The position numbers and the translations under genes were made by a program. 64,000 bases of DNA from Kaustia mangrovi (GTDB lineage Bacteria; Pseudomonadota; Alphaproteobacteria; Rhizobiales; Im1): positions 1,550,001 to 1,614,000 of the forward strand of contig NZ_CP058214.1 in assembly GCF_015482775.1 (NCBI RefSeq), given 5' to 3'. Numbering within the stretch: the stretch's first letter is position 1; the number at the start of each line of letters is the position of its first letter. This document shows, in pieces, positions 1 to 64,000 of the stretch. Below the pieces are notes generated by a model. The model saw nothing but the letters and a program-made list of their open reading frames with translations, was not told the origin of the DNA and searched no databases.

Positions 1-117
1 CACGGCATTTCGCAGGTCCAATTAAACAAATTACTCAAACGTGTCGCAAAATGACGAGTTATCTACCACCGCCTGATCTATACTTCTACCTGGCACCCAG
101 GTGACCAGGAGGCTTCA

Positions 118-1728
118 ATGCTTTACAAAACTGCACCTTTCAGCGCTGGACTCGCGCTGCTGATCGCTAGTTTTTCCATTACCTCTGCCCATGCTCAAAC
201 ATCGGTATCGATCACTACGCCGGAAAGCGTGAAAACCCGGATCGGCACATTGTCGTTCGACAACGGCACGCCAAGTGCTGAAACCTCTACTGCAATCTAC
301 GACAATCTGGATTTCACTTACGCGTTCCGTGCCTTCACCGACACGTTCCGGGGTGTAAGCATCGAGGCCATCCGTCAGGGCTTCGAAAGCGCCGGCATCA
401 AGGACAATGAGTTCGTGATCTTTTCGGAGTTGATGGATTCGGCGTCGATCTTTCTGACGGCCAATGCCGATACCGTCTACTATCTCAGCTTCCTCGATCT
501 TTCGGACGGCCCCATGGTGTTCGAGTCGCCGCCGGGCGCGCTCGGCACCATCGACGATATGTGGTTCCGCTGGGTCATCGATTTCGGCCGGCCGGGACCC
601 GACCGTGGGGAGGGCGGCAAGTATCTGCTGGTGGGACCCGGCTATGACGGCTTCCTGCCAGAGGGTGAGTTCAATGTCGCCCATTCCAGGACCAACCGTG
701 TCGTGGTCCTCGGTCGTTCCTTCCTGCAAGACAACGATCCAGCGCCCGTCGTCAAGCAAATCAAGGAAACCACCAAGGTGTACCCCTATGCGCCGGGTGG
801 CGTCGGCATGCCGATCGCCCGCTTCCTCGAGGGCGGCACCAAGCTGGGCAGGAATGCCGAACCGAAGACGCCTGTTTTCCACGAAGGCACCGGCCTGGCA
901 TTCAACACGGTTCCGCCGAACGACTACAGCTATTACGAGATGCTGAACGATCTGGTCCAGGCCGAACCCGCGACAACGCTCGACCCCGAGCTTATGGGCC
1001 CGATCGCCGCCATCGGCATCAGGAAGGGACAGGATTTCGCCCCCGATGAGCGGATGAAGAACATTCTGACCGAAGCGGTTGCGCTCGCCAATGCATCCGG
1101 CCGGACTCTCGGTTTCGACCCCCGCGATCCGAGCTGGCACTATTACGAGAACTCGCAGTGGTTCAATCCGCTTTTCGCCGGCGGGTACAAGTTCGAGACA
1201 CCGATACCCGAAATTACGGCAGATGGCGCCAAGCCCTACCCGCCCACCGGCTACCGCCAGAACAGCGGGCGGACGTCGTTCTTTTACCTTGCGACCGGAA
1301 TCACGCCGGCGATGGCGATGCGGCTGACCGGTGTCGGCTCGCAATATCTGCTCGCGTCCAAGGATTCTGACGGGAACTATTTCGACGGCGCGAGAACCTA
1401 CAAGGTGACGTTGCCCAAGGACATCCCGGCAGAGGCATTTTGGTCGTTCACCCTCTATGACAACCAGACCCGTTCGATGCTGGTGACACCGCAGAAATAT
1501 CCTCGCGCCGGCAGCCAGAGCTATCCCTCTCCGGCCGCCATTGCGGCTGACGATGGCACCACCACGGTCTGGATGTCGCCGGAGCAGCCGGATGGCGTCG
1601 ACCGCGGCAACTGGGTCCAGACCGATCCTGAGAAGGGCTGGTTCATCATCCTGCGCCTCTACAGCCCGCTTCCGTCGTTCTTCGACAAGAGCTGGCGTGC
1701 CGGCGAGATCGAAGTGGTGAACAACTGA
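118..1728 (+). CDS. Exported DUF1254/DUF1214 domain protein
   Basis: A 536-residue predicted exported protein whose biochemical role is not established for the family. Residues 1 to about 26 form a Sec signal peptide with hydrophobic core GLALLIASFSI and likely cleavage after AHA. A DUF1254 domain follows (about 60-200, with the family motif ANADTVY near 120), then a DUF1214 domain (about 400-530, with AFWSFTLYD and a closing RLYSPLPSF). The ATG is preceded by AGGAGG at normal spacing, which fixes the start. The gene stands alone and converges on a DMT transporter gene. A second, frameshifted member of the family lies at 4171-5624. The family assignment is firm; the function is unknown. Confidence 0.85.
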   Translation: MLYKTAPFSAGLALLIASFSITSAHAQTSVSITTPESVKTRIGTLSFDNGTPSAETSTAIYDNLDFTYAFRAFTDTFRGVSIEAIRQGFESAGIKDNEFVIFSELMDSASIFLTANADTVYYLSFLDLSDGPMVFESPPGALGTIDDMWFRWVIDFGRPGPDRGEGGKYLLVGPGYDGFLPEGEFNVAHSRTNRVVVLGRSFLQDNDPAPVVKQIKETTKVYPYAPGGVGMPIARFLEGGTKLGRNAEPKTPVFHEGTGLAFNTVPPNDYSYYEMLNDLVQAEPATTLDPELMGPIAAIGIRKGQDFAPDERMKNILTEAVALANASGRTLGFDPRDPSWHYYENSQWFNPLFAGGYKFETPIPEITADGAKPYPPTGYRQNSGRTSFFYLATGITPAMAMRLTGVGSQYLLASKDSDGNYFDGARTYKVTLPKDIPAEAFWSFTLYDNQTRSMLVTPQKYPRAGSQSYPSPAAIAADDGTTTVWMSPEQPDGVDRGNWVQTDPEKGWFIILRLYSPLPSFFDKSWRAGEIEVVNN

Positions 1729-1740
1729 AACTAAACACAA

Positions 1741-1796
1741 CGGGCGACAGCCGCCTTCGTGCGCACCTCCGATACCCCGCATTGTGCTGTCGCCCG
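1741..1796. terminator. Candidate bidirectional terminator hairpin
   Basis: Perfect 11-bp inverted repeat (CGGGCGACAGC at 1741-1751 and its complement at 1786-1796) just after the first DUF1254 stop codon and between two convergent genes. The loop is long (34 nt) and there is no clear T-run, so termination is inferred mainly from position. Confidence 0.35.
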
Positions 1797-1893
1797 ACCG
1801 CTAGCGGAACTGCCAGCCGATCCTGCTCTCCGGCCTCCAGACCGGTCCTCTCGGCGGGGATCGGGGGCCGGGTCAGGGGTCAGAATGCCTGCT

Positions 1894-2829
1894 TTACCTC
1901 CCCGGGCACTGCCCCGCTCTGCCCAATCCTCGCAAGACATGGGTCGAGATCGCGCGCAGTGCAGGCTTCCCGGCAAGAATCAGGACCAGACCCATGGTGA
2001 CCAGCAGCGCCGCCACGACCTCGCCCGCTCCGGCGGTTTCGCCGAGAACAGCCATGCCGAGGCTAAGCGTTACCACGGGTATGAGAGCGGGCAGGGTCGC
2101 GCCGGCCACGGGCCCCAAGAGTTCGGCGGAACGGTTGAATGCATAGATGGCGACGACACTGACAAGAACGCCCTGAAATCCGGCCTGCACCACTATGTCC
2201 GCCAGCGGGGCTGCGAGAAGCTGCTTAGGCAGGGCCACGAAATAGACGGGCAGGTAGAAAACCGCCGATCCGACCGCAACGATTGCCGCCGCATTCAGCG
2301 CCGGCACAGCGGCGCGACGGACGATCAGGGCATAGCCCGCCCACATGAGTCCCGTCCCGACCAGGATCAGATGACCGGCCGTGACGGCGCCGCCAGCCCG
2401 GGTGAACAGGGCAATCCCCGTTGCCGTCACGGCCAGCCCGGCAAAACGCACGCCCCCGATCCTGTCGCCAAGGACCATCCGGCCCAGGATTACGGAGACG
2501 ATGGCCATCACCCCCGGATTGAGCGCTCCCGCCGCCGCAGCGGGCGACGTTCTCATGGCAAGGGCCATCAGCAGCACATAGGGCGCCCCGAACGCGACCA
2601 CCATCGCAATCAGGCCCATAGGCCCCAGCCGGTCGGTCCCGGTGCCGCGCCGCATCGCCACGGGGGCCAGGATCAGAGCGGCCACGCCGAACCGCAACGC
2701 GGTCAGGTCGTAGGCGTTCAGGCTTGTCGTCACCCCAAGCCGCAGCATCACCAGAGACCCCGACCAGACCGTGATCGCCACGATGGCCCATCCAAGGCCC
2801 GACGGCGTATTCCGAGACATCGTCGACAT
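1894..2829 (-). CDS. DMT-superfamily (EamA) transporter
   Basis: A 311-residue inner-membrane protein with about ten hydrophobic segments in two repeated halves, as in EamA-domain drug/metabolite transporters. The first helix (SGLGWAIVAITVWSGS) and the LTALRFGVAALIL segment match the first half; the second half begins near GTGLMWAGYALIVR. These proteins usually export small metabolites; the substrate cannot be read from sequence. The ATG at 2829 has AGGGAG upstream at good spacing. It is transcribed divergently from a LysR regulator starting at 2901, the usual layout for a regulator and its exporter target. Confidence 0.85.
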   Translation of the reverse strand: MSTMSRNTPSGLGWAIVAITVWSGSLVMLRLGVTTSLNAYDLTALRFGVAALILAPVAMRRGTGTDRLGPMGLIAMVVAFGAPYVLLMALAMRTSPAAAAGALNPGVMAIVSVILGRMVLGDRIGGVRFAGLAVTATGIALFTRAGGAVTAGHLILVGTGLMWAGYALIVRRAAVPALNAAAIVAVGSAVFYLPVYFVALPKQLLAAPLADIVVQAGFQGVLVSVVAIYAFNRSAELLGPVAGATLPALIPVVTLSLGMAVLGETAGAGEVVAALLVTMGLVLILAGKPALRAISTHVLRGLGRAGQCPGR

Positions 2830-2900
2830 GCCATCTCCCTGCTTGCCGGCCGGAGAATAGGCTTTGAGACTTGTTGAGAAAAACGATATGAATTAATGCT

Positions 2901-3812
2901 ATGGTGCAGGAAAACGAAACGACAAACATCGTGGAGGGGCGCGATCCGGCGAACCGGACCCTCAATCTGGATGCGTTGCGCAGCTTCGTCGCGATCTGCG
3001 AAACCGGCTCGTTCCGGCGCGCGGCACTGCGGGTGCGCAAATCGCCCTCCGCCGTCAGCCTACAGATCGGCAAGCTCGAGGATCTGCTGGGCGCTCGTCT
3101 GCTGGACCGGGATGCACGCCACGTCACGCTGACGGATCATGGCGGAACCCTGCTTGGACAAGCCCGCCGCCTTCTGGGACTGAATGACGAAACCCTTGCT
3201 TACTTTCAGGGCTCTCCGCTCGCGGGCCGTCTGTGTCTGTCCGCGCCGCACGATCTTGGGGTATCTCTCGTGCCGGGCCTGTTGCGGCGCCTGGCCGAGG
3301 TTCATCCAGGCGTTCACGTCGATGTCCGGCTCGGGACAAGCGAGGCCGTGCAGAAGGGTATCGCGGACGGCTCCGTCAATCTGGCCCTGTTCAACGATGT
3401 GGGGGCATCCGCCATCCGGGCCACCGACCTTTTCTCCGAGCCGTTGAAATGGCTCGTTCTGGATGGCGGGCGCGCCGTTCGGCAGGACCCGCTCCCCCTC
3501 GCCGTGGCGGAGGTCGGATGCGCCTGGCGCGAAGCGGCCCTGAATGCGCTACAGGCGACCGGCCGGGCCTACCGGGTCGCCTATTCGAGCGACACCTCGA
3601 TGGGACAGGTTGCGGCCCTGCGGGCCGATCTTGCCGTCGCGGCACTGCCGCTGTCGCTCGCGGATCGCGATCTGGTCGAGGCACCGTCGCACTGCGATCT
3701 CCCGCAACTGCCCCTCACCCATATCCGCCTCGCCGACGATGGCAGCGACCTGGCGAGGGCTTTCGTCGCACTGGTTGCAGCGGATATTGCGAGTCCGCGG
3801 CCCGGTCGATAG
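2901..3812 (+). CDS. LysR-family transcriptional regulator
   Basis: A 303-residue LysR-type regulator. The winged helix-turn-helix covers about residues 24-83 (LDALRSFVAICETGSFRRAA, then SPSAVSLQIGKLEDLLGARL). The effector domain begins near 110 (GRLCLSAPHDLG). The roughly 20 residues before the DNA-binding domain are longer than usual, and no strong ribosome binding site precedes the ATG, so the start is not certain. It is divergent from the EamA transporter with only 71 bp between them, so that exporter is the likely target. Confidence 0.85.
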   Translation: MVQENETTNIVEGRDPANRTLNLDALRSFVAICETGSFRRAALRVRKSPSAVSLQIGKLEDLLGARLLDRDARHVTLTDHGGTLLGQARRLLGLNDETLAYFQGSPLAGRLCLSAPHDLGVSLVPGLLRRLAEVHPGVHVDVRLGTSEAVQKGIADGSVNLALFNDVGASAIRATDLFSEPLKWLVLDGGRAVRQDPLPLAVAEVGCAWREAALNALQATGRAYRVAYSSDTSMGQVAALRADLAVAALPLSLADRDLVEAPSHCDLPQLPLTHIRLADDGSDLARAFVALVAADIASPRPGR

Positions 3813-4170
3813 AATTTATGTAAATTTATCTGCAAACGACAGATTATCTATTCTGCCTCACCCGCCCGGACGTCACGAAGCCGCACCGTTTCATGACCCG
3901 GGTCATATGGCTCTGACTGGAGAACCCGCGTTGCAGGCTTCCCGAAATCCCGCGTAGAAGCGGCCGGGTGGAGCGCGTCGCGGACACCATGCGGGCGCTT
4001 AGCCGGCTACGGCCTCTCCCTGCTTCAGGACAAGCCGGTATTCCTCCGGAACCTGCTCGACCTCGAGAGGATCGACTGGGAGGGGTCAGCTTTACCACAT
4101 TCCATTACAAGATCTGGCAGATGACCGACCCCGCACCGATAGCGCTGCTGCCGCCACAATCGGCTTCGTT
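3813..4170. other. Intergenic stretch with gene relic
   Basis: 358 bp between the LysR stop and the end of the frameshifted DUF1254 gene. The first ~45 bp are A/T-rich. No intact gene is visible; positions 4002-4091 encode a short arylsulfatase-like peptide that I list separately. Confidence 0.6.
4002..4091 (+). pseudogene. Relic of an arylsulfatase C-terminal region
   Basis: About 30 codons read AGYGLSLLQDKPVFLRN followed by LLDLERIDWEGSAL. This resembles the C-terminal segment of bacterial arylsulfatases (family pattern: GGYGLY, K-P-V-F, N-x-L-x-LER, WEG). No start codon and no sulfatase active-site region (C/S-x-P-x-R) lie nearby, and the frame stops about 35 bp later. The assignment rests on this one motif. 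Confidence 0.4.
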
Positions 4171-5624
4171 TCAGCTCGTCTTCACCACCTGCGGAATAAC
4201 CCACGAGCCGTCGAGGATCGAGGGATTGTTCTCGTCCGGCCAGTAGAGCCGCAGCATCAGTATGAACTTGTCAGCCGGTGCCGGAAGCCAGTTCGATTCC
4301 TTGTCGGCGCCCGGCGACTTGTGCTGCAGGTACAGCGTGACTGAACCGTCGGGATTGTGCTTCAGCTTCTGCCGCGGGCTGATCGAATAGCGATTGAGCG
4401 GGTTCTCGACGAAGAAGTAGTCCTTGTCGTACATGGTCAGCGACCAGAACCCCTGCACCGGGGGAAGCTGCTTCGGCTTGAACGTCAGTGTGTATGTCTC
4501 CGAGCCCTGATAGGTGCGGTTCAGGATGACACCCCCGGGCCGGTCGATGTAGGATAGACCGCATCCTGGGGCCGGTTGGCGCCGAGGCCGATCGCCGTGA
4601 TCAGGGCGCGCTGCAGATAGTCGGTTCCATAGAGCCCGGTCTTCAGCGTAAAGCCCCAGCCGTTGATGTCCTTGACGTCACCGCCGCTGTCCTTGAAGTG
4701 CAGCATGATGCGGGCGAAGCCCAACCGCGGGATGCGCTTGGCGAGAGCAATGTCGAGCTTGGACGCATCGAAGTCATGGCCCGGCACTATGCCGATCTGC
4801 GCGACCTTCTCCAGGAATGGCGCGTCCGCGGCAACCGGCGGATTGCGTTTCATCAGCTCGCAGAACAGGGAAAAGAAGGCGTTCGTATCGAGCGCGTTCA
4901 CCTGATCGCGCACCGGTGTCTTCATGTCGATTGCCGGATCGACCTTGCCCGGCGGCGGCGTCCAATCGGTCCCCCACTTGCTGAGCGGCATCAGCTTGAC
5001 CTCGTCCTGGATCTTGTGGACTGCCGCGTAGTCCTCGGGCGTGCCCGTGCAGTAGATCCGTCCGAGCAGCCAGACGATGCTGGTCGGCGACTTGTATTCC
5101 ACCATGCCTTCCGGGAGTGTCCCCTGCCAGCCGGGGCCGGTGATGGCCCATGTCTGCGCCCCTGTGCCTGTGGTACGCTTGCCAGGAACAGCGAACACGG
5201 TTGTCCAGCCATCCAGCATCGGGAAGAGGGCGTAGCGGCCGTCGAGGTCGGGGATGCTGACAACCCAAGGCTCGTCGCCCACATCGACGAAGCTCGTGGT
5301 GTAGAGCGTGTCCGCATTCGGTGCGGTCACGTCGCGAAATGAGGCATTCGGATATTCCCGCAGCTTGATGAGCTGGCCCATGGGACCGCGGGTTCCCTCC
5401 ACCTTGGACACGTTCGTCATGACGCGCCGGGTCATCTCCATCGTGACCAGCGGATATGCATAGGCATAGGCTTCGAGTGCCAGCCAGAAATCTTCCCCGC
5501 CCTTGAAGACATCATGAAGGAGGCCGTCCTGCGTCTGCGCCTGCGCGTTAACCCCGGACGGAACGGACATTGCGGCGAGAACGCTCGCGGCAGTTGCGGT
5601 GAATGAACGCCGTGAGAGGGACAT
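4171..5624 (-). pseudogene. Frameshifted DUF1254/DUF1214 protein (Tat-exported type)
   Basis: Two reading frames together encode one DUF1254/DUF1214 protein of about 484 aa. The upstream part starts at the ATG at 5624 (GGAAGGAG upstream) and opens with a twin-arginine-type signal (SRRSFTATAASVLAAMSV). It carries the DUF1254 motif APNADTLY and runs to a stop at 4521. The downstream frame continues in register with VILNRTYQGSETYTLTF, then FWSLTMYD and LMLRLYWP, ending at 4171. Adding one base in the C run at 4532-4536 (G run on the coding strand) restores a single frame. It may be a true pseudogene or a sequencing error. Confidence 0.8.
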
Positions 5625-5872
5625 TGCCGGAACTCCTTCCTGAGTGGCTTCGACACACGGCCCGTCGCGAACCGCGATACAACAGTCGAAAGCCTGGCTT
5701 CCTCCAAACACAATGGGTGGATTGGCGAATACCCGCTTGAGCTGTATTGCCACCCATGAAATGTTCACGAAGATACTACTTGGCTTTGACCTGTTGGTCT
5801 TGCCATTTCATGCCATGTTCGCTTGCGACAGCGCACTCACAGACAGATGTCGCCGGCACAAGCGGAATTACG

Positions 5873-6847
5873 CTACGAATCGGCCCGAAAATACGACGGG
5901 GCCGTTCCGGTCCAGCGCTTAAAGGCGCGCGTAAAATGTGCTGAGTCGCTGTAACCGACGCTATAGGCGATCTCGGTCATTGTGTGGCCGCGCTCGGCGA
6001 GCAACCGAAGTGCCTCATCGCGACGCGTCTGATCGAGCAAATCCTCGAAATCAACGCCACAAAACTTGAGTCGCCGCTGAAGGGTGCGGACTGACATCCC
6101 GAGTGTCTTCGCAGCAGCCTCCAATCCGAGCTGGCGATGGTCCGATATCTGATCGATCAGCAGGCCTGCGGTCTCGACGGTCGTCCTGAGCGCATCGGTC
6201 GCTTTCGACGCCTCGCCCACATCTCTTCCGCGGAGAGGCATTTCGAGCAAGCCGCGATCGAATTCGATCATGTCGTGCCCGGTTCCCATCTCGATATTCG
6301 GTCCGAGACATTCTTCAAGCGCATCGTCGCCTCGTCCCCTCGCGGCACTGAGAGACACGCGTATCGCAGACGGCTCGCCTGCCATCAGTGGCACTTTGCG
6401 CAGCACCGCAAGGCTTCCGAATATGAACTGTCGGGGATCCACGTCCTGCCGGCCCGTGAAGCGGTAGAGGATTCGCGCTGTCCGGCCTTCGATCACAAAG
6501 CGCACATCCGATCCCTGATGAAGCATGGAGGCATTGGTTGCCGCATGGGCGCATGCCTGAGCGACATTTGACGCCCCCAGGATCAAGTCCCCCCAGGCAC
6601 CGAGCGACCCGAGCTCGGTCATTTGGCCGACATAGACCCCGCCAAACGGGTCCTGCGTCGCCGAAACCATCTCGTTGGCGACATGAAAGCACTGAGCGCG
6701 CGGCAACCAAATATCGGGATTCTGGAAGATGTTCGGGGAAATGCCGAGGCGTTGAAAAAAATCGATGGAAGACACGCCTCGCTTGGCCAGGTAAGGCGCG
6801 ATCTGCAGGAAACTTCTGATCCTGATGGTCGGTGCAGGAGTCAACAT
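5873..6847 (-). CDS. AraC-family transcriptional regulator
   Basis: A 324-residue regulator. The N-terminal two thirds resemble the arabinose-binding-like domain of the OruR/ArgR type of AraC regulators (APYLAKRGVSSIDFFQRLGI near the start). The C-terminal ~90 residues hold the double helix-turn-helix: AAKTLGMSVRTLQRRLK and then EIAYSVGYSDSAHFTRAFKR, with the closing WTGTAPSYFR. The target is unknown. It lies between the frameshifted DUF1254 gene (same strand, 248 bp downstream) and the divergent acyl-CoA ligase, so either could be regulated by it. No strong ribosome binding site precedes the ATG. Confidence 0.85.
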   Translation of the reverse strand: MLTPAPTIRIRSFLQIAPYLAKRGVSSIDFFQRLGISPNIFQNPDIWLPRAQCFHVANEMVSATQDPFGGVYVGQMTELGSLGAWGDLILGASNVAQACAHAATNASMLHQGSDVRFVIEGRTARILYRFTGRQDVDPRQFIFGSLAVLRKVPLMAGEPSAIRVSLSAARGRGDDALEECLGPNIEMGTGHDMIEFDRGLLEMPLRGRDVGEASKATDALRTTVETAGLLIDQISDHRQLGLEAAAKTLGMSVRTLQRRLKFCGVDFEDLLDQTRRDEALRLLAERGHTMTEIAYSVGYSDSAHFTRAFKRWTGTAPSYFRADS

Positions 6848-7287
6848 CCGAAAAGACCCAGCACAACATAGCGAGGCACCACTTACGCACTATAGCAAGG
6901 TGAAAAGATAATAAGAAGCTTTTCGGCCGCCCAATGGAGACAATAGAGAGTCTTGTCGACACTCAACCCGGCGCGGGTCGAACGCTCTACCGAGCACAGT
7001 CAACGCGACGTCACGTCGATTCCGCCGCCAGATCGGCACTCGGTCCCGATAGCCGGCCGATCGGAGCCCCCGGGATGGGGCTTGGACCGTGAAGCTCACC
7101 GAGCAGAGCTGCTGGGGACAAGTCGATATGCGCGCGCGTGTCGACTGCCTTCGGCACCTGTGCTGTCGCGATGCCGATCGCTCTCCCCCCATAAGGCGCT
7201 CCGGTCAAGCAGAAGCAAACGACTGTCTTGACGCCATTCACGGACTCATGATGAAAAGGAATGAACTTTTCAACATGGGAGGAAATC
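6848..7287. other. Divergent intergenic region
   Basis: About 440 bp between the AraC gene and the acyl-CoA ligase, which diverge from it, so both promoters should lie here. I see no convincing gene, RNA structure or operator. Short open frames on both strands match nothing I recognise. Confidence 0.5.
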
Positions 7288-9015
7288 GTGGCCGACGCGG
7301 ACCGTGAAGGAGAGGTCGAGCCTATCAGCAAGCCGCCAGGGACCCCGGGCGTCCTCGAAATCATCGGCAAGGGACTGACGGCCGAGGATCTGATCGACGC
7401 GCATCGGCGCGACGCCGATCAGCGCCAGCGCCAGATCGAGTCGGAACCCTTGCCTGCGACAATCTACGATGTCGTCGCGGAGGCTGCCGCAGAGGTGCCC
7501 GATCAGCTCGCGTGGAACTTCTTCGAGACGGAGGAGGCGTGGACCTATCGCCAGATCGTCGATACGGTCAATTGCCTCGCCAGCGCCCTTTCGCGGCTCG
7601 GCGTTGCCAAGGGCACGCATGTGGGCGTCATGCTGCCGAACCGGCCCGCCTTTCCGCTCACATGGCTCGCACTGGGTCGCCTCGGCGCCGTGATGATCCC
7701 CATCAATATCGGATATACCGGCCGCGAGCTGGACTATGTCGTGAATGACGGGGACGTCGACTACCTCGTCATCGACGCCGCGTGTCTTCCAACCCTCGAC
7801 GCGATGGCGGAGAGGCCGGCAAGGCTTGCCGAGGAACGCATCGTCGTTCACGGCGGCCCGATAGCGCCCGGCCGCCATGGCTTCGATGCCCTGATCGGGT
7901 TCGGCGACCCCGATTTCGTCCCTTTCGAGACAGCGGGTCCCGATGACCTCATGAACATCCAATACACCTCGGGCACGACCGGTTTTCCCAAGGGATGCAT
8001 GCTCACCCACAGCTACTGGGTCGGCACCGGCAAGGTCGCGGCACGACGCGACGGTATCGTTCTCAAGAACATCTTCGCCAATCAGCCATTCTATTACATG
8101 GACCCGCAATGGATGACGCTCATGGCGGCATTCCAGCGCGGCACGCTCCATGCCGTCCTGAAACCCAGCGGCAGCCGGTTCATGGAGCGCGCGAGACGCT
8201 TCTCGATCCACTTCTGCATCTTTCCGGAAGTCGTCTACAAGCAGCCCGCACACGCAAGGGATGCCGACAACGCCATCAGGCGCGCCAATATCTACGGCAT
8301 TCGCCCTTCCATTCACGCCTCCATCGAGGAACGCTTCAACTTCGCCGCACGAGAGGCCTTCGGAATGACAGAGGTGGGCTCGACCCTGTTCGTGCCCATC
8401 GAGGACCGGGCGATGGTCGGTCAGGGCTCGTGCGGCCGGCCCGTCGCCTTCCGCCGCTGCCGCATCGTCGATGACGAGGGACGCGATGTGCCCGTCGGCG
8501 AGGTCGGCGAACTCATCGTCGCGGGATTCAACATTATTCGCGGCTACTACAAGAAACCCGAGGCAACCGCCCAGGCATTCTTTGGCGAATGGTTCCGGAC
8601 CGGCGACCTGTTCCGCCGCGACGCGCGAGGGTACCACTACATTGTCGGGCGCAAGAAGGACATGATCCGCCGCAGCGGCGAGAACATTGCCGCACGCGAG
8701 GTCGAGAGCGTCCTCCTCGAGATGCCCGAAGTCCGGGACGTTGCGGTGATCGGCGTCAAGGACCCCGACCGCGGCGAGGAGGTCAAGGCCCTGGTGGTTC
8801 TTGCGCCAGGACATAGCCCGCAGACCGTGCCGCCCGCACGCCTGTTGGATCACGCCCGCTCCCGCCTCGCGCGCTTCAAGGTGCCGCGCTACGTCGCCTA
8901 CCGCGACAGCTTCCCTCGCACCCCTTCCATGAAGATCCGCAAGGGAGAGCTGCGATCCGAGACAGCCGATCTGCGCCAGGGCGCTTATGACGCCGTCGAC
9001 AACGTCTGGCGCTAA
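7288..9015 (+). CDS. AMP-forming acyl-CoA ligase (CaiC-like)
   Basis: A 575-residue member of the adenylate-forming superfamily that joins a carboxylic acid to CoA with ATP. Motifs in order: YTSGTTGFPKGCMLTH (phosphate loop), FGMTEVGS, FRTGDLF, GRKKDMIRRSGENIAAREVE, and the C-terminal catalytic lysine in SMKIRKGE. Overall it looks closest to crotonobetaine/carnitine-type ligases, but the substrate is not certain. I chose the GTG at 7288 because GGGAGG sits 5 nt upstream; an in-frame ATG at 7261 would add nine residues but its AAGGA directly abuts the ATG. It converges on a LysR gene and lies near an amine uptake operon. Confidence 0.85.
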   Translation: MADADREGEVEPISKPPGTPGVLEIIGKGLTAEDLIDAHRRDADQRQRQIESEPLPATIYDVVAEAAAEVPDQLAWNFFETEEAWTYRQIVDTVNCLASALSRLGVAKGTHVGVMLPNRPAFPLTWLALGRLGAVMIPINIGYTGRELDYVVNDGDVDYLVIDAACLPTLDAMAERPARLAEERIVVHGGPIAPGRHGFDALIGFGDPDFVPFETAGPDDLMNIQYTSGTTGFPKGCMLTHSYWVGTGKVAARRDGIVLKNIFANQPFYYMDPQWMTLMAAFQRGTLHAVLKPSGSRFMERARRFSIHFCIFPEVVYKQPAHARDADNAIRRANIYGIRPSIHASIEERFNFAAREAFGMTEVGSTLFVPIEDRAMVGQGSCGRPVAFRRCRIVDDEGRDVPVGEVGELIVAGFNIIRGYYKKPEATAQAFFGEWFRTGDLFRRDARGYHYIVGRKKDMIRRSGENIAAREVESVLLEMPEVRDVAVIGVKDPDRGEEVKALVVLAPGHSPQTVPPARLLDHARSRLARFKVPRYVAYRDSFPRTPSMKIRKGELRSETADLRQGAYDAVDNVWR

Positions 9016-9035
9016 CGTGCTCTCCCGCCTGATCC

Positions 9036-9087
9036 AGGCTGCACGGCCCCGACCCTGCCATCCGCGGGATCAGGGGCCGTGCAGCCT
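9036..9087. terminator. Hairpin between convergent genes
   Basis: Perfect 15-bp inverted repeat: AGGCTGCACGGCCCC at 9036-9050 and its complement at 9073-9087, with a 22-nt loop. It sits between the stop codons of the convergent acyl-CoA ligase and LysR genes, so a bidirectional terminator is likely. There is no long T-run on either side. Confidence 0.55.
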
Positions 9088-9101
9088 GTTGGGAAGATCT
9101 C

Positions 9102-10022
9102 CTATGAGAACAACCGGATTCCGGCCTTCTTGAGGAACTCGGGAACCGCATCGTCCAGGAAGGCCTCGAAAGCCGCGCCCAATTTCGACGGCGCATGGTG
9201 GCGCGGGCGGAGAAGGCGTATCTGGTACGGCATGGCCGGGGAGAATGGCCGCGAGACAATGCTGCCCTCGGCGACAAAGGCGGCCGCCGTTAACGGGTCG
9301 ACCAGCGACACCCCCATCCCCTCCGCGACAAAGCTGCACGCCGCTTCGGAGATATAGGTCTCCACGCGCTGCACACGATCGACATCGGCCGCTTCGAAAA
9401 CCTGATCTATGGCATGGCGTATGCGCGTGTCGCGCGTGAAGGCAATGAACGGCTCGCCAGCGAAGTCGGCCGGCGTGAGGTGTTCGCGCTCAGCCAGGGG
9501 ATGTCCCGGCGGCAGTGCGGCGACGGCCTCCACACGACAAAGCGTGCGCTTGAGGACCGACGGATGCTCGATATTGAGCAGAGACAGACCGAGGTCCACC
9601 TGCTGGCCCGCCACCCACTGATTGACGATTTGCGAGCCATGGACATGCAGGCTCACCTCCGCATCCGGATGCGCCTTGAGAAAACGGGCGACAAGGCGAG
9701 GCAGGTATCGCTGCCCGAGGGCCGGCATCGCCACGAGGCTCAATCGGCCGGACCTCATCGTGCGCAGTTCCTCGGCAACACGCTGCAACGCCTCGAGGCC
9801 CAGCACCATCCGCTCCGCCTCCAGAAAGAACTGCTCTCCTTCCGCGGTAGGCACCAGGCGCTTGCGCACCCGCTGAAACAGTGTGAGCTGCGTCTCCCGC
9901 TCCAGGCCGGCGATCAGCTTGGAGACGGCGGGCTGCGTGAGATTGAGCAGCTCAGCGGCCTCAGTGACGGTGCCATGCCTCATCACGGCACGAAAGGCAT
10001 CGAGCTGGCGGGTCGTGATCAT
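9102..10022 (-). CDS. LysR-family transcriptional regulator
   Basis: A 306-residue LysR-type activator or repressor. The DNA-binding domain spans about residues 1-60 (LDAFRAVMRHGTVTEAAELL, then LTQPAVSKLIAGLERE). The effector-binding domain begins near residue 92 (GRLSLVAMPALGQRYLPRL). The start is firm: AAGGAGG precedes the ATG at good spacing. It is divergent from the binding-protein gene of the ABC operon (176 bp between starts), so it very probably controls amine uptake and catabolism. The A/T-rich stretch around 10040-10080 is the likely site of its binding. Confidence 0.85.
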   Translation of the reverse strand: MITTRQLDAFRAVMRHGTVTEAAELLNLTQPAVSKLIAGLERETQLTLFQRVRKRLVPTAEGEQFFLEAERMVLGLEALQRVAEELRTMRSGRLSLVAMPALGQRYLPRLVARFLKAHPDAEVSLHVHGSQIVNQWVAGQQVDLGLSLLNIEHPSVLKRTLCRVEAVAALPPGHPLAEREHLTPADFAGEPFIAFTRDTRIRHAIDQVFEAADVDRVQRVETYISEAACSFVAEGMGVSLVDPLTAAAFVAEGSIVSRPFSPAMPYQIRLLRPRHHAPSKLGAAFEAFLDDAVPEFLKKAGIRLFS

Positions 10023-10132
10023 GGCCCTGCCTCCTTGAGGAATAAATATAACTTTCAGGAATGATATTCATTGAATTTGGCATTTGCGTCCACCCTTTTG
10101 GTGTGGCCAGATCACTGCAACAAGGGGCTTTG

Positions 10133-10171
10133 GGTGCCTTCGGGCGACCGGGATCACCGCCCGAAGGCACC
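10133..10171 (+). promoter_or_regulatory. Leader stem-loop ahead of the ABC operon
   Basis: Perfect 14-bp inverted repeat (GGTGCCTTCGGGCG at 10133-10146, complement at 10158-10171, 11-nt loop) ending 27 bp before the start codon of the binding-protein gene. It is followed by A-rich sequence and a strong ribosome binding site. It could be a leader attenuator, an mRNA-stabilising structure or an operator; the sequence does not decide. Confidence 0.5.
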
Positions 10172-10198
10172 AAGAAAAGCAAACGAGGGAGGAGGATT

Positions 10199-11284
10199 AT
10201 GCTCTACGCACGCGGAAAGAGGGCTCGCGGCCCCGTCGTCTCGGCTCTGGCACTGGCGCTGACATTGGCCTGGCCGTACAGCCAAGCCGATGCGGAGGTC
10301 TCCTGTCCCGGCGACAAGCCCGCCTCAATCGTCGTGAACGCCTCCGGCGGCGCCATGGCCAATGCGATGCGCAAGGCCTTCACCGACGACTTCGAGACGA
10401 TCCACGGCATCGAGGTCATCGACACGAGCCCGGCCGACATCGCCAAGCTTAAGGCGATGGTCACCTCGGGCAACGTGGAGTGGGCCGTCACGGAGATCGG
10501 CGGCCAGAACATTCTCCGGGCTGTCCAGGAAGGATTGCTCGAGCCGATCGACTACGACATCGTCGACATCTCGGGCTTTCCGGAAACCGTGAAGAAAAAC
10601 AAGAAATGGTTCGCCAAGAGCGCCTATGCGACGGTTCTGGGCTATTCCACCGAGGCTTTTCCCGACGACCACCCGCAAAGCTGGGCCGATTTCTGGGACG
10701 TGGAGAAATATCCCGGGCCCCGCTCGCTGCGCGACGATCCGGCAGACAATCTCGAATACGCGCTTCTGGCCGACGGCGTTGCGCCGGAGGACCTCTATCC
10801 GCTCGATGTCGACCGCGCCTTCAGGAAGCTGGACGAGATCGCTCCGCACATCACTGTCTGGTGGACATCCGGCCAGCAGCCGGCACAGCTCCTGCTCGAC
10901 GGCGAGGTCGTCCTGGCTTCCGGCTGGAACGGTCGCTTCTACAACCTGATCCAGGACGGTGCCCCACTCGATATCGAGTGGAGCGAGGGCATGATGAAAC
11001 TATCCGCCTATGGCATCCCCAAGGGCGCGCCGGACGCCTGCTGGGGGCAGCATTATCTCCAGGTCATGACCGACCCGAAGCGTCAGGCGGTCTATGCCGA
11101 GGAGATCGGCTATCCCGGCCTGCACCTCGATTCGCCTCAATATGTGGATAAAAAGCTGGCGCCCTACCTGCCGACGGCGCCCGACAACATCGACAAGCTG
11201 ATCTGGAGCGACCTCGAATGGTGGACGGAGCACGGCGCGGAGGTCAAGAAGCGCTGGACCCTCTGGAAGCTGTCGCATCAATAG
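10199..11284 (+). CDS. ABC transporter substrate-binding protein, polyamine type
   Basis: A 361-residue periplasmic binding protein of the PotD/PotF-like group. Residues 1 to about 31 form a signal peptide (VVSALALALTLAWPYSQADA). The mature protein begins with the family-like SIVVNASGGAMANAMRKAF, and the hinge region holds VEWAVTEIGGQNI. The start at 10199 is set by GGGAGGAGG just upstream; the longer in-frame start at 10061 lies inside the divergent promoter region. It leads an operon with an ATPase, two permeases, an FAD oxidoreductase and an amidohydrolase-like gene. The ligand is probably an amine or a related small organic acid, judged only from family and neighbours. Confidence 0.88.
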   Translation: MLYARGKRARGPVVSALALALTLAWPYSQADAEVSCPGDKPASIVVNASGGAMANAMRKAFTDDFETIHGIEVIDTSPADIAKLKAMVTSGNVEWAVTEIGGQNILRAVQEGLLEPIDYDIVDISGFPETVKKNKKWFAKSAYATVLGYSTEAFPDDHPQSWADFWDVEKYPGPRSLRDDPADNLEYALLADGVAPEDLYPLDVDRAFRKLDEIAPHITVWWTSGQQPAQLLLDGEVVLASGWNGRFYNLIQDGAPLDIEWSEGMMKLSAYGIPKGAPDACWGQHYLQVMTDPKRQAVYAEEIGYPGLHLDSPQYVDKKLAPYLPTAPDNIDKLIWSDLEWWTEHGAEVKKRWTLWKLSHQ

Positions 11285-11299
11285 ACGCGAGGCACCTTT

Positions 11300-11335
11300 G
11301 CGCACCTCGCGGCCCGTGCCGGCCGCGAGGTGCGC
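11300..11335 (+). promoter_or_regulatory. Intercistronic stem-loop after the binding-protein gene
   Basis: Perfect 15-bp stem (GCGCACCTCGCGGCC and complement) with a 6-nt loop, 16 bp after the binding-protein stop and 49 bp before the ATPase start. Such hairpins commonly protect the binding-protein message or partly stop transcription, giving more binding protein than membrane components. Confidence 0.65.
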
Positions 11336-11383
11336 CACCCGGACCCTCGCTTCGATGTCGTCTATCCAGGGGGACAGCCAGCC

Positions 11384-12472
11384 ATGAGCGATCTCAGCAT
11401 CAAGGGCATCGCGAAGCGTTTCGGTGACGTCGTCGCCCTCGATCGCGCCGATCTCGACCTCGCGCGCGGCGAGCTCATGACCATTCTGGGCCCGAGCGGT
11501 TCGGGCAAGACCACCCTGTTGCGTATTATCGCCGGTTTCGAGCAACCGGACGAAGGCAGCGTGCTGGTCCGCGGCAATGACGTGACGGCGCTGGCCCCGG
11601 CAAAGCGCAATATGGGAATGGTGTTTCAGAACTACGCCCTGTTCCCGCACATGACCGTCGCGGAGAATGTCGCCTTTCCGCTCCAGATGCGGCATGCAAG
11701 CCGCAGCGAGATCGCCGAGCGCGTCGGCTGGGCGCTTGACACCGTTGCGCTCGGCACTTTGGGCGCGCGCTATCCCGCTCAGCTTTCCGGCGGCCAGCAA
11801 CAGCGTGTGGCGCTGGCGCGCGCCATCGTCTTCGACCCGGAGCTCCTGCTCCTCGACGAACCCTTCGGTGCACTCGACCGCAAGCTGCGCGAGCAGATGC
11901 AGATGGAGGTCAAGCGCCTGCAGCGCCGCCTCAACCTGACCACCGTCTTCGTGACCCACGATCAGGAAGAGGCCCTGATCCTGTCCGATTCCATCGCGAT
12001 CATGAATGCGGGACGCATCGAGCAACTCGGCACGCCACGCGAGATCTACGCCCAGCCCGGCAACCGTTTCGTCGCCGACTTCATCGGGGAGTCCAACCTC
12101 TTTCGCGGCCGCGTCAGCTCGGTCCGCAACGACCTGCTCGCCATCGAGATCGACGGCGGCGAGACATTGCACGCAAAGGCGCATGAGGGCATGGCGGCCG
12201 GCGACGAAGTGAGCGCCCTGATCCGGCCCGAACGGCCGCAACCGGCGACCGGCACCGGCAACGGCCCCAATACCTTCCGTGGCGAGATTACCGAGGTCGT
12301 CTATCTCGGAGAATCGGAGAAATACCGTGTCTCGCTGGCCAGCGGCGTCGAGTTCCTGATCCGCTGGCCAGGCCGGACCACGGGGACGGCCCGCACCGAA
12401 GGCGCCGAGCTCTCCTTCACCGTCGATCCGGAAGATCTCCATATCATTCCCGACGGCGAGGCCCGGCAATGA
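11384..12472 (+). CDS. ABC transporter ATP-binding protein, PotA-like
   Basis: A 362-residue ATPase that drives import. Walker A is GPSGSGKTTLL (near 34), the signature is LSGGQQQRVALARA, Walker B is LLLLDEPFGALD and the switch histidine lies in VTHDQEEA. A C-terminal TOBE domain (about 275-355, including VVYLGESEKYRV) marks the spermidine/putrescine and iron-type CUT1 subfamily. I start at the ATG at 11384 (MSDLSIKGIAKRF), where family members begin; an upstream in-frame ATG at 11330 falls in the intercistronic hairpin. The stop overlaps the next start (ATGA), so translation is coupled. Confidence 0.92.
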   Translation: MSDLSIKGIAKRFGDVVALDRADLDLARGELMTILGPSGSGKTTLLRIIAGFEQPDEGSVLVRGNDVTALAPAKRNMGMVFQNYALFPHMTVAENVAFPLQMRHASRSEIAERVGWALDTVALGTLGARYPAQLSGGQQQRVALARAIVFDPELLLLDEPFGALDRKLREQMQMEVKRLQRRLNLTTVFVTHDQEEALILSDSIAIMNAGRIEQLGTPREIYAQPGNRFVADFIGESNLFRGRVSSVRNDLLAIEIDGGETLHAKAHEGMAAGDEVSALIRPERPQPATGTGNGPNTFRGEITEVVYLGESEKYRVSLASGVEFLIRWPGRTTGTARTEGAELSFTVDPEDLHIIPDGEARQ

Positions 12473-13323
12473 GCGTCGCGCCCGCCGGCTTCCGCGCTTC
12501 GCTGCGCCACCCGGGCCGTGCCGGCGCGGTGCTTCTGGGCCTGCCGACCGTCGTGTTTCTTCTCGTGCTGTTCGCGATCCCCGTCGCGCGGTTCATGCTG
12601 GCGCCGCTCGCCGCGGGTATGGTCGAGCCCTATGTCGAGGCGATGACCGGCGATGTCTATCGTCAGGTCATCTGGAACACGTTCAAGATATCCGCCTATG
12701 TCACCGTCCTTGCGTTCCTGCTTGGATATCCCGTTGCCTATTTTCTGACCATTGCCCCGCCCTTCTGGCGCCTCGTCGGTTTCTTCTGCGTGCTGATGCC
12801 CTTCTGGACCAGCATATTGGTCAGAACCTATGCCTGGCTCGTCATTCTGGGGCGGCAGGGCATCGTCAACGAGGCGCTGCTGGCCGCAGGCATCATCGAC
12901 AAGCCGATAGTTCTCCTCCACAGCATGCCGACCGTGTTGCTCGGCATGGTGCATGTGCTGATGCCGTTCTTCATCTTCCCGGTCTACGCGATCATGCAGC
13001 GTATCGACATGAACCTGATCGCTGCGGCCCGGGGGCTCGGCGCGCCGGACTGGCGGGTCTTCACCAGGGTCTATCTGCCGCTCACCCTGCCGGGCGTCCT
13101 GTCCGGAGCCACGCTGGTCTTCATCCTGTCCATGGGCTTCTTCATCACCCCGGCTCTCTTGGGTGGAGGCCGCGTGACCATGATCGCCGTGTTGATCGAA
13201 CAGCACGTCAACGCCCTGCTCGACTGGGAGTTCGCGGGCGCGTTGTCCGCCGTCCTGCTGGCGGCGACGCTCGTCGTCTACGGGCTGATGAAGCGGTTCC
13301 TCAGGGGAGACAAGACATGGTGA
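12469..13323 (+). CDS. ABC transporter permease, PotB-like
   Basis: A 284-residue inner-membrane permease with about six helices. The first is VLLGLPTVVFLLVLFAIPVA. The EAA loop that docks onto the ATPase is IAAARGLGAPDWRVFTRVYL (about 184-203). The start overlaps the ATPase stop by 4 bp and the stop overlaps the next permease by 7 bp. It pairs with the following gene as the heterodimeric channel of a polyamine-type importer. Confidence 0.9.
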   Translation: MSVAPAGFRASLRHPGRAGAVLLGLPTVVFLLVLFAIPVARFMLAPLAAGMVEPYVEAMTGDVYRQVIWNTFKISAYVTVLAFLLGYPVAYFLTIAPPFWRLVGFFCVLMPFWTSILVRTYAWLVILGRQGIVNEALLAAGIIDKPIVLLHSMPTVLLGMVHVLMPFFIFPVYAIMQRIDMNLIAAARGLGAPDWRVFTRVYLPLTLPGVLSGATLVFILSMGFFITPALLGGGRVTMIAVLIEQHVNALLDWEFAGALSAVLLAATLVVYGLMKRFLRGDKTW

Positions 13324-14123
13324 CCCCTCGCCGAGGCCGGCGCAGCGGCTTCCGCATCGCGCTGGCCATCTATTGCAGTGCCGTCTTCTTCTTCCTGGTG
13401 GCGCCGCTGTTCGTCGTCTTCCCGATCTCGTTCAGCGCCGCGAAATATCTGACCTTCCCCCCGCCAGGCTTCTCGCTGCAATGGTATGAGAGCTATCTCA
13501 ACGACCCCGCCTGGATCCAGGCCACGGTGACCAGCATCAAGGTGGCGCTCGGCACAACCGCGCTGGCAACGCTTCTGGGAACCGCGGTCGCCTTCAGCCT
13601 GGTGCGCGGCCGCTATCCCGGACGGGCCTGGATCGACCGGCTGGTGGCGGCCCCGATCATCGTCCCCAACATCATCATCGCAGTCGCCCTCTACGGCGTC
13701 TTTGCCCGATTCCAGCTCGTCGGGGAGTGGTACGGCGTGATGGTCGGCCACACGATCTATGCCATCCCCTTCGTTGTCCTCGTGGTGGGCGCGGCATTGC
13801 GCACCTTCGACACCAATCAGGAGCAGGCCGCGATGAACCTCGGCGCAAGCCGGTTCACCGCGGTGCGGCGGGTGACCCTGCCGCAGATCCGTCCGTCCAT
13901 CGTCTCCGCGGCGTTTCTTGCCTTCATCACCTCCTTCGACGAGCTCATCATCGCGTTGTTCACGAGCGGAACCAACGCCACGCTGCCCAAGAAGATGTTC
14001 GACAACATCATCTTCGAGATCGATCCCACCATCGCCGCCGTCTCGGTCCTTCAGATCCTGCTCGTCGGCGTCGTCATCATGCTGGCCACGCGCTTCGGCG
14101 TCGGCGTGAATCCAATCCGCTGA
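13317..14123 (+). CDS. ABC transporter permease, PotC-like
   Basis: A 268-residue inner-membrane permease, about six helices, beginning with a positively charged N-terminus (MVTPRRGRRSG). The EAA loop is AAMNLGASRFTAVRRVTLPQ (about 171-190). After it comes the typical PotC run with FITSFDELIIALF. It completes the importer with the binding protein, ATPase and first permease and ends 26 bp before the oxidoreductase gene. Confidence 0.9.
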   Translation: MVTPRRGRRSGFRIALAIYCSAVFFFLVAPLFVVFPISFSAAKYLTFPPPGFSLQWYESYLNDPAWIQATVTSIKVALGTTALATLLGTAVAFSLVRGRYPGRAWIDRLVAAPIIVPNIIIAVALYGVFARFQLVGEWYGVMVGHTIYAIPFVVLVVGAALRTFDTNQEQAAMNLGASRFTAVRRVTLPQIRPSIVSAAFLAFITSFDELIIALFTSGTNATLPKKMFDNIIFEIDPTIAAVSVLQILLVGVVIMLATRFGVGVNPIR

Positions 14124-14149
14124 AGGCACAAGACGGCAAGAACTCTGAA

Positions 14150-15478
14150 ATGGCAGACGACATCTTTCACCCCGATTTCAAGGCAGAGCCCTATTGGTGG
14201 GAGTTCGCCGCTCCCGACCCCCGCAATACGGAGGGACCGCCCGCACGCTGCGATGCGGTGATAGTGGGCGGCGGCTTTGCTGGCCTCAATGCCGCGCTCG
14301 AGCTGGCACGGCGCGGCACCGCCGTCACCGTTCTGGAGATGGGGCCCTTCGGCCAGGGGGCGAGCACGCGCAATGCCGGCCATGTCTCGAGCGGCTTCAA
14401 TCTCGGCAAGGCGCCGTCCTCCTCCGAGCGCTCTCCGGCGCTGCGGCATCTGGGCGAGGCCGGGTACGGTGCTCTGCTCGACGAGGCCGCATCCTCCTTC
14501 GATCATCTGGAGACATTGATCGCGCGCGAGGCAATCTCCTGCGACTGGCGGATCCGTGGCCGCTTCGTCGGCGCGCTCACGCCCCGGCACTTCCGTGCCC
14601 TGGCTCGAAAGAGCGCGGACGCGCCAGGCGTCAATATCGTCGAGCGCGCCGACCAGTACAGCGAGATCGCAAGCGACTTCTATCATGGCGGCATCGCCAT
14701 CGAACGCTCCGGGCAGCTCAATCCGGCACTCTATCACCGCGGTCTGATGGAGGCCTGCCGGCGCCAGGGTGTGACGCTGGTGGCGGAATGCCCGGCGACG
14801 GCAGTACACCGCTCGGATGGCGGCTTCCGGGTCGACACCCCGCGGGGCGAGATCCGGACCGACGGCGTATTCGTCGCGACCAACGGCTATACTGGCAGGC
14901 TCGTCCCCTGGTTGCGGCGCCGCATCATCCCGCTCGGCAGCTATATCATCGCTACCGAACCGCTGGGCGCCGAACGCGCCAATGCCTTGATCCCCACCGG
15001 GCGCACCATCAACGACACCAAGCGCGTCCTGAGCTATTTCCGCCTGTCGCCCGACGGCACCCGACTTCTCTTCGGCGGGCGAGAGAGCTTCCGGCCGATC
15101 GACGAACGCGGCTCCGCGCGCCTCCTTTATCGCACGATGCTGCGTGTCTTTCCGCAGCTTCAGGGCGTGCGCATCACCCATTCCTGGACCGGCAACGTCG
15201 CCTTCACCTTCGACTTCCTGCCGCATCTGGGAGCGGTTGACGGCGTGCATTACGCCGCCGGCTGCAACGGCAGCGGCGTCGCCATGATGAGCTATCTCGG
15301 CTACCGCGCCGCGCTCACCATGGCGGGCGGCAACGAGACGAGCGCCTTCGAGCGCCTCGCCCACCCTGCCCGCTGGTTCTATCGCGAGACGCCGTGGTTC
15401 ATGCCGCTCGTGGGGCGTTACTACCAGTTCCGCGATGCCCGGGACCGGCGGCGCGCCGCAACCGGAGATCCGACGTGA
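14150..15478 (+). CDS. FAD-dependent amine/amino-acid oxidoreductase (DAO family)
   Basis: A 442-residue flavoprotein of the D-amino-acid oxidase/PuuB-OrdL group, expected to oxidise a primary or secondary amine in the cytoplasm. The dinucleotide-binding fold starts near residue 28 (CDAVIVGGGFAGLNAALELA). The GASTRNAGHVSSGF segment is the FAD-contacting motif of this group. The C-terminal part holds AAGCNGSGVAMMSYLG. I start at the ATG at 14150, 26 bp after the permease; a longer in-frame opening overlaps the permease and is spurious. Its stop overlaps the next gene's GTG. Together with the importer it suggests uptake and oxidation of one amine. Confidence 0.85.
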   Translation: MADDIFHPDFKAEPYWWEFAAPDPRNTEGPPARCDAVIVGGGFAGLNAALELARRGTAVTVLEMGPFGQGASTRNAGHVSSGFNLGKAPSSSERSPALRHLGEAGYGALLDEAASSFDHLETLIAREAISCDWRIRGRFVGALTPRHFRALARKSADAPGVNIVERADQYSEIASDFYHGGIAIERSGQLNPALYHRGLMEACRRQGVTLVAECPATAVHRSDGGFRVDTPRGEIRTDGVFVATNGYTGRLVPWLRRRIIPLGSYIIATEPLGAERANALIPTGRTINDTKRVLSYFRLSPDGTRLLFGGRESFRPIDERGSARLLYRTMLRVFPQLQGVRITHSWTGNVAFTFDFLPHLGAVDGVHYAAGCNGSGVAMMSYLGYRAALTMAGGNETSAFERLAHPARWFYRETPWFMPLVGRYYQFRDARDRRRAATGDPT

Positions 15479-16341
15479 CCATCATCGACTATGGCAGCAC
15501 GCCGCCAGTCGCCGCGCTCAACCCGTCGAGCGAGCGCAAGGCCCATCTCGCCAATTATCGCCGTGTCTACAGGTCGAGCGAGACCGCTGCCGTCCAGGAC
15601 ATGGACGAGGCGGACGCGCTCCGGCAATACCTCCAGGCCTATGACGCGCTCGACACTGCCCACGTGGTCGTCAAGGCGCGCGACGTGGAGACCAGCTTCG
15701 ACCTCAAGATTCGCAACGAGGACGTAGCAGCGTTCTGCAAGAGGCATGGCGACCGTTTCATCGGCTTCGCCGGCGTCGACCCACTGAAGGGCATGGAGGC
15801 GCTGCGCGAGCTCGAATACGCAGTGCGCGAATTGAAGCTCAAGGGCCTCAATATCCAGTGTTTCGAGAACCGGATCGCCATCAACGATCCGCGGCTCTAT
15901 CCGCTCTATGCCAAGTGCATCGAACTCGACATCCCGGTCAATCTGCACTGCTCCATCAACTTCTCCACCCAGTCGCTGATGCGCTACGGCCACCCTCTTC
16001 AGCTCGACGAGGTGATGGTTCATTTTCCGGAGCTCCGGGTCATCGCCTCACCGCCGGGATGGCCCTGGGTCCAGGAGCTCGTCGGCGTCGCCTGGCGCCA
16101 TCCCAACGTCCATATCGGGCTTGTGGCAGTCCGACCGAAATATCTGAACGTGGCCCATTCGGGCTACGAGCCTCTTATGCAGTACGGCAATACTGTGCTT
16201 CAGGACCGGATCATCTTCGGCTCCGCCTGGCCCATGCAGCCTGTCTCCCGCGCGGTTGAGGAGATCGAGGCCCTGCCGCTCAAGGATGCAGTGAAGCGAA
16301 AATGGCTCCATGACAATGCCAAGTCGGTCCTGCGGTTGTAG
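15475..16341 (+). CDS. Amidohydrolase-family (TIM-barrel) protein with altered metal site
   Basis: A 288-residue protein resembling the amidohydrolase-2 (ACMSD-like) family: RFIGFAGVDPLKGMEALREL, the LKGLNIQCFEN strand, IPVNLHCS and the closing IIFGSAWPM. Several usual catalytic positions are changed: the N-terminal D-x-H-x-H is IDYGSTP, the fourth-strand H-x-G region is VIASPPG, and the last Asp of GSD is Ala. Only the His in VNLHCS is where a ligand is expected. It may be non-catalytic or use another mechanism. The GTG at 15475 overlaps the previous TGA and has GGAG upstream. It is the last gene of the operon. Confidence 0.7.
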   Translation: MTIIDYGSTPPVAALNPSSERKAHLANYRRVYRSSETAAVQDMDEADALRQYLQAYDALDTAHVVVKARDVETSFDLKIRNEDVAAFCKRHGDRFIGFAGVDPLKGMEALRELEYAVRELKLKGLNIQCFENRIAINDPRLYPLYAKCIELDIPVNLHCSINFSTQSLMRYGHPLQLDEVMVHFPELRVIASPPGWPWVQELVGVAWRHPNVHIGLVAVRPKYLNVAHSGYEPLMQYGNTVLQDRIIFGSAWPMQPVSRAVEEIEALPLKDAVKRKWLHDNAKSVLRL

Positions 16342-16641
16342 TACCGTACATGGCTCCGGACCTGCATTTCACCAATCGACGCTCCGTTCTGGCAGCCCTT
16401 CTGCGCTGAGCCCGTTCGCCATACCAGTCGACTCAGCGGTTGACTGGATGCCGGTTGTCGATCAGCCCAACCCGCCGTCAACGGACAAAGTTTTATGGGG
16501 CCGGACTCTAAGGGAAGCCGAGGCGGAGGCGGTGCGGTGAAATTGGGGCAATGCCCGATTGACACCTGAACCTATAAAATTGCCAAACGGATTGCGAGCG
16601 TCCAGGATACCGGCCGTACGGTACTCTGAAGGGGGCGGGGC
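16342..16641. other. Intergenic stretch, nothing identified
   Basis: 300 bp after the amidohydrolase-like gene. No gene, hairpin or clear promoter is visible. The only promoter-like boxes (TTGACA at 16559 and TATAAA at 16573) are just 8 bp apart, too close to work together. Confidence 0.5.
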
Positions 16642-16938
16642 ATGGCATCGAAGGACGATATTGCCGAGATTTCGGCGGCACTGGCGCAGTTTCGCGAAAG
16701 TGGCGAATTGGACAATAGCATCGACCTGAAGATCCGGGAATTCTTGAAGACCGGAGACGACGATATCCTGGCTGTCCTTCAAGGCGATCTTTCTGACAAA
16801 GAAGGGTCGAACCCCATCGTATGCTGTTACATCGGATACAGCGGCTATCGCTATAAGTGGCTACGCGCGGACGTTTGCGCACGCTTTGGGTCTCAGGTTC
16901 CGCCTGGGCAAGAACATAAATGTGGCCTCGAACCGTAG
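16642..16938 (+). CDS. Hypothetical protein
   Basis: A possible 98-residue protein I do not recognise. The ATG has a purine-rich GAAGGGGG upstream. The first ~50 residues are polar and helix-prone (DDIAEISAALAQFRESGEL); the C-terminal part has four cysteines (CC in SNPIVCCYIG, then DVCARF and HKCGLEP). The frame ends about 25 bp before an IS5-type transposase relic, so the C-terminus may have been created or truncated by that insertion. It may also not be expressed. Confidence 0.4.
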   Translation: MASKDDIAEISAALAQFRESGELDNSIDLKIREFLKTGDDDILAVLQGDLSDKEGSNPIVCCYIGYSGYRYKWLRADVCARFGSQVPPGQEHKCGLEP

Positions 16939-16963
16939 GGGCTGGCCCCAGGACCAGTAGCCG

Positions 16964-17120
16964 ATGGTCGCGGCAGAGGAAGGGAGAGAAGCCGCTTTTC
17001 CAGCGCCGGCTGGCCTTCAGCGGGATGTTGGGCGTTGCCCCCTTTGCCCCCTTGTCCTCGACCTTGCGGCGGATCGCGCCGGTGTAATAGCCCTTGTCGC
17101 TGAGCGGCATCGGGCTCCCT
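16964..17120 (-). pseudogene. IS5-family transposase fragment
   Basis: About 50 codons on the minus strand read LSDKGYYTGAIRRKVEDKGA and then NIPLKASRRWKSGFSPFLCR. This matches the late catalytic region of IS5-type DDE transposases (DKGYD..., then NIPPKANRR, then FSP-LYR). The expected continuation (RNxxERMFxRLKDFRRIATRYD) is absent, and no N-terminal domain is found upstream, so this is a remnant. It lies about 160 bp from the 3' end of tRNA-Phe. Confidence 0.65.
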
Positions 17121-17279
17121 GGCATCCGCTCCAGCAGCAGATCTCCGGATGCGCAGGGATGCACAAGCTGGTGCCATCGAACAAATCCGGCACAGACTTT
17201 CCCACTTTTTCCGGCAGTGACACCCGGGTGAGAAAATCGGCCCGAAAAAGCCAATGATATCAATGGGAAAAAGGGGAGG

Positions 17280-17355
17280 TGGTGCCCAGGGGCGGAATCG
17301 AACCACCGACACCGTGATTTTCAGTCACGTGCTCTACCAACTGAGCTACCTGGGC
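17280..17355 (-). tRNA. tRNA-Phe (GAA)
   Basis: A 76-nt tRNA on the minus strand with encoded CCA. The acceptor stem pairs GCCCAGG with CCTGGGC; the D-arm has AGCTCAGTTGGTAGAGC; the anticodon stem is CGTGA/TCACG around loop CTGAAAA (anticodon GAA); the T-arm has GGTTCGATTCC. In many alphaproteobacteria a tRNA-Phe sits just downstream of yacG, as here. Accessory sequence and an IS relic lie on its 3' side. Confidence 0.97.
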
Positions 17356-17534
17356 CCGGCGCGTTGTCCGGAAAGGTCCGCTTGTGTTCTCGTCCCGACA
17401 CCGGCCCCGAGGGGCGAGTCGGACCGACAGGACCGGACGGGGTTATAGGAGATCAGCCCGACCCTGTCCAGACAGTTGCGCAAGGTTATTGCCATTCCCG
17501 TCCGGCAGGTCGGGCCGGCCGCCCGCAACCGCCC

Positions 17535-17759
17535 TCACCGCTCGTCCTCTTCCGGCCCCGCCGGCTCGTCGGTCTCGATCCGGTAGCGCCCGCCGAGCCA
17601 GCGATGCAGGTCGATATCGGCACAGCGCGCCGAGCAGAACGGATGATAGCCTTGCGCGGAGGGCTGGCCGCAGATCGGACAGGGCCGGCGCGGGCGCAGC
17701 CTGACGGGCTTGGCGCCGCCGGCCTCCGGCGTCTCCGGTTTCTTGCGATGTCCGGCCAT
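17535..17759 (-). CDS. yacG: DNA gyrase inhibitor YacG
   Basis: A 74-residue zinc protein of the YacG family, which binds GyrB and blocks gyrase. The zinc knuckle is CPICG (about 27-31) with a second pair in FCSARCADIDLHRWLGG, the family signature. An acidic tail (PAGPEEDER) ends the protein. It is the last gene of the infA-maf-yacG group, 49 bp after maf. Confidence 0.92.
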   Translation of the reverse strand: MAGHRKKPETPEAGGAKPVRLRPRRPCPICGQPSAQGYHPFCSARCADIDLHRWLGGRYRIETDEPAGPEEDER

Positions 17760-17808
17760 ATCGAACAGATCCCTTGCAGCCGGCAGGAGCGCGCCGCGCG
17801 CGCCCCGC

Positions 17809-18438
17809 CTACTCGCTTGGGCTCACCCACTTCATGTAGACGGGAAAGCCCGTGCCCTGGAGCAGCGAGACGGTCTCGTAGAGCGGCAGGCCGACAACGT
17901 TCGAATAGGAGCCGTTGACGGCGCGCACAAACACCTCGCCGCGCCCCTGGATGGCGTATCCGCCAGCCTTGTCGCGCCATTCGCCGGACGCGATATAGCT
18001 GTCGATATCGTCGCGCGACAGGCGCTTCATGCGCACCTTGGTCTCCACGACCCGCCGCCGGCGAGCCCCGCGCGGCGTGATCACGCACACGCCCGTATAG
18101 ACGCGGTGAGCCCGGCCCGACAGCGCCTTCAGGGTCTCGCGCGCGACCGTCTCGTCCTCCGGCTTCGGCATGATTCGCCGCCCGATGGCCACCACCGTGT
18201 CCGCGGCCACGACGAAGACGCGGTCGCCCAGATGGCGCACGGCGGTCGCCTTCGACGCGGTCTCCGCCTTCTCCACCGCAAGCCGCGAGGCCAGGGTGCG
18301 CGGCGCCTCGCGCCGACGCGGCGCCTCGTCGATATCGACGGGGTAGAGCAGATCCGGCGTGATGTCGGCCTGCTCGAGCAGAGCCAGACGGCGCGGCGAT
18401 GCGCTCGCCAGTACGAGCTTGACCTGATCGTCCGTCAT
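17809..18438 (-). CDS. maf: Maf-family nucleoside triphosphate pyrophosphatase
   Basis: A 209-residue house-cleaning enzyme that hydrolyses non-canonical or excess nucleoside triphosphates to monophosphates plus pyrophosphate. The N-terminal signature LASASPRRLALLEQ, the catalytic VAADTVVAIG and the GGYAIQGRG segment are all present. It probably belongs to the dTTP/UTP-type (YhdE) branch, but that is a judgement from general appearance. It starts 40 bp after the infA stop and is likely cotranscribed with infA and yacG. Confidence 0.92.
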   Translation of the reverse strand: MTDDQVKLVLASASPRRLALLEQADITPDLLYPVDIDEAPRRREAPRTLASRLAVEKAETASKATAVRHLGDRVFVVAADTVVAIGRRIMPKPEDETVARETLKALSGRAHRVYTGVCVITPRGARRRRVVETKVRMKRLSRDDIDSYIASGEWRDKAGGYAIQGRGEVFVRAVNGSYSNVVGLPLYETVSLLQGTGFPVYMKWVSPSE

Positions 18439-18478
18439 GAGCGGCCCGGGGCGATGATCCGATGGTCTTCGAAGACGG

Positions 18479-18697
18479 CTATTTGAACCGGTAGGTGATG
18501 CGCCCCTTGGTGAGATCGTAGGGGGTCATCTCCACAAGCACACGATCGCCCGCAAGCACGCGGATCCTGTTCTTCCGCATCTTGCCCGCCGTATGGGCGA
18601 TCACCACATGGTCGTTATCGAGCGTCACCCGGAACATGGCATTGGGCAACAGCTCCGTCACGGTTCCCTCGAATTCAAGAAGTTCCTCTTTCGCCAT
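18479..18697 (-). CDS. infA: Translation initiation factor IF-1
   Basis: A 72-residue OB-fold protein that binds the ribosomal A site during initiation. It matches the standard length and motifs: [20 protein letters not shown] at the start, then [19 protein letters not shown] and [13 protein letters not shown] at the end. Its promoter should lie in the repeat-rich region 18698-18804. maf and yacG follow. Confidence 0.97.
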
Positions 18698-18804
18698 ACC
18701 CTCCTACCTTGCATGTCTTGAGCGGCAAGGCGAGAAGATGTGCCTGTTCCGCCGTAAAATCAAGCACCGGGACACAATAAGGTGCAGCTTTTCGCCTTCG
18801 CGCC

Positions 18805-18945
18805 GGCGCTGGCCGGTTTCCCCACAGGTCTCCGGGTCCGGAACGGCGCCGGCCTGCTGCCATGAGTCTCCGCGTTAGGAGCTGCGCCGGCTGAGCTCCC
18901 ATGGGTCTTTGCGTTTGAAACGGCACCGGCCCACTTCCCCACCCG
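18805..18945. repeat. 39-bp degenerate tandem repeat
   Basis: Units at 18805-18844, 18845-18882 and 18883-18921, with a fourth partial unit from 18922. Each starts with GG-C-G-CCGGC (or a close variant) and contains the core C-CATGGGTCT--G-GTT--GAAC, differing at several bases. Unit lengths are 40, 38 and 39 bp. The last unit merges with the left arm of the palindrome at 18923. Confidence 0.75.
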
Positions 18946-19000
18946 GCCACCCACGGAAGTATGATCTCATGGGTGGCCGGGTGGGGGAGCGGGCCGGTGC
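18923..19000. repeat. Long palindromic intergenic element, copy 1
   Basis: 31-nt arms (18923-18953 and 18970-19000) that pair with two mismatches around a 16-nt loop. A near-identical copy with the same loop (one base different) lies at 61093-61170. It begins 22 bp past the phosphatase stop and may act as a transcription barrier, but it has no T-run. Confidence 0.85.
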
Positions 19001-19022
19001 AGTCTGCCGTAAGAGCGAGCCC

Positions 19023-19469
19023 CTACACCACCGGTGCCGCCGGCATGCCGAAGCGGTCCTGGATATGCCGCATCAGCCCGTCGCGCACCTCGCGATAGGC
19101 CTGCAGCCTCTGCTCGCGGTTGCCGGCGATCAGCGTGGGGTCGAGCGTGGGCCAGTACTCCACCGCCACGGCTTGCGTCCTCGTGAGCTCGAGCGCCGCG
19201 TGATGGGCCTCCGGCGTCAGCGAGACGATGAGGTCGAACAGCGTGTCCTCCAGATCCTCGAAGCTCGTCGGGCTGTGGCCGGAGATGTCGATGCCGAGCT
19301 CGTCCATCACCGCGACCGCGAAGGGGTCGAGCTCGCCGGTGTGGACGCCGCAGGAGGCCACGAACACCTTGTGCCCGAAGAAATGGCGCATGAGGCCCCC
19401 GGCCATGGGCGAACGCACCGCATTGTGGCCGCAGGCAAACAGGACCGCCGCTGGAAGGTCACTTGCCAT
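19023..19469 (-). CDS. Low-molecular-weight protein-tyrosine-phosphatase / arsenate reductase-like
   Basis: A 148-residue protein of the LMW-PTP fold. The phosphate-binding loop FACGHNAVRSPMA (C-x5-R, about 12-24) carries the catalytic cysteine and arginine. The typical acid loop residue is probably Asp in TLDPTL. Homologues at this conserved place (between UPF0262 and infA) are annotated either as LMW phosphatases or as arsenate reductases; the sequence alone does not settle which. It follows the UPF0262 gene by 9 bp. Confidence 0.8.
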   Translation of the reverse strand: MASDLPAAVLFACGHNAVRSPMAGGLMRHFFGHKVFVASCGVHTGELDPFAVAVMDELGIDISGHSPTSFEDLEDTLFDLIVSLTPEAHHAALELTRTQAVAVEYWPTLDPTLIAGNREQRLQAYREVRDGLMRHIQDRFGMPAAPVV

Positions 19470-19478
19470 GTCCGGGGC

Positions 19479-19964
19479 TCAGCCTCGCCAGTGCAGGACG
19501 CAGACGAGCGTGAACAGTCTTCGCGCGGTGTCGAAATCGACCTCGATCTTGCCTCTGAGCCGCTCCTTCAGCAGCTCGCTGCCCTCGTTGTGCAGCCCGC
19601 GCCGGCCCATGTCGATGGCCTCGATCTGGCTCGGCGTGGCGGTGCGGATCGCCTGGTAGTAGCTCTCGCAGATCAGGAAATAGTCCTTCACGATCCGCCG
19701 GAAGGGCGACAGCGACAGGCCGATGACCGCACAGCGGTTCTCCTCGCGGTCGGCGATGTCGAAGACCAGCCGCTTCTCCATGATCGCCAGATGTAGCCGG
19801 TAGGGGCCGTTGTCGCAGCCGTCGACCCGGAAATGGTTCTGTTCCAGAAGGTCGTAGATCGCGACCCGGCGCTCGTGCTCCACATCGGCGGAGGCCGCAG
19901 ACAGGCTCGCCTCGTCGAGGGTGACGTCGGCCAGACGGTCCGTGGTGGCGTCTTGTCCGGTCAT
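19479..19964 (-). CDS. UPF0262 family protein
   Basis: A 161-residue alphaproteobacterial protein of unknown function (UPF0262). Recognisable segments are [39 protein letters not shown] and the C-terminal [14 protein letters not shown] start at the ATG at 19964 ([11 protein letters not shown]), which does not overlap hisD; an in-frame ATG at 20024 would overlap hisD by 38 bp. It sits between hisD and the LMW phosphatase-like gene, its usual place. Confidence 0.88.
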
Positions 19965-19986
19965 GGTCCCCGGGGTCCCGTCCCTG

Positions 19987-21282
19987 TCAGGCCGTGTTGA
20001 TCCTGATGCCGACCGAGCGGGCATGGGCCTCCAGCCCCTCCGCGCGGGCGAGCGTGATCGCGGCCCCGCCGATCTCGCCGAGCGCGGCCGCGTCGCATCT
20101 CAGAATCGAGGTGCGCTTCATGAAGTCGAGCACGTTGAGCCCGGAGGCGAAACGCGCGCTCCGCGCGGTCGGCAGCACATGGTTCGGCCCGCCCACATAG
20201 TCGCCCACCGCCTCCGGCGTATAGGCGCCGAGGAAGATCGCGCCGGCATTGCGCACGCGCGCGGCGAGCTCTTCGGCATCGCGCGCGGCGATCTCCAGAT
20301 GCTCCGGCGCCAGACGGTCGACGAGGCCGATAGCATCGCCGAGCGCCGGCGCGACGATCACCGCGCCGTAGTCGCGCCAGCTCGCGCCCGCGATCTCCGC
20401 GCGCGGCAGGGTCTCAAGCTGGCTGTCCACCGCGCGCTCCACCGCGTCGGCGAAGTCCGCATCGTCGGTGATCAGGATCGACTGGGCGGAGGCGTCGTGC
20501 TCGGCCTGCGCCAGCAGGTCGGCGGCGATCCAGGAGGGATCGTTCGCGCCGTCGGCGAGGACCAGCACCTCCGACGGCCCGGCAATCATGTCGATGCCGA
20601 CCGTGCCGAAGACCCGGCGCTTGGCGGCGGCCACATAGGCGTTGCCCGGCCCCACGATCTTGGCGACGGGCGCGATGGTCCGCGTGCCATGGGCGAGCGC
20701 GGCGATGGCCTGGGCGCCGCCCACCCGGTAGATCTCGTCGACCCCGGCAATGCGGGCGGCCACGAGCACATGGGGGTTGAGCACACCGTCGGGCGCGGGC
20801 ACGGCGATGACGAGGCGCTCCACGCCGGCGACCTTCGCCGGGATCGCGTTCATGAGGACGGAGGAGGGATAGGCCGCCGTGCCGCCGGGCACATAGAGGC
20901 CGGCCGCGTCCACCGCCGTCCAGCGATGGCCCGTCTCCACGCCGCTCTTGTCGGTGACGCGGCCGTCCTCCGGCCTCTGGCGGCCGTGATAGGCCTCGAT
21001 CCGTTCGGCGGCGAGCGTCAGCGCGTCGAGCAGCGCCGCATCGCACGACGCCACCGCCGCGTCGATCTCCTCAGGCGTGACCGCGAGGCCGTCCGCGGCG
21101 ACCTCGTGGCGGTCGAAGCGGCGCGTATAGTCGATGAGCGCGGCATCGCCGCGCGCGCGTACATCGGCGACGATTTCCGCCACCGCCGCGTCGACATCCT
21201 GTGCGACCTCGCGCTTTGCGGTGAGCAGCGCGGCAAACCGCGCATCGAAGTCCGCCTGCCGCATGTCGAGGCGTTCGGCCAT
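19987..21282 (-). CDS. hisD: Histidinol dehydrogenase
   Basis: A 431-residue zinc enzyme that carries out the last two steps of histidine synthesis, oxidising L-histidinol to L-histidine with two NAD+. Family motifs include [49 protein letters not shown] and LAPEHLEI. Length is normal. It lies in the murA-DUF2948-hisD-UPF0262 series, separate from other his genes, as in many Rhizobiales. Confidence 0.96.
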
Positions 21283-21316
21283 TCTCGAAACCCTCTTCCC
21301 GGGACGCCGTGAAGGC

Positions 21317-21766
21317 TCAGTCCCTGTCCGTCAGATCGTGTTCCGGCTTCCGGCCCGTCTCCCAGACAGGGCCCAGATCCGCCATATGCGCCTCGATGCA
21401 CTCCACGTCGAGCCACAACGTCCCGCCGCCGGAAAAGGTGAGCGTGATCTCGCCCGATGGCGCCTCGCCGGGAGCGAAGGCGATGGACAGGAGCGACAGG
21501 ACGGCGTCGTCGGCGCCCTGGCGGATATTCTGCGAACGCGCGGAGAAGACATGGTCGAAATGCAGCCCGGCGCGGCGGCGCTGGAACGCGGGCCCCTCCC
21601 CGCCGCGCAGCCCGCTTTCCCAGTCGAACCGGTTGGCGACGAGCGCAAGCCGCCGCTCGCCCGGCAGATAGCGGATATCGCCGACCCGCAAGACCGCGTC
21701 CTGCATATGCGCGGAAATGACCTTCAGATCGTCCTCGTCGAACGCGCTGAGCTTGAGCAGATCCAT
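21317..21766 (-). CDS. DUF2948 family protein
   Basis: A 149-residue protein of unknown function. It matches the DUF2948 family: KLSAFDEDDLKVISAHMQDA near the N-terminus, LALVANRFDWE, and LWLDVECIEAHM near the C-terminus. The family is found almost only between murA and hisD in alphaproteobacteria, as here, with short gaps on both sides. Confidence 0.88.
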   Translation of the reverse strand: MDLLKLSAFDEDDLKVISAHMQDAVLRVGDIRYLPGERRLALVANRFDWESGLRGGEGPAFQRRRAGLHFDHVFSARSQNIRQGADDAVLSLLSIAFAPGEAPSGEITLTFSGGGTLWLDVECIEAHMADLGPVWETGRKPEHDLTDRD

Positions 21767-21858
21767 TGCCGATCACCCGACCGCTTGTGCCGCCTGTTTC
21801 CCGTCATGACATAACGGCAGTGCGCGGCGGTGACAATGCCCGAGGGGATCTCTCCCCG

Positions 21859-23148
21859 TCAGGCGCTCAGCCGCTCGATATCGGCGCCGCAATCGCCGAG
21901 CTTCTTCTCCAGGCGCTCGAAACCGCGGTCGAGATGGTAGACCCGGTGGATCACCGTCTCGCCCTCCGCCATCAGCCCGGCAATGGCGAGCGATACGGAC
22001 GCGCGCAAATCCGTCGCCATGACCTCCGCCCCGCGCAGGGTCTCCACGCCGTGCACCGTGGCGGTATCGCCGTTGAGCGAGATCTCCGCCCCGAGGCGCA
22101 CGAGCTCCTGGACATGCATGAACCGGTTCTCGAAGATCGTCTCGGTGATGGTCGAGGTGCCCTCCGCCCGCGTCATCAGCGCCATGAGCTGGGCCTGGAG
22201 GTCGGTCGGGAAGCCCGGATAGGGCTGCGTCTCGACCTCGACGGGGGCGAGTGCTGCGCCGTTGCGCGACACCTTAAGCCCCTGATTGGTCTGCTTCACC
22301 GCGACGCCCGCCGCACCGAGCACGTCGACCACGGCGTCGAGCAGGTCGCCGCGCGCGCCGATCAGGTCCACCTCGCCGCCGGTCATGGCGACCGCCATGG
22401 CATAGGTGCCCGTCTCGATCCGGTCGGGCAGCACCTCGTGGGTCGCGCTGTGAAGCCGGGGCACGCCGGAGATGTTGAGCGTGGAGGTGCCGATGCCCTC
22501 GATCCGCGCGCCCATCTTGACGAGGCATTCGGCGAGGTCGGCCACCTCCGGCTCCTGCGCGGCGTTCTCGATCTCCGTCTCGCCGCGGGCGAGCACGGCG
22601 GCCATGAGCGCATTGTGCGTCGCGCCGACGGACACCTTCGGGAAGGTGATGCGGTTGCCGGTCAGCCCTTTCGGCGCGCGCGCGATCACATAGCCGCCGT
22701 CGATCTCGATCTCCGCGCCGAGCCGTTCCATGGCGAGCAGATGGAGGTCGACGGGCCGCGTGCCGATGGCGCAGCCGCCGGGCATGGAGACCTTCGCCTC
22801 CCCGCAGCGCGCAAGCAGCGGGCCCAGCACCCAGAAGCTCGCCCGCATGCGCGACACGAAATCGTAAGGCGCCGTCGTGTCGACGATGGTGCGCGCGGTG
22901 ATGTGGAGCGTGTCGCCGGCGATGCCGTTGACGCCCATGCGCTTGCCGTCCACGCCGATATCCACGCCGTGATTGCCGAGAATGCGCATGAGCAGCGCCA
23001 CGTCGGCCAGCCGCGGCACGTTGCGCAAGGTGAGTGTGTCGTCGGTCAGGAGACCGGCGATCATCAATGGCAGTGCGGCGTTCTTGGCGCCGGAAATGTG
23101 GATTTCGCCATTGAGGCGGTTGCCGCCGCGAATACGGATACTGTCCAT
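21859..23148 (-). CDS. murA: UDP-N-acetylglucosamine 1-carboxyvinyltransferase
   Basis: A 429-residue cytoplasmic enzyme that adds enolpyruvate from PEP to UDP-GlcNAc, the first committed step of peptidoglycan synthesis and the fosfomycin target. The start [20 protein letters not shown] is the family N-terminus (Lys and Asn of the substrate site). The catalytic loop is [14 protein letters not shown] with Cys at about 117. I start at the ATG at 23148 with a GGGGT upstream; an in-frame ATG ten codons earlier is less likely. Length is normal. Confidence 0.95.
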
Positions 23149-23289
23149 GAATACCCCGATGGACGGCCCCGCCTTCATGGCGTCGGGTCCGTCATAGGTG
23201 AGCGCTCGCTCCCCAGTGTTTCACTGTGCCATGACTGCTAAGAAACACAAACCGCCTGTCCGGGGCAAGCGTCTCGGTGCAAGGGGCGC

Positions 23290-24573
23290 CTAGCCCAGCA
23301 TGTCGCGCAGGCGGTACCACGCCATGGCGAGCACCAGGAGCGGCGTGCGCACGGGGCCCCCGGGGAAGGGCTGGTGCCTGAACCGGGCCATGAGGTCGAA
23401 CCGCTCGGCCTGGCCGGCAACCGCCTCCGCCATCAACCGCCCGCAGATATTGCCGAGCGTCACCCCCTGCCCGGAGAAGCCCTGCGCATAGAACACCGTC
23501 CCCCCGACCGTTCCGAGATCGGGGATGCGGTTGACGGTGATGCCGATGAACCCGCCCCAGGCATAGTCGATCCGGGCATCGGCGAGCCCGGGGAAGATGC
23601 GCGTCATGCGCCGGCCCATGCGCGCGGCGATATCGTCCGGGATCACGCCGGAATAGGTGCACCCGCCGCCGAAGATCATGCGCCGGTCGCCGGACAGGCG
23701 GAAATAGTCGAGCACGTAATTGGTGTCCGCCACCGCCTCGTCGTCGCGGATGAGAGTGCGCGCACGCTCCTCGCCCAGCGGCTCGGTGGCCACGAGAAAG
23801 CTTCCCACGGGCATGATCCGCGTGTGAAGCGGCTTCACCGTGCGCCCGAGATAGGCGTTGCCCGCCACCACGACGAAGCGCGCCCGCACGAGCCCCTCGC
23901 CGGTGTGGACGACCGGGTCCGGCCCGCTCTCGATGCGCGTCGCACGCGAATGCTCGTAGATCTCCACGCCGGCGGCGATCGCGGCGTCGGCCATGCCGAG
24001 ACAGTAGTTCAGCGGATGGAAATGCCCCGCCCCCGCCTCGTGGAGGGCGCCGTGATAACGGTCCGTGCCGAGCCGTTCGCGCAAGGACTCGCGGTCGAGC
24101 AGCTCCGTCTCGCAGCCATAGCGCTGCAGGCTGGCCTGCATGCCGGAGAGATCGGCCATGGCGCCGGGCTTGGCCGCGACATGGAGATAGCCCCATTTGA
24201 GATCGCAGGCGATGGCGTGCCGGGCGATCCGCTCGGCGATGATCGCCTTGCCTTCCTCGGCGATCTCGAAGCACTTGCGCGCATCGTCGGGGCCGAGCTG
24301 GGCCTCGATCGGCTCCATGCCGGAGGAAAAGCCCGTGCAGATCTGCCCGCCATTGCGCCCCGAGGCGCCCCAGCCGACCGTCTCCGCCTCCACGACGACG
24401 ACCCTGTAGCCGCGCTCGGCGAGTTCGAGCGCCGCCGACAGGCCGGTGAAGCCGGCACCGACCACGCAGACATCCGTCCGCACCTCGCCGCGAAGCACCG
24501 GGTGCTCCACATAGCGGTTGGCCGAGGCGAGATAGTAGGACGGCGCCTCGCTGTCCCCGTTCACCGCGCTCAT
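23290..24573 (-). CDS. puuB: Gamma-glutamylputrescine oxidase-like FAD oxidoreductase
   Basis: A 427-residue flavoprotein of the PuuB/OrdL group, which oxidises gamma-glutamylputrescine to the aldehyde, releasing ammonia and peroxide. The FAD fold starts near residue 35 (VCVVGAGFTGLSAALELAER) and the group's GWGASGRNGGQICTGFSSGM follows. The C-terminus includes YAQGFSGQGVTLGN. The start at 24573 overlaps the glutamine synthetase-like gene by 4 bp (ATGA), so the two are coupled. The open frame continues far upstream out of phase with the synthetase; that extension is spurious. Confidence 0.85.
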   Translation of the reverse strand: MSAVNGDSEAPSYYLASANRYVEHPVLRGEVRTDVCVVGAGFTGLSAALELAERGYRVVVVEAETVGWGASGRNGGQICTGFSSGMEPIEAQLGPDDARKCFEIAEEGKAIIAERIARHAIACDLKWGYLHVAAKPGAMADLSGMQASLQRYGCETELLDRESLRERLGTDRYHGALHEAGAGHFHPLNYCLGMADAAIAAGVEIYEHSRATRIESGPDPVVHTGEGLVRARFVVVAGNAYLGRTVKPLHTRIMPVGSFLVATEPLGEERARTLIRDDEAVADTNYVLDYFRLSGDRRMIFGGGCTYSGVIPDDIAARMGRRMTRIFPGLADARIDYAWGGFIGITVNRIPDLGTVGGTVFYAQGFSGQGVTLGNICGRLMAEAVAGQAERFDLMARFRHQPFPGGPVRTPLLVLAMAWYRLRDMLG

Positions 24574-25958
24574 GCCGTCCTCAGATACCACTGATAGTCC
24601 AGTGGCTGGATCTGGTAGTGGAAATTGTCGCACTCGAACTGGCGCGCCGTGGCGAAGGCGCGGACATAGTCCTCGCCGAAATAGCGCCCGAGCACCGTGC
24701 CCTCCGTGAAGCGCTCCAGCGCCACCGGCCAGCGGATCGGCAGGTCTGGCGCCTCCTGCTCGTAGCCATCGCCGACGACGGGGTCTTGCGGCTCGATCTC
24801 GTTGACGATGCCGTGATGCATGCCGGCAAGGACCGCCGCGACCACCAGATAGGGATTGGCGTCGGCGCCGGCCACGCGGTGCTCCACACGCACCGAGCGC
24901 TCGTCGGAGCCGGGAATGCGCAGGGAGACCGTGCGGTTGTCGCCGCCCCAGTTGGCCTTGACCGGCGCATAGGTGCCGGGCTTCAGCCGGCGGTAGGAAT
25001 TGGCGTTCGGCGCGAAGATCGCCATGGCCTCCGGCATGGTGTCGACGAGCCCGCCAATGGCATGGCGCAGCATGTCGCCGACCGGGCGGTTGAGCCGCTC
25101 GTCGAACGGCCCGGCGAGCACGTTGTTGCCGTGCCGGTCGAGGAGGCTCACATGGACATGGAGGCCGGAGCCCGCGCTTTCCGCGAAGGGCTTGGCCATG
25201 AAGGTCGCGATCATGTCGTGGCGGCGGGACACCTGCTTGATGCAGCGCTCCAGAAGGATCGCCTGGTCGCACGCCAGGAGCGCGGAGTCGACATGGTGGA
25301 GATTGATCTCGAACTGCCCCGGCGCATATTCCGCGACGAAGGTCTCCGCCGGCAGCTTCTGGATGTCGCAGGCCTCGTGGATCGCCGACAGGACGTCCTC
25401 GAAATCGTAGAGGTCGTCGAGCCCGTAGACATTGGTCTGGGCCGGGCGGAACTGCGAGCGCGGCCCGATGGCCGGCTGGACGACGCCGCGCGCGGCCGCC
25501 TCCCGGTCGATCAGATAGAACTCGTATTCGATCGCGATGACCGGCGTGAGCCCCATGTCGGTCAGCGGCTTGAGCGCGCGCTGGAGCACGTTGCGCGGAT
25601 CGGCGAAGAACGGCGTGCCGTCCTCGTGATACATGGAGGCGAGCACCTGCCCCGTCGGGCGCGCGCCCCACGGCACGGGCTTCAGCGTCTCCGGCACGGC
25701 GAAGCAGAAATAGTCCGGATCGCCGTCGGAGGTGCCGTAGTCGAGGGTGGTGACGTTCTGGCCCGTCCAGTCGAGCAGATAGTTGGATCCCGGCAGGCGC
25801 ACGCCCTCGTCATAGAGCTTGTGGACATAGTCCCGGCCGAGCTGCTTGCCGCGCAGGATTCCGTTCATGTCGGGCAGCAGCATGTCGACGGCGACAACGT
25901 CGGAATGGGCGTTCAGAAAGGCGTCGGCTTCGGAAAGGCCGGGAACGTGTTTGTGCAT
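24570..25958 (-). CDS. puuA: Glutamine synthetase-family gamma-glutamylputrescine synthetase (PuuA-like)
   Basis: A 462-residue glutamine synthetase-fold ligase, expected to join glutamate to putrescine or another amine with ATP. The metal and substrate motifs are IAIEYEFYLID, AEYAPGQFEINLHH, AGSGLHVHVSLLD, the NANSYRRLKPGTYAP loop and [13 protein letters not shown]. The residues of the GlnA adenylylation loop are not evident. It overlaps puuB downstream and is divergent from a second family member at 26135; its assignment to PuuA rests mostly on puuB next door. Confidence 0.85.
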   Translation of the reverse strand: MHKHVPGLSEADAFLNAHSDVVAVDMLLPDMNGILRGKQLGRDYVHKLYDEGVRLPGSNYLLDWTGQNVTTLDYGTSDGDPDYFCFAVPETLKPVPWGARPTGQVLASMYHEDGTPFFADPRNVLQRALKPLTDMGLTPVIAIEYEFYLIDREAAARGVVQPAIGPRSQFRPAQTNVYGLDDLYDFEDVLSAIHEACDIQKLPAETFVAEYAPGQFEINLHHVDSALLACDQAILLERCIKQVSRRHDMIATFMAKPFAESAGSGLHVHVSLLDRHGNNVLAGPFDERLNRPVGDMLRHAIGGLVDTMPEAMAIFAPNANSYRRLKPGTYAPVKANWGGDNRTVSLRIPGSDERSVRVEHRVAGADANPYLVVAAVLAGMHHGIVNEIEPQDPVVGDGYEQEAPDLPIRWPVALERFTEGTVLGRYFGEDYVRAFATARQFECDNFHYQIQPLDYQWYLRTA

Positions 25959-26134
25959 GAATGAGCTCGAATTTGAGGATCCGACGGCGGCCCCGGGGCC
26001 AGTCCCGTTGGGAAGGCATTGTTTCTTTGGGGTTTTATTTCGTCAAGGGACCGTCGTATCCTGCCCCCGCCGGCCGGCCCGACCGGGCCGGTCGAACCGC
26101 CAGCGTCAGGGTCCCGGACAACGAGCATCCATCC

Positions 26135-27484
26135 ATGGCTTCTCTTGATTACGACGAGTGGTTCGCCACGCACGCCATCGACGAGGTGGAGTGCCTTCTC
26201 GCCGACATGGCCGGAACGCCGCGCGGCAAGATCCTGCCGGCGAGCAAGTTCCTCAAGGGCGCGCACAGCCGCGGGCTGCGCCTGCCGGAGGACATGTTCG
26301 GGCTCACCGTCACCGGGCGCTATGTGTGGGAGACCAACACCCTCAACCCGGCCTCCATCGACGTCTATCTGCGCCCCGATCCCGACACCATGCGGCGGGT
26401 GCCGTGGTACGAGGAGCCGACGGCGGAGGTCGTGTGCGACTGCTTCTATATCGACGACAAGCCCGTCGACATCGCCCCGCGCCACGTCCTCAAGCGGGTC
26501 CTGGAGCTCTACGCCAAGCGCGGCTGGACACCGGTCGTGGCCCCGGAGATCGAATTCTACCTCATCAAGAAGAACCTCGATCCGGACTATCCGCTGGAGC
26601 CGCCCATCGGCCGGTCCGGACGCCAGGAAGCGGGCGGACAGGCCTATGGCATCGACGCGGCCAACGAGTTCGATCCCATCGTGGAGGACATCTACGACTG
26701 GTGCGAGGTCCAGGAGATCGACATCGACACGCTGTCGCACGAGAACGGGCCGGCGCAGCTTGAGATCAACTTCAATCACGGCGACCCGCTGGCGCTCGCC
26801 GACCAGATGTTCCTGTTCAAGCGCACCGTGCGCCAGGCCGCGTTCAAGCACGACATGTACGCGACCTTCATGGCCAAGCCGCACGAGAACGAGCCGGGCT
26901 CGTCCATGCACCTCCACCAGTCCGTGGTCGATACGCAGACCGGCCGCAACCTGTTCACCACCAAGTCGGGGCGCGATTCCAAGCTGCTCCTGAACCATAT
27001 TGGCGGGCTGCAGCGCTATCTCGGCGCGGCCATGCCGTTCTGCTCGCCCAATGTGAACTCCTACCGCCGGCTCGTTCCCTATGCCGACGCGCCGACCAAC
27101 GTGCACTGGGGCATCGACAACCGCACGGTCTCCTTCCGCGTGCCCACCTCCGACCCGCAGAACCGCCGGGTGGAGAACCGCGTGCCCGGCGCGGACGCCA
27201 ATCCCTATCTCGCCATCGCCGCCTCGCTCGCCTGCGGCTATCTCGGCATGGTGGAGAAGCTGGAGCCGACCCCGCCCGTGGAGGGCAGCGCCTATCGCTA
27301 CGCCCACACGCTGCCGACCCATCTCGCCGACGCCCTGTCGAAGCTCAACTACACCAAGCCCCTGAAACAGGTGGTCGGCGAGCGCTTCGTCTCCGCCTAT
27401 CAGGAGGTGAAGGACTACGAGATGCAGCAATACCGCACGGTCATCAGCTCCTGGGAACGCGAGTTCCTGCTGCTGAACGTGTAG
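26135..27484 (+). CDS. Glutamine synthetase-family protein, second PuuA-like ligase
   Basis: A 449-residue glutamine synthetase-fold protein. Motifs: [75 protein letters not shown] start at the ATG at 26135 ([10 protein letters not shown]); the open frame extends upstream across the divergent promoter region and is not used. It is more like the polyamine/amine ligases than GlnA. It diverges from the puuA-puuB pair with 176 bp between starts. Having two such ligases suggests two amine substrates, or regulated isozymes. Confidence 0.85.
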
Positions 27485-27521
27485 GCGGGAGGCGGTCCCC
27501 CGCCGCCCGGCGGCCCTCCGG

Positions 27522-28727
<1,206 letters not shown>

Positions 28728-28828
28728 GGTCTTTCGAGCCTCCCTGGAGCGCCCCTCACGGGGGGCGGGCCGAGCCGGTTGCAGGACGATCGCTCCGGAC
28801 GCGCCGGAGCGAGTTGCCTGTGATATTG

Positions 28829-28862
28829 GTTCGCAGTGCGAACTTAAATTCCGAAATTCGAA
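28829..28862 (-). promoter_or_regulatory. Candidate IclR-type operator upstream of pcaF
   Basis: A perfect 15-bp palindrome GTTCGCAGTGCGAAC (28829-28843) is followed after a few bases by a related imperfect one around TTCCGAAATTCGAA (28849-28862). Paired palindromes of the GTTCG...CGAAC kind are used by IclR-family regulators of beta-ketoadipate genes (PcaU/PcaR/PobR). The site lies about 100 bp upstream of the pcaF start. No IclR gene is present in the window. Confidence 0.45.
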
Positions 28863-28922
28863 CGGCAAGATGGCACCGGCCTGACAGCCCGTCAAGCGGC
28901 GGCACGCCGCAGAGCACCGCGC

Positions 28923-30437
28923 TCAGTCCACCACCAGCGCCACCCCGTCGCGGCGCGGGTCGCCCATCGCCTCGAACCGGCCGTCGCCATGGCGCTTCAC
29001 CACATGGGCGCCGCCGAAGAACATGTTGGGCTCGCCCCAGGCGCGGCGCGCGGGGAACCGCTCGGCAAGCGCACCGCCGCCGCCCGGCTTGAAGAAGTCC
29101 TCGAAATCGAGGTGGCCGTCCTCGACATGGAGCCGGGGCGCGCGCACGGCGGCATCCGGCGCATAGTCCTTGGCGAGCAGGCGGGCGAGGACGACGAAGA
29201 GCGCGGAACGGATGCGGCTCGACCCGCCGGAGCCGAGCGCGAAGAGCGCGCCGTCCTTCTCCGCGATCGCCGGGCACATCATGGAGGCGGGACGGAGACC
29301 GGGCGGCCATGTGCCGAGCCCGTCCGGGGCGAGGTCGGCCTCGCCCAGCATGTTGTTGAGCATGAAGCCGAGACCGCCGGGCACATGGCCGTTGCCCTCG
29401 CCGTTGGAGACGGTCGCGGCCACCGCGTTGCCCGCCGCGTCGATGACGCTGATATGGGTCGTGCCCCGGGTGGCGGGCGGCCCCTTCGCCGCGCCGCCGG
29501 CCGGGAGCGCGAGCCCCGCATCGGCGAGGAGCGCTGCGGGGTCGCCGCCCGCCGTGCGGCGGGCCTCGTCGCTTCGGGCAAGCGCGGCGGCAAAGCGCTC
29601 CGCGCTGCGGCCCGGCGCGTGCGCATAGGCAGACAAGGCATGCGCGATGAAGGCGCCGCCGGCCGATGGCGGCGGGTTGAGCGCGATCCGTGCCGGACCG
29701 AGCGGCACCTTCAGAGGCGCGCGCCGCTCCACCCGATAGTCCGCCAGATCCTCCGCGCGCAGATGGCCGTGATCCCCCTGCCCGTCCAGGAGGCGCGCGG
29801 CGAACCCCTTCGCGCGATAAGCCTTGAGCCCCTCCCGCCCGATCTCGTCCAGCATGTCGGCAAGGGTCGGATTGCGCATGATATCGCCGGCCCGCGGCAG
29901 GCGGCCATCGGGCGCGAAGAGCGCCCGCGCGCCCTCGCTCGCCGTCAGGATCGGCCCGACGACGGCGGCGAGATAGGCCTGGAAGGCCGTGACCTCCACG
30001 CCCTCGCGCGCCCTGCACGCCGCAGGGGCCGCGAGTTCCGCCATGGGCCGGGTGGCATGGGCGGCGTGCACCGCGAACAGGCCCGGCACGAAGCCCGGCG
30101 TCGCGCTCGCCGCGCGGCCGATGTGAAAGGCCTGGCTGGCGGGGCCGAAATCGGCGTGGATCTCGTGGAAGTCGGCAGCGCCGTCACCGCGGCGGGCAAG
30201 CGGCGTGCGCACGAAGAAGTCGTGGAGGACCGTCTCTCCCGACGCGGCTTCGCGCGCCATGAGGAAGCCGCCGCCGCCCGGCGAGGCGAGCACCGGCTCG
30301 GCGACGCAGGCCATCCAGAGCCCGGCAATGGCGGCGTCGAAGGCGTTGCCGCCCGCCCGCAGGACGTCGCCCGCGGCCTGCGCGGTGAGCGCGTGCCCCG
30401 CCGCCACGGCACCGCGGGCCGGTGCGACCCTCGTCAT
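28923..30437 (-). CDS. Gamma-glutamyltranspeptidase-family protein
   Basis: A 504-residue Ntn-hydrolase precursor of the gamma-glutamyltransferase family. The N-terminal part has AGGNAFDAAIAG and PGGGGFLMA. The self-cleavage site and catalytic threonine lie in RGTTHISVID (Thr at about 343), and the C-terminal domain has the SNGEGNG and GSGGSSRIRSAL loops. No clear signal peptide is seen, so it may be cytoplasmic. It could hydrolyse gamma-glutamyl compounds; its position near the puuA/puuB genes makes gamma-glutamyl-amine breakdown an idea worth testing. Confidence 0.82.
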   Translation of the reverse strand: MTRVAPARGAVAAGHALTAQAAGDVLRAGGNAFDAAIAGLWMACVAEPVLASPGGGGFLMAREAASGETVLHDFFVRTPLARRGDGAADFHEIHADFGPASQAFHIGRAASATPGFVPGLFAVHAAHATRPMAELAAPAACRAREGVEVTAFQAYLAAVVGPILTASEGARALFAPDGRLPRAGDIMRNPTLADMLDEIGREGLKAYRAKGFAARLLDGQGDHGHLRAEDLADYRVERRAPLKVPLGPARIALNPPPSAGGAFIAHALSAYAHAPGRSAERFAAALARSDEARRTAGGDPAALLADAGLALPAGGAAKGPPATRGTTHISVIDAAGNAVAATVSNGEGNGHVPGGLGFMLNNMLGEADLAPDGLGTWPPGLRPASMMCPAIAEKDGALFALGSGGSSRIRSALFVVLARLLAKDYAPDAAVRAPRLHVEDGHLDFEDFFKPGGGGALAERFPARRAWGEPNMFFGGAHVVKRHGDGRFEAMGDPRRDGVALVVD

Positions 30438-30467
30438 GGATACGGCCGCCCGCGGGGACGGGGCGCG

Positions 30468-32081
30468 CTATTCCGCGGCCTGGCGCAGCGCCGGGGCTGC
30501 GGCGCGCACCTCCGGATCGACATGGGCCTCGAACCGCTCGAAATTGTCGATGAACATCTGGACGAGCGCCTGCGCCTGGGCGTCGTATGCGCCCTTGTCG
30601 TCCCAGGTCTCGCGCGGGGTCAGGACCGCCGTGTCGATGCCCGGCACGGAGACCGGCACGTCGAAGCCGAAACAGGGATCCTTGCGGAACTCCGCCCCGT
30701 TCAGGCTGCCGTCGAGCGCGGCGTTGAGCAGCCCGCGCGTCACCGCGATGGGCATGCGCTCGCCGACGCCGTACTTGCCGCCGGTCCAGCCGGTATTGAC
30801 CAGCCAGCAGGTTACGCCGTGCCGCGCGATCAGCTCGCGCAGCAGGTTGCCGTATTCGCTCGGATGGCGCGGCATGAACGGCGCGCCGAAGCAGGTGGAG
30901 AACGTCGCCTCGGGCTCCGTCACCCCCTTCTCGGTGCCCGCGACCTTGGCGGTGTAGCCGGACAGGAAGTGGTACATGGCCTGGCTCGGGGTGAGCCGCG
31001 CGATGGGCGGCAGCACGCCGAAGGCGTCCGCCGTCAGCATGATGATGTTGCGCGGATGGCCGGCGATCCCGGTCTCGCTGGCATTGGGAATGTAGCGGAG
31101 CGGATAGGCCGCGCGGGTATTCTCCGTCAGCGTACCGTCGTCGAAGTCGAGCGCACGGGTCTCCTCGTCCATGACGACGTTTTCGAGCACCGTGCCCCAG
31201 CGCTGGGTCGCGCTGTAGATCTCCGGCTCGGCCTCCGCCGACAGGCGGATCGCCTTGGCATAGCAGCCGCCCTCGAAGTTGAAGACGCCGTTCTCCGACC
31301 AGCCATGCTCGTCGTCGCCGATGAGGGTGCGGCTGGCATCGGCCGACAGGGTGGTCTTGCCGGTGCCCGACAGGCCGAAGAAGATCGCCGTGTCGCCCGC
31401 CTCGCCGACATTGGCGGAGCAGTGCATGGGCATCACGCCGCGCTCGGGCAGGATGTAGTTGAGAACGGAGAAGACCGATTTCTTGATCTCGCCGGCATAG
31501 GAGGTGCCGCCGATGAGCACCAGCCCGCGCGAGAAATCGCAGGCGATGACCGTTTCCGACCGTATGCCGTGGCGCTCGGGATCGGCCCGGAAGCCCGGCA
31601 GGTCGATGATGGTGAGCTGCGGCGCGAAGCCGTCGAGATCGGCAAGCTCCGGCTCGATCAGCAGATGGCGGATGAACAGCGCGTGCCAGGCATATTCGCA
31701 GAACACCCTCACGGGCAGGCGATGGGCCCGGTCGGCGCCGCCATAGAGATCCTGGACGAACAGCTCGCCGCCCTCCGCATGGGCGAGGAAATCCTCAAGC
31801 AGACGGTTGAACTGGTCGAGCGAGAGGGGTTGGTTGTTGTCCCACCAGATCGTGCCGGCGGTCGCCTCGTCGCGAACGATGTACTTGTCCTTCGCCGAGC
31901 GGCCCGTGTGCTGGCCGGTGGTGACCACCGCCGCCCCGTTGAGCGCGACCTTCGCCTCGCCGCGGCCCACCGCTTCCTCGTACAGCCGCGAGGTCGAATA
32001 GTTCCAGTGAACCGTGTCGAGATTCCTGAGACCCGTCGCGTCCACGCCGATGGCGCGGTTGTACCGTCCACTCTGTTTCAC
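30468..32081 (-). CDS. pckA: Phosphoenolpyruvate carboxykinase (ATP)
   Basis: A 537-residue gluconeogenic enzyme that makes PEP and CO2 from oxaloacetate with ATP. Motifs: RSAKDKYIV, the kinase-specific [18 protein letters not shown], the P-loop [13 protein letters not shown] and IGDDEHGW (metal/ATP site). I start at a GTG at 32081, which has AAGGAG six bases upstream and gives the family N-terminus ([20 protein letters not shown]). The nearest in-frame ATG upstream lacks a comparable site. It lies next to hugZ and the ChvI/ChvG genes, an order common in Rhizobiales. Confidence 0.95.
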
Positions 32082-32347
32082 ACCCCACTCCTTGCAATTC
32101 CGGCCGATTGAGAACGGCCGCTCCATTGCGCGACCGCGGCTGCGTTCGGGGCAGCCTGGTTCGATCGCCGTTCCTCCGCCGCGCCACACGCGAGATCAGG
32201 GCCCTCCGGTACGGGCCTTGCGGGCGCGGATCGGGCAAGCTTAGGCAAAGCCGCGGGGGCAAACAACAGGAGGCGGGCGGGAAAATGTGGAGAATGCGGC
32301 ACCATGACGCGCAGGCCTCCCCCGGCCGTGCCTCCCCGGCCCGGTTC

Positions 32348-33127
32348 TCAGTCGGCGCCCTGTCCGGGCAGCGCACGCGCCTTCTTGACGAGCGCCACGA
32401 GCGCCTCGCGCATCTCCTTGGCCGTCTCGACCGGCTCCGGCAGGTCGAGCCTGAGAACGGTGTGCCCGTCGGTCAGGTCGCAGCCGTCGGGATCGCAGGC
32501 GCTCATCCGCCAGTCGCCCTTCGGCGCGCCGAGAAGCCGCGTCGCATAGAGCGCCACGGCGTCGCTGTGGTCCTCGTTCATGTGCCCGACAATGCCCTCC
32601 TCCGCCTCCGCGAGCGCGGCGCAGCGCTCCTCCGGCAGGATGATCTCGTCGGCATTGATCGTCTGGATACGGCCGAAGCCGGCGACCAGATGGCCGAATT
32701 CCGGGATCAGCCGGAATATGGAGAAGTCGCTGAACTGGGCATAGCGCCGCGAGAGCGGATGGCGCGCCAGGAAGCGGCGCTTGACCGCCTCGTCCTCCGC
32801 CACCTTCTCGATCCGCCCCAGAAGCGTCAGCCGCGCGCCCTCAAGGGCGTCGCCGTCATGGGTCGTCGCGTCGACCAGCACGGATGCGCGCGGGTCGGTC
32901 GTGAGATTGCGGGTGTGCCAGGCGAGTGACGACAGCATGAAGAGCGGTGCGCCGGAAGGGTCCGTCGCCACGGTTGCCAGCGACACGAAGGGCGCGCCGC
33001 TCGCCCGGTCGAGCGTTCCAAGCGACACCGTGTCCGCCTGGCGGATGAGCCGGCGGGCCTCCTCGCCCGGCGACAGGGCGGCGCCCTCTTCTTCCTGCGG
33101 GATCTGTCTCGTGGGTTCAGCAGTCAT
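32348..33127 (-). CDS. HugZ-family pyridoxamine 5'-phosphate oxidase-like protein
   Basis: A 259-residue two-domain protein. The N-terminal split-barrel flavin/heme-binding domain (about 20-160) includes DTVSLGTLDRASGAPFVSLA and PRASVLVD. The C-terminal DUF2470 domain includes EGIVGHMNEDHSDAVALYAT and DPDGCDLTDG. Proteins of this kind are linked to heme use (HugZ) or flavin-dependent reactions; the exact role here is not known. I start at the ATG at 33127; the upstream extension of the frame crosses the divergent promoter region. It diverges from chvI. Confidence 0.8.
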   Translation of the reverse strand: MTAEPTRQIPQEEEGAALSPGEEARRLIRQADTVSLGTLDRASGAPFVSLATVATDPSGAPLFMLSSLAWHTRNLTTDPRASVLVDATTHDGDALEGARLTLLGRIEKVAEDEAVKRRFLARHPLSRRYAQFSDFSIFRLIPEFGHLVAGFGRIQTINADEIILPEERCAALAEAEEGIVGHMNEDHSDAVALYATRLLGAPKGDWRMSACDPDGCDLTDGHTVLRLDLPEPVETAKEMREALVALVKKARALPGQGAD

Positions 33128-33389
33128 GATCGTGCGAGCCTCAAAATCGCTACTTCCGGGCCCAAACCATGTGCCGCGCCCGGACGCGGCCACCCTGCCG
33201 TTTGCAGGATTTTCGTCATAATGGGAGAATGTGGCCATTAAACGGTTAACGCCGGCGGCGGGCTCTCCCGGGACGGCGCGGAGGCGGGCGGGCAGAATAT
33301 ATTGGTCGCGACGAGGCGCAGGCAGTACTATGCCTTGCCACATTTTGCCCCAGTTAACTCTTTAAAGCGCCTGGCAGGATTTCAAGGTA

Positions 33390-34100
33390 ATGGGCAAAAA
33401 GATGCCGACAATCGCACTAGTGGACGACGACAGGCACATCCTCACCTCCGTGAGCATGGCGCTGGAGGCGGAAGGCTACCAGATCCAGACCTATGCCGAC
33501 GGCGTCTCCGCCCTGAAGGGCCTGGAGGAGACACCGCCCGACGTCGCCATCTTCGATATCAAGATGCCGCGCATGGACGGTATGGAGCTGTTGCGCCGGC
33601 TGCGCCAGCAATCCGACCTGCCGGTGATCTTCCTGACCTCCAAGGACGACGAGATCGACGAGCTGTTCGGGCTCAAGATGGGCGCTGACGACTATATCCG
33701 CAAACCCTTCTCCCAGCGGCTCCTCATCGAGCGGGTCAAGGCGGTCCTGCGCCGGGCCCAGCCGCGCGACACGACCGCCGCCCCGGATTCCGGCGCCAAG
33801 AAGATCGAGCGCGGCAAGCTGGTGATGGATCCCGAACGCCATTCGTGCACATGGGACGGCGGCAGCGTGACGCTGACGGTGACCGAGTTCCTGATCCTCC
33901 AGGCGCTCGCCCAGCGGCCAGGCGTCGTGAAGAGCCGCGACGCGCTGATGGACGCCGCCTATGACGATCAGGTCTATGTCGACGACCGCACCATCGACAG
34001 CCACATCAAGCGGCTGCGCAAGAAGTTCAAGGTGGTCGACGACAGTTTCGACGCCATCGAGACGCTCTACGGGGTTGGCTACCGCTTCAAGGAAGCGTGA
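33390..34100 (+). CDS. chvI: Response regulator ChvI
   Basis: A 236-residue OmpR-type response regulator. The receiver domain has the acidic pair LVDDDR, the phospho-accepting Asp in [12 protein letters not shown] (near 57) and Lys in YIRKPFSQ. The winged-helix domain (about 140-232) ends with [14 protein letters not shown]. It pairs with ChvG to control the acid and envelope-stress programme and exopolysaccharide genes in rhizobia. An ATG four codons later (33402) gives the more usual N-terminus [10 protein letters not shown] and is an equally plausible start. Confidence 0.93.
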
Positions 34101-34266
34101 GGCCGCCGTCCCGGAATTTGCGCCACAGTACGCAGCTTTGCGATTTCGTGTTAGGTAGAAACGCGATCTGCGCAGTCTTTCCGCGAGCATGGACGCGGGC
34201 GCATGGAGGCTGGACAGGCCTCCGGCGCCGGTCACACGGCGGGGATGGGTACTGGATAGGGCCAAT

Positions 34267-36081
34267 ATGGTTGCTGACACCGAGCGGCAGGGGCGCATGA
34301 GCGAGACATCGCGCATGCGCGGCGGCGATGCGCCCGGCACGGCAGCGCGCGGCGCCTTCCGCTGGATCGCGCGCCTGAGCCCCTCCAGCCTCACCAGCCG
34401 GATCATCCTGCTCAATATCGCCGGGCTGATCATCCTCGTCTCCGGCATCCTCTATTTCAACCAGTTCCGCCAGGGCCTGATCGACGCACGCGTCCAGAGC
34501 CTGATGACGCAGGGCCACATCATCGCCGGCGCCATCGCCGCATCCGCGACCGTCGATACCGACACGATCATCGTCGACCCCGACCGGCTCCTGGAGATGC
34601 AGGTCGGCGAGCCGTCCGACCAGGGCCCGGACGAGTTCCGCAGCTTCGAGTTCCCGATCAATCCCGAGCGGTCCGGCCAGATCCTCAGGCGCCTGATCTC
34701 GCCGACCAAGACGCGCGCGCGCATCTACGACCGCGAGGGCATCCTCATCGTCGATTCCCAGTATCTCTACGGGCGCGGCGAGATCCTGCGCTTCGACCTG
34801 CCGCCGCCGGACGAGAGCGCGGACAACACGATCGCCAGGCTCTGGCACGAGTTCAACAACTGGCTGTTCGACAACGACTATCCGCTGCAGAAGGAATACG
34901 GCAACGACAACGGCAAGGACTTCCCCGAAGTCACCGCCTCGCTGAACGGCGCCTCCGTCTCCGTGGTGCGCGTCAACGACAAGCGCGAGATCATCGTCTC
35001 CGTCGCCGTTCCCATACAGCGCTTCCGCGCCGTGCTCGGCTCGCTCGTCCTGTCGACCCAGGGCGGCGACATCGACGAGACGCTCAGGGGCGAGCGGCGC
35101 ATCATCCTGTTCACCTTCCTGTTCGCCGCGCTTGTCACCGTGCTCCTGTCGGTGCTCCTGGCGGGCACCATCGCGGAACCGATCCGCCGCCTCGCGGGCG
35201 CGGCCGAACGGGTCCGCCGGGGCGTCAACAAGCGCGTGGAGATCCCCGACTTCTCCGTGCGCCGCGACGAGATCGGCCATCTCTCCGGCGCGCTGCGCGA
35301 CATGACGAACGCGCTCTACAACAGGATCGACGCCATCGAGGCCTTCGCCGCAGACGTCGCCCACGAGCTCAAGAACCCGCTGACCTCGCTGCGCAGCGCC
35401 GTGGAGACGCTGCCGCATGCCAGGACCGACGACCAGCGCGCCCGCCTCGTGGAGATCGTGAAGGACGACGTGAAGCGGCTCGACCGGCTCATCACCGACA
35501 TTTCCGATGCCTCGCGCCTCGACGCGGAGCTCGCGCGCGCGGAAGCCGAGCCGATCGACCTGTCGGAGCTGCTCGGCGCGGTCATCTCCATGTCGAACGA
35601 GACGCGCGGGCCCGACGATGCCGAGATCAGTCTCGAGATCGAGCGGCGGAACCTGGCCGGCGACGCACCCTTCACCGTGATGGGCCACGACACCCGTCTC
35701 GGCCAGGTGGTGCGCAATCTCATCGACAATGCGCGCTCCTTCTCGCCCGGCGAGGGCGCGGTCGAGGTCGTTCTGCGCCGGGTCGGCCCGGAAGTGGAGC
35801 TCTGCATCGAGGACGAGGGGCCGGGCATCCGGCCGGAAAGCCTGGAGAAGATCTTCGACCGGTTCCACACCGACCGGCCGGAAGGCGCCTTCGGCCAGAA
35901 CTCCGGGCTGGGCCTGAGCATCTCCAAGCAGATCGTGGACGCCCATCGCGGCCGCATCTGGGCGGAAAACCGCATGGGCCCGCCGAACGAGGAGGGCGAG
36001 CGCCCCGTGCTCGGCGCGCGCTTCGTGGTGCGCCTGCCGGCCGCCGACGCCGCACCCCGGCGCGACGGGGGACGCTCGTGA
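34267..36081 (+). CDS. chvG: Sensor histidine kinase ChvG
   Basis: A 604-residue membrane sensor kinase. The first helix is RIILLNIAGLIILVSGILYF; a periplasmic domain of about 220 residues follows, then a second helix (IILFTFLFAALVTVLLSVLL) and HAMP. The phospho-accepting histidine is in FAADVAHELKNPLTSL; the ATPase boxes are NLIDNARSFSP, EDEGPGI and GLGLSISKQI. The ATG at 34267 has AGGG at good spacing; a later ATG (34297) is possible. It lies between chvI and hprK, the standard order. Its stop overlaps the GTG of hprK. Confidence 0.93.
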   Translation: MVADTERQGRMSETSRMRGGDAPGTAARGAFRWIARLSPSSLTSRIILLNIAGLIILVSGILYFNQFRQGLIDARVQSLMTQGHIIAGAIAASATVDTDTIIVDPDRLLEMQVGEPSDQGPDEFRSFEFPINPERSGQILRRLISPTKTRARIYDREGILIVDSQYLYGRGEILRFDLPPPDESADNTIARLWHEFNNWLFDNDYPLQKEYGNDNGKDFPEVTASLNGASVSVVRVNDKREIIVSVAVPIQRFRAVLGSLVLSTQGGDIDETLRGERRIILFTFLFAALVTVLLSVLLAGTIAEPIRRLAGAAERVRRGVNKRVEIPDFSVRRDEIGHLSGALRDMTNALYNRIDAIEAFAADVAHELKNPLTSLRSAVETLPHARTDDQRARLVEIVKDDVKRLDRLITDISDASRLDAELARAEAEPIDLSELLGAVISMSNETRGPDDAEISLEIERRNLAGDAPFTVMGHDTRLGQVVRNLIDNARSFSPGEGAVEVVLRRVGPEVELCIEDEGPGIRPESLEKIFDRFHTDRPEGAFGQNSGLGLSISKQIVDAHRGRIWAENRMGPPNEEGERPVLGARFVVRLPAADAAPRRDGGRS

Positions 36082-36575
36082 GCAGCCGGGACGGCGGCGC
36101 ATCCATCCACGGAACCTGCATCGCGGTCGGCGGCCACGGCGTTCTGCTGTTCGGCGCGCCGGGCTCCGGCAAGTCCGATCTCGCCCTGCGGCTTATCGAC
36201 ACCGACGGGCGCGGCACCGGGCCGGAGAGACTGACAGCGCAGCTCGTGGCCGACGATCAGGTCGTGCTCGCCGCGCGCGGCGGCCGGCTCATCGCCCGCG
36301 CGCCCGATGCGCTCGCCGGCCGGCTGGAGGTTCGCGGCCTCGGCATCGTCTCCGTGGCGTATCTGGAGGAGGCGCCCGTGCTGTGCGCCGCCCGCCTCGA
36401 CGGGACGGCCGCTCCGGAACGGCTTCCCGATTTCTCGCAACGCACGGCGACATTGTGCGGGATCGCCATCCCCGAGCTCGCGCTCGACGCCCGCGCGCCC
36501 TCCGCACCCGCCGTGATCCGCGCCGCCGTCATCGCCTTTGCCGGCGCGGGACGGCAGGGGTTCGGCACGACGTGA
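36078..36575 (+). CDS. hprK: HPr kinase/phosphorylase, short alphaproteobacterial form
   Basis: A 165-residue protein corresponding to the C-terminal kinase domain of HprK; the N-terminal domain found in Firmicutes is absent, as usual in alphaproteobacteria. The P-loop is GAPGSGKSDLALRL (near 26-39), then the metal residues in QLVADDQVVLAAR and LEVRGLGIVSV. It phosphorylates a serine of HPr (37202-37519). It starts with GTG overlapping the chvG stop. The link of envelope signalling (ChvGI) to the regulatory PTS is a common layout. Confidence 0.9.
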   Translation: MSSRDGGASIHGTCIAVGGHGVLLFGAPGSGKSDLALRLIDTDGRGTGPERLTAQLVADDQVVLAARGGRLIARAPDALAGRLEVRGLGIVSVAYLEEAPVLCAARLDGTAAPERLPDFSQRTATLCGIAIPELALDARAPSAPAVIRAAVIAFAGAGRQGFGTT

Positions 36576-36807
36576 ACCGGCGGACCGTCCCGTCGGAGGA
36601 CAAAAGCCTTCCCGCTGTTGCGCTCGCGCCCCCTTGCCGACATGATAGCGCCCTTGACTCGGATCGGACGCCTGCCGGCCGGCACATGGATGGCATGGGG
36701 AATTCGATCGGTTTCAAGGGGTTAGGGTGGCGTGTCCGAATCGGACAGGACATGGTCTGCCTGACGGGGGCTTTGCGTTTCGAGTCGAAGGAAAAGGCGC
36801 CTCATCG

Positions 36808-37212
36808 ATGATCGGTCTCGTTCTGGTAACGCACGGCCAGCTTGCCGCGGAATTCCGCTCCGCCATGGAGCATGTGGTCGGCCCCCAGCCGCAGATGGAG
36901 GCGATCTCCATCGGGCCGGACGACGACATGGAGCAGCGCCGCGCCGACATACTGGCCGCCGTCTCGCGCGCCGACGACGGCGAGGGGGTCATCCTGCTGA
37001 CCGACATGTTCGGCGGCACCCCCTCCAACCTGGCGATCTCCGTCATGCAGAACGCCAAGGTGGAGGTCATCGCCGGCATCAACCTGCCCATGCTGATCAA
37101 GCTCGCCAGCGTGCGCGGCGAGACCACGCTGGAGGACGCGGTCGAGCAGGCGCAGGACGCCGGCCGCAAATACATCAATATCGCAAGCAGGGTCCTCTCC
37201 GGTGAAGGCTGA
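36808..37212 (+). CDS. PTS EIIA component, mannose family
   Basis: A 134-residue EIIA-Man-type protein. The phospho-accepting histidine is in LVLVTHGQLA (residue 10); the LLTDMFGGTPSNLA segment is the family signature. No PTS permease lies nearby, so this is a regulatory rather than sugar-transport PTS. It receives phosphate from HPr and feeds a network affecting gluconeogenesis and other regulators. I start at the ATG at 36808; the upstream frame is spurious. It overlaps ptsH by 11 bp. Confidence 0.9.
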   Translation: MIGLVLVTHGQLAAEFRSAMEHVVGPQPQMEAISIGPDDDMEQRRADILAAVSRADDGEGVILLTDMFGGTPSNLAISVMQNAKVEVIAGINLPMLIKLASVRGETTLEDAVEQAQDAGRKYINIASRVLSGEG

Positions 37213-37519
37213 TTCGGATCATACCGCCCCGGGCGGGCCGGGACCGGCCGGCCGGCTGGAGCGCGAACTGACCATCTGCAACAGCCGCGGCCTGCATGCG
37301 CGCGCCTCCGCCAAGTTCGTGAAATGCGCGGAGGGCTTCGACGCCGCGATCACCGTCTCGCGCGACGGCCAGAGCGTGCCCGGCACCTCCATCATGGGCC
37401 TCATGATGCTCGCCGCCCATCCCGGCTCCACCATCACGGTGCGCGCGGAAGGCCCCGACGCGGAGGCCGCCATCGACGCGCTGGACACCCTCGTCGCCTC
37501 GAAGTTCGACGAGGACTGA
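37202..37519 (+). CDS. ptsH: Phosphocarrier protein HPr
   Basis: A 105-residue HPr. The EI-dependent histidine is in NSRGLHARASAKF; the regulatory serine for HprK is in PGTSIMGLMMLAA. The N-terminus carries about 17 extra residues rich in Gly and Pro before the HPr fold begins (ERELTICNSR). It starts at a GTG inside the end of the EIIA gene. EI (ptsP) is not in the window. Confidence 0.92.
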   Translation: MKADSDHTAPGGPGPAGRLERELTICNSRGLHARASAKFVKCAEGFDAAITVSRDGQSVPGTSIMGLMMLAAHPGSTITVRAEGPDAEAAIDALDTLVASKFDED

Positions 37520-37672
37520 AAGCCTCCCCTCCCTCGCCGCACGAGAGCGCCCTTTTCGGCTTCCTTCCGCAGGATGGCGGGGAGATGCGCTGTCACGCCT
37601 CCACATCCCCAGACACGGTCCGCGCCCCGGCAAGCCTGGCCCGGGGCGGCTTTCCACAGCCTACCCAGAGAC

Positions 37673-37688
37673 ATAAAGACTTCTTTAT
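37673..37688 (+). promoter_or_regulatory. Palindromic operator upstream of ahcY (SahR-like)
   Basis: The 16-bp inverted repeat ATAAAGACTTCTTTAT lies 112 bp before the ahcY start, in an A/T-rich patch in otherwise GC-rich DNA. The ArsR-family repressor SahR controls S-adenosylhomocysteine metabolism in many proteobacteria through palindromic sites; this palindrome and its position suit that role. The regulator gene is not in the window. Confidence 0.45.
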
Positions 37689-37799
37689 ATCCTTATTGCC
37701 TCATCGTTGCGACCCTGCTATAGGGAATGGGCCTGGACGACGCCGTCTTCCGGGGTCGTCCGATTTTTGAGTTTCAAACAGTTCCGCTGAGGTCATCAC

Positions 37800-39199
37800 A
37801 TGAACAAACCCGCCGATTATCTGGTGAAAGACATCTCTCTGGCCGACTGGGGCCGCAAGGAGATCGCGATGGCCGAGGTGGAGATGCCCGGCCTGATGGC
37901 GCTGCGCGAGGAGTTCGGCAAGTCCCAGCCGCTCAAGGGCGCGCGCATCGCCGGCTGCCTGCACATGACCATCCAGACCGCCGTTCTGATCGAGACGCTC
38001 GTGGCGCTCGGCGCGGAGGTGCGCTGGTCGAGCTGCAACATCTTCTCCACCCAGGACCACGCGGCCGCGGCGATCGCTGCGGAAACCATTCCCGTCTTCG
38101 CCTACAAGGGCGAGTCGCTTGAGGAATACTGGGACTATGTCGACCGCATCCTCGAATGGCCCGACGGCCAGCCGGCCAACCTGATCCTCGACGATGGCGG
38201 CGACGCGACCATGATCGTGCTGCACGGCGCGAAGGCGGAGAAGGACCCCTCGCTGCTGGAGAACCCCTCCAACGAGGAAGAGGCCGCGCTGTTCGCCACC
38301 ATCAAGCGCCGTCTGGAGAAGTCCCCGGCTGGTATTCGCGCGTTCGCGACGGCCTCAAGGGCGTCTCGGAGGAGACGACCACGGGCGTGCACCGCCTCTA
38401 CGAGCTGCAGAAGAAGGGCCAGCTGCCCATCCCGGCGATCAACGTCAATGACAGTGTGACGAAGTCGAAGTTCGACAACCGCTATGGCTGCCGGGAATCG
38501 CTGGTCGACGGCATCCGCCGCGCCACCGACGTCATGATGGCCGGCAAGGTCGCCGTGGTGTGCGGCTATGGCGATGTCGGCAAGGGCTCCGCCCAGTCCC
38601 TCGCCGGCGCCGGCGCGCGCATCGTGGTCACCGAGATCGACCCGATCTGCGCCCTTCAGGCGGCCATGGACGGACACGAGGTGCGCAAGCTGGAGGACGT
38701 CGTCTCCTCCGCCGACATCTTCGTGACCGCGACCGGCAACAAGGACGTCATCACCGCCGATCACATGCGCCAGATGAAGGACATGGCGATCGTCTGCAAT
38801 ATCGGCCACTTCGACAACGAGATCGAGGTCGCCGGCTTGCGGAACTACAAGTGGACGAACGTCAAGCCGCAGGTCGACATGATCGAGAAGCCGGACGGCG
38901 ACCGCCTCATCCTCCTGTCGGAGGGGCGCCTCGTCAATCTCGGCAACGCGACCGGCCATCCGAGCTTCGTGATGTCGGCGTCCTTCACCAACCAGGTGCT
39001 GGCGCAGATGGAGCTGTGGACCAATGGCGGGGCCTATGAGAACAAGGTCTACGTCCTGCCCAAGCATCTCGACGAGAAGGTCGCCCGGCTGCATCTCGCC
39101 AAGCTCGGCGTGAACCTCACCGAGCTGTCGGACGAGCAGGCCAGCTATATCGGCGTGGAGCACGACGGCCCCTTCAAGCCGGACTACTACCGCTACTGA
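37800..39199 (+). CDS. ahcY: Adenosylhomocysteinase (apparent frameshift)
   Basis: S-adenosylhomocysteine hydrolase, which splits SAH to adenosine and homocysteine in the methyl cycle. The first frame runs [20 protein letters not shown] to about residue 175 (RRLEKSP). The protein then continues in another frame with [20 protein letters not shown], the NAD-binding [18 protein letters not shown] and the C-terminal [10 protein letters not shown]. Adding one G in the CCCCGGC run at 38323-38329 gives a normal 466-residue protein. As this is a core gene with both halves conserved, a sequence error is more likely than loss of function. Confidence 0.88.
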
Positions 39200-39229
39200 C
39201 GCCTGCCGCAAGGCCTGCAGGAAACAGCC

Positions 39230-39268
39230 GCCCGCCGCCCCGGATCCACCCGGGCGGCGGGCGTTTTT
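39230..39268 (+). terminator. Rho-independent terminator after ahcY
   Basis: A strong GC hairpin (GCCCGCCGCCC at 39230-39240 pairing with its complement at 39252-39262) followed by GTTTTT, 30 bp after the ahcY stop. It overlaps the very end of the convergent DUF1772 gene. Confidence 0.85.
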
Positions 39269-39798
39269 CATGGCCGGGCCGCCGCGTTTCGCACAGCCTC
39301 GCGCGCCCAGGCATGGATCGCCAGGCCGACGAGCATGAGGCTCGCCAGGCTGAAGACCGTGCGCAGCGTGTTCCAGGCCGTCCAGCGCGGCGAATAGGCC
39401 GACCAGATCTCCGCGGCCTCGCGCGCAGTCTCCGCGGTCACCTGCGCCAGCGCCCTGTTCATCGGGACATTGACGAGCGCGGTGGGCAGGAAGGCGCCCG
39501 CGAAATAGACAAGCCCCGCAGAGGCCAGAAACAGCCCCGCCCGCCGCCGGCCCGCGAGGACGCACAGCCCGGCGGCGACAAGGGCCGCCACCGGCGTGCC
39601 GAAGAACGACACGAAGAAGACCGGATTCCGCACAGCCACGTTGATACCCTGCATTGCGGGGATCGCGTGAACCGGTGCGCTCAGGTCGAGGCCCGGCATC
39701 GCGGATACGGAATAGGCATAGAAGAACCCCGCGATCGCACCGGTCAGCAAAAGGGTGACCGCGATCGCCAGGGCGGCGAGACGGACGAGCATTGCCAT
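39268..39798 (-). CDS. DUF1772 (anthrone oxygenase-like) membrane protein
   Basis: A 176-residue membrane protein with about four helices: LAALAIAVTLLLTGAIAGFF, PVFFVSFFGTPVAALVAAGL, RAGLFLASAGLVYFAGAFLP and TVFSLASLMLVGLAI. The conserved middle segment NVPMNRAL and the W at TAWNTLRTV match the DUF1772 family, whose name comes from fungal anthrone oxygenases; the bacterial role is unknown. It diverges from a TetR gene with repeated operators between them. Confidence 0.85.
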   Translation of the reverse strand: MAMLVRLAALAIAVTLLLTGAIAGFFYAYSVSAMPGLDLSAPVHAIPAMQGINVAVRNPVFFVSFFGTPVAALVAAGLCVLAGRRRAGLFLASAGLVYFAGAFLPTALVNVPMNRALAQVTAETAREAAEIWSAYSPRWTAWNTLRTVFSLASLMLVGLAIHAWAREAVRNAAARP

Positions 39799-39813
39799 AT
39801 CCTCCGACAGTGG

Positions 39814-39864
39814 GTACCGTTAGGTGAGTACCGTTCGGTACTGAGATTGAGTACCACACGGTAC
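39814..39864. promoter_or_regulatory. Three operator-like palindromes between DUF1772 and tetR
   Basis: Three 14-bp sites of the form GTACC-N4-GGTAC lie at 39814-39827 (imperfect), 39828-39841 (GTACCGTTCGGTAC) and 39851-39864 (GTACCACACGGTAC). They sit in the 117-bp region between the divergent DUF1772 and TetR starts. They are the likely binding sites of the TetR protein. Confidence 0.7.
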
Positions 39865-39915
39865 CGAACCGCACAAGACCGAACGGCGCCTTCCGGGCGC
39901 GAAAGGACAGCCGCC

Positions 39916-40518
39916 ATGCCGGACATGCGGGGAGACGACAGGCGCAACCGCATCCTCGACGCCGCCCTGGCCCTGTTGACATCGGGCGGGCTGGAGGCCG
40001 TCACGACGGCAGCGCTCGCCCGCGAGTCCCGATGCTCCAAGAGCACGCTCTACGTGCTCTTCGCCGACCGGACCGCGATCCTGTCCGCCCTCGTCGCCCG
40101 GCAGGCCGATGCGCTGAACGCCGCCCTCGACGGGATCGACGGGGCGATGCCGCCACGGGATGCGCTGGCGGAGGCGGGCGCACGCCTGCTCGATCTGTTG
40201 ACCTCGCCGGCCTCGCTCGCGATCAACCGGGCGGCGCTCGCCGATGCGACGGGCACGCTCAGCCGCATCCTTGTCGAGGCCGGGCGCGACAGGTCGGCCC
40301 CGAAATTCCTCGATCTGTTCCGCCGCCTCCGGGCCGACGGCACCGTGGAGTTCGCCGATGAGGAAGAGATCTATCGCTGCTTCTACGGCCTGCTGATCGC
40401 CGACCGCCAGATCCTGGCACTCCACGGGGTGAAGGAGGCGCGGCCCGGCCGGGCGGAGCGCCGCCGCATCGCCTCGCAGGCGGTCGCGGCGACCCTCAGG
40501 CTGCATGCGCCATCGTGA
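39916..40518 (+). CDS. TetR-family transcriptional regulator
   Basis: A 200-residue repressor. The helix-turn-helix spans about 10-55: RNRILDAALALLTSGGLEAV then ALARESRCSKSTLYVLFADR. The C-terminal ~140 residues form the ligand-binding helical domain, with a typical closing region (YRCFYGLLIADRQILAL). The ligand is unknown. It is divergent from a DUF1772 membrane protein, its probable target, with three shared palindromes between them. The start at 39916 is the ATG just before the HTH. Confidence 0.85.
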   Translation: MPDMRGDDRRNRILDAALALLTSGGLEAVTTAALARESRCSKSTLYVLFADRTAILSALVARQADALNAALDGIDGAMPPRDALAEAGARLLDLLTSPASLAINRAALADATGTLSRILVEAGRDRSAPKFLDLFRRLRADGTVEFADEEEIYRCFYGLLIADRQILALHGVKEARPGRAERRRIASQAVAATLRLHAPS

Positions 40519-40711
40519 AGATGGCGACGTCAGCGGCCACAAATTGCCGGAACGGTCGGGCACTCCTTGTCCGGGGCCGATTCAAACGGGCTCCAAACTC
40601 CTCTACTATGGCCCTGTCCGGATCAGACGGGCGGTGATTCGCCGCGAGAGCGCGGCGCACCGGCACGGGCGCCACGACGGTGCGTCCGCAAGGGGATATG
40701 GCTGAACAGCG

Positions 40712-43243
40712 ATGCGGGACGGCGCGGGACACGCCCCACAGACCATGCGTTGGCACGCGGCCCTGGCGCTTGCCACCGCGGGCCCGTGGCTCGTCGCCGC
40801 CCCCGCCCCGGCACGCGCCCTGCCGTCGGCGGAGGCCATTGCCACGCGGATCGCCACCGAGCCGCTGACCTTCGCCGTGGCGCTGCTCGCCGCGGTCGTC
40901 TTCGCCTGGGCGCTTGTCGAGACCCGTCGGCTCGCCCGCATGCTGCGCCAGGCGCGCAAGCGCGCGAGCGATCTGGAGACCGAGCTCAACGAGGCCGAGA
41001 TCGCGCTCACGGCGGAGCCGCATCTCCTGTTCATCTGGCGCGGGCGCGACGAGGACCCGGAGCGCATTGCCGGCGACATGCGCGGCACCTGCACCGTGCC
41101 GGACACCCCCGACAGGCTCGCCGATTTCTCAGGCTGGCTCGAACCGGAATCGGTGAACACGCTCAAGGCCGCGCTCGCGGAGCTACGCGCACGGGGCACC
41201 GCGTTCAATTTCGGCATCAAGACCGCGCAAGGCGACCTGCTGGAGGCCGACGGGCGCGCGGCCGGCGGGCTCGCCACATTGCGCCTGCGCCCCCTGGCGG
41301 GCGAGCGCCTCGAGCTCACCGAACTCGCCCACGACCGACGCAAGCTCGCCCGCCAGGTCGACCGCCTGGCCGCCATTCTCGACAGCGCGCCGATGCCCGT
41401 CTGGCTGCGGCTCGGCGACGGCCGGCTCGCCTGGGCGAACCGGGCCTATGTCACCGCGCTGGAGGCCGCGAGCCTCGACGAGGTGCTCTCCTCCGGCGCG
41501 GAGCTGTTCGCGTCGGTCGAGGGATCGGGCGGGGATGCCCCGCGCCGGCAGCGCGACCATACGGTGATCGGCGGCACCAAGAAGGCGCTCGACATCGTCG
41601 AGGTGCCGGTCGAGGACGGATGTGCCGGCTTCGCCATCGACGTCTCCGAGCTGGAGGATTCCGAGAAGGAGCTCAAGCGCCATATCCGCGCCCATGCCAG
41701 CACGCTCGACAAGCTGGCCACCGCCATCGCCATATTCGGCCCGGACCAGCGCCTGCGCTTCCACAATGCGGCCTATGCCGATCTCTGGCAGCTCGACCCG
41801 GAATGGCTCGACACCCACCCCTATGACAGCGAGATCCTCGACCGCCTGCGCGAGCAGCGCTGCCTGCCCGAGCAGGCCAATTACCGCGACTGGAAGGCGC
41901 GCCTCCTGGAAGCCTACAACACGCTCGACACGCGCGAGGACTGGTGGCACCTGCCCGACGGGCGCACGCTGCGCGTCGTCGCCGAGCAGCACCCCTTCGG
42001 CGGGGTCACCTATCTCTACGAGAACATCACCGAGATGATCCGGCTGGAGAGCAGCTACAACGAGCTGATCGGCGTCCAGCGCGAAACCCTCGACAACCTC
42101 CATGAGGGTATCGCCCTGTTCGGGACGGACGGGCGGCTCAAGCTGTTCAATCCGGCCTATGCGACGCTGTGGTCGCTCGACGGCGAGTTCCTGGCGGACG
42201 ATCCGCATATCGACGACATCATCGCCATGTGCCGCGAGCACCTGCCCGACGACGCGCTGTGGGACGAGCTGAAATACGCCATCACCTCGCTTGACGACGG
42301 GCGCCGGGCGCTCAAGGCGCGCCTCGAGCGCCCCGACGGCTCCGTCCTCGACTTCGCGCTCGCCCCCCTGCCCGACGGCAACACGCTCATCACCTATACC
42401 GACGTCACCGACAGCTCGCGGATGGAGCGCGCCCTGCGCGAGCGCGCCGAGGCGCTGGAGGCCGCGGACAAGCTGAAGACCGACTTCCTGTCCAACGTCT
42501 CCTACGAGCTGCGCACGCCGCTCACCAACATCATCGGCTTCGCCGACAGCCTGATGCTGGGGCTCGCCGGCGACCTGGAGCCGAAGCAGCGCGAATACAT
42601 GCAGGACATCCTGACCTCGTCGGCCGACCTCCTCTCCGTCATCGACGCCATACTGGACCTCACCACCATCGATGCCGGCGCCATGGAGCTCAACCTGGAG
42701 CCGGTGGACGTCGCCGGCCTTCTCACGGAGGCGGCCCGGGAGATGCACGACCCCGTGCACAAACGCGCCATCACGCTGCAGGTGGAAATTCCCGAGGATG
42801 CGGGTATGGTCAAGGCCGACCGCCGCCGGCTCGGCCAGGTGCTCCATCACCTCCTGTCCAACGCCGTCGGCTTCAGCCCCGACCGCAGCACCGTCCATAT
42901 GGGCGCACGGCGCGAGGGCGACGAGCTCGTCATGTGGGTGAGCGACACGGGCAAGGGCATGGACCAGGACTTCCAGAAGGCCGCCTTCGAGCGCTTCCGG
43001 GCGCGCCCCGCCGCCTCCGGCCATCGCGGCCCGGGGCTCGGCCTGGCGCTGGTGAAGAGCTTCGTGGAGCTCCATGACGGCACGGTCGCGCTGCGCTCGA
43101 AGGTCGATCAGGGCACGACCGTCATCTGCCGGCTGCCGGCGGACGGGCCCGACAGCGCCGGGCAAGCCGCCCGCATCAACCCCGCCCCCGTCTCCCGGCC
43201 CGTCGCCGACGAAGCCCGCATGCCGACGACGGCCACGGGATAG
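40712..43243 (+). CDS. divL: DivL-like histidine kinase homologue (Tyr in place of His)
   Basis: An 843-residue membrane-bound PAS-domain kinase homologue. An N-terminal helix (FAVALLAAVVFAWALVETRR, about 48-68) is followed by several PAS-like domains (about 220-590). The dimerisation box reads FLSNVSYELRTPLTNIIGFA, with Tyr where a histidine kinase has the phosphorylated His. The ATPase boxes are intact (LSNAVGFSPD, SDTGKGMD, GPGLGLALVKSF). A Tyr at this place is the mark of Caulobacter DivL, which controls CckA and the cell cycle. Position next to tsaE-amgK-murU-addBA is conserved in Rhizobiales. Confidence 0.8.
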   Translation: MRDGAGHAPQTMRWHAALALATAGPWLVAAPAPARALPSAEAIATRIATEPLTFAVALLAAVVFAWALVETRRLARMLRQARKRASDLETELNEAEIALTAEPHLLFIWRGRDEDPERIAGDMRGTCTVPDTPDRLADFSGWLEPESVNTLKAALAELRARGTAFNFGIKTAQGDLLEADGRAAGGLATLRLRPLAGERLELTELAHDRRKLARQVDRLAAILDSAPMPVWLRLGDGRLAWANRAYVTALEAASLDEVLSSGAELFASVEGSGGDAPRRQRDHTVIGGTKKALDIVEVPVEDGCAGFAIDVSELEDSEKELKRHIRAHASTLDKLATAIAIFGPDQRLRFHNAAYADLWQLDPEWLDTHPYDSEILDRLREQRCLPEQANYRDWKARLLEAYNTLDTREDWWHLPDGRTLRVVAEQHPFGGVTYLYENITEMIRLESSYNELIGVQRETLDNLHEGIALFGTDGRLKLFNPAYATLWSLDGEFLADDPHIDDIIAMCREHLPDDALWDELKYAITSLDDGRRALKARLERPDGSVLDFALAPLPDGNTLITYTDVTDSSRMERALRERAEALEAADKLKTDFLSNVSYELRTPLTNIIGFADSLMLGLAGDLEPKQREYMQDILTSSADLLSVIDAILDLTTIDAGAMELNLEPVDVAGLLTEAAREMHDPVHKRAITLQVEIPEDAGMVKADRRRLGQVLHHLLSNAVGFSPDRSTVHMGARREGDELVMWVSDTGKGMDQDFQKAAFERFRARPAASGHRGPGLGLALVKSFVELHDGTVALRSKVDQGTTVICRLPADGPDSAGQAARINPAPVSRPVADEARMPTTATG

Positions 43244-43249
43244 GCCCCC

Positions 43250-44896
43250 ATGTCAGGTCCCATGACAGGTCCGATGACAGACCCGATGGCAGACCCCGTG
43301 CCGCAGCCGACCCGCCGACAGCCGACACAGACCGCACCGATGCAGCCCGAAGCCACGCGCACGATCCCACTCCCCGACGCGACCGCGACCGAGGCGTTCG
43401 CGCACAAGCTGTCGCTCTTCGTGCGGCCCGGCGACACGATCTGTCTCGGCGGCGATCTCGGCACCGGCAAGACGACACTCGCCCGCGCGCTGATCCGAGC
43501 GCTCGCCGGCGATGCCGCGCTCGAGGTGCCGAGCCCGACCTTCACGCTCGTCCAGAGCTACGACACGCCGCGCATGGCCGTCTACCATGTCGATCTCTAC
43601 CGGATCGCCGATGCCGGCGAGGTCGCCGAGCTCGGGCTCGCCGACATGGCGCGCGACGCGCTCGTCATCGTGGAGTGGCCGGAGCGCGCGGGCAGCGCCC
43701 TGCCCGCCGACCGGCTCGACATCCTGCTGGAGGAGACCGACACGGGCACGGATGGAAGCGCCGATGGGAGCGCGGACGAGCGCCGCGCAACGCTTGCCGG
43801 CCATGGCCGGTGGGCGGCAACGGTCGCACGCATGGCGGCCATAGAGGGCTTCCTGGACAGCGCCGGCTGGGCTGCGGCGGAGCGCCGCTTCCTGCAGGGC
43901 GACGCCTCCGCGCGGCGCTACGAGGCGTTGCACCTTGCCGGCCATGTCGACGTCCTGCTGATGGACATGCCGCGCCAGCCCGACGGTCCGCCGGTCCGCG
44001 ACGGCCTGCCCTACAGCCGGATCGCCCATCTTGCCGAGGATGTCCGCCCCGTCGTCGCCATCGGCGGCGCGCTGCGCCGCATCGGCCTGTCCGCACCGGC
44101 GATCCACGCCTGCGACATGGACCACGGGCTCCTGCTGATCGAGCGCCTCGACGGGGAGGTCTATGGCGATATGGCGCGCCGCGGCGCCGATATGGGCGAG
44201 CCCATGACGGCCGCCGTCGACGTGCTCATCGCCATCGCGCGGGCGGGCCTCGCTCCCACAATGGCGCTGCCCGACGGCACGGACTACACGGTGCCGCCCT
44301 TCGACCGCGACGCCCGGGAAATCGAGGCGGGGCTGCTCCTCGACTGGTTCTGGCCGTTCAGGCTGGGCACGGCGCCCTCCGGCGACGCCGCGCGCGCCTT
44401 CCGCGAGGCCTGGCGCGCCGTCTGGCCCGCCGTGGAGACCGGCGAGACCGCCTGGATCCTGCGCGACTACCACTCCCCCAACCTCATCTGGCTGCCCGAC
44501 CGGGAGGCGGAGGCGCGCGTCGGCGTGATCGACTATCAGGACGCGGTGATCGGGCATCCCGCCTACGATCTCGCCTCGCTCCTGCAGGATGCGCGCATCG
44601 ACGTCGCGCAGGAGACCGAGCGCGACCTCCTCGACTATTACCTCGCCCGGCGCGAGGCGGAGGAGCCGGGCTTCGACGCGGCCGCCTTCCGCGCCGCCTA
44701 TGCCGTCATCGCCGCGCAGCGGGCGACCAAGATCCTCGGCATCTTCGCGCGCCTCAAGGAGCGCGACGGAAAACCGGGCTATTTGCGCCACCTGCCGCGC
44801 GTGTCACATTATCTTGAACGCAATCTGCAACATGAGGCGCTTGGCCCGGTGCGCGACTGGTTCGCCGCCCATCTGCCGCAGAACATCCGGATCTGA
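43250..44896 (+). CDS. TsaE-AmgK fusion: tRNA t6A ATPase plus sugar-amine phosphotransferase
   Basis: A 548-residue bifunctional protein. Residues 1-30 are a Met/Pro-rich leader from a 12-bp repeat. About 35-165 is TsaE, the ATPase needed for t6A tRNA modification: GGDLGTGKTTLARAL (Walker A), then SPTFTLVQSY and YHVDLYRI. About 195-540 is an aminoglycoside-phosphotransferase-fold kinase: LLLIERLDGEVYG, the catalytic loop LRDYHSPNLIWL and VIDYQDAVIGHPAYDL. It resembles AmgK, which phosphorylates MurNAc/GlcNAc in peptidoglycan recycling; the next gene is MurU-like, its partner. This fusion is known in Rhizobiales. The divL stop lies 6 bp upstream. Confidence 0.9.
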   Translation: MSGPMTGPMTDPMADPVPQPTRRQPTQTAPMQPEATRTIPLPDATATEAFAHKLSLFVRPGDTICLGGDLGTGKTTLARALIRALAGDAALEVPSPTFTLVQSYDTPRMAVYHVDLYRIADAGEVAELGLADMARDALVIVEWPERAGSALPADRLDILLEETDTGTDGSADGSADERRATLAGHGRWAATVARMAAIEGFLDSAGWAAAERRFLQGDASARRYEALHLAGHVDVLLMDMPRQPDGPPVRDGLPYSRIAHLAEDVRPVVAIGGALRRIGLSAPAIHACDMDHGLLLIERLDGEVYGDMARRGADMGEPMTAAVDVLIAIARAGLAPTMALPDGTDYTVPPFDRDAREIEAGLLLDWFWPFRLGTAPSGDAARAFREAWRAVWPAVETGETAWILRDYHSPNLIWLPDREAEARVGVIDYQDAVIGHPAYDLASLLQDARIDVAQETERDLLDYYLARREAEEPGFDAAAFRAAYAVIAAQRATKILGIFARLKERDGKPGYLRHLPRVSHYLERNLQHEALGPVRDWFAAHLPQNIRI

Positions 44897-44912
44897 ACGA
44901 GACCCCACGCAA

Positions 44913-45674
44913 ATGACGCTTGAGGACGACACCGTCACCATCGCGCGCCCCTCCGCCGACCCCCGGCTCGGCCGGCGCGCCATGATCATGGCCGCAGGGC
45001 TCGGCCGGCGCATGCTGCCCCTGACCGAGGACCGGCCGAAGCCGCTCGTCGAGGTCGGCGGCCGGCCGCTCATCGCCTATTCGCTCGACCGGATCGCGCA
45101 GGCCGGCGTGGAGCGCGCGGTGGTCAACGTCCACTACTGCGCCGACCAGATCGAGGCCTTCCTCGGCGGCGTCGGCCAGCCGGACATCGTCGTCTCGAAC
45201 GAGCGCGACCGGCTGCTCGACACCGGCGGCGGCATCGTCCGCGCCCTGCCGGAGCTCGGCGAGGACCCGTTCTTCATCCTCAACAGCGACGCCATCTGGA
45301 TCGAGGGGGCCGAGCCGGCGCTGGAGCGGCTGCGCGCGCGCTGGGACGAGGACGCCATGGACTGCCTGATGCTGCTGGCGGCGACCGCGACCAGCATCGG
45401 CTATACCGGCTATGGCGATTTTCACATGGACCCCGATGGCCGGCTCTTCCGGCGCGGCGAGGGCGAGGTGGCGCCGTTCACCTTCGCCGGCGCCTATCTG
45501 GTCCATCCCCGCCTCTTCGCCGGCATGGCGGAGGAGCCCTTCTCCATGAACCTCCTGTGGGACCGGGCCGCGGCCCGGGGCCGGCTCTACGGCCTGCGCC
45601 ACGACGGCGTGTGGCTCCATGTCGGCACGCCGGACGCGATCGCCGCCGCGGAGACCGCGCTCAAGGACCTGTGA
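44913..45674 (+). CDS. murU: MurNAc-1-phosphate uridylyltransferase-like nucleotidyltransferase
   Basis: A 253-residue nucleotidyltransferase. The signature AMIMAAGLGRRMLPLTEDRP and KPLVEVGGRPLI, the metal-binding FFILNSDAIW and the LDTGGGIVRALP segment match the MurU family, which makes UDP-MurNAc from MurNAc-1-P in peptidoglycan recycling. I start at the ATG at 44913 (MTLEDDTVTIARP). It follows the AmgK-like domain by 16 bp and overlaps addB by one base. Together AmgK and MurU would form a recycling bypass to UDP-MurNAc. Confidence 0.88.
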   Translation: MTLEDDTVTIARPSADPRLGRRAMIMAAGLGRRMLPLTEDRPKPLVEVGGRPLIAYSLDRIAQAGVERAVVNVHYCADQIEAFLGGVGQPDIVVSNERDRLLDTGGGIVRALPELGEDPFFILNSDAIWIEGAEPALERLRARWDEDAMDCLMLLAATATSIGYTGYGDFHMDPDGRLFRRGEGEVAPFTFAGAYLVHPRLFAGMAEEPFSMNLLWDRAAARGRLYGLRHDGVWLHVGTPDAIAAAETALKDL

Positions 45675-48600
45675 TGGCCGGCGGCGGCCAGCCCCCGCGC
45701 GTCTTCACCGTGCCGCCGGGCGCGCCGTTCCTCGACCGCCTGGCCGCCGCGATCCTCGCCGGCGACCTTCCGGCACCCGGGGGCGAACCGCCCGACCCGC
45801 TCGCCCTGCCGCGCTACACGGTGCTCGTGCCGACCCGGCGGGCCGCGCGCATGCTGACCGAGCGCTTCCTTGCCCACGGCGACGGCGATGCCCGCCTGCT
45901 GCCGCAGATCCACCCCCTCGGCGATGTGGACGAGGAGGAGCTGGCGCTTTCCGGCGAGGACATGGCCGACGAAGGCGGCCTCGACATGGCGCCCGCCATC
46001 GCACCGCTGGAGCGCGAGCTCCTGCTGGCCCGCCTCCTGCTCGACTGGGCGGCGGAGAACCCCGAGCACCATCTGGGCCGCACGCTCAATGCCGGCCCGG
46101 CGCAGGCGATCTCGCTCGCCCGCTCGCTCGCCCGGCTGATCGATTCGCTGGAGACGGAGGAGCTGCCGATCGACAGGCTCGACGCGCTCGCCGGCGGCGA
46201 CTATCCCGAGCACCGCAAGACCGTCCTCGATTTCCTGACACTGGTGCGCCACACCCTGCCGGAGGCGCTCGCCGCGCGCGGGCTCACAGGACCCGCCGCC
46301 CGGCGCGCGAGGCTCCTGTCCATCGAGGCCGACAGGCTTGCCCGCACGCCGCCCGACGCGCCGGTCATCGCGGCGGGCTCCACCGGCTCCATCCCGGCGA
46401 CGGCGCGGCTGCTCTCCGTCATTGCCCGCCTGCCGCGCGGCGCGGTCGTCCTGCCGGGCCTCGACCGCGATCTCGACGAGGCGGGCTGGGCGGCTCTCGC
46501 CCCACAGCACCCGCAATTCGGGCTGCGCCAGCTCCTTGACGGGATCGGTCTCGACCGCGAGGCGGTCATGGATCTGACCCCCGGCCCCGACGCGCCGCGC
46601 GCCCGCCTCATGAGCGAGGTCATGCGCCCCTCCGAGACCACCGAGCGCTGGCGGCACGCCATGGCGAGCCTGACGGGCCCGGAACTCGATGCCGCGCTCG
46701 ACGGCCTCGACGCCATCGAGGCGCCGACGCCGCGCGAGGAGGCGCTCGCCATCGCCCTCGTCATGCGCCGCACGCTGGAGACGCCGGGCCGCACGGCGGC
46801 GCTCGTGACGCCCGACCGCCGGCTCGCCCGCCGCGTCGCCGCCGAGCTCGAACGCTGGGACGTCGCGGTGGACGATACCGCCGGCACGCCTCTCGCCCAG
46901 ACGCCCCAGGGCGCCTTCATGCTCCATGTGCTGGACGCCTGGACGAGCGACTTCGCCCCCGTCGCGCTGCTCGCCCTCGTCAAGCATCCGCTCGCCGCCT
47001 TCGGGCTCGAACGTGCGGAGCTGCGCCGGCGCGCGCGCGGGCTGGAGATCGCCCTCCTGCGCGGCCTGCGCCCGCCGGCGGGCCTCGACGGCCTCGCCCA
47101 TGCGCTCAAGGCGCGCCGCCGCGCGGCCGAAGAGGGCAAGGTGCGGCTGCACCCCGCGATCCGCCGCCTCCGCCCGCAGGACTGGGACGGGCTGGAGGAC
47201 CTCATGGCCCGGCTCCAATCCGCCTTCGCCGCGCTCGGGGAAATGCCGGACGGGCCGTCGGCCATCGCCGCCCATGTCACCGCGCATGTGACGGTGGCGG
47301 AGAAGGCCGCGCACACGCCGCGCGACGATGCCGCGCTGTGGCGCGAGGAGGCGGGCGAGGCGCTGAGCGGGTTCCTCGCCGGCCTCATCGAGGCGAGCGA
47401 CGCCGGCCCCGCGCTCGATCCGCGCTCCTATGCCGGCGCGCTGCGCGCCATGATGGCCGGGCGCCCGGTGCGCGCCCGCTTCGGGCTCCATCCCCGCCTC
47501 GCCATATACGGCCTTCTGGAGGCCCGGCTGGTCGCCGCCGACGTGATGATCCTCGGCGGGCTCAACGAGGCCGTCTGGCCGTCGGAGCCGGAAGACGATC
47601 CGTGGCTCAACCGTCCGATGCGCGCCGAGATCGGCCTGCCGCTGCCGGAGCGGCGCATCGGCCTTGCCGCCCACGATTTCGTGCAGGCCGCGAGCGCGCC
47701 GCGCGTGCATCTCACCTGGTCGCGCAAGATCGACGGCGCCCCCGCCGTGCCGTCCCGCTGGGTGCTGCGCCTGAAGGCCCTGTTGCAGACCGCCGGCGCG
47801 GAGGCGGCGCTCGTGCCGGAGAGCCCCTGGCTCGACCGGGCGTCCATGCTCGACACGCCCGACACCGCGATGGAGATCGCGCCGCCGCGCCCCGCCCCGC
47901 CCGTCGAGGCGCGCCCGCGCCAGCTCTCCGTGACGCGTATCGAGGAGTGGATCCGCGACCCCTATGCGATCTTCGCGCGCAACATCCTGCGGCTGGAGCC
48001 CCTCGACCCGATCGACGCCCTGCCCGGCCCCGCCGAGCGCGGCACGCTCGTCCACGGCGCGCTCCAGCGCTTCGCCGAGCGCCACCCCGAGCGGCTGCCC
48101 GACGACCCGGTCGCGGAACTCATGGCGGCGGGCCGCGAGGTCTTCGGGCCCTGGATGGACTACCCGGATGTGCGCGGTTTCTGGTGGCCGCAATATGAGC
48201 GCATGGCGCGCTGGTTCGCGGCGGAGGAGGAAACCCTGCGCACCGGCACGGCGCGGCAATGGGCGGAACTCTCCGGACGGCTCGAGCTCGATGCGCCGGC
48301 CGGCGCCTTCGCGCTGACGGGCCGCGCCGACCGCCTCGACCTGCTTCAGGACGGCACGGCGCGGCTGATCGACTACAAGACCGGACAGCCGCCCTCCAGG
48401 GCGCAGGTCGAGGCGGGGCTGAGCCCGCAGCTCCCGCTGGAGGCGCGGATGGTCGAGGCGGGCGCCTTCGAGGGCGTCGGCCCGCTGCCCGTCGGCGCGC
48501 TCGCCTATATCCGGCTCACCGGCGGCGAGCCCGCCGGCAGGACCGTCATGCTCGACGGTCTCGACGTGCCGCAGGTCGTGGAGCAGACCGTCGAGGGCCT

Positions 48601-48766
48601 GAAACGGCTCATCGGCCACTACGACCGGCCGGAGCAGGCCTATATCCCGCGCGCAAAGGTCATGCTGGAGGACGAGGAGCGCGACTACGACCATTTCTCG
48701 CGCTTCCGGGAATGGTCGGCGACGCGCGCCAGGCGCGATGCGGACAATGGGGGCGATGCGTCGTGA
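45674..48766 (+). CDS. addB: Double-strand break repair nuclease subunit AddB
   Basis: A 1030-residue subunit of AddAB, the helicase-nuclease that resects DNA ends for RecA-dependent repair. The N-terminal region (VLVPTRRAARML) is the degenerate ATPase part of the alphaproteobacterial type. The C-terminal nuclease domain has GTLVHGALQRF, the metal-binding RLIDYKTGQPP and YIRLTGGEP. No cysteine is seen in the whole protein, so the Fe-S cluster known in Bacillus AddB cannot form. The start at 45674 overlaps the murU stop (TGATG). Length is normal for the group. Confidence 0.92.
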   Translation: MAGGGQPPRVFTVPPGAPFLDRLAAAILAGDLPAPGGEPPDPLALPRYTVLVPTRRAARMLTERFLAHGDGDARLLPQIHPLGDVDEEELALSGEDMADEGGLDMAPAIAPLERELLLARLLLDWAAENPEHHLGRTLNAGPAQAISLARSLARLIDSLETEELPIDRLDALAGGDYPEHRKTVLDFLTLVRHTLPEALAARGLTGPAARRARLLSIEADRLARTPPDAPVIAAGSTGSIPATARLLSVIARLPRGAVVLPGLDRDLDEAGWAALAPQHPQFGLRQLLDGIGLDREAVMDLTPGPDAPRARLMSEVMRPSETTERWRHAMASLTGPELDAALDGLDAIEAPTPREEALAIALVMRRTLETPGRTAALVTPDRRLARRVAAELERWDVAVDDTAGTPLAQTPQGAFMLHVLDAWTSDFAPVALLALVKHPLAAFGLERAELRRRARGLEIALLRGLRPPAGLDGLAHALKARRRAAEEGKVRLHPAIRRLRPQDWDGLEDLMARLQSAFAALGEMPDGPSAIAAHVTAHVTVAEKAAHTPRDDAALWREEAGEALSGFLAGLIEASDAGPALDPRSYAGALRAMMAGRPVRARFGLHPRLAIYGLLEARLVAADVMILGGLNEAVWPSEPEDDPWLNRPMRAEIGLPLPERRIGLAAHDFVQAASAPRVHLTWSRKIDGAPAVPSRWVLRLKALLQTAGAEAALVPESPWLDRASMLDTPDTAMEIAPPRPAPPVEARPRQLSVTRIEEWIRDPYAIFARNILRLEPLDPIDALPGPAERGTLVHGALQRFAERHPERLPDDPVAELMAAGREVFGPWMDYPDVRGFWWPQYERMARWFAAEEETLRTGTARQWAELSGRLELDAPAGAFALTGRADRLDLLQDGTARLIDYKTGQPPSRAQVEAGLSPQLPLEARMVEAGAFEGVGPLPVGALAYIRLTGGEPAGRTVMLDGLDVPQVVEQTVEGLKRLIGHYDRPEQAYIPRAKVMLEDEERDYDHFSRFREWSATRARRDADNGGDAS

Positions 48767-51700
48767 GCGAGGCACGCGACAGGGCGACGACGAACCAGGC
48801 CCGGGCCTCTGACCCGGCGGTCTCCGCCTGGGTGTCGGCGAGCGCGGGCTCCGGCAAGACCCATGTGCTGGTCAACCGCGTCATCCGGCTGATGCTGGCG
48901 GGCACGCCGCCGGAGCGCATATTGTGCCTCACCTTCACGCGCGCGGCGGCCGCGGAGATGGCGAACCGGCTGTTCGAGGTCCTCAGCTCCTGGATCGCGC
49001 TCGACGACGACCGGCTGACCGACGCGATCCACACGCTCAGCGGCCATGTCCGCTTCGGCGGCGAGCTGGCCGTCGCCCGCCGCCTCTTCACCCGCGCGCT
49101 GGAGACGCCGGGCGGGCTGAAGATCCAGACCATCCACGCCTTCTGCGAGAAGCTGCTCCAGCGCTTTCCCGTCGAGGCCGGTGTGGTGCCGGGCTTCGAG
49201 GTGATGGACGAACGCTCCGCCGACGAGCTCGTCGCGGAGATCCGCGCCGCGGTCCTCACCATGGCGGGCACGGCGCCGGACAGCGATCTCGGCCGGGCGC
49301 TCGCCGCCGTGGTGAGCTATGTGAACGCACAGGATTTCGACGAGGTCCTCAAGGGCGTCCTCGCCCGGCGCGGCCGCCTCGTCCAGCTCATCGACGGCCA
49401 TGGCGGCGTCGAGGAGGCGGTGGGCATGCTCGCTGGCCGTCTCGGCGTCGATCCCGATGCGACATTCGCCGCCATCGCGCAGGAGGCCGCCGACGGGCTC
49501 GACCGGGAGATGGCCCGCCATGCCGCGACCTGCCTCGGCGAGACCGGCACCAAGACCGACAGCGCCCAGTCGGCCCTTCTCCACCGCCTCGCCGGGACGG
49601 CGGACGGGGCGGAGGCGCTGGAGCTCCTGAAGCAGCTCACCCTGAAGCGCGACGGCGAGCCCAAGGCCGACCGCACGCTGATGACCAAGGCGGCCGCCAC
49701 GGCCCATCCAGACGTCGCCGATTTCCTCATGGCCGAGCGCGAGCGCGCCTTCGCCCTGACGGAAGCCGACCGCGCGGTCCACCTCGTCACCGCCACCCGC
49801 GCGCTCCTCACGCTCGCCGACGCCATCGTCGGCGGCTACGAGGCCGCCAAGCGCCAGCGCGGCCAGTACGATTACGACGACCTGATCGCGCGCACGCTGT
49901 CCATGTTCCGCGACTTCGAGAGCTCCGCCTGGATCCTCTACAAGCTCGACGGCGGCATCGACCATATCCTGATCGACGAGGCGCAGGACACGAGCCCCGA
50001 CCAGTGGCGCATCGTGCAGGCCATCGCCGACGAGTTCTATTCCGGCGAAGGCGCGCGCGAGGGGCTGGAGCGCACGCTCTTCGTCGTCGGCGACCACAAG
50101 CAGTCGATCTATTCCTTCCAGGGCGCCGACCCGAAGAGCTTCGACGCCATGCTCGGCCATTTCCGCCGGCTGGCGCGCGGGGCGGAGCGGCGCTTCGAGA
50201 CGGTCGACCTCACCGTCTCCTTCCGCTCCACCCAGGACGTCCTCCAGGCGGTCGACTGGGTGTTCAAGCGCGCCGACGCCGCCCGCGGCCTCACCCCCGG
50301 CGGCGCGCTGCCCGAACCGCACCAGGCGGTGCGCACGGGCGATGCGGGGCTGGTGGAGATCTGGCCCGTGGAGGAGCCCGACGACGTGGAGCCGATGAGC
50401 CCGTGGGACGCGCCGCTCGACCGGGTCGACCCGTCCCATCCGAGCCTCCGGCTCGCGGAGAAGATCGCCGGCACCATCCGCGGCTGGCTGGACCGGGGCG
50501 AGATCCTCGCCTCGGAGGGCCGGCCCATCGCGCCCGGCGACGTCCTCGTCCTGGTGCGCAGGCGCGACCGGTTCGTCGATGCCCTGCTGCGCGCGCTGAA
50601 GCGACGGGGCGTGCCGGTGGCGGGCGCCGACCGGCTGACGCTCACGAGCCACATCGCGGTGATGGACCTGATCGCGCTTGGCCGCTTCGCGCTCATGCCC
50701 GACGACGATCTGACGCTCGCCACGCTTATGAAGAGCCCGCTGGTCGAGCGCGACGACGGCGAACCGGTTACCGACGACGATCTCTTCGCGCTGTGCCACG
50801 GGCGCAAGGGCACGCTCTGGCGGGCGCTGCGCGAGGCGGTTGCCGGCGGCGCCCCCTATGGCCGCGCGCTCGCAGCCCTCGAGGGCTGGCTCGCCCGGGC
50901 CGACTACACGCCGCCGCACGAATTCCTGACCGCCGTCCTCGGCCCCGGGCGCGGTCGGGCCCGCTTCGTCGCCCGCCTCGGCGCGGAGGTCCACGACCCG
51001 CTGGACGAGCTGTTGCGGCTCGCCATCGATTACGAGCACGCCCACACGCCCTCGCTGCAGGGCTTCCTCGACTGGCTGACGGCGGCGGAAACCACCATCA
51101 AGCGCGACATGGAGCATGGCGGCGACGAGGTGCGCGTCATGACCGTGCACGGTGCCAAGGGGCTTCAGGCCAATGTCGTCTTCCTGCCGGACACCTGCGC
51201 CCTGCCCAATCCGCGCCGCATCCCCGAGCTCGTCGTGATGGACGGGGACGGCGGGGACGAGGCAGCGGAGGCGGCGACCGGCCTGCCCCTCTGGCGCCTG
51301 CCCAAGGCGCGCCAGACGCGCGACGTGATCGCCATGGGCGAGGCGGAGAAGGCGCGCCAGCTCGAGGAATACAACCGCCTCCTCTATGTCGCCATGACCC
51401 GCGCGCGCGACCGGCTCTATGTGTGCGGCCACGAGACCCGGCGCGAGCGCAAGCCGGAATGCTGGTACGACCTGATCGTGGAGGCGCTGAAGCCCCATGC
51501 GCGCGAGGTCGCGCTGGCCGACGGCACGACGGTCCTGCGGATCGAGCGGGCCGACGCCGCCCCCGCCGAGACGCGCGAGGCCAAGGCGCCCCCCGCCCCG
51601 GCCGAACCGCCGGAGGGCTGGGCCTTCCGGCCGGCCGCGCGCGAGCCCGTGCCGCTGCGCTTCCTCGCGCCGTCGCGCCTCGATCTGGAGCAGGGCGCGG

Positions 51701-52281
51701 AGGCGGACGCATCCGCCGCGCCGGCAAGCCCGGAGGTGCTCTCGCCGCTCGCGCTCGCGGCCGATCCGCTGCGCTTCAAGCGCGGCACGCTGATCCACCG
51801 CCTGCTGCAGAGCCTGCCGGAGCTGCCGGACGGCGAGCGCGAGGCGGCCGCCCGCCGTTTCCTCGCCATGCCGGCCCACGGGCTCCCGGAGGCCGCGCAG
51901 GAGGCCATATTGCGCGAGGCGCTGGCCGTGCTCGCCCACCCCGACTTCGCCGAGGCCTTCGCGCCGGGCAGCATGGCGGAGGTCCCCATCGCCGCCCATA
52001 TGCCGCAGGCCGACGGCGCTCCCGCCGCCATTGCCGGCCGGATCGACCGGCTGGCCGTGACCGGCGACACGGTGCTCCTCGTCGACTTCAAGACCAACCG
52101 CCCGCCGCCGACCGTCGTGGACGACGTGCCGGCGCTCTATCTGCGCCAGCTCGCCGCCTATGCGGACGCGCTCGCCCGCATCTTCCCCGGCCGGCGCCTG
52201 CGCGCGGCACTCATCTGGACCGATGGCCCGCGCCTGATGGAGATCCCCTCGGAGACGCTCGCGCGCGCGCCCGCCTCCTAA
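48763..52281 (+). CDS. addA: Double-strand break repair helicase-nuclease AddA
   Basis: A 1172-residue UvrD-type helicase with a C-terminal nuclease, partner of AddB. Helicase motifs in order: SASAGSGKTHVLVNRVI (I), LCLTFTRAAAAEMANRL (Ia), HILIDEAQDTSPDQWRI (II), VVGDHKQSIYSFQGADPKSF (III), MTVHGAKGLQANVVFLPDT (V) and LLYVAMTRARDRLYV (VI). The nuclease core is LLVDFKTNRPPP near the end. It begins with a GTG at 48763 that overlaps the addB stop by 4 bp. In related genomes trxA usually follows directly; here an accessory block intervenes. Confidence 0.94.
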   Translation: MSEARDRATTNQARASDPAVSAWVSASAGSGKTHVLVNRVIRLMLAGTPPERILCLTFTRAAAAEMANRLFEVLSSWIALDDDRLTDAIHTLSGHVRFGGELAVARRLFTRALETPGGLKIQTIHAFCEKLLQRFPVEAGVVPGFEVMDERSADELVAEIRAAVLTMAGTAPDSDLGRALAAVVSYVNAQDFDEVLKGVLARRGRLVQLIDGHGGVEEAVGMLAGRLGVDPDATFAAIAQEAADGLDREMARHAATCLGETGTKTDSAQSALLHRLAGTADGAEALELLKQLTLKRDGEPKADRTLMTKAAATAHPDVADFLMAERERAFALTEADRAVHLVTATRALLTLADAIVGGYEAAKRQRGQYDYDDLIARTLSMFRDFESSAWILYKLDGGIDHILIDEAQDTSPDQWRIVQAIADEFYSGEGAREGLERTLFVVGDHKQSIYSFQGADPKSFDAMLGHFRRLARGAERRFETVDLTVSFRSTQDVLQAVDWVFKRADAARGLTPGGALPEPHQAVRTGDAGLVEIWPVEEPDDVEPMSPWDAPLDRVDPSHPSLRLAEKIAGTIRGWLDRGEILASEGRPIAPGDVLVLVRRRDRFVDALLRALKRRGVPVAGADRLTLTSHIAVMDLIALGRFALMPDDDLTLATLMKSPLVERDDGEPVTDDDLFALCHGRKGTLWRALREAVAGGAPYGRALAALEGWLARADYTPPHEFLTAVLGPGRGRARFVARLGAEVHDPLDELLRLAIDYEHAHTPSLQGFLDWLTAAETTIKRDMEHGGDEVRVMTVHGAKGLQANVVFLPDTCALPNPRRIPELVVMDGDGGDEAAEAATGLPLWRLPKARQTRDVIAMGEAEKARQLEEYNRLLYVAMTRARDRLYVCGHETRRERKPECWYDLIVEALKPHAREVALADGTTVLRIERADAAPAETREAKAPPAPAEPPEGWAFRPAAREPVPLRFLAPSRLDLEQGAEADASAAPASPEVLSPLALAADPLRFKRGTLIHRLLQSLPELPDGEREAAARRFLAMPAHGLPEAAQEAILREALAVLAHPDFAEAFAPGSMAEVPIAAHMPQADGAPAAIAGRIDRLAVTGDTVLLVDFKTNRPPPTVVDDVPALYLRQLAAYADALARIFPGRRLRAALIWTDGPRLMEIPSETLARAPAS

Positions 52282-52304
52282 CCGCCACGGCCAGGGCGGC
52301 TCCC

Positions 52305-53117
52305 TTAAAGGGGCCTGGCCGGTTCCGCCGCATAGGCGTCGTGAAGCAGGCTCATGAAGGGCCCTGCTTCCGCGATATTGTGCCCGGCCATGGCGGTTAC
52401 CGCGATGCCGGGTGTCCACGAGTTCATCACCGCCGCGCCCGCAAGCTGTCCGGCGCGCTCCAGTGTGATGTCTTCATGGCGCTGGGGCACGCCGAGCCGG
52501 TCCAGTTGCCGCTGGACGATCCCCATCATGGTGCCGGTCAGCATGGCGGCATTGGGCCAGATGACGGTATCGCCGTCCCAGAAGACGAGGTTCCAGATGG
52601 TCGCCTCGCTCAGCCGCCCATGCCGGTCCACGAACGCGGCGTCGTCGAACCCCTGCCTTGCGGCCTGGTGCAGGTAATGGGTCTTGCCGATTTCGCCGAC
52701 GTGCTTGATGGCGGGAAGGGGCCGCTCGTACTCCGCAACGCTCAGCCGGAGCGGCCCCCGCGGACCGTTTGACGGAGCGCCCGTGCGAACGAGAACCGCC
52801 GGTTCCGCATCCATGCTGTTCACCGTGAACTCGCCGTCATGCGCGAAGACCGTGACCGTCAGCGAGCAGTCCCGCGGGCCGGCATCGACCGCTGCCCCGA
52901 TGCAGGACAGGATGCGGTCATCGGGCAGCGCCCTGCCGAACAGCTCCGTCGAGGCCTTGCGCAGGCGCGCCAGATGCAGATCCAGCCCCTTCACGCTGCG
53001 GTTTCTGATCTGCATCGCCGTGAAGTGCGCGAACCCCGCGAAGGCCAGAGGGGCAAGCTGCGAGGCGGTCGCCGGATGGCCATCGATATGGGCTGCATGA
53101 TAGTTCGCGAGAGACAT
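52305..53117 (-). CDS. Class IV PLP-dependent aminotransferase
   Basis: A 270-residue enzyme of the branched-chain aminotransferase/D-amino-acid aminotransferase/ADC-lyase fold. The PLP lysine is in VGEIGKTHYLHQAA (about 149); the phosphate-binding part follows with GRLSEATIWNLVFWDGD. The substrate cannot be assigned. AGGAGCAGGA precedes the ATG. It is divergent from a MerR gene, with a MerR-type promoter between them, and ends 23 bp past the addA stop (convergent). Confidence 0.85.
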   Translation of the reverse strand: MSLANYHAAHIDGHPATASQLAPLAFAGFAHFTAMQIRNRSVKGLDLHLARLRKASTELFGRALPDDRILSCIGAAVDAGPRDCSLTVTVFAHDGEFTVNSMDAEPAVLVRTGAPSNGPRGPLRLSVAEYERPLPAIKHVGEIGKTHYLHQAARQGFDDAAFVDRHGRLSEATIWNLVFWDGDTVIWPNAAMLTGTMMGIVQRQLDRLGVPQRHEDITLERAGQLAGAAVMNSWTPGIAVTAMAGHNIAEAGPFMSLLHDAYAAEPARPL

Positions 53118-53156
53118 GGGTCCTGCTCCTGAGTGCGTTCACACGAAAGAGCGAAC

Positions 53157-53188
53157 GTGATAGGCCCTGACAGCACTGTCAGGGTCAA
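53157..53188 (-). promoter_or_regulatory. MerR-type promoter of the aminotransferase gene
   Basis: On the minus strand TTGACC (53188-53183) and TATCAC (53162-53157) are 20 bp apart. Between and around them lies the dyad CCCTGACAGCACTGTCAGGG (53165-53184). An over-long spacer holding a palindrome is the hallmark of MerR-activated promoters. It would give a transcript reading into the aminotransferase gene and could also regulate merR. Confidence 0.6.
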
Positions 53189-53197
53189 GGGCTTCGC

Positions 53198-53550
53198 ATG
53201 AAGATTGGCGAGCTGTCGAAACGCACCGGCGTGAGCATTCGCATGCTGCGCTATTACGAGGCGGAGGGCCTGCTGGCGCCGCAGCGCACCTCGAGCGGCT
53301 ACCGGGACTACGCCCCGGCCGACGAGCGGACCGTGGAGCGGATCAGGCTGCTGGGCTCGGCCGGCATGACGCTGTCGACGATCCGGCAGTTCCTGCCTTG
53401 CGTCAGGGGGACGGTGCCGTCTTCGAGCCGTGCGACGAGCTTCGCACGACCCTGCGCGAACAGATTCGGCTGGTTGACCGCAAGACGCAAAGCCTGGCCC
53501 GGAGCCGGACCGTTCTGGAGCGGTTCCTGCGAGAGATAGGGGAACGCTGA
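53198..53550 (+). CDS. MerR-family regulator (apparent frameshift)
   Basis: A MerR-type activator. The first ~70 residues are normal (MKIGELSKRTGVSIRMLRYY, then GLLAPQRTSSGYRDY and GMTLSTIRQFLPC). After the G run at 53406-53410 the natural sequence continues in another frame: DGAVFEPCDELRTTLREQIR, then LVDRKTQSLARSRTVLERFL, stop at 53550. Adding one G gives a 117-residue protein with the usual coiled-coil end. As printed, the first frame ends at 53539 with an unnatural tail. A sequence error or recent mutation are both possible. The dyad upstream suits autoregulation. Confidence 0.8.
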
Positions 53551-53621
53551 CCCCGCCGCCGGCGCGACCGAGCTCGTGCCGGCAGGATACCCGCGAAGCC
53601 ATTCACGACAGGAGAAACGCT

Positions 53622-54287
53622 ATGCGCGAGCTCTACCCCGATCTTTGGCAAACGACGCCGGAGCACCCGCTGACCGCCTTTCCGCACTCGACGTGCAACG
53701 CCTATCTGCTGTTGCGGGAAACGGGCAATCTCCTGTTCTACTGCACCGGCCGCGAGGCCATCGGCGAGAGTAACGAGCAGGCCGACTTCGACCGCATCGC
53801 GGATCTTGGCGGTGTCGATCGCATCGTTCTGGGCCACTGGCACGAGGCGACGCCGTCTCTCAAGGAGATCAAGGACCGTTTCGGAGCGAAGATCGTCGCC
53901 CATGCGCGCGATGCCGCGCCGATCGAAAGGCAGTCCGGGGTGGCGCCGGAGACGACATTCTGGGATCGTCACATGCTTGCCGGGGATGTCGAGGCGATCC
54001 CCACACCGGGGCATACGGTCGGCAGTGCCTGCTATCTCTATCGCTCGCCGCACGGCAAAACCTACCTCTTTACCGGCGATACGATCTGGCCCGCGCGCGG
54101 AAGCTGGACGAGCGCGACCTTCGAGGACGACAAGGAGCAATCCGCGCACCGCGCCAGCCTGGATGTCCTGGCAACGCTGAGGCCCGATGTGGTGCTTTCC
54201 GCGATTTCCCCGGACAACACCTGGGCAGAGATCTCGCCCGACGAATGGGCGGCCGCGACGAACGCAGCAAAAGCACGGTTGGCCTGA
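53622..54287 (+). CDS. MBL-fold metallo-hydrolase
   Basis: A 221-residue protein of the metallo-beta-lactamase fold. The first metal motif is LGHWHEATPSL (HxHE rather than the usual HxHxDH), the second histidine is in IPTPGHTVGSAC and the aspartate in YLFTGDTIWPA. The altered first motif suggests a changed metal site or specificity. It follows merR by 71 bp on the same strand and belongs to the small insert between addA and trxA. The substrate is unknown. Confidence 0.8.
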   Translation: MRELYPDLWQTTPEHPLTAFPHSTCNAYLLLRETGNLLFYCTGREAIGESNEQADFDRIADLGGVDRIVLGHWHEATPSLKEIKDRFGAKIVAHARDAAPIERQSGVAPETTFWDRHMLAGDVEAIPTPGHTVGSACYLYRSPHGKTYLFTGDTIWPARGSWTSATFEDDKEQSAHRASLDVLATLRPDVVLSAISPDNTWAEISPDEWAAATNAAKARLA

Positions 54288-54554
54288 TCCAGCGGAAACC
54301 CACAGGCGCCGTCGCCTTCGCCGCCTGGCCGGATCGTCTCGGCAACGCCGCCTGTGCCTTCAGGCCGCGCGGCTGGGCGGCGGGCGAGCGCCGTGCGCTT
54401 CGAAACGGCATCCCTGCTGCGATGCAATCGGCTCATTGCCGCAATGCGGAACGGGCACCTTGACCGTTCGTCCGCGCCTTCCTACGTTCACTTCGACCCG
54501 AACAGCGAGGGACCCGTCGCGGCGTTCCCCGGCAATCGAGCGAAAGGTATGTTC

Positions 54555-54875
54555 ATGGCAACGGTCAAGGTTTCCGATACGTCGTTCGAGAACGACGTCC
54601 TGAAGGCGAATGGTCCCGTCGTGGTCGATTTCTGGGCGGAATGGTGCGGCCCCTGCAAGATGATCGCGCCCGCGCTGGAGGAGATCGCCGGCGAGCTCGG
54701 CGACAAGGTCACCATCGCGAAGATCAATGTCGACGAGAATCCGGGCGTGCCCTCCCGCTACGGCGTGCGCGGCATTCCGACCCTGATGCTGTTCAAGGAC
54801 GGCGAGGTCGCCTCCACCCAGGTCGGCGCCCTGCCCAAGGGCAAGCTGCAGGAGTGGATCGAGGGCGCCATCTGA
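54555..54875 (+). CDS. trxA: Thioredoxin
   Basis: A 106-residue thioredoxin that reduces protein disulfides in the cytoplasm. Active site WCGPCK (within [20 protein letters not shown]), cis-Pro in [13 protein letters not shown] start at the ATG at 54555, which has AAAGG seven bases upstream; an ATG two codons earlier is less favourable. A clear terminator follows. Confidence 0.95.
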
Positions 54876-54948
54876 CGCGGCCCTCGACTCTTTCCCGTCA
54901 TGCCCGCCTTTCGCGGGACTGACGGATGGACAGGATCTCTACCCGAAG

Positions 54949-54981
54949 CGGGGCTCCCATGGCGGAGCCCCGTTCTTCTTT
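54949..54981 (+). terminator. Rho-independent terminator after trxA
   Basis: A 9-bp GC hairpin (CGGGGCTCC / GGAGCCCCG) with a 6-nt loop followed by TTCTTCTTT, 74 bp past the trxA stop and just before the end of the convergent folC. Confidence 0.85.
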
Positions 54982-54985
54982 GCGC

Positions 54986-56311
54986 TCACGCCACCGGCGC
55001 CTGCGCGGCGAGCACGTGGCCCGCGAGATAGAGGGAGCCGCAGATGAGCACGCGCGGCGGCTCGCCCTCCCCGTCGCCCGCTGTCTGTCCGGCAAGCGCG
55101 AGCGCCTCCTCCAGCGTCTCCGCCGTCTCCGCCTCGAAGCCTTCCTCCTGTGCGATCGCGGCGAGATCGGCGGCGGGAACGGCATTCTCCTCGCCCGGAA
55201 TCGTCAGCGCGACGATCTTGCGGGCAAGCCCCCTGAAGGCGCCGAGATAGCCGGCGGCGTCCTTGGTGGTGAGCAGCCCCCAGACGAGAACCAGCGGGCG
55301 CGGCACGCGCTCCTCCAGCTCGCCCATGGCGGCGGCCAGCACGCGCGCGGCGGACGGGTTGTGCCCGCCATCGAGCCAGAGCTCGGCGCCTGGCGGCAGG
55401 AGCTCCGGCAGCGGGCCGCCGGTGAGCCGGTCGAACCGGGCCGGCCAGCGCGCCGTCGCGAGGCCCTTCGCGATCTGGGCCTCCTGGACGGCGGGCTCGT
55501 CGATCGCGCGCAAGGTGGCGATGGCCGCGCCGGCATTGTCGAGCTGGAAGCGGCCCGGAAGCCGGGGCAGCGGCAGGTCGAGCAGGCCGGCGGTGTCCTG
55601 ATAGACCAGCCGGCCATGCTGCTCGAAGACCTGCCAGTCCTGGCCGGAGACGAGAAGCGGCGCCGACAGGCGGGCCGCCGCCGTCTCCATGGCCTCCAGC
55701 GCCTCCGGCGGCTGCGGGCCGACGATGCAGGGCACGCCGGCGCGCATGATGCCGGCCTTCTCGCCCGCTATCGCCGGCAATGTATCGCCCAGGAACTGCT
55801 GGTGATCGTAGTCGACCGGCGTGATGACCGTCGCGCGCGGATGGTCGACGACATTGGTCGCGTCCAGCCTGCCGCCGAGCCCCACCTCGAGCAGCAGATA
55901 GTCCGCCGGATGGCGGGCGAAGGCGAGAAACGCCGCCGCGGTCGTGATCTCGAAATAGGTGATGGCGTGGCCGTCATTGGCGCGCTCGCATTCCTCCAGA
56001 AGCGCGCAGAGCTCGTCCTCCGGGATGGCCGCGCCGCCGCCGGGCCCGCCGAGCACGACCCGCTCGTGGAAGCGCACCAGATGGGGCGAGGTGTAGACGT
56101 GAACCCTCTTGCCCGCCGCCTCCAGCATGGCGCGGATGAAGGCGATGGTGGAGCCCTTGCCGTTCGTGCCCGCCACATGGATGACCGGCGGCAAAGCGCG
56201 CTCGGGATGGCCGAGCGCCTCCAGGAGGCGCCAGACCCTGTCGAGCGACAGGTCGATCACCTTCGGGTGGAGCGTCAGAAGGCGCTCGAGAATGGCATCG
56301 CTGCGCGCCAT
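54986..56311 (-). CDS. folC: Bifunctional folylpolyglutamate synthase/dihydrofolate synthase
   Basis: A 441-residue ligase adding glutamate to dihydropteroate and to folates. The P-loop is VIHVAGTNGKGSTIAFI; further motifs are TSPHLVRFHER, LLEVGLGGRLDATNV, ITPVDYDHQQFLGDTL and LWLDGGHNPSAARVL. Length and gene order (trxA, folC, accD, trp genes) are typical for Rhizobiales. It ends 5 bp past the trxA terminator. Confidence 0.95.
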   Translation of the reverse strand: MARSDAILERLLTLHPKVIDLSLDRVWRLLEALGHPERALPPVIHVAGTNGKGSTIAFIRAMLEAAGKRVHVYTSPHLVRFHERVVLGGPGGGAAIPEDELCALLEECERANDGHAITYFEITTAAAFLAFARHPADYLLLEVGLGGRLDATNVVDHPRATVITPVDYDHQQFLGDTLPAIAGEKAGIMRAGVPCIVGPQPPEALEAMETAAARLSAPLLVSGQDWQVFEQHGRLVYQDTAGLLDLPLPRLPGRFQLDNAGAAIATLRAIDEPAVQEAQIAKGLATARWPARFDRLTGGPLPELLPPGAELWLDGGHNPSAARVLAAAMGELEERVPRPLVLVWGLLTTKDAAGYLGAFRGLARKIVALTIPGEENAVPAADLAAIAQEEGFEAETAETLEEALALAGQTAGDGEGEPPRVLICGSLYLAGHVLAAQAPVA

Positions 56312-56367
56312 GGCGGATTACCGGTTGTCATGTATGGAAGGATGAGGCCCCTGCGCCGGCCATGTCC

Positions 56368-57357
56368 TTACTGGGCGGCTTCGCGCGAGGCTTCCGTATC
56401 GTCATTGGCGGCGGTGGGCTCCTCGCCCGCCTCGTCCTGCTCCTGCGACGCGGTCTCCTCGGCCTCCGCGAGAGCGGGCCCCTCCGTCGACCGCCCCGTC
56501 TCGAGCGCCGGCGCCTTCATGAGAAGGCGCAGGAGCCTACCGAGCGTCTCGGGCAGCTCATGGCGGTGCACCACCATGTCCACCATGCCGTGATCGCGCA
56601 GATATTCGGACCGCTGGAAGCCCTCCGGCAGCTTCTCGCGGATCGTCTGCTCGATGACGCGGGGGCCCGCAAAGCCGATCAGCGCATTGGGCTCGGCGAT
56701 CTGGATGTCGCCCAGCATGGCGTAGGATGCCGTCACGCCGCCCGTCGTCGGGTTGGTCAGCACGACGATATAGGGCAGGCGCGCCTCGCGCAGCTCCTGG
56801 ACGGCCGCGATGGTGCGCGGCATCTGCATGAGCGACAGGATGCCCTCCTGCATGCGCGCGCCGCCCGAGGAAGCGAACAGCACAAAGGGCGCGGCCCTGT
56901 CGACGGCGGCGCGCATCGCCTCGATGAGCGCCTCGCCGGCGGCCATGCCGAGCGAACCGCCCATGAAGGAGAAATCCTGCACGGCGGCCACCAGTTCGAG
57001 CCCGTCGAGCGTGCCGACACCGGCGAGCACCGCATCGTCCAGTCCGCTCTTGTTCCTTGCGTCCTTCAGCCGGTCGACATAGCGCCGCTCGTCGCGGAAT
57101 TTCAGCGGATCCACCGCCACCTTGGGCTGCGGCAGCGCCTCGAAGGCCCCGTCGTCAAACAGATGCTTCAGGCGCAGCTCGGCGGGCATGCGCATGTGAT
57201 AGCCGCTGCCGGGCACGACGAACTGGTTCGCCTCCAGGTCCCGGTAGAAGACCATCTGGCCGGTCTCGGGACACTTCACCCACAGATTCTCGGGCATCTC
57301 CCGCTTGGACAGGAAATTGCGGATCTTCGGGCGGACGAAATTCTTGATCCAGTTCAA
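56368..57357 (-). CDS. accD: Acetyl-CoA carboxylase carboxyltransferase subunit beta
   Basis: A 329-residue subunit that with AccA moves CO2 from biotin to acetyl-CoA, the first step of fatty-acid synthesis. The crotonase-fold motifs are [31 protein letters not shown] and [17 protein letters not shown]. The N-terminal zinc ribbon has only one of four expected cysteines ([10 protein letters not shown], then [10 protein letters not shown]). The C-terminal ~45 residues are acidic and low-complexity. It lies in the usual folC-accD-trpA order. Confidence 0.95.
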
Positions 57358-57395
57358 CGGCTCGTTCCTCGCATTCTGCTCCTTGCAGGCCCGGC

Positions 57396-58238
57396 TCAGG
57401 CTGCGCTCACACGCGCGCCGCGAACGCCCTCGGCCAGCTTGGAGACAAGATCCCTGACGGCGGCAACGGTTCCGGGCCCGGCCACGCCGCTCTCGTCGAG
57501 CCCCGACCGTACAGCCTCGACCACCGCGGAGCCAACCACCACGCCATCGGCATAGGCCGCGATCGCCGCGGCCTGCTCGGGCGTCTTCACGCCGAACCCG
57601 ACGGCAATAGGCAGATGTGTATGGCGGCGGATCCGGTCAAGGGAGGCCTTCACGGCGGTCAGGTCGGGCGCGCGCGTGCCCGTGATGCCGAGCACGGAGA
57701 CATAGTAGACGAAGCCGCTGGTATTGGCGAGCACGGCCGGCAGGCGCTTGTCGTCGGTGGTCGGCGTCGCGAGCCGGATGAAGTTGACGCCCCTGGACAG
57801 CGCCGGGATGCAGAGCTCCTGGTCCTCCTCCGGCGGCAGGTCCACCACGATCAGGCCGTCGACGCCCGCCGCGATGGCATCCTCCAGGAACCGGTCCACG
57901 CCATAGATGTAGATCGGGTTGTAGTAGCCCATCAGGACGATGGGCGTGTCGGGATCGCCCTCGCGGAAAGAGCGGACCATGCGAAGCGTCTTCCTCAGCG
58001 TCTGCCCGCCCTTGAGCGCGCGCTGGGAGGAGGCCTGAATCGCCGGGCCGTCGGCCATGGGGTCGGTGAAGGGCATGCCGATCTCGATCATGTCGGCGCC
58101 GGCGCCGGGCAGGCTCTTCAGGACCTCAAGCGAGGTGTCGTAATCGGGATCCCCGGCGGTCATGAAGGTGACCAGCGCGGCACGGCCCTCCGCCTTGAGG
58201 GCCTCGAAACGGGCGTCGATACGGGTCGCGGTCGTCAT
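57396..58238 (-). CDS. trpA: Tryptophan synthase alpha subunit
   Basis: A 280-residue TIM-barrel subunit that releases indole from indole-3-glycerol phosphate for TrpB. Motifs: [20 protein letters not shown], the catalytic Glu/Asp region [29 protein letters not shown] and [12 protein letters not shown] start at the ATG at 58238 ([11 protein letters not shown]); the open frame continues upstream out of phase with trpB and is spurious. It is 5 bp after trpB. Confidence 0.95.
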
Positions 58239-58243
58239 CTCTG

Positions 58244-59488
58244 TCACATCTCCACGCCCAGATGCCCGGCGACGGCGAAGACGTCCTTGTCGCCGCGCCC
58301 GCACATGTTCATCACCAGGATCTCGTCCGTCCCCATGGTCGGCGCGAGCTTCTCCACATAGGCGAGCGCGTGGGACGGTTCCAGCGCCGGGATGATGCCC
58401 TCCAGCCGCGTGCATAGCTGGAAGGCGTCGAGCGCCTCGCGGTCGGTGATCGCCACATAGTCGACCCGTCCGCTCTCCTTCAGCCAGGCATGCTCCGGCC
58501 CGATGCCGGGATAGTCGAGCCCCGCCGAGATCGAATGCGCCTCGGTGATCTGGCCGTCGTCGTTCTGCAGGAGATAGGTGCGGTTGCCGTGCAGCACGCC
58601 CGGCCGGCCGCCGGTCAGCGATGCGGCATGCTCGCCCGTCTCGATGCCGCGGCCCGCCGCCTCCACGCCGAAGATCCGGACATCCTTGTCGTCGAGGAAG
58701 GGATGGAACAGGCCGATGGCGTTCGAGCCGCCGCCGATGCAGGCGACCAGCGCGTCCGGCAGGCGGCCTTCCGCCTCCACGATCTGCTCGCGCACCTCCT
58801 TGCCGATCACCGACTGGAAGTCGCGCACCATGGCCGGATAGGGATGCGGGCCCGCCGCCGTGCCGATGATGTAGAAGGTCTCCTCCACATTCGCCACCCA
58901 GTCGCGCAGCGCCTCGTTCATGGCGTCCTTGAGCGTGCGCGAGCCCGACGTCACGGGCTTGACCTCCGCGCCGAGCAGCTTCATGCGGAAGACGTTCGGC
59001 TTCTGCCGCTCCACATCCTCCTCGCCCATATAGACGACGCAGGGCAGGCCGAAGCGCGCGCACACCGTCGCGACCGCCACGCCATGCTGGCCGGCGCCGG
59101 TCTCTGCGATGATGCGCGTCTTGCCCATGCGCCGGGCGAGCAGGATCTGGCCGAGGCAGTTGTTGATCTTGTGCGAGCCAGTGTGGTTCAGCTCGTCGCG
59201 CTTGAAATAGACCTTCGCGCCGCCGAGATGCTCGCTCAGCCGCTCGGCGAGATAGAGCGGGCTCGGCCGGCCGGCATAGGTGGCGTTGAGCGAGGCCAGC
59301 TCGGCATGGAAGGCCGGGTCGGCCTTCGCCGCCTCGTAGGCCTCCTCCAGCTCCAGGATGAGCGGCATCAGGGTTTCCGCGACGAAGCGGCCGCCGAATA
59401 TGCCGAAATGGCCGCGCTCGTCGGGTCCCGAGCGATAGGTGTTGGGTACGCTGTCGGTCTTCACTTGGGTCATGATCTTTGCCGGCAT
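58244..59488 (-). CDS. trpB: Tryptophan synthase beta subunit
   Basis: A 414-residue PLP enzyme that joins indole and serine. PLP lysine in [15 protein letters not shown], phosphate-binding [15 protein letters not shown], and family segments [12 protein letters not shown] and [13 protein letters not shown]. An internal ATG at 59473 ([10 protein letters not shown]) could be the true start. Precedes trpA; trpF lies 55 bp upstream on the same strand. Confidence 0.96.
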
Positions 59489-59543
59489 TCGTGCCGTGTT
59501 TGGCGCGTGCGGCCCGATTGCCGCCGCCTCCTCCGGGCCCTAC

Positions 59544-60197
59544 TTACCGCGCCGCCCGGGCCGCCTCAATGAATTTCCTGATCAGGCGCGCATCCTTCAC
59601 CCCCGGCGCGCTCTCCACGCCGGAGGAAACGTCGACAATGGGCGCCCCCGTCACCGCGATGGCCCGTGCGACATTCTCCGCCGTCAGCCCGCCCGACAGC
59701 ATGAAGCCGGCGCGCGGGGCCCCGTCGGCCTCCATCAGGTGCCAGTCGAAGGTGATGCCGTTGCCGCCGGGCAGCGCCTCGGCAAGGTTCTCCGGCGCCT
59801 TGGCATCGTAGAGGATCAGTGCGGCGGCGTCCCCATAGGCCTCCGCCCCCCGCACATCCCCGGCGTCGCGCACCTTCACCGCCTTGATGACCGGGGTGGC
59901 GAAGCGCTCCGCGATCTCGCGCACGCGCTCCGGGCTCTCATGGCCGTGGGCCTGGATAAAGTCCGGGCGGATCGCCTCGACGATCTCCCGCAGCGTCGCG
60001 TCGTCGGCATCGACCGTCAACGCCACGATGCGGGCGCGCCCCTTCGCGCGGGCGGCGAGCTCGCGCGCGGTATCGAGGCTCACATGGCGCGGGCTCGGCG
60101 GATAGAAGACGAGACCGACGAGGTCGGCCCCCGCCTCGAGCGCCGCGTCGAGCGCGGCCGCGCTCGTCAGCCCGCAGATCTTGATGTCCACCGCCAT
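59544..60197 (-). CDS. trpF: Phosphoribosylanthranilate isomerase
   Basis: A 217-residue TIM-barrel enzyme of tryptophan synthesis. Motifs: the active-site cysteine in DIKICGLTSAAALDAAL, GLVFYPPSPRHVS, and LSGGLTAENV with VDVSSGVESAPGVKD at the end. The ATG at 60197 is chosen because the family N-terminus is MxVDIKICG; a GTG at 60209 overlapping the pyrF stop is an alternative. With trpB and trpA it completes a trpFBA group. Confidence 0.94.
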   Translation of the reverse strand: MAVDIKICGLTSAAALDAALEAGADLVGLVFYPPSPRHVSLDTARELAARAKGRARIVALTVDADDATLREIVEAIRPDFIQAHGHESPERVREIAERFATPVIKAVKVRDAGDVRGAEAYGDAAALILYDAKAPENLAEALPGGNGITFDWHLMEADGAPRAGFMLSGGLTAENVARAIAVTGAPIVDVSSGVESAPGVKDARLIRKFIEAARAAR

Positions 60198-60205
60198 GAT
60201 GTCCG

Positions 60206-60952
60206 TCACTCCCGGGCTGCGGAGCGGGCCGACCCAATCTCGTCGAGAATGGCCCGCGCGGCCTCCGCCGGGTCGTCGGCGCGGGTGATCGGCCGACCGA
60301 TCACGAGAATGTCGGCACCGTCGGCCAGGGCGCTCGCGGGCGTCGCCACGCGCTTCTGGTCGCCATGTGCGGCGTTTTCCGGCCGGATGCCGGGCACGAC
60401 CGTCAGGAAGGGCCCCGGGACCCGCCGGCGCAGCGCGCGCAGATCGTTCGCGCTGCAGACCACGCCGTCGAGCCCGCAATCGTGCGCCAGCCGGGCAAGG
60501 GTCAGCACATGGCCGGTCGGCGTGTCCTCGCCGCCGAGATTGTAGCCGAGCGTGGTGAGGTCGACGACGTCGAGGCTGGTGAGCACCGTGACCGCGATCA
60601 GCTTCGGGCGCCTCGCCTCGTCGATCTCGGCGACCGTCTCGCGCGCGGCCCGCAGCATGGCCGGCCCGCCGGAGGCATGGACGTTCACGATGGCCGGCAG
60701 GGGATCGAGCGACATGAGCGCGCGCAAGCCGCCCGCGACGGTGTTGGGGATGTCGTGCAGCTTCAGGTCCAGGAAGATCGGAACGCCCGCCTCCGCCACG
60801 CGCTCATAGCCCGCCCGGCCATGGGCGTAGAAGAACTCCAGCCCGATCTTGACGTAGCCGACCGTGCCGGCGAGCGCGCGGGCAAGGCCCGCCGCGGTTT
60901 CGGGATCGGTGGTGTCGAGCGCGACACAGATCGGATTGTCCGGCGGTGCCAT
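60206..60952 (-). CDS. pyrF: Orotidine 5'-phosphate decarboxylase
   Basis: A 248-residue TIM-barrel enzyme, last step of UMP synthesis. The catalytic set is in PIFLDLKLHDIPNTVAGG; other motifs are VALDTTDPETA, VGYVKIGLEFFY, VTVLTSLD and VVPGIRPENA. The ATG at 60952 is preferred because GGGAG sits just upstream; an ATG at 61000 would add 16 residues. It is immediately upstream of trpF, and the two probably share a transcript. Confidence 0.93.
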   Translation of the reverse strand: MAPPDNPICVALDTTDPETAAGLARALAGTVGYVKIGLEFFYAHGRAGYERVAEAGVPIFLDLKLHDIPNTVAGGLRALMSLDPLPAIVNVHASGGPAMLRAARETVAEIDEARRPKLIAVTVLTSLDVVDLTTLGYNLGGEDTPTGHVLTLARLAHDCGLDGVVCSANDLRALRRRVPGPFLTVVPGIRPENAAHGDQKRVATPASALADGADILVIGRPITRADDPAEAARAILDEIGSARSAARE

Positions 60953-61000
60953 GGGTCTCCCTGTCGTCCAGTCGGCGAAGATCTCCGCACGCCCTGTCAT

Positions 61001-61326
61001 ATAGTGCGTGCGTGCGCCTTATAGCAGACCGGCCCGCCCGGGAAAACGGGAGCGGGCCGGGCGCCGGGTGGCGATCCTGTCCAATTAGAACGGCACCGGC
61101 CCACTCCCCCACCCGGCCACCCACGGAAGTATCATCTCATGGGTGGCCGGGTGGGGGAGTGGGCCGGTGCAGCCTGACCGGATAACACGCTAGAGCATAT
61201 TTCACTCAAGTTGGGACAGACCGCTCATCCCGGCGAAAGCCGGGATCTGTCGCCAACTGCCTGAGATCCCGGCTTTCGCCGGGATGAGCGGAGAGGAATG
61301 CCGATTCAACCTGACCGCAATCTGTT
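61001..61326. other. pyrF upstream region with two repeat elements
   Basis: About 330 bp between pyrF and the cyclodeaminase-family gene, both on the minus strand. It contains the second copy of the long palindrome (61093-61170) and a REP-like inverted repeat (61189-61331). The pyrF promoter should lie in the first ~90 bp (61001-61090). Confidence 0.7.
61093..61170. repeat. Long palindromic intergenic element, copy 2
   Basis: Perfect 31-bp arms (61093-61123 and 61140-61170) around a 16-nt loop that is the same as in copy 1 (18954-18969) except for one base. The flanking bases are also similar (GAACG before, AGCCTG after). Both copies have the same orientation. Confidence 0.9.
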
Positions 61327-61331
61327 CTAGC
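61189..61331. repeat. REP-like extended inverted repeat
   Basis: A core of two perfect 26-bp arms (61223-61248 and 61264-61289), each of which itself folds as CCCGGC-GAAA-GCCGGG. Outer flanks also pair imperfectly (GCTAGAGCATATT at one end, complement of GCTAGAACAGATT at the other). Elements built on this core are widespread in alphaproteobacterial intergenic DNA. Its right end overlaps the stop codon of the next gene. Confidence 0.75.
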
Positions 61332-62289
61332 CGGCCACGCGCTCGTGGATGAGCATGGCTCCGGCGAGATCCTCGAGCGCGGCACCGACCGACTTGAAGA
61401 CCGTGATCTCCTCCTCGCTCTCGCGGCCACGCGAACGGCCAGCCACGAGATCGAACAGATCCGCGCGGATCCGGTCCTCGCTGAGCGCGCCGGAGCGGAC
61501 CGCCTGCACGATATCGCCGGCCTCCGACAGCGCCCCCTCGCGCGTGTCGACGAAGACCGAGCCGCGCCGCATCGCCTCGTCGTCGCTCTCGCGCAGCTCC
61601 GGCTTGAACGCGCCGACGAGATCGAGATGGGCGCCGGGCTTCAGCCATGCGCCCTCCACCAGCGGACGGTCGGACATGGTCGCGCAGGACACGATGTCGG
61701 CCTCGCCCACGGCGGCGGCGAGATCGCCGCACATCTGCGCCTCGAAGCCCTCCCGGCCGAGTTCGGCGGCGAGTTCGGCCGCCTTCTCCCGCGTGCGGTT
61801 CCACACCGAGACCCGCCGGATCGGGCGGACGGCGGCATGGGCGCGCACGAGATGGCCGGCAAGGGCGCCCGCGCCCACCATGACCATGGTGTCGGCGTCC
61901 TTGCGGGCGAGATAGTCGGCGGCGAGCGCGGAGGCGCAGGAGGTGCGCCGCACGGTCAGTTCCACCCCGTCGATGATCGCGACCGGCGCGCCGGTCTCGC
62001 CCGAGATCAGGAAATAGGAACCCTGGATGCTCGGCCGTCCGGCGGCGGGATTGTCGGGGAACACGGTGAGCACCTTGAGGCCGATGAAGCCGTCGCCGGC
62101 CGCGGCGTCGGAGAAGTCCGACCAGGCGGGCATGAGCAGCAGCGTTGCCTCCGGGTGGCCCGCGCGCTCGACCCCGTGATGATGGCGCAGCGGCGCCACG
62201 ATCCCGCTCGCGAACCCCTTGCGCAACGCCTCCACCATGTCGCCATAGCTGACATGGCGGCGGATTTCCTCTGCCGAAATGACCTGCAT
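61327..62289 (-). CDS. Ornithine cyclodeaminase / mu-crystallin family protein
   Basis: A 320-residue NAD(P)-binding protein of the ornithine cyclodeaminase/alanine dehydrogenase (Archaeglobus type)/mu-crystallin family. The substrate domain has HHHGVERAGHPEATLLLMPA; the Rossmann motif is MVMVGAGALAGHLVRAHAAV (about 125-144), followed by RVSVWNRTREKA. The ligand (ornithine, alanine, or an imine) is not clear. The ATG at 62289 has GAAGGGGAA upstream. The TAG stop lies within the end of a REP-like repeat. The usual neighbours lapA and ihfB follow upstream. Confidence 0.85.
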   Translation of the reverse strand: MQVISAEEIRRHVSYGDMVEALRKGFASGIVAPLRHHHGVERAGHPEATLLLMPAWSDFSDAAAGDGFIGLKVLTVFPDNPAAGRPSIQGSYFLISGETGAPVAIIDGVELTVRRTSCASALAADYLARKDADTMVMVGAGALAGHLVRAHAAVRPIRRVSVWNRTREKAAELAAELGREGFEAQMCGDLAAAVGEADIVSCATMSDRPLVEGAWLKPGAHLDLVGAFKPELRESDDEAMRRGSVFVDTREGALSEAGDIVQAVRSGALSEDRIRADLFDLVAGRSRGRESEEEITVFKSVGAALEDLAGAMLIHERVAG

Positions 62290-62371
62290 GCTTCCCCTTC
62301 GGATGGCTGTGGCCGCCTGGACCGGACCGGATGACGGGCTCCTGCCGCACGCGCGGCGGGGCCGCTGCGGC

Positions 62372-62704
62372 CTAGTCGCGGGATGTGAGTGAGTGGCCGG
62401 AGGCCTCGCCGGCATGGCGGCCGGAGCCCTGCCCGGACTTGAGCGTGCGGACCTCCGCCTCCGCGCGGCGCGCGGCCTTGCGCCACTTGCCCTGGGCGAA
62501 CCAGGCACTCGCCCCGCCGATCAGCATGCCGAGCACGATGGAGGCCAGCAGCAGCGCATAGAGCGGCAGCGAGACGGAGAACCACGGATCGGTCGTGGAA
62601 AAGGGATCGAGCGAGAAGGTCACCCATTCCCTGTTGGCCACCGCCACCACGATGATGATCAGCGCGGCGGGAACGCCGACGATCCAGGACACTGTTCGCT
62701 TCAC
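62372..62704 (-). CDS. LapA domain membrane protein
   Basis: A 110-residue protein with two helices (IVGVPAALIIIVVAVANREW and LYALLLASIVLGMLIGGASA) enclosing the LapA/DUF1049 motif WVTFSLDPF, then a basic cytoplasmic tail. LapA-type proteins in other bacteria work with LapB in lipopolysaccharide assembly control. In Rhizobiales a gene of this type lies between ihfB and trpF, as here apart from the pyrF and cyclodeaminase genes. Confidence 0.85.
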   Translation of the reverse strand: MKRTVSWIVGVPAALIIIVVAVANREWVTFSLDPFSTTDPWFSVSLPLYALLLASIVLGMLIGGASAWFAQGKWRKAARRAEAEVRTLKSGQGSGRHAGEASGHSLTSRD

Positions 62705-62938
62705 GGGCCTGCTCTCCGGATAGGCGTGGTCGATATGCCGGACGCGCGGGCGAGCGCCCCGGCCGCTCCGTCAAACGGTTGGAGCCGATCGGCGGCGATG
62801 CGCCCGGCCAACCCCTGCGGGCACATTAAAGCAATGTCCATCGGGTTTGAAGCGGCAGCGTTTCGGGGCGAAACCCATGGAGGCAAGATATCGGGGGAGA
62901 TGGCCGGAGCGCCCCGGCCGGCATGGGAAAGTCCGAAA

Positions 62939-63223
62939 TCAGTCGGCGCCGTTCAGCCGCTCGCGCAGCTCCTTGCCGGTCTTGAAATAGGGCACGCGCT
63001 TGGCGTCCACCTCGACGGGCTCGCCCGTGCGCGGATTGCGCCCGACGCGCGCGTCGCGCTCCTTGATGGAGAACGCGCCGAAGCCCCTGAGCTCGACACG
63101 GTCGCCATCGGCGAGCGCGGTGCCGATCTCGTCGAGAATGGTGTTGATGATCCGTTCGACGTCACGCTGGTAGAGGTGTGGGTTCTGCTCAGCGATCCGC
63201 TGGATCAGCTCCGATTTGATCAT
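62939..63223 (-). CDS. ihfB: Integration host factor subunit beta
   Basis: A 94-residue DNA-bending protein. It has [17 protein letters not shown] at the start, [20 protein letters not shown] in the beta arms and the DNA-intercalating Pro in GRNPRTGEP. The ATG at 63223 has the strong ribosome binding site GGAGGGGGGA right before it; an upstream in-frame ATG is less likely. It works with the alpha subunit (not in this window). Confidence 0.96.
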
Positions 63224-63281
63224 TCCCCCCTCCACCGTCATCCGATTGTCCCCGGAATCGCTAACGGATACCCGCAAAGAT

Positions 63282-64000
63282 TTAGTCGGGAGCCTGCCAA
63301 ACCGATATCAGGCCGTCAAGACTAAGTCGTTCTGCACGAAGTGTTTTTCCCGTGGATGCAATCAAATTTGCCACACCCGGAAGACCGGCGCTGCGGGCAA
63401 GCCAGGCCAGCCCCAGAGGCACGAGGCTCAGCTCGTCGTCCTCCTCGACCTTCCAGTCCACCGCCTGGAGGTCCTTGGAGATGCCGCGCTCGGCCTCCAG
63501 CCAGTCGCGCGCCTGAGCCTCCCCGCCGATCTCGTCGATCAACTTCTCCTTCAGCGCCTGACGCCCGGAATAGACCCGGCCGTCGGCGAGCCGGCGCGCG
63601 GTCGCCGCGTCGAAGGGCCTGCGCTCGGCGACCAGCCCCACGAACCAGTCATAGGCGTCGTCGACCATGCCCTGGGTGACGGCGCGCGCCGCGTCGGTGG
63701 TCGGCTCGAAGGGCGACGGCACGGCCTTGAGCGGCCCGCTCTTCACCGATTCGACCGTCACGCCCAGCGAGGTGAGGAGGTCCTCCACCTGCGCCCACTG
63801 GAAGATGACGCCGATCGAGCCCGTGGTCGTGTTGCCGCGCGCCACGATATGGTCGCCCGCCACGGCGACGAGATAGCCGCCGGAGGCCGCGACCGTCCCC
63901 ATGACGGCGACGACCGGCTTGTCGGCGGCGATCTTGCGGATCTTGCCGTAGAGCGCCTCCGCCCCGACGGTCGTGCCGCCCGGACTGTCGATGCGCAGGA
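63282..64000 (-). CDS. sppA: Signal peptide peptidase SppA (5' end outside window)
   Basis: The C-terminal ~239 residues of SppA, a membrane serine protease that degrades cleaved signal peptides. The frame is open through the window edge ([17 protein letters not shown] is the segment at the edge). The nucleophile is in [15 protein letters not shown] and the general-base lysine in [13 protein letters not shown]. The stop is 58 bp upstream of ihfB. Start and signal anchor are outside the window. Confidence 0.93.

Follow-up and report, generated by a model that had tools for sequence, protein, structure and literature searches.

A REPIN consists of two inverted halves that together form one long hairpin. 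The element described here has that layout and, as REPINs are, is non-autonomous mobile DNA (for REPINs and RAYTs see PMC3116915, PMC2817692). GTAG and CGTC REPs, too, are palindromic and dispersed, lie mostly in convergent and tandem gaps near the 3' ends of genes and, where they are of the GTAG kind, often bring a TAG stop with them (PMC3733652); the present element shares these traits, down to the ability to supply the stop. The REPs of that account carry an unpaired tag, with a stem of 8-9 bp in the CGTC families, whereas the element is untagged (comparison by eye of the 36-row alignment introduced below finds neither GTAG nor CGTC at the foot of the stem) and has a stem of 31-35 bp within a composite of about 120-190 bp.

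A second parallel is Br-REP1 of Bradyrhizobium, a repeat of three stem-loops that lies where the 3'-UTRs of convergent genes overlap, has about 200 sites and is far more numerous in some species than in related ones (PMC5082802). Like Br-REP1, the element is an alphaproteobacterial repeat at convergent gene ends, unevenly represented among related species. The central consensus given for Br-REP1, CCGGAATCTCGAGATTCCGG, is however much shorter, and by eye its sequence is unrelated to the core of the element, GGGTGGYYGGGNGGGGGAGCGGGC (PMC5082802). The RIME and Sm repeats of Rhizobium and Sinorhizobium (cited in PMC2245857) are, as the element is, intergenic alphaproteobacterial mosaic repeats.

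By its behaviour the element groups with the REP/RIME-like mobile palindromes, and no named family agrees with it on all the defining features tested; no paper naming this palindrome family was found among those listed by searches of the open-access literature. The reading I favour, and hold to be reasonably probable, is that it is a non-autonomous, REP/RIME-like mobile palindrome that inserts at gene ends and acts as an RNA hairpin, moved by an enzyme that is probably not a Y1/RAYT transposase.

Anatomy and neighbours of the two window copies

The window, that is, the whole stretch of 64,000 nt from Kaustia mangrovi analyzed here, contains two copies of the element. Their parts and neighbours are given below; the gene names are presumptive, recognised from the translations.

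18479..18697, minus strand: infA-like gene, its start facing copy 1
18819..18944, plus strand: three degenerate tandem half-units (18819-18860, 18861-18899, 18900-18944), running into copy 1
18923..19000, plus strand: core palindrome of copy 1 (arms 18923-18953 and 18970-19000, loop 18954-18969)
19023..19469, minus strand: low-molecular-weight protein tyrosine phosphatase-like gene, its stop codon (19023-19025) adjoining copy 1
60206..61000, minus strand: pyrF-like gene, its start facing copy 2
61074..61092, plus strand: left outer arm of copy 2 (..GATCCTGTCCAATTAGAAC)
61093..61170, plus strand: core palindrome of copy 2 (arms 61093-61123 and 61140-61170, loop 61124-61139)
61171..61193, plus strand: right outer arm of copy 2, ending in CTAG (AGCCTGACCGGATAACACGCTAG)
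61327..62508, minus strand: ornithine cyclodeaminase-like gene, its stop facing copy 2

Each core spans 78 nt, two 31-nt arms around a 16-nt loop. The preliminary description took the two for palindromes with common arms and a common loop, and so they proved: they are 95% identical over 88 nt, and their loops differ by a single base. The arms of copy 2 are complementary at all 31 pairs and those of copy 1 at 29 of 31 positions, the departures being one A-C and one T-G. As RNA, stretches of 118 nt are predicted to fold at -82.5 kcal/mol (z -8.9) for copy 1 and -89.1 kcal/mol (z -10.5) for copy 2, energies reached by none of 200 shuffles in either case. The CTAG that closes the right outer arm of copy 2 is common to some other copies. 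The half-units beside copy 1, each an arm plus an outer tail (about 38-45 nt), have a mean column identity of 72% and went unreported by Tandem Repeats Finder; other copies in the genome, too, have half-units of this kind at their flanks.

The same description placed both palindromes in intergenic DNA directly beside a gene; their context and their distances from stop codons support an intergenic position at gene ends. About 20 nt separate copy 1 from the end of the phosphatase-like gene, and 223 nt from the called infA start, and copy 2 lies 154 nt from the ornithine cyclodeaminase-like stop. The gap between the phosphatase-like and infA genes measures 325 nt here; in the 15 relatives with both genes in the retrieved locus it measures 90-199 nt (11 relatives) or 254-1157 nt (4 relatives). 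At eight other loci, including those of three genomes of the same family, infA does not adjoin the phosphatase-like gene. Relatives are too diverged in sequence at the site of copy 1 to define a junction. In a genome of a different family (G024, locus L289), this phosphatase-like gene is likewise followed, past its stop codon, by what is by eye a relative of the element.

Beside copy 2, at 61221-61291, there is a second palindromic pair, with 28-nt arms, a 15-nt spacer and stems of the form ATCCCGGC-GAAA-GCCGGGAT. It resembles a head-to-head dimer of CGTC-type REPs (8-bp stem, 4-nt loop); its tag, however, reads CGCTC.

Distribution and structure of the larger element

From two copies in 64 kb the preliminary description had expected many in the genome. 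The 4.63-Mb chromosome holds 42, the union of 40 found by blastn and 40 found by a covariance model built from 36 of the blastn copies, with 38 common to both; at that density about 0.6 would be expected in the window, which with two copies is thus richer than average. Eighteen of the 40 blastn copies fall within 600 kb (2.5-3.1 Mb), and none of 20,000 uniform simulations was as extreme. The sign of the GC skew changes between 2.40 and 2.63 Mb (20 sampled stretches of 8 kb), so the cluster may be origin-proximal.

In the order to which the window belongs, matches (E <= 1e-5) were found in 11 of 199 genomes, this one included, distributed over 7 genera, and several of the 11 have at least 23 matches each. 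None of the three genomes of the same family has the element, either in that search (E 1e-5) or by blastn at 1e-9. Several relatives in the Sphingomonas group have dozens of matches apiece. A two-arm search pattern allowing loops of 6-20 nt identified at least 117 stretches in public genomes. Among the 80 titles listed, 49 are Sphingomonadales and others are Roseospira, Rhodospira, Rhodospirillales, Pelagibius, Kiloniellales, Minwuia, one Acetobacteraceae record and unnamed Alphaproteobacteria; two titles (one Bacillus, one Mesoflavibacter) are probably mislabelled. The pattern also occurs in 20 stretches of viral contigs, some of which duplicate genome loci (L241 = L163, L247 = L239, L253 = L192) and two of which (L244 and L254) look identical, while blastn found 12 places in three plasmid records. 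An exact 45-nt pattern from both window copies has no match in public genome contigs, which may omit this genome. The only Rfam match in the window at the gathering score is a tRNA, and on nine element loci all listed matches fall below the gathering score, most of them microRNA precursors, such as any long hairpin gives. The contig end at positions 1-220 of L098 is an inverted duplicate centred on a copy of the element, probably a fold-back assembly artefact; palindromes such as this may break assemblies.

The stem was assessed on an alignment (A1) of 36 of the 40 blastn copies, the remaining four (L036, L040, L041, L042) being partial or diverged. Under the full structure of 31 pairs, 95.8% of its cells pair. 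Both sides have changed at 7 of the 31 pairs, in 16 cells, as against shuffled means of 2.7 and 3.8, and neither figure was reached in 500 shuffles; when the partners are slid by 1-3 columns, only 1-4 pairs have changes on both sides. The lower 8 bp of the stem (CGGCACCG and variants), which the search pattern leaves unconstrained, are perfectly paired in 56 of the 109 outside copies with full 30-nt flanks, in 14 different sequences, while shuffling gave a mean of 16 and a maximum of 26 in 500. Covariation of this kind is by itself no proof of a role in RNA, since templated correction of a quasi-palindrome, acting on DNA, can yield the same result.

Turnover within the palindrome is visible in two orthologous copies, G237a and G266a. 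The loop of one is the inverse of the other's (18 of 19 positions agree as reverse complement, 2 of 19 directly), and two positions in the arms differ with compensation. The G266 copy has in addition four uncompensated, unpaired positions, so pairing is not kept everywhere. The preservation of pairs may therefore reflect processing of DNA as well as selection on RNA. In another pair of copies (G237b 14903-14982 and G279b 173-252; L363 and L362), the ends of the loop agree while the six bases in its middle (GGATAC / GTATCC) seem to be reversed, by eye a nested flip.

Measured from one pattern arm to the other, loops are 14-20 nt long. Their sequence is conserved in either orientation, with a mean of 10.4 of 16 positions agreeing with a consensus chosen from the same data, as against 6.7 for shuffled loops. 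Outside copies use the two orientations about equally, 44 and 52 of 109 as judged against one consensus. One arm contains a four-run G motif in 33 of 36 copies of this genome and in 9 of the 10 best copies from other genomes. A simple structure of two inverted REPs was considered and rejected: single arms are C- or G-rich and by eye have no evident hairpin of their own.

Compared across copies, the element is a strongly conserved giant hairpin between more variable outer arms, some with little accessory hairpins of their own and many with TAG.. or TGA.. at the end. Predicted folds flank the core with two small hairpins, one to the left and one to the right, in some Sphingomonas copies (L128, L181, L188), a hairpin on one side only in L166, and one extended stem in L173 and L168. 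In L210 complementarity extends outward from the core over 29 of the following 30 positions. In Kaustia the outer arms form a mosaic in which the same types recur to the left and to the right of the core; several copies have outer ends of the CTAGAGCG type, and L066 is apparently a core-less derivative.

It is conceivable that all this is purely selfish or neutral DNA, whose position at gene ends and near-perfect stem come only from tolerance and from quasi-palindrome DNA repair. The inverted loop of the orthologues, the tandem half-units and the core-less L066 point to active processing of DNA, and the copy shared by G266 is decaying in one arm. Such an account sits less well with a core conserved in records of several orders and a loop conserved in both orientations, nor does it foresee that the element recurs at identical junctions of several phage-type clusters, although that may reflect shared descent. 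I consider the account somewhat unlikely.

Position at gene ends and sites with and without the element

Gene context was taken from a simple codon-usage caller checked only against obvious genes of the window. Forty copies in the Kaustia genome lie in 17 convergent, 19 tandem and 4 divergent gaps, as compared to 12 convergent, 39 tandem and 26 divergent among background gaps of at least 90 nt. Their median distance is 24 nt to a stop codon and 116 nt to a start codon. The outside set comprises 111 of the 117 stretches, six under 4000 bases being left out, and its background gaps come from the same loci. Here the medians are 25 nt and 83 nt, and 32 copies are in convergent gaps, 56 in tandem and 8 in divergent ones, while 13 lie at edges and 2 were called inside genes. 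The divergent copies in both sets and the two intragenic calls are counter-instances to placement at gene ends, and the placement itself may be merely what selection tolerates.

TAG is used at 21 of 41 gene ends within 70 nt of a copy in this genome but at 34 of 142 in the background; at outside loci the excess is weaker (46 of 138 versus 204 of 840, most of this background coming from the loci themselves). Often the outer end of the element, TAG.. or TGA.., is the stop codon itself. In one layout the element opens with TAG-AGCGTTTTCC.., 17-23 nt from the core, and in another with TGA-GAGYCTGTTT.., 32-41 nt from the core; other layouts also occur. The provision of a stop codon is not new in kind, since it has been described for GTAG REPs (PMC3733652).

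Closely related genomes offer sites to compare. In the genus of Sphingomonas sp. R647, 26 copies were seen, and ten sites have a comparator. At nine of the ten, one relative or more is without the element, and two sites are filled in two genomes. Some sites without the element have up to 159 nt of other sequence between the flanks; at one, the relative has a CGTC-like repeat instead, and at another a single arm is left. The cleanest cases are L193, L128 and L184. L193, in R647, lies between convergent genes that overlap in relatives, and the site is empty in five of five. L128 lies upstream of a gene that is presumably rplM and is empty in three of five relatives. The closest of these reads ..CAATAGGGTATC.. 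where the filled site reads ..CGCTAG[element]CCAATAAGGTATT..; the remaining two have a different gene upstream and no visible element at that place. At the site of L184, two relatives have an overlapping CTAG or TTAA stop, and a third has unrelated sequence.

Since nine of the ten comparable sites lack the element in some relative, several of them as clean empty sites, the palindrome is, on the evidence of sequence comparison, a mobile element for which single sites have both filled and empty alleles. Duplications of the target are short and vary from site to site: TCA/TCAC, TA and TAG/TAA occur, and some sites have no visible duplication. Duplication of TA is compatible with L128 and L184 and is not seen at L193, while G237a has TCA/TCAC. 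The element inserts at or beside stop codons, including those of convergent genes with overlapping stops, and then supplies a new stop. Individual sites exhibit such insertion, and the distance statistics argue for its generality.

The empty sites also bear on whether the palindrome might be an immobile, vertically inherited 3'-UTR structure, such as a Rho trap or a bidirectional terminator. Placement after stop codons, the excess of convergent gaps, the conserved stem and the two sites filled in two genomes each are what such a structure would produce. Clean empty sites in relatives contradict it as a complete account. The restriction to 11 of 199 genomes of the order, with none of three in the same family, and the lack of a T-run also speak against it. 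Moreover, five copies in viral contigs separate capsid from head-tail adaptor genes; in a working cluster, strong termination at that point would come at a cost. I judge an immobile structure highly improbable, though it could still describe what the element does after insertion.

Mobilising enzyme and possible role in transcripts

The one suggestion of the preliminary description that failed was a linked REP-associated transposase (RAYT). The corresponding family, PF01797 (Y1_Tnp), has no match in the Kaustia genome (G000) at E 0.001, and in this respect the element is unlike REPIN/RAYT systems. Y1_Tnp matches occur in 11 of 24 element-bearing genomes (G000 counted), 10 of the 11 above the family cut-off. 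Of the 14 matches, eight loci were retrieved, and none of the eight has the element in its flanks according to a profile that finds 40 of 40 copies in this genome. The draft genome of R647 (G201) has no Y1_Tnp match, despite insertions at sites that are empty in its relatives. A link to RAYT was therefore rejected for the Kaustia genome.

That the element is nonetheless a REP or REPIN moved by a RAYT (Y1 HUH) transposase is a view that draws on its palindromic, multicopy and stop-codon-adjacent nature, its mosaic flanks, the Y1_Tnp matches in some carriers, and the precedent of REPs near gene 3' ends, among them GTAG REPs supplying TAG stops (PMC3733652). Besides the absence of Y1_Tnp matches from the Kaustia and R647 genomes and the eight loci without the element, the missing tag and a stem far longer than that of the CGTC families (PMC3733652) make it improbable. 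The enzyme that moves the element is probably not a Y1/RAYT transposase.

Six loci in the Kaustia genome (L077, L080, L083, L084, L087, L090) contain a second repeat, at most about 110 nt long, with the sequence CTAGAGCGCTTTCAGGAAAAGTGG.. and in some copies also ..GAAATGCGCTCTAG. I take it to be RIME-like. Its outer ends, TAGAGC..GCTCTA (CTAGAGC..GCTCTAG in the longer form), are those of the palindrome family, but its body is different. The common ends hint at one common enzyme.

A candidate for such an enzyme may be sought among the DDE-type insertion sequences. IS630 prefers CTAG targets, and CTAG is scarce inside genes, so a preference for CTAG would steer an element to stop codons. The palindrome might thus be the miniature transposon of an IS630-like element with TA/CTAG targets. 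L210 begins and ends CTAGAGC..GCTCTAG, the CTAGAGCG-type ends of several Kaustia copies and the ends of the second repeat are of the same kind, and the junctions of L184 (CTAG -> GTAG..CCTA) and L128 (ATAG -> CTAG..ATAA) are compatible with this proposal. However, many Sphingomonas copies end in TGA, not TA; the duplication at G237a/G266a is TCA/TCAC, that at L193 is unclear, and no transposase is linked to the element. The proposal is plausible but, on balance, unlikely.

Whatever moves it, the palindrome is not an intrinsic terminator, a candidate rejected for want of a T-run after the stem, just as the preliminary description had argued that it was no plain terminator. TTTT is found within 12 nt after the 3' arm in none of the 36 aligned Kaustia copies, the maximum over their 72 ends is 5 T in 10 nt, and a scan of 18300-19700, around copy 1, gave nothing resembling a terminator.

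The copies in viral contigs provide another view of possible function. Many of the 21 that were read lie in structural clusters: three after a portal gene and two before one, five between the genes for major capsid and head-tail adaptor (L246, L248, L252, L258, L260), three before a major tail gene and one after GTA-gp10, with seven elsewhere or unassigned. L252 has a second copy of the element after the portal gene. One neighbour matches the Pfam GTA-gp10 tail tube family, and the clusters seem to resemble gene transfer agents. Recurrence at the same junctions may be due to shared descent. Lying between cistrons, the element is unlikely to be a strong terminator; the positions would fit a hairpin that protects or tunes the message, as reported for REPs (PMC5082802).

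Under the favoured reading, that of a mobile palindrome acting as an RNA hairpin at gene ends, the transcript of the upstream gene, on either strand, would contain a stem too stable for easy unwinding. Lacking the U-tract of intrinsic termination, that stem would most likely block 3'-to-5' exonucleases and keep convergent transcripts apart. A more ambitious version can be imagined, though I think it quite unlikely: a class-wide mobile RNA/DNA hairpin, targeted to stop codons themselves by a non-Y1 enzyme shared with RIME-like repeats, that tunes expression between cistrons (e.g. of portal, capsid and adaptor genes in GTA-like clusters), with a putative G-quadruplex in one arm and an invertible loop serving as a switch.

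What comparison adds to the view from a single genome is a wide distribution, a larger composite element with accessory hairpins, a stop codon at its outer end, and empty sites. If dozens of copies per genome are typical of carriers then, by extrapolation, thousands of genes would end in this hairpin. If insertion at stop codons indeed proceeds without RAYT, then alphaproteobacteria would possess an unrecognised mobilising system. Finally, the filled and empty alleles in close relatives amount to natural experiments on how a 3' hairpin affects an mRNA, an old question for REP elements.
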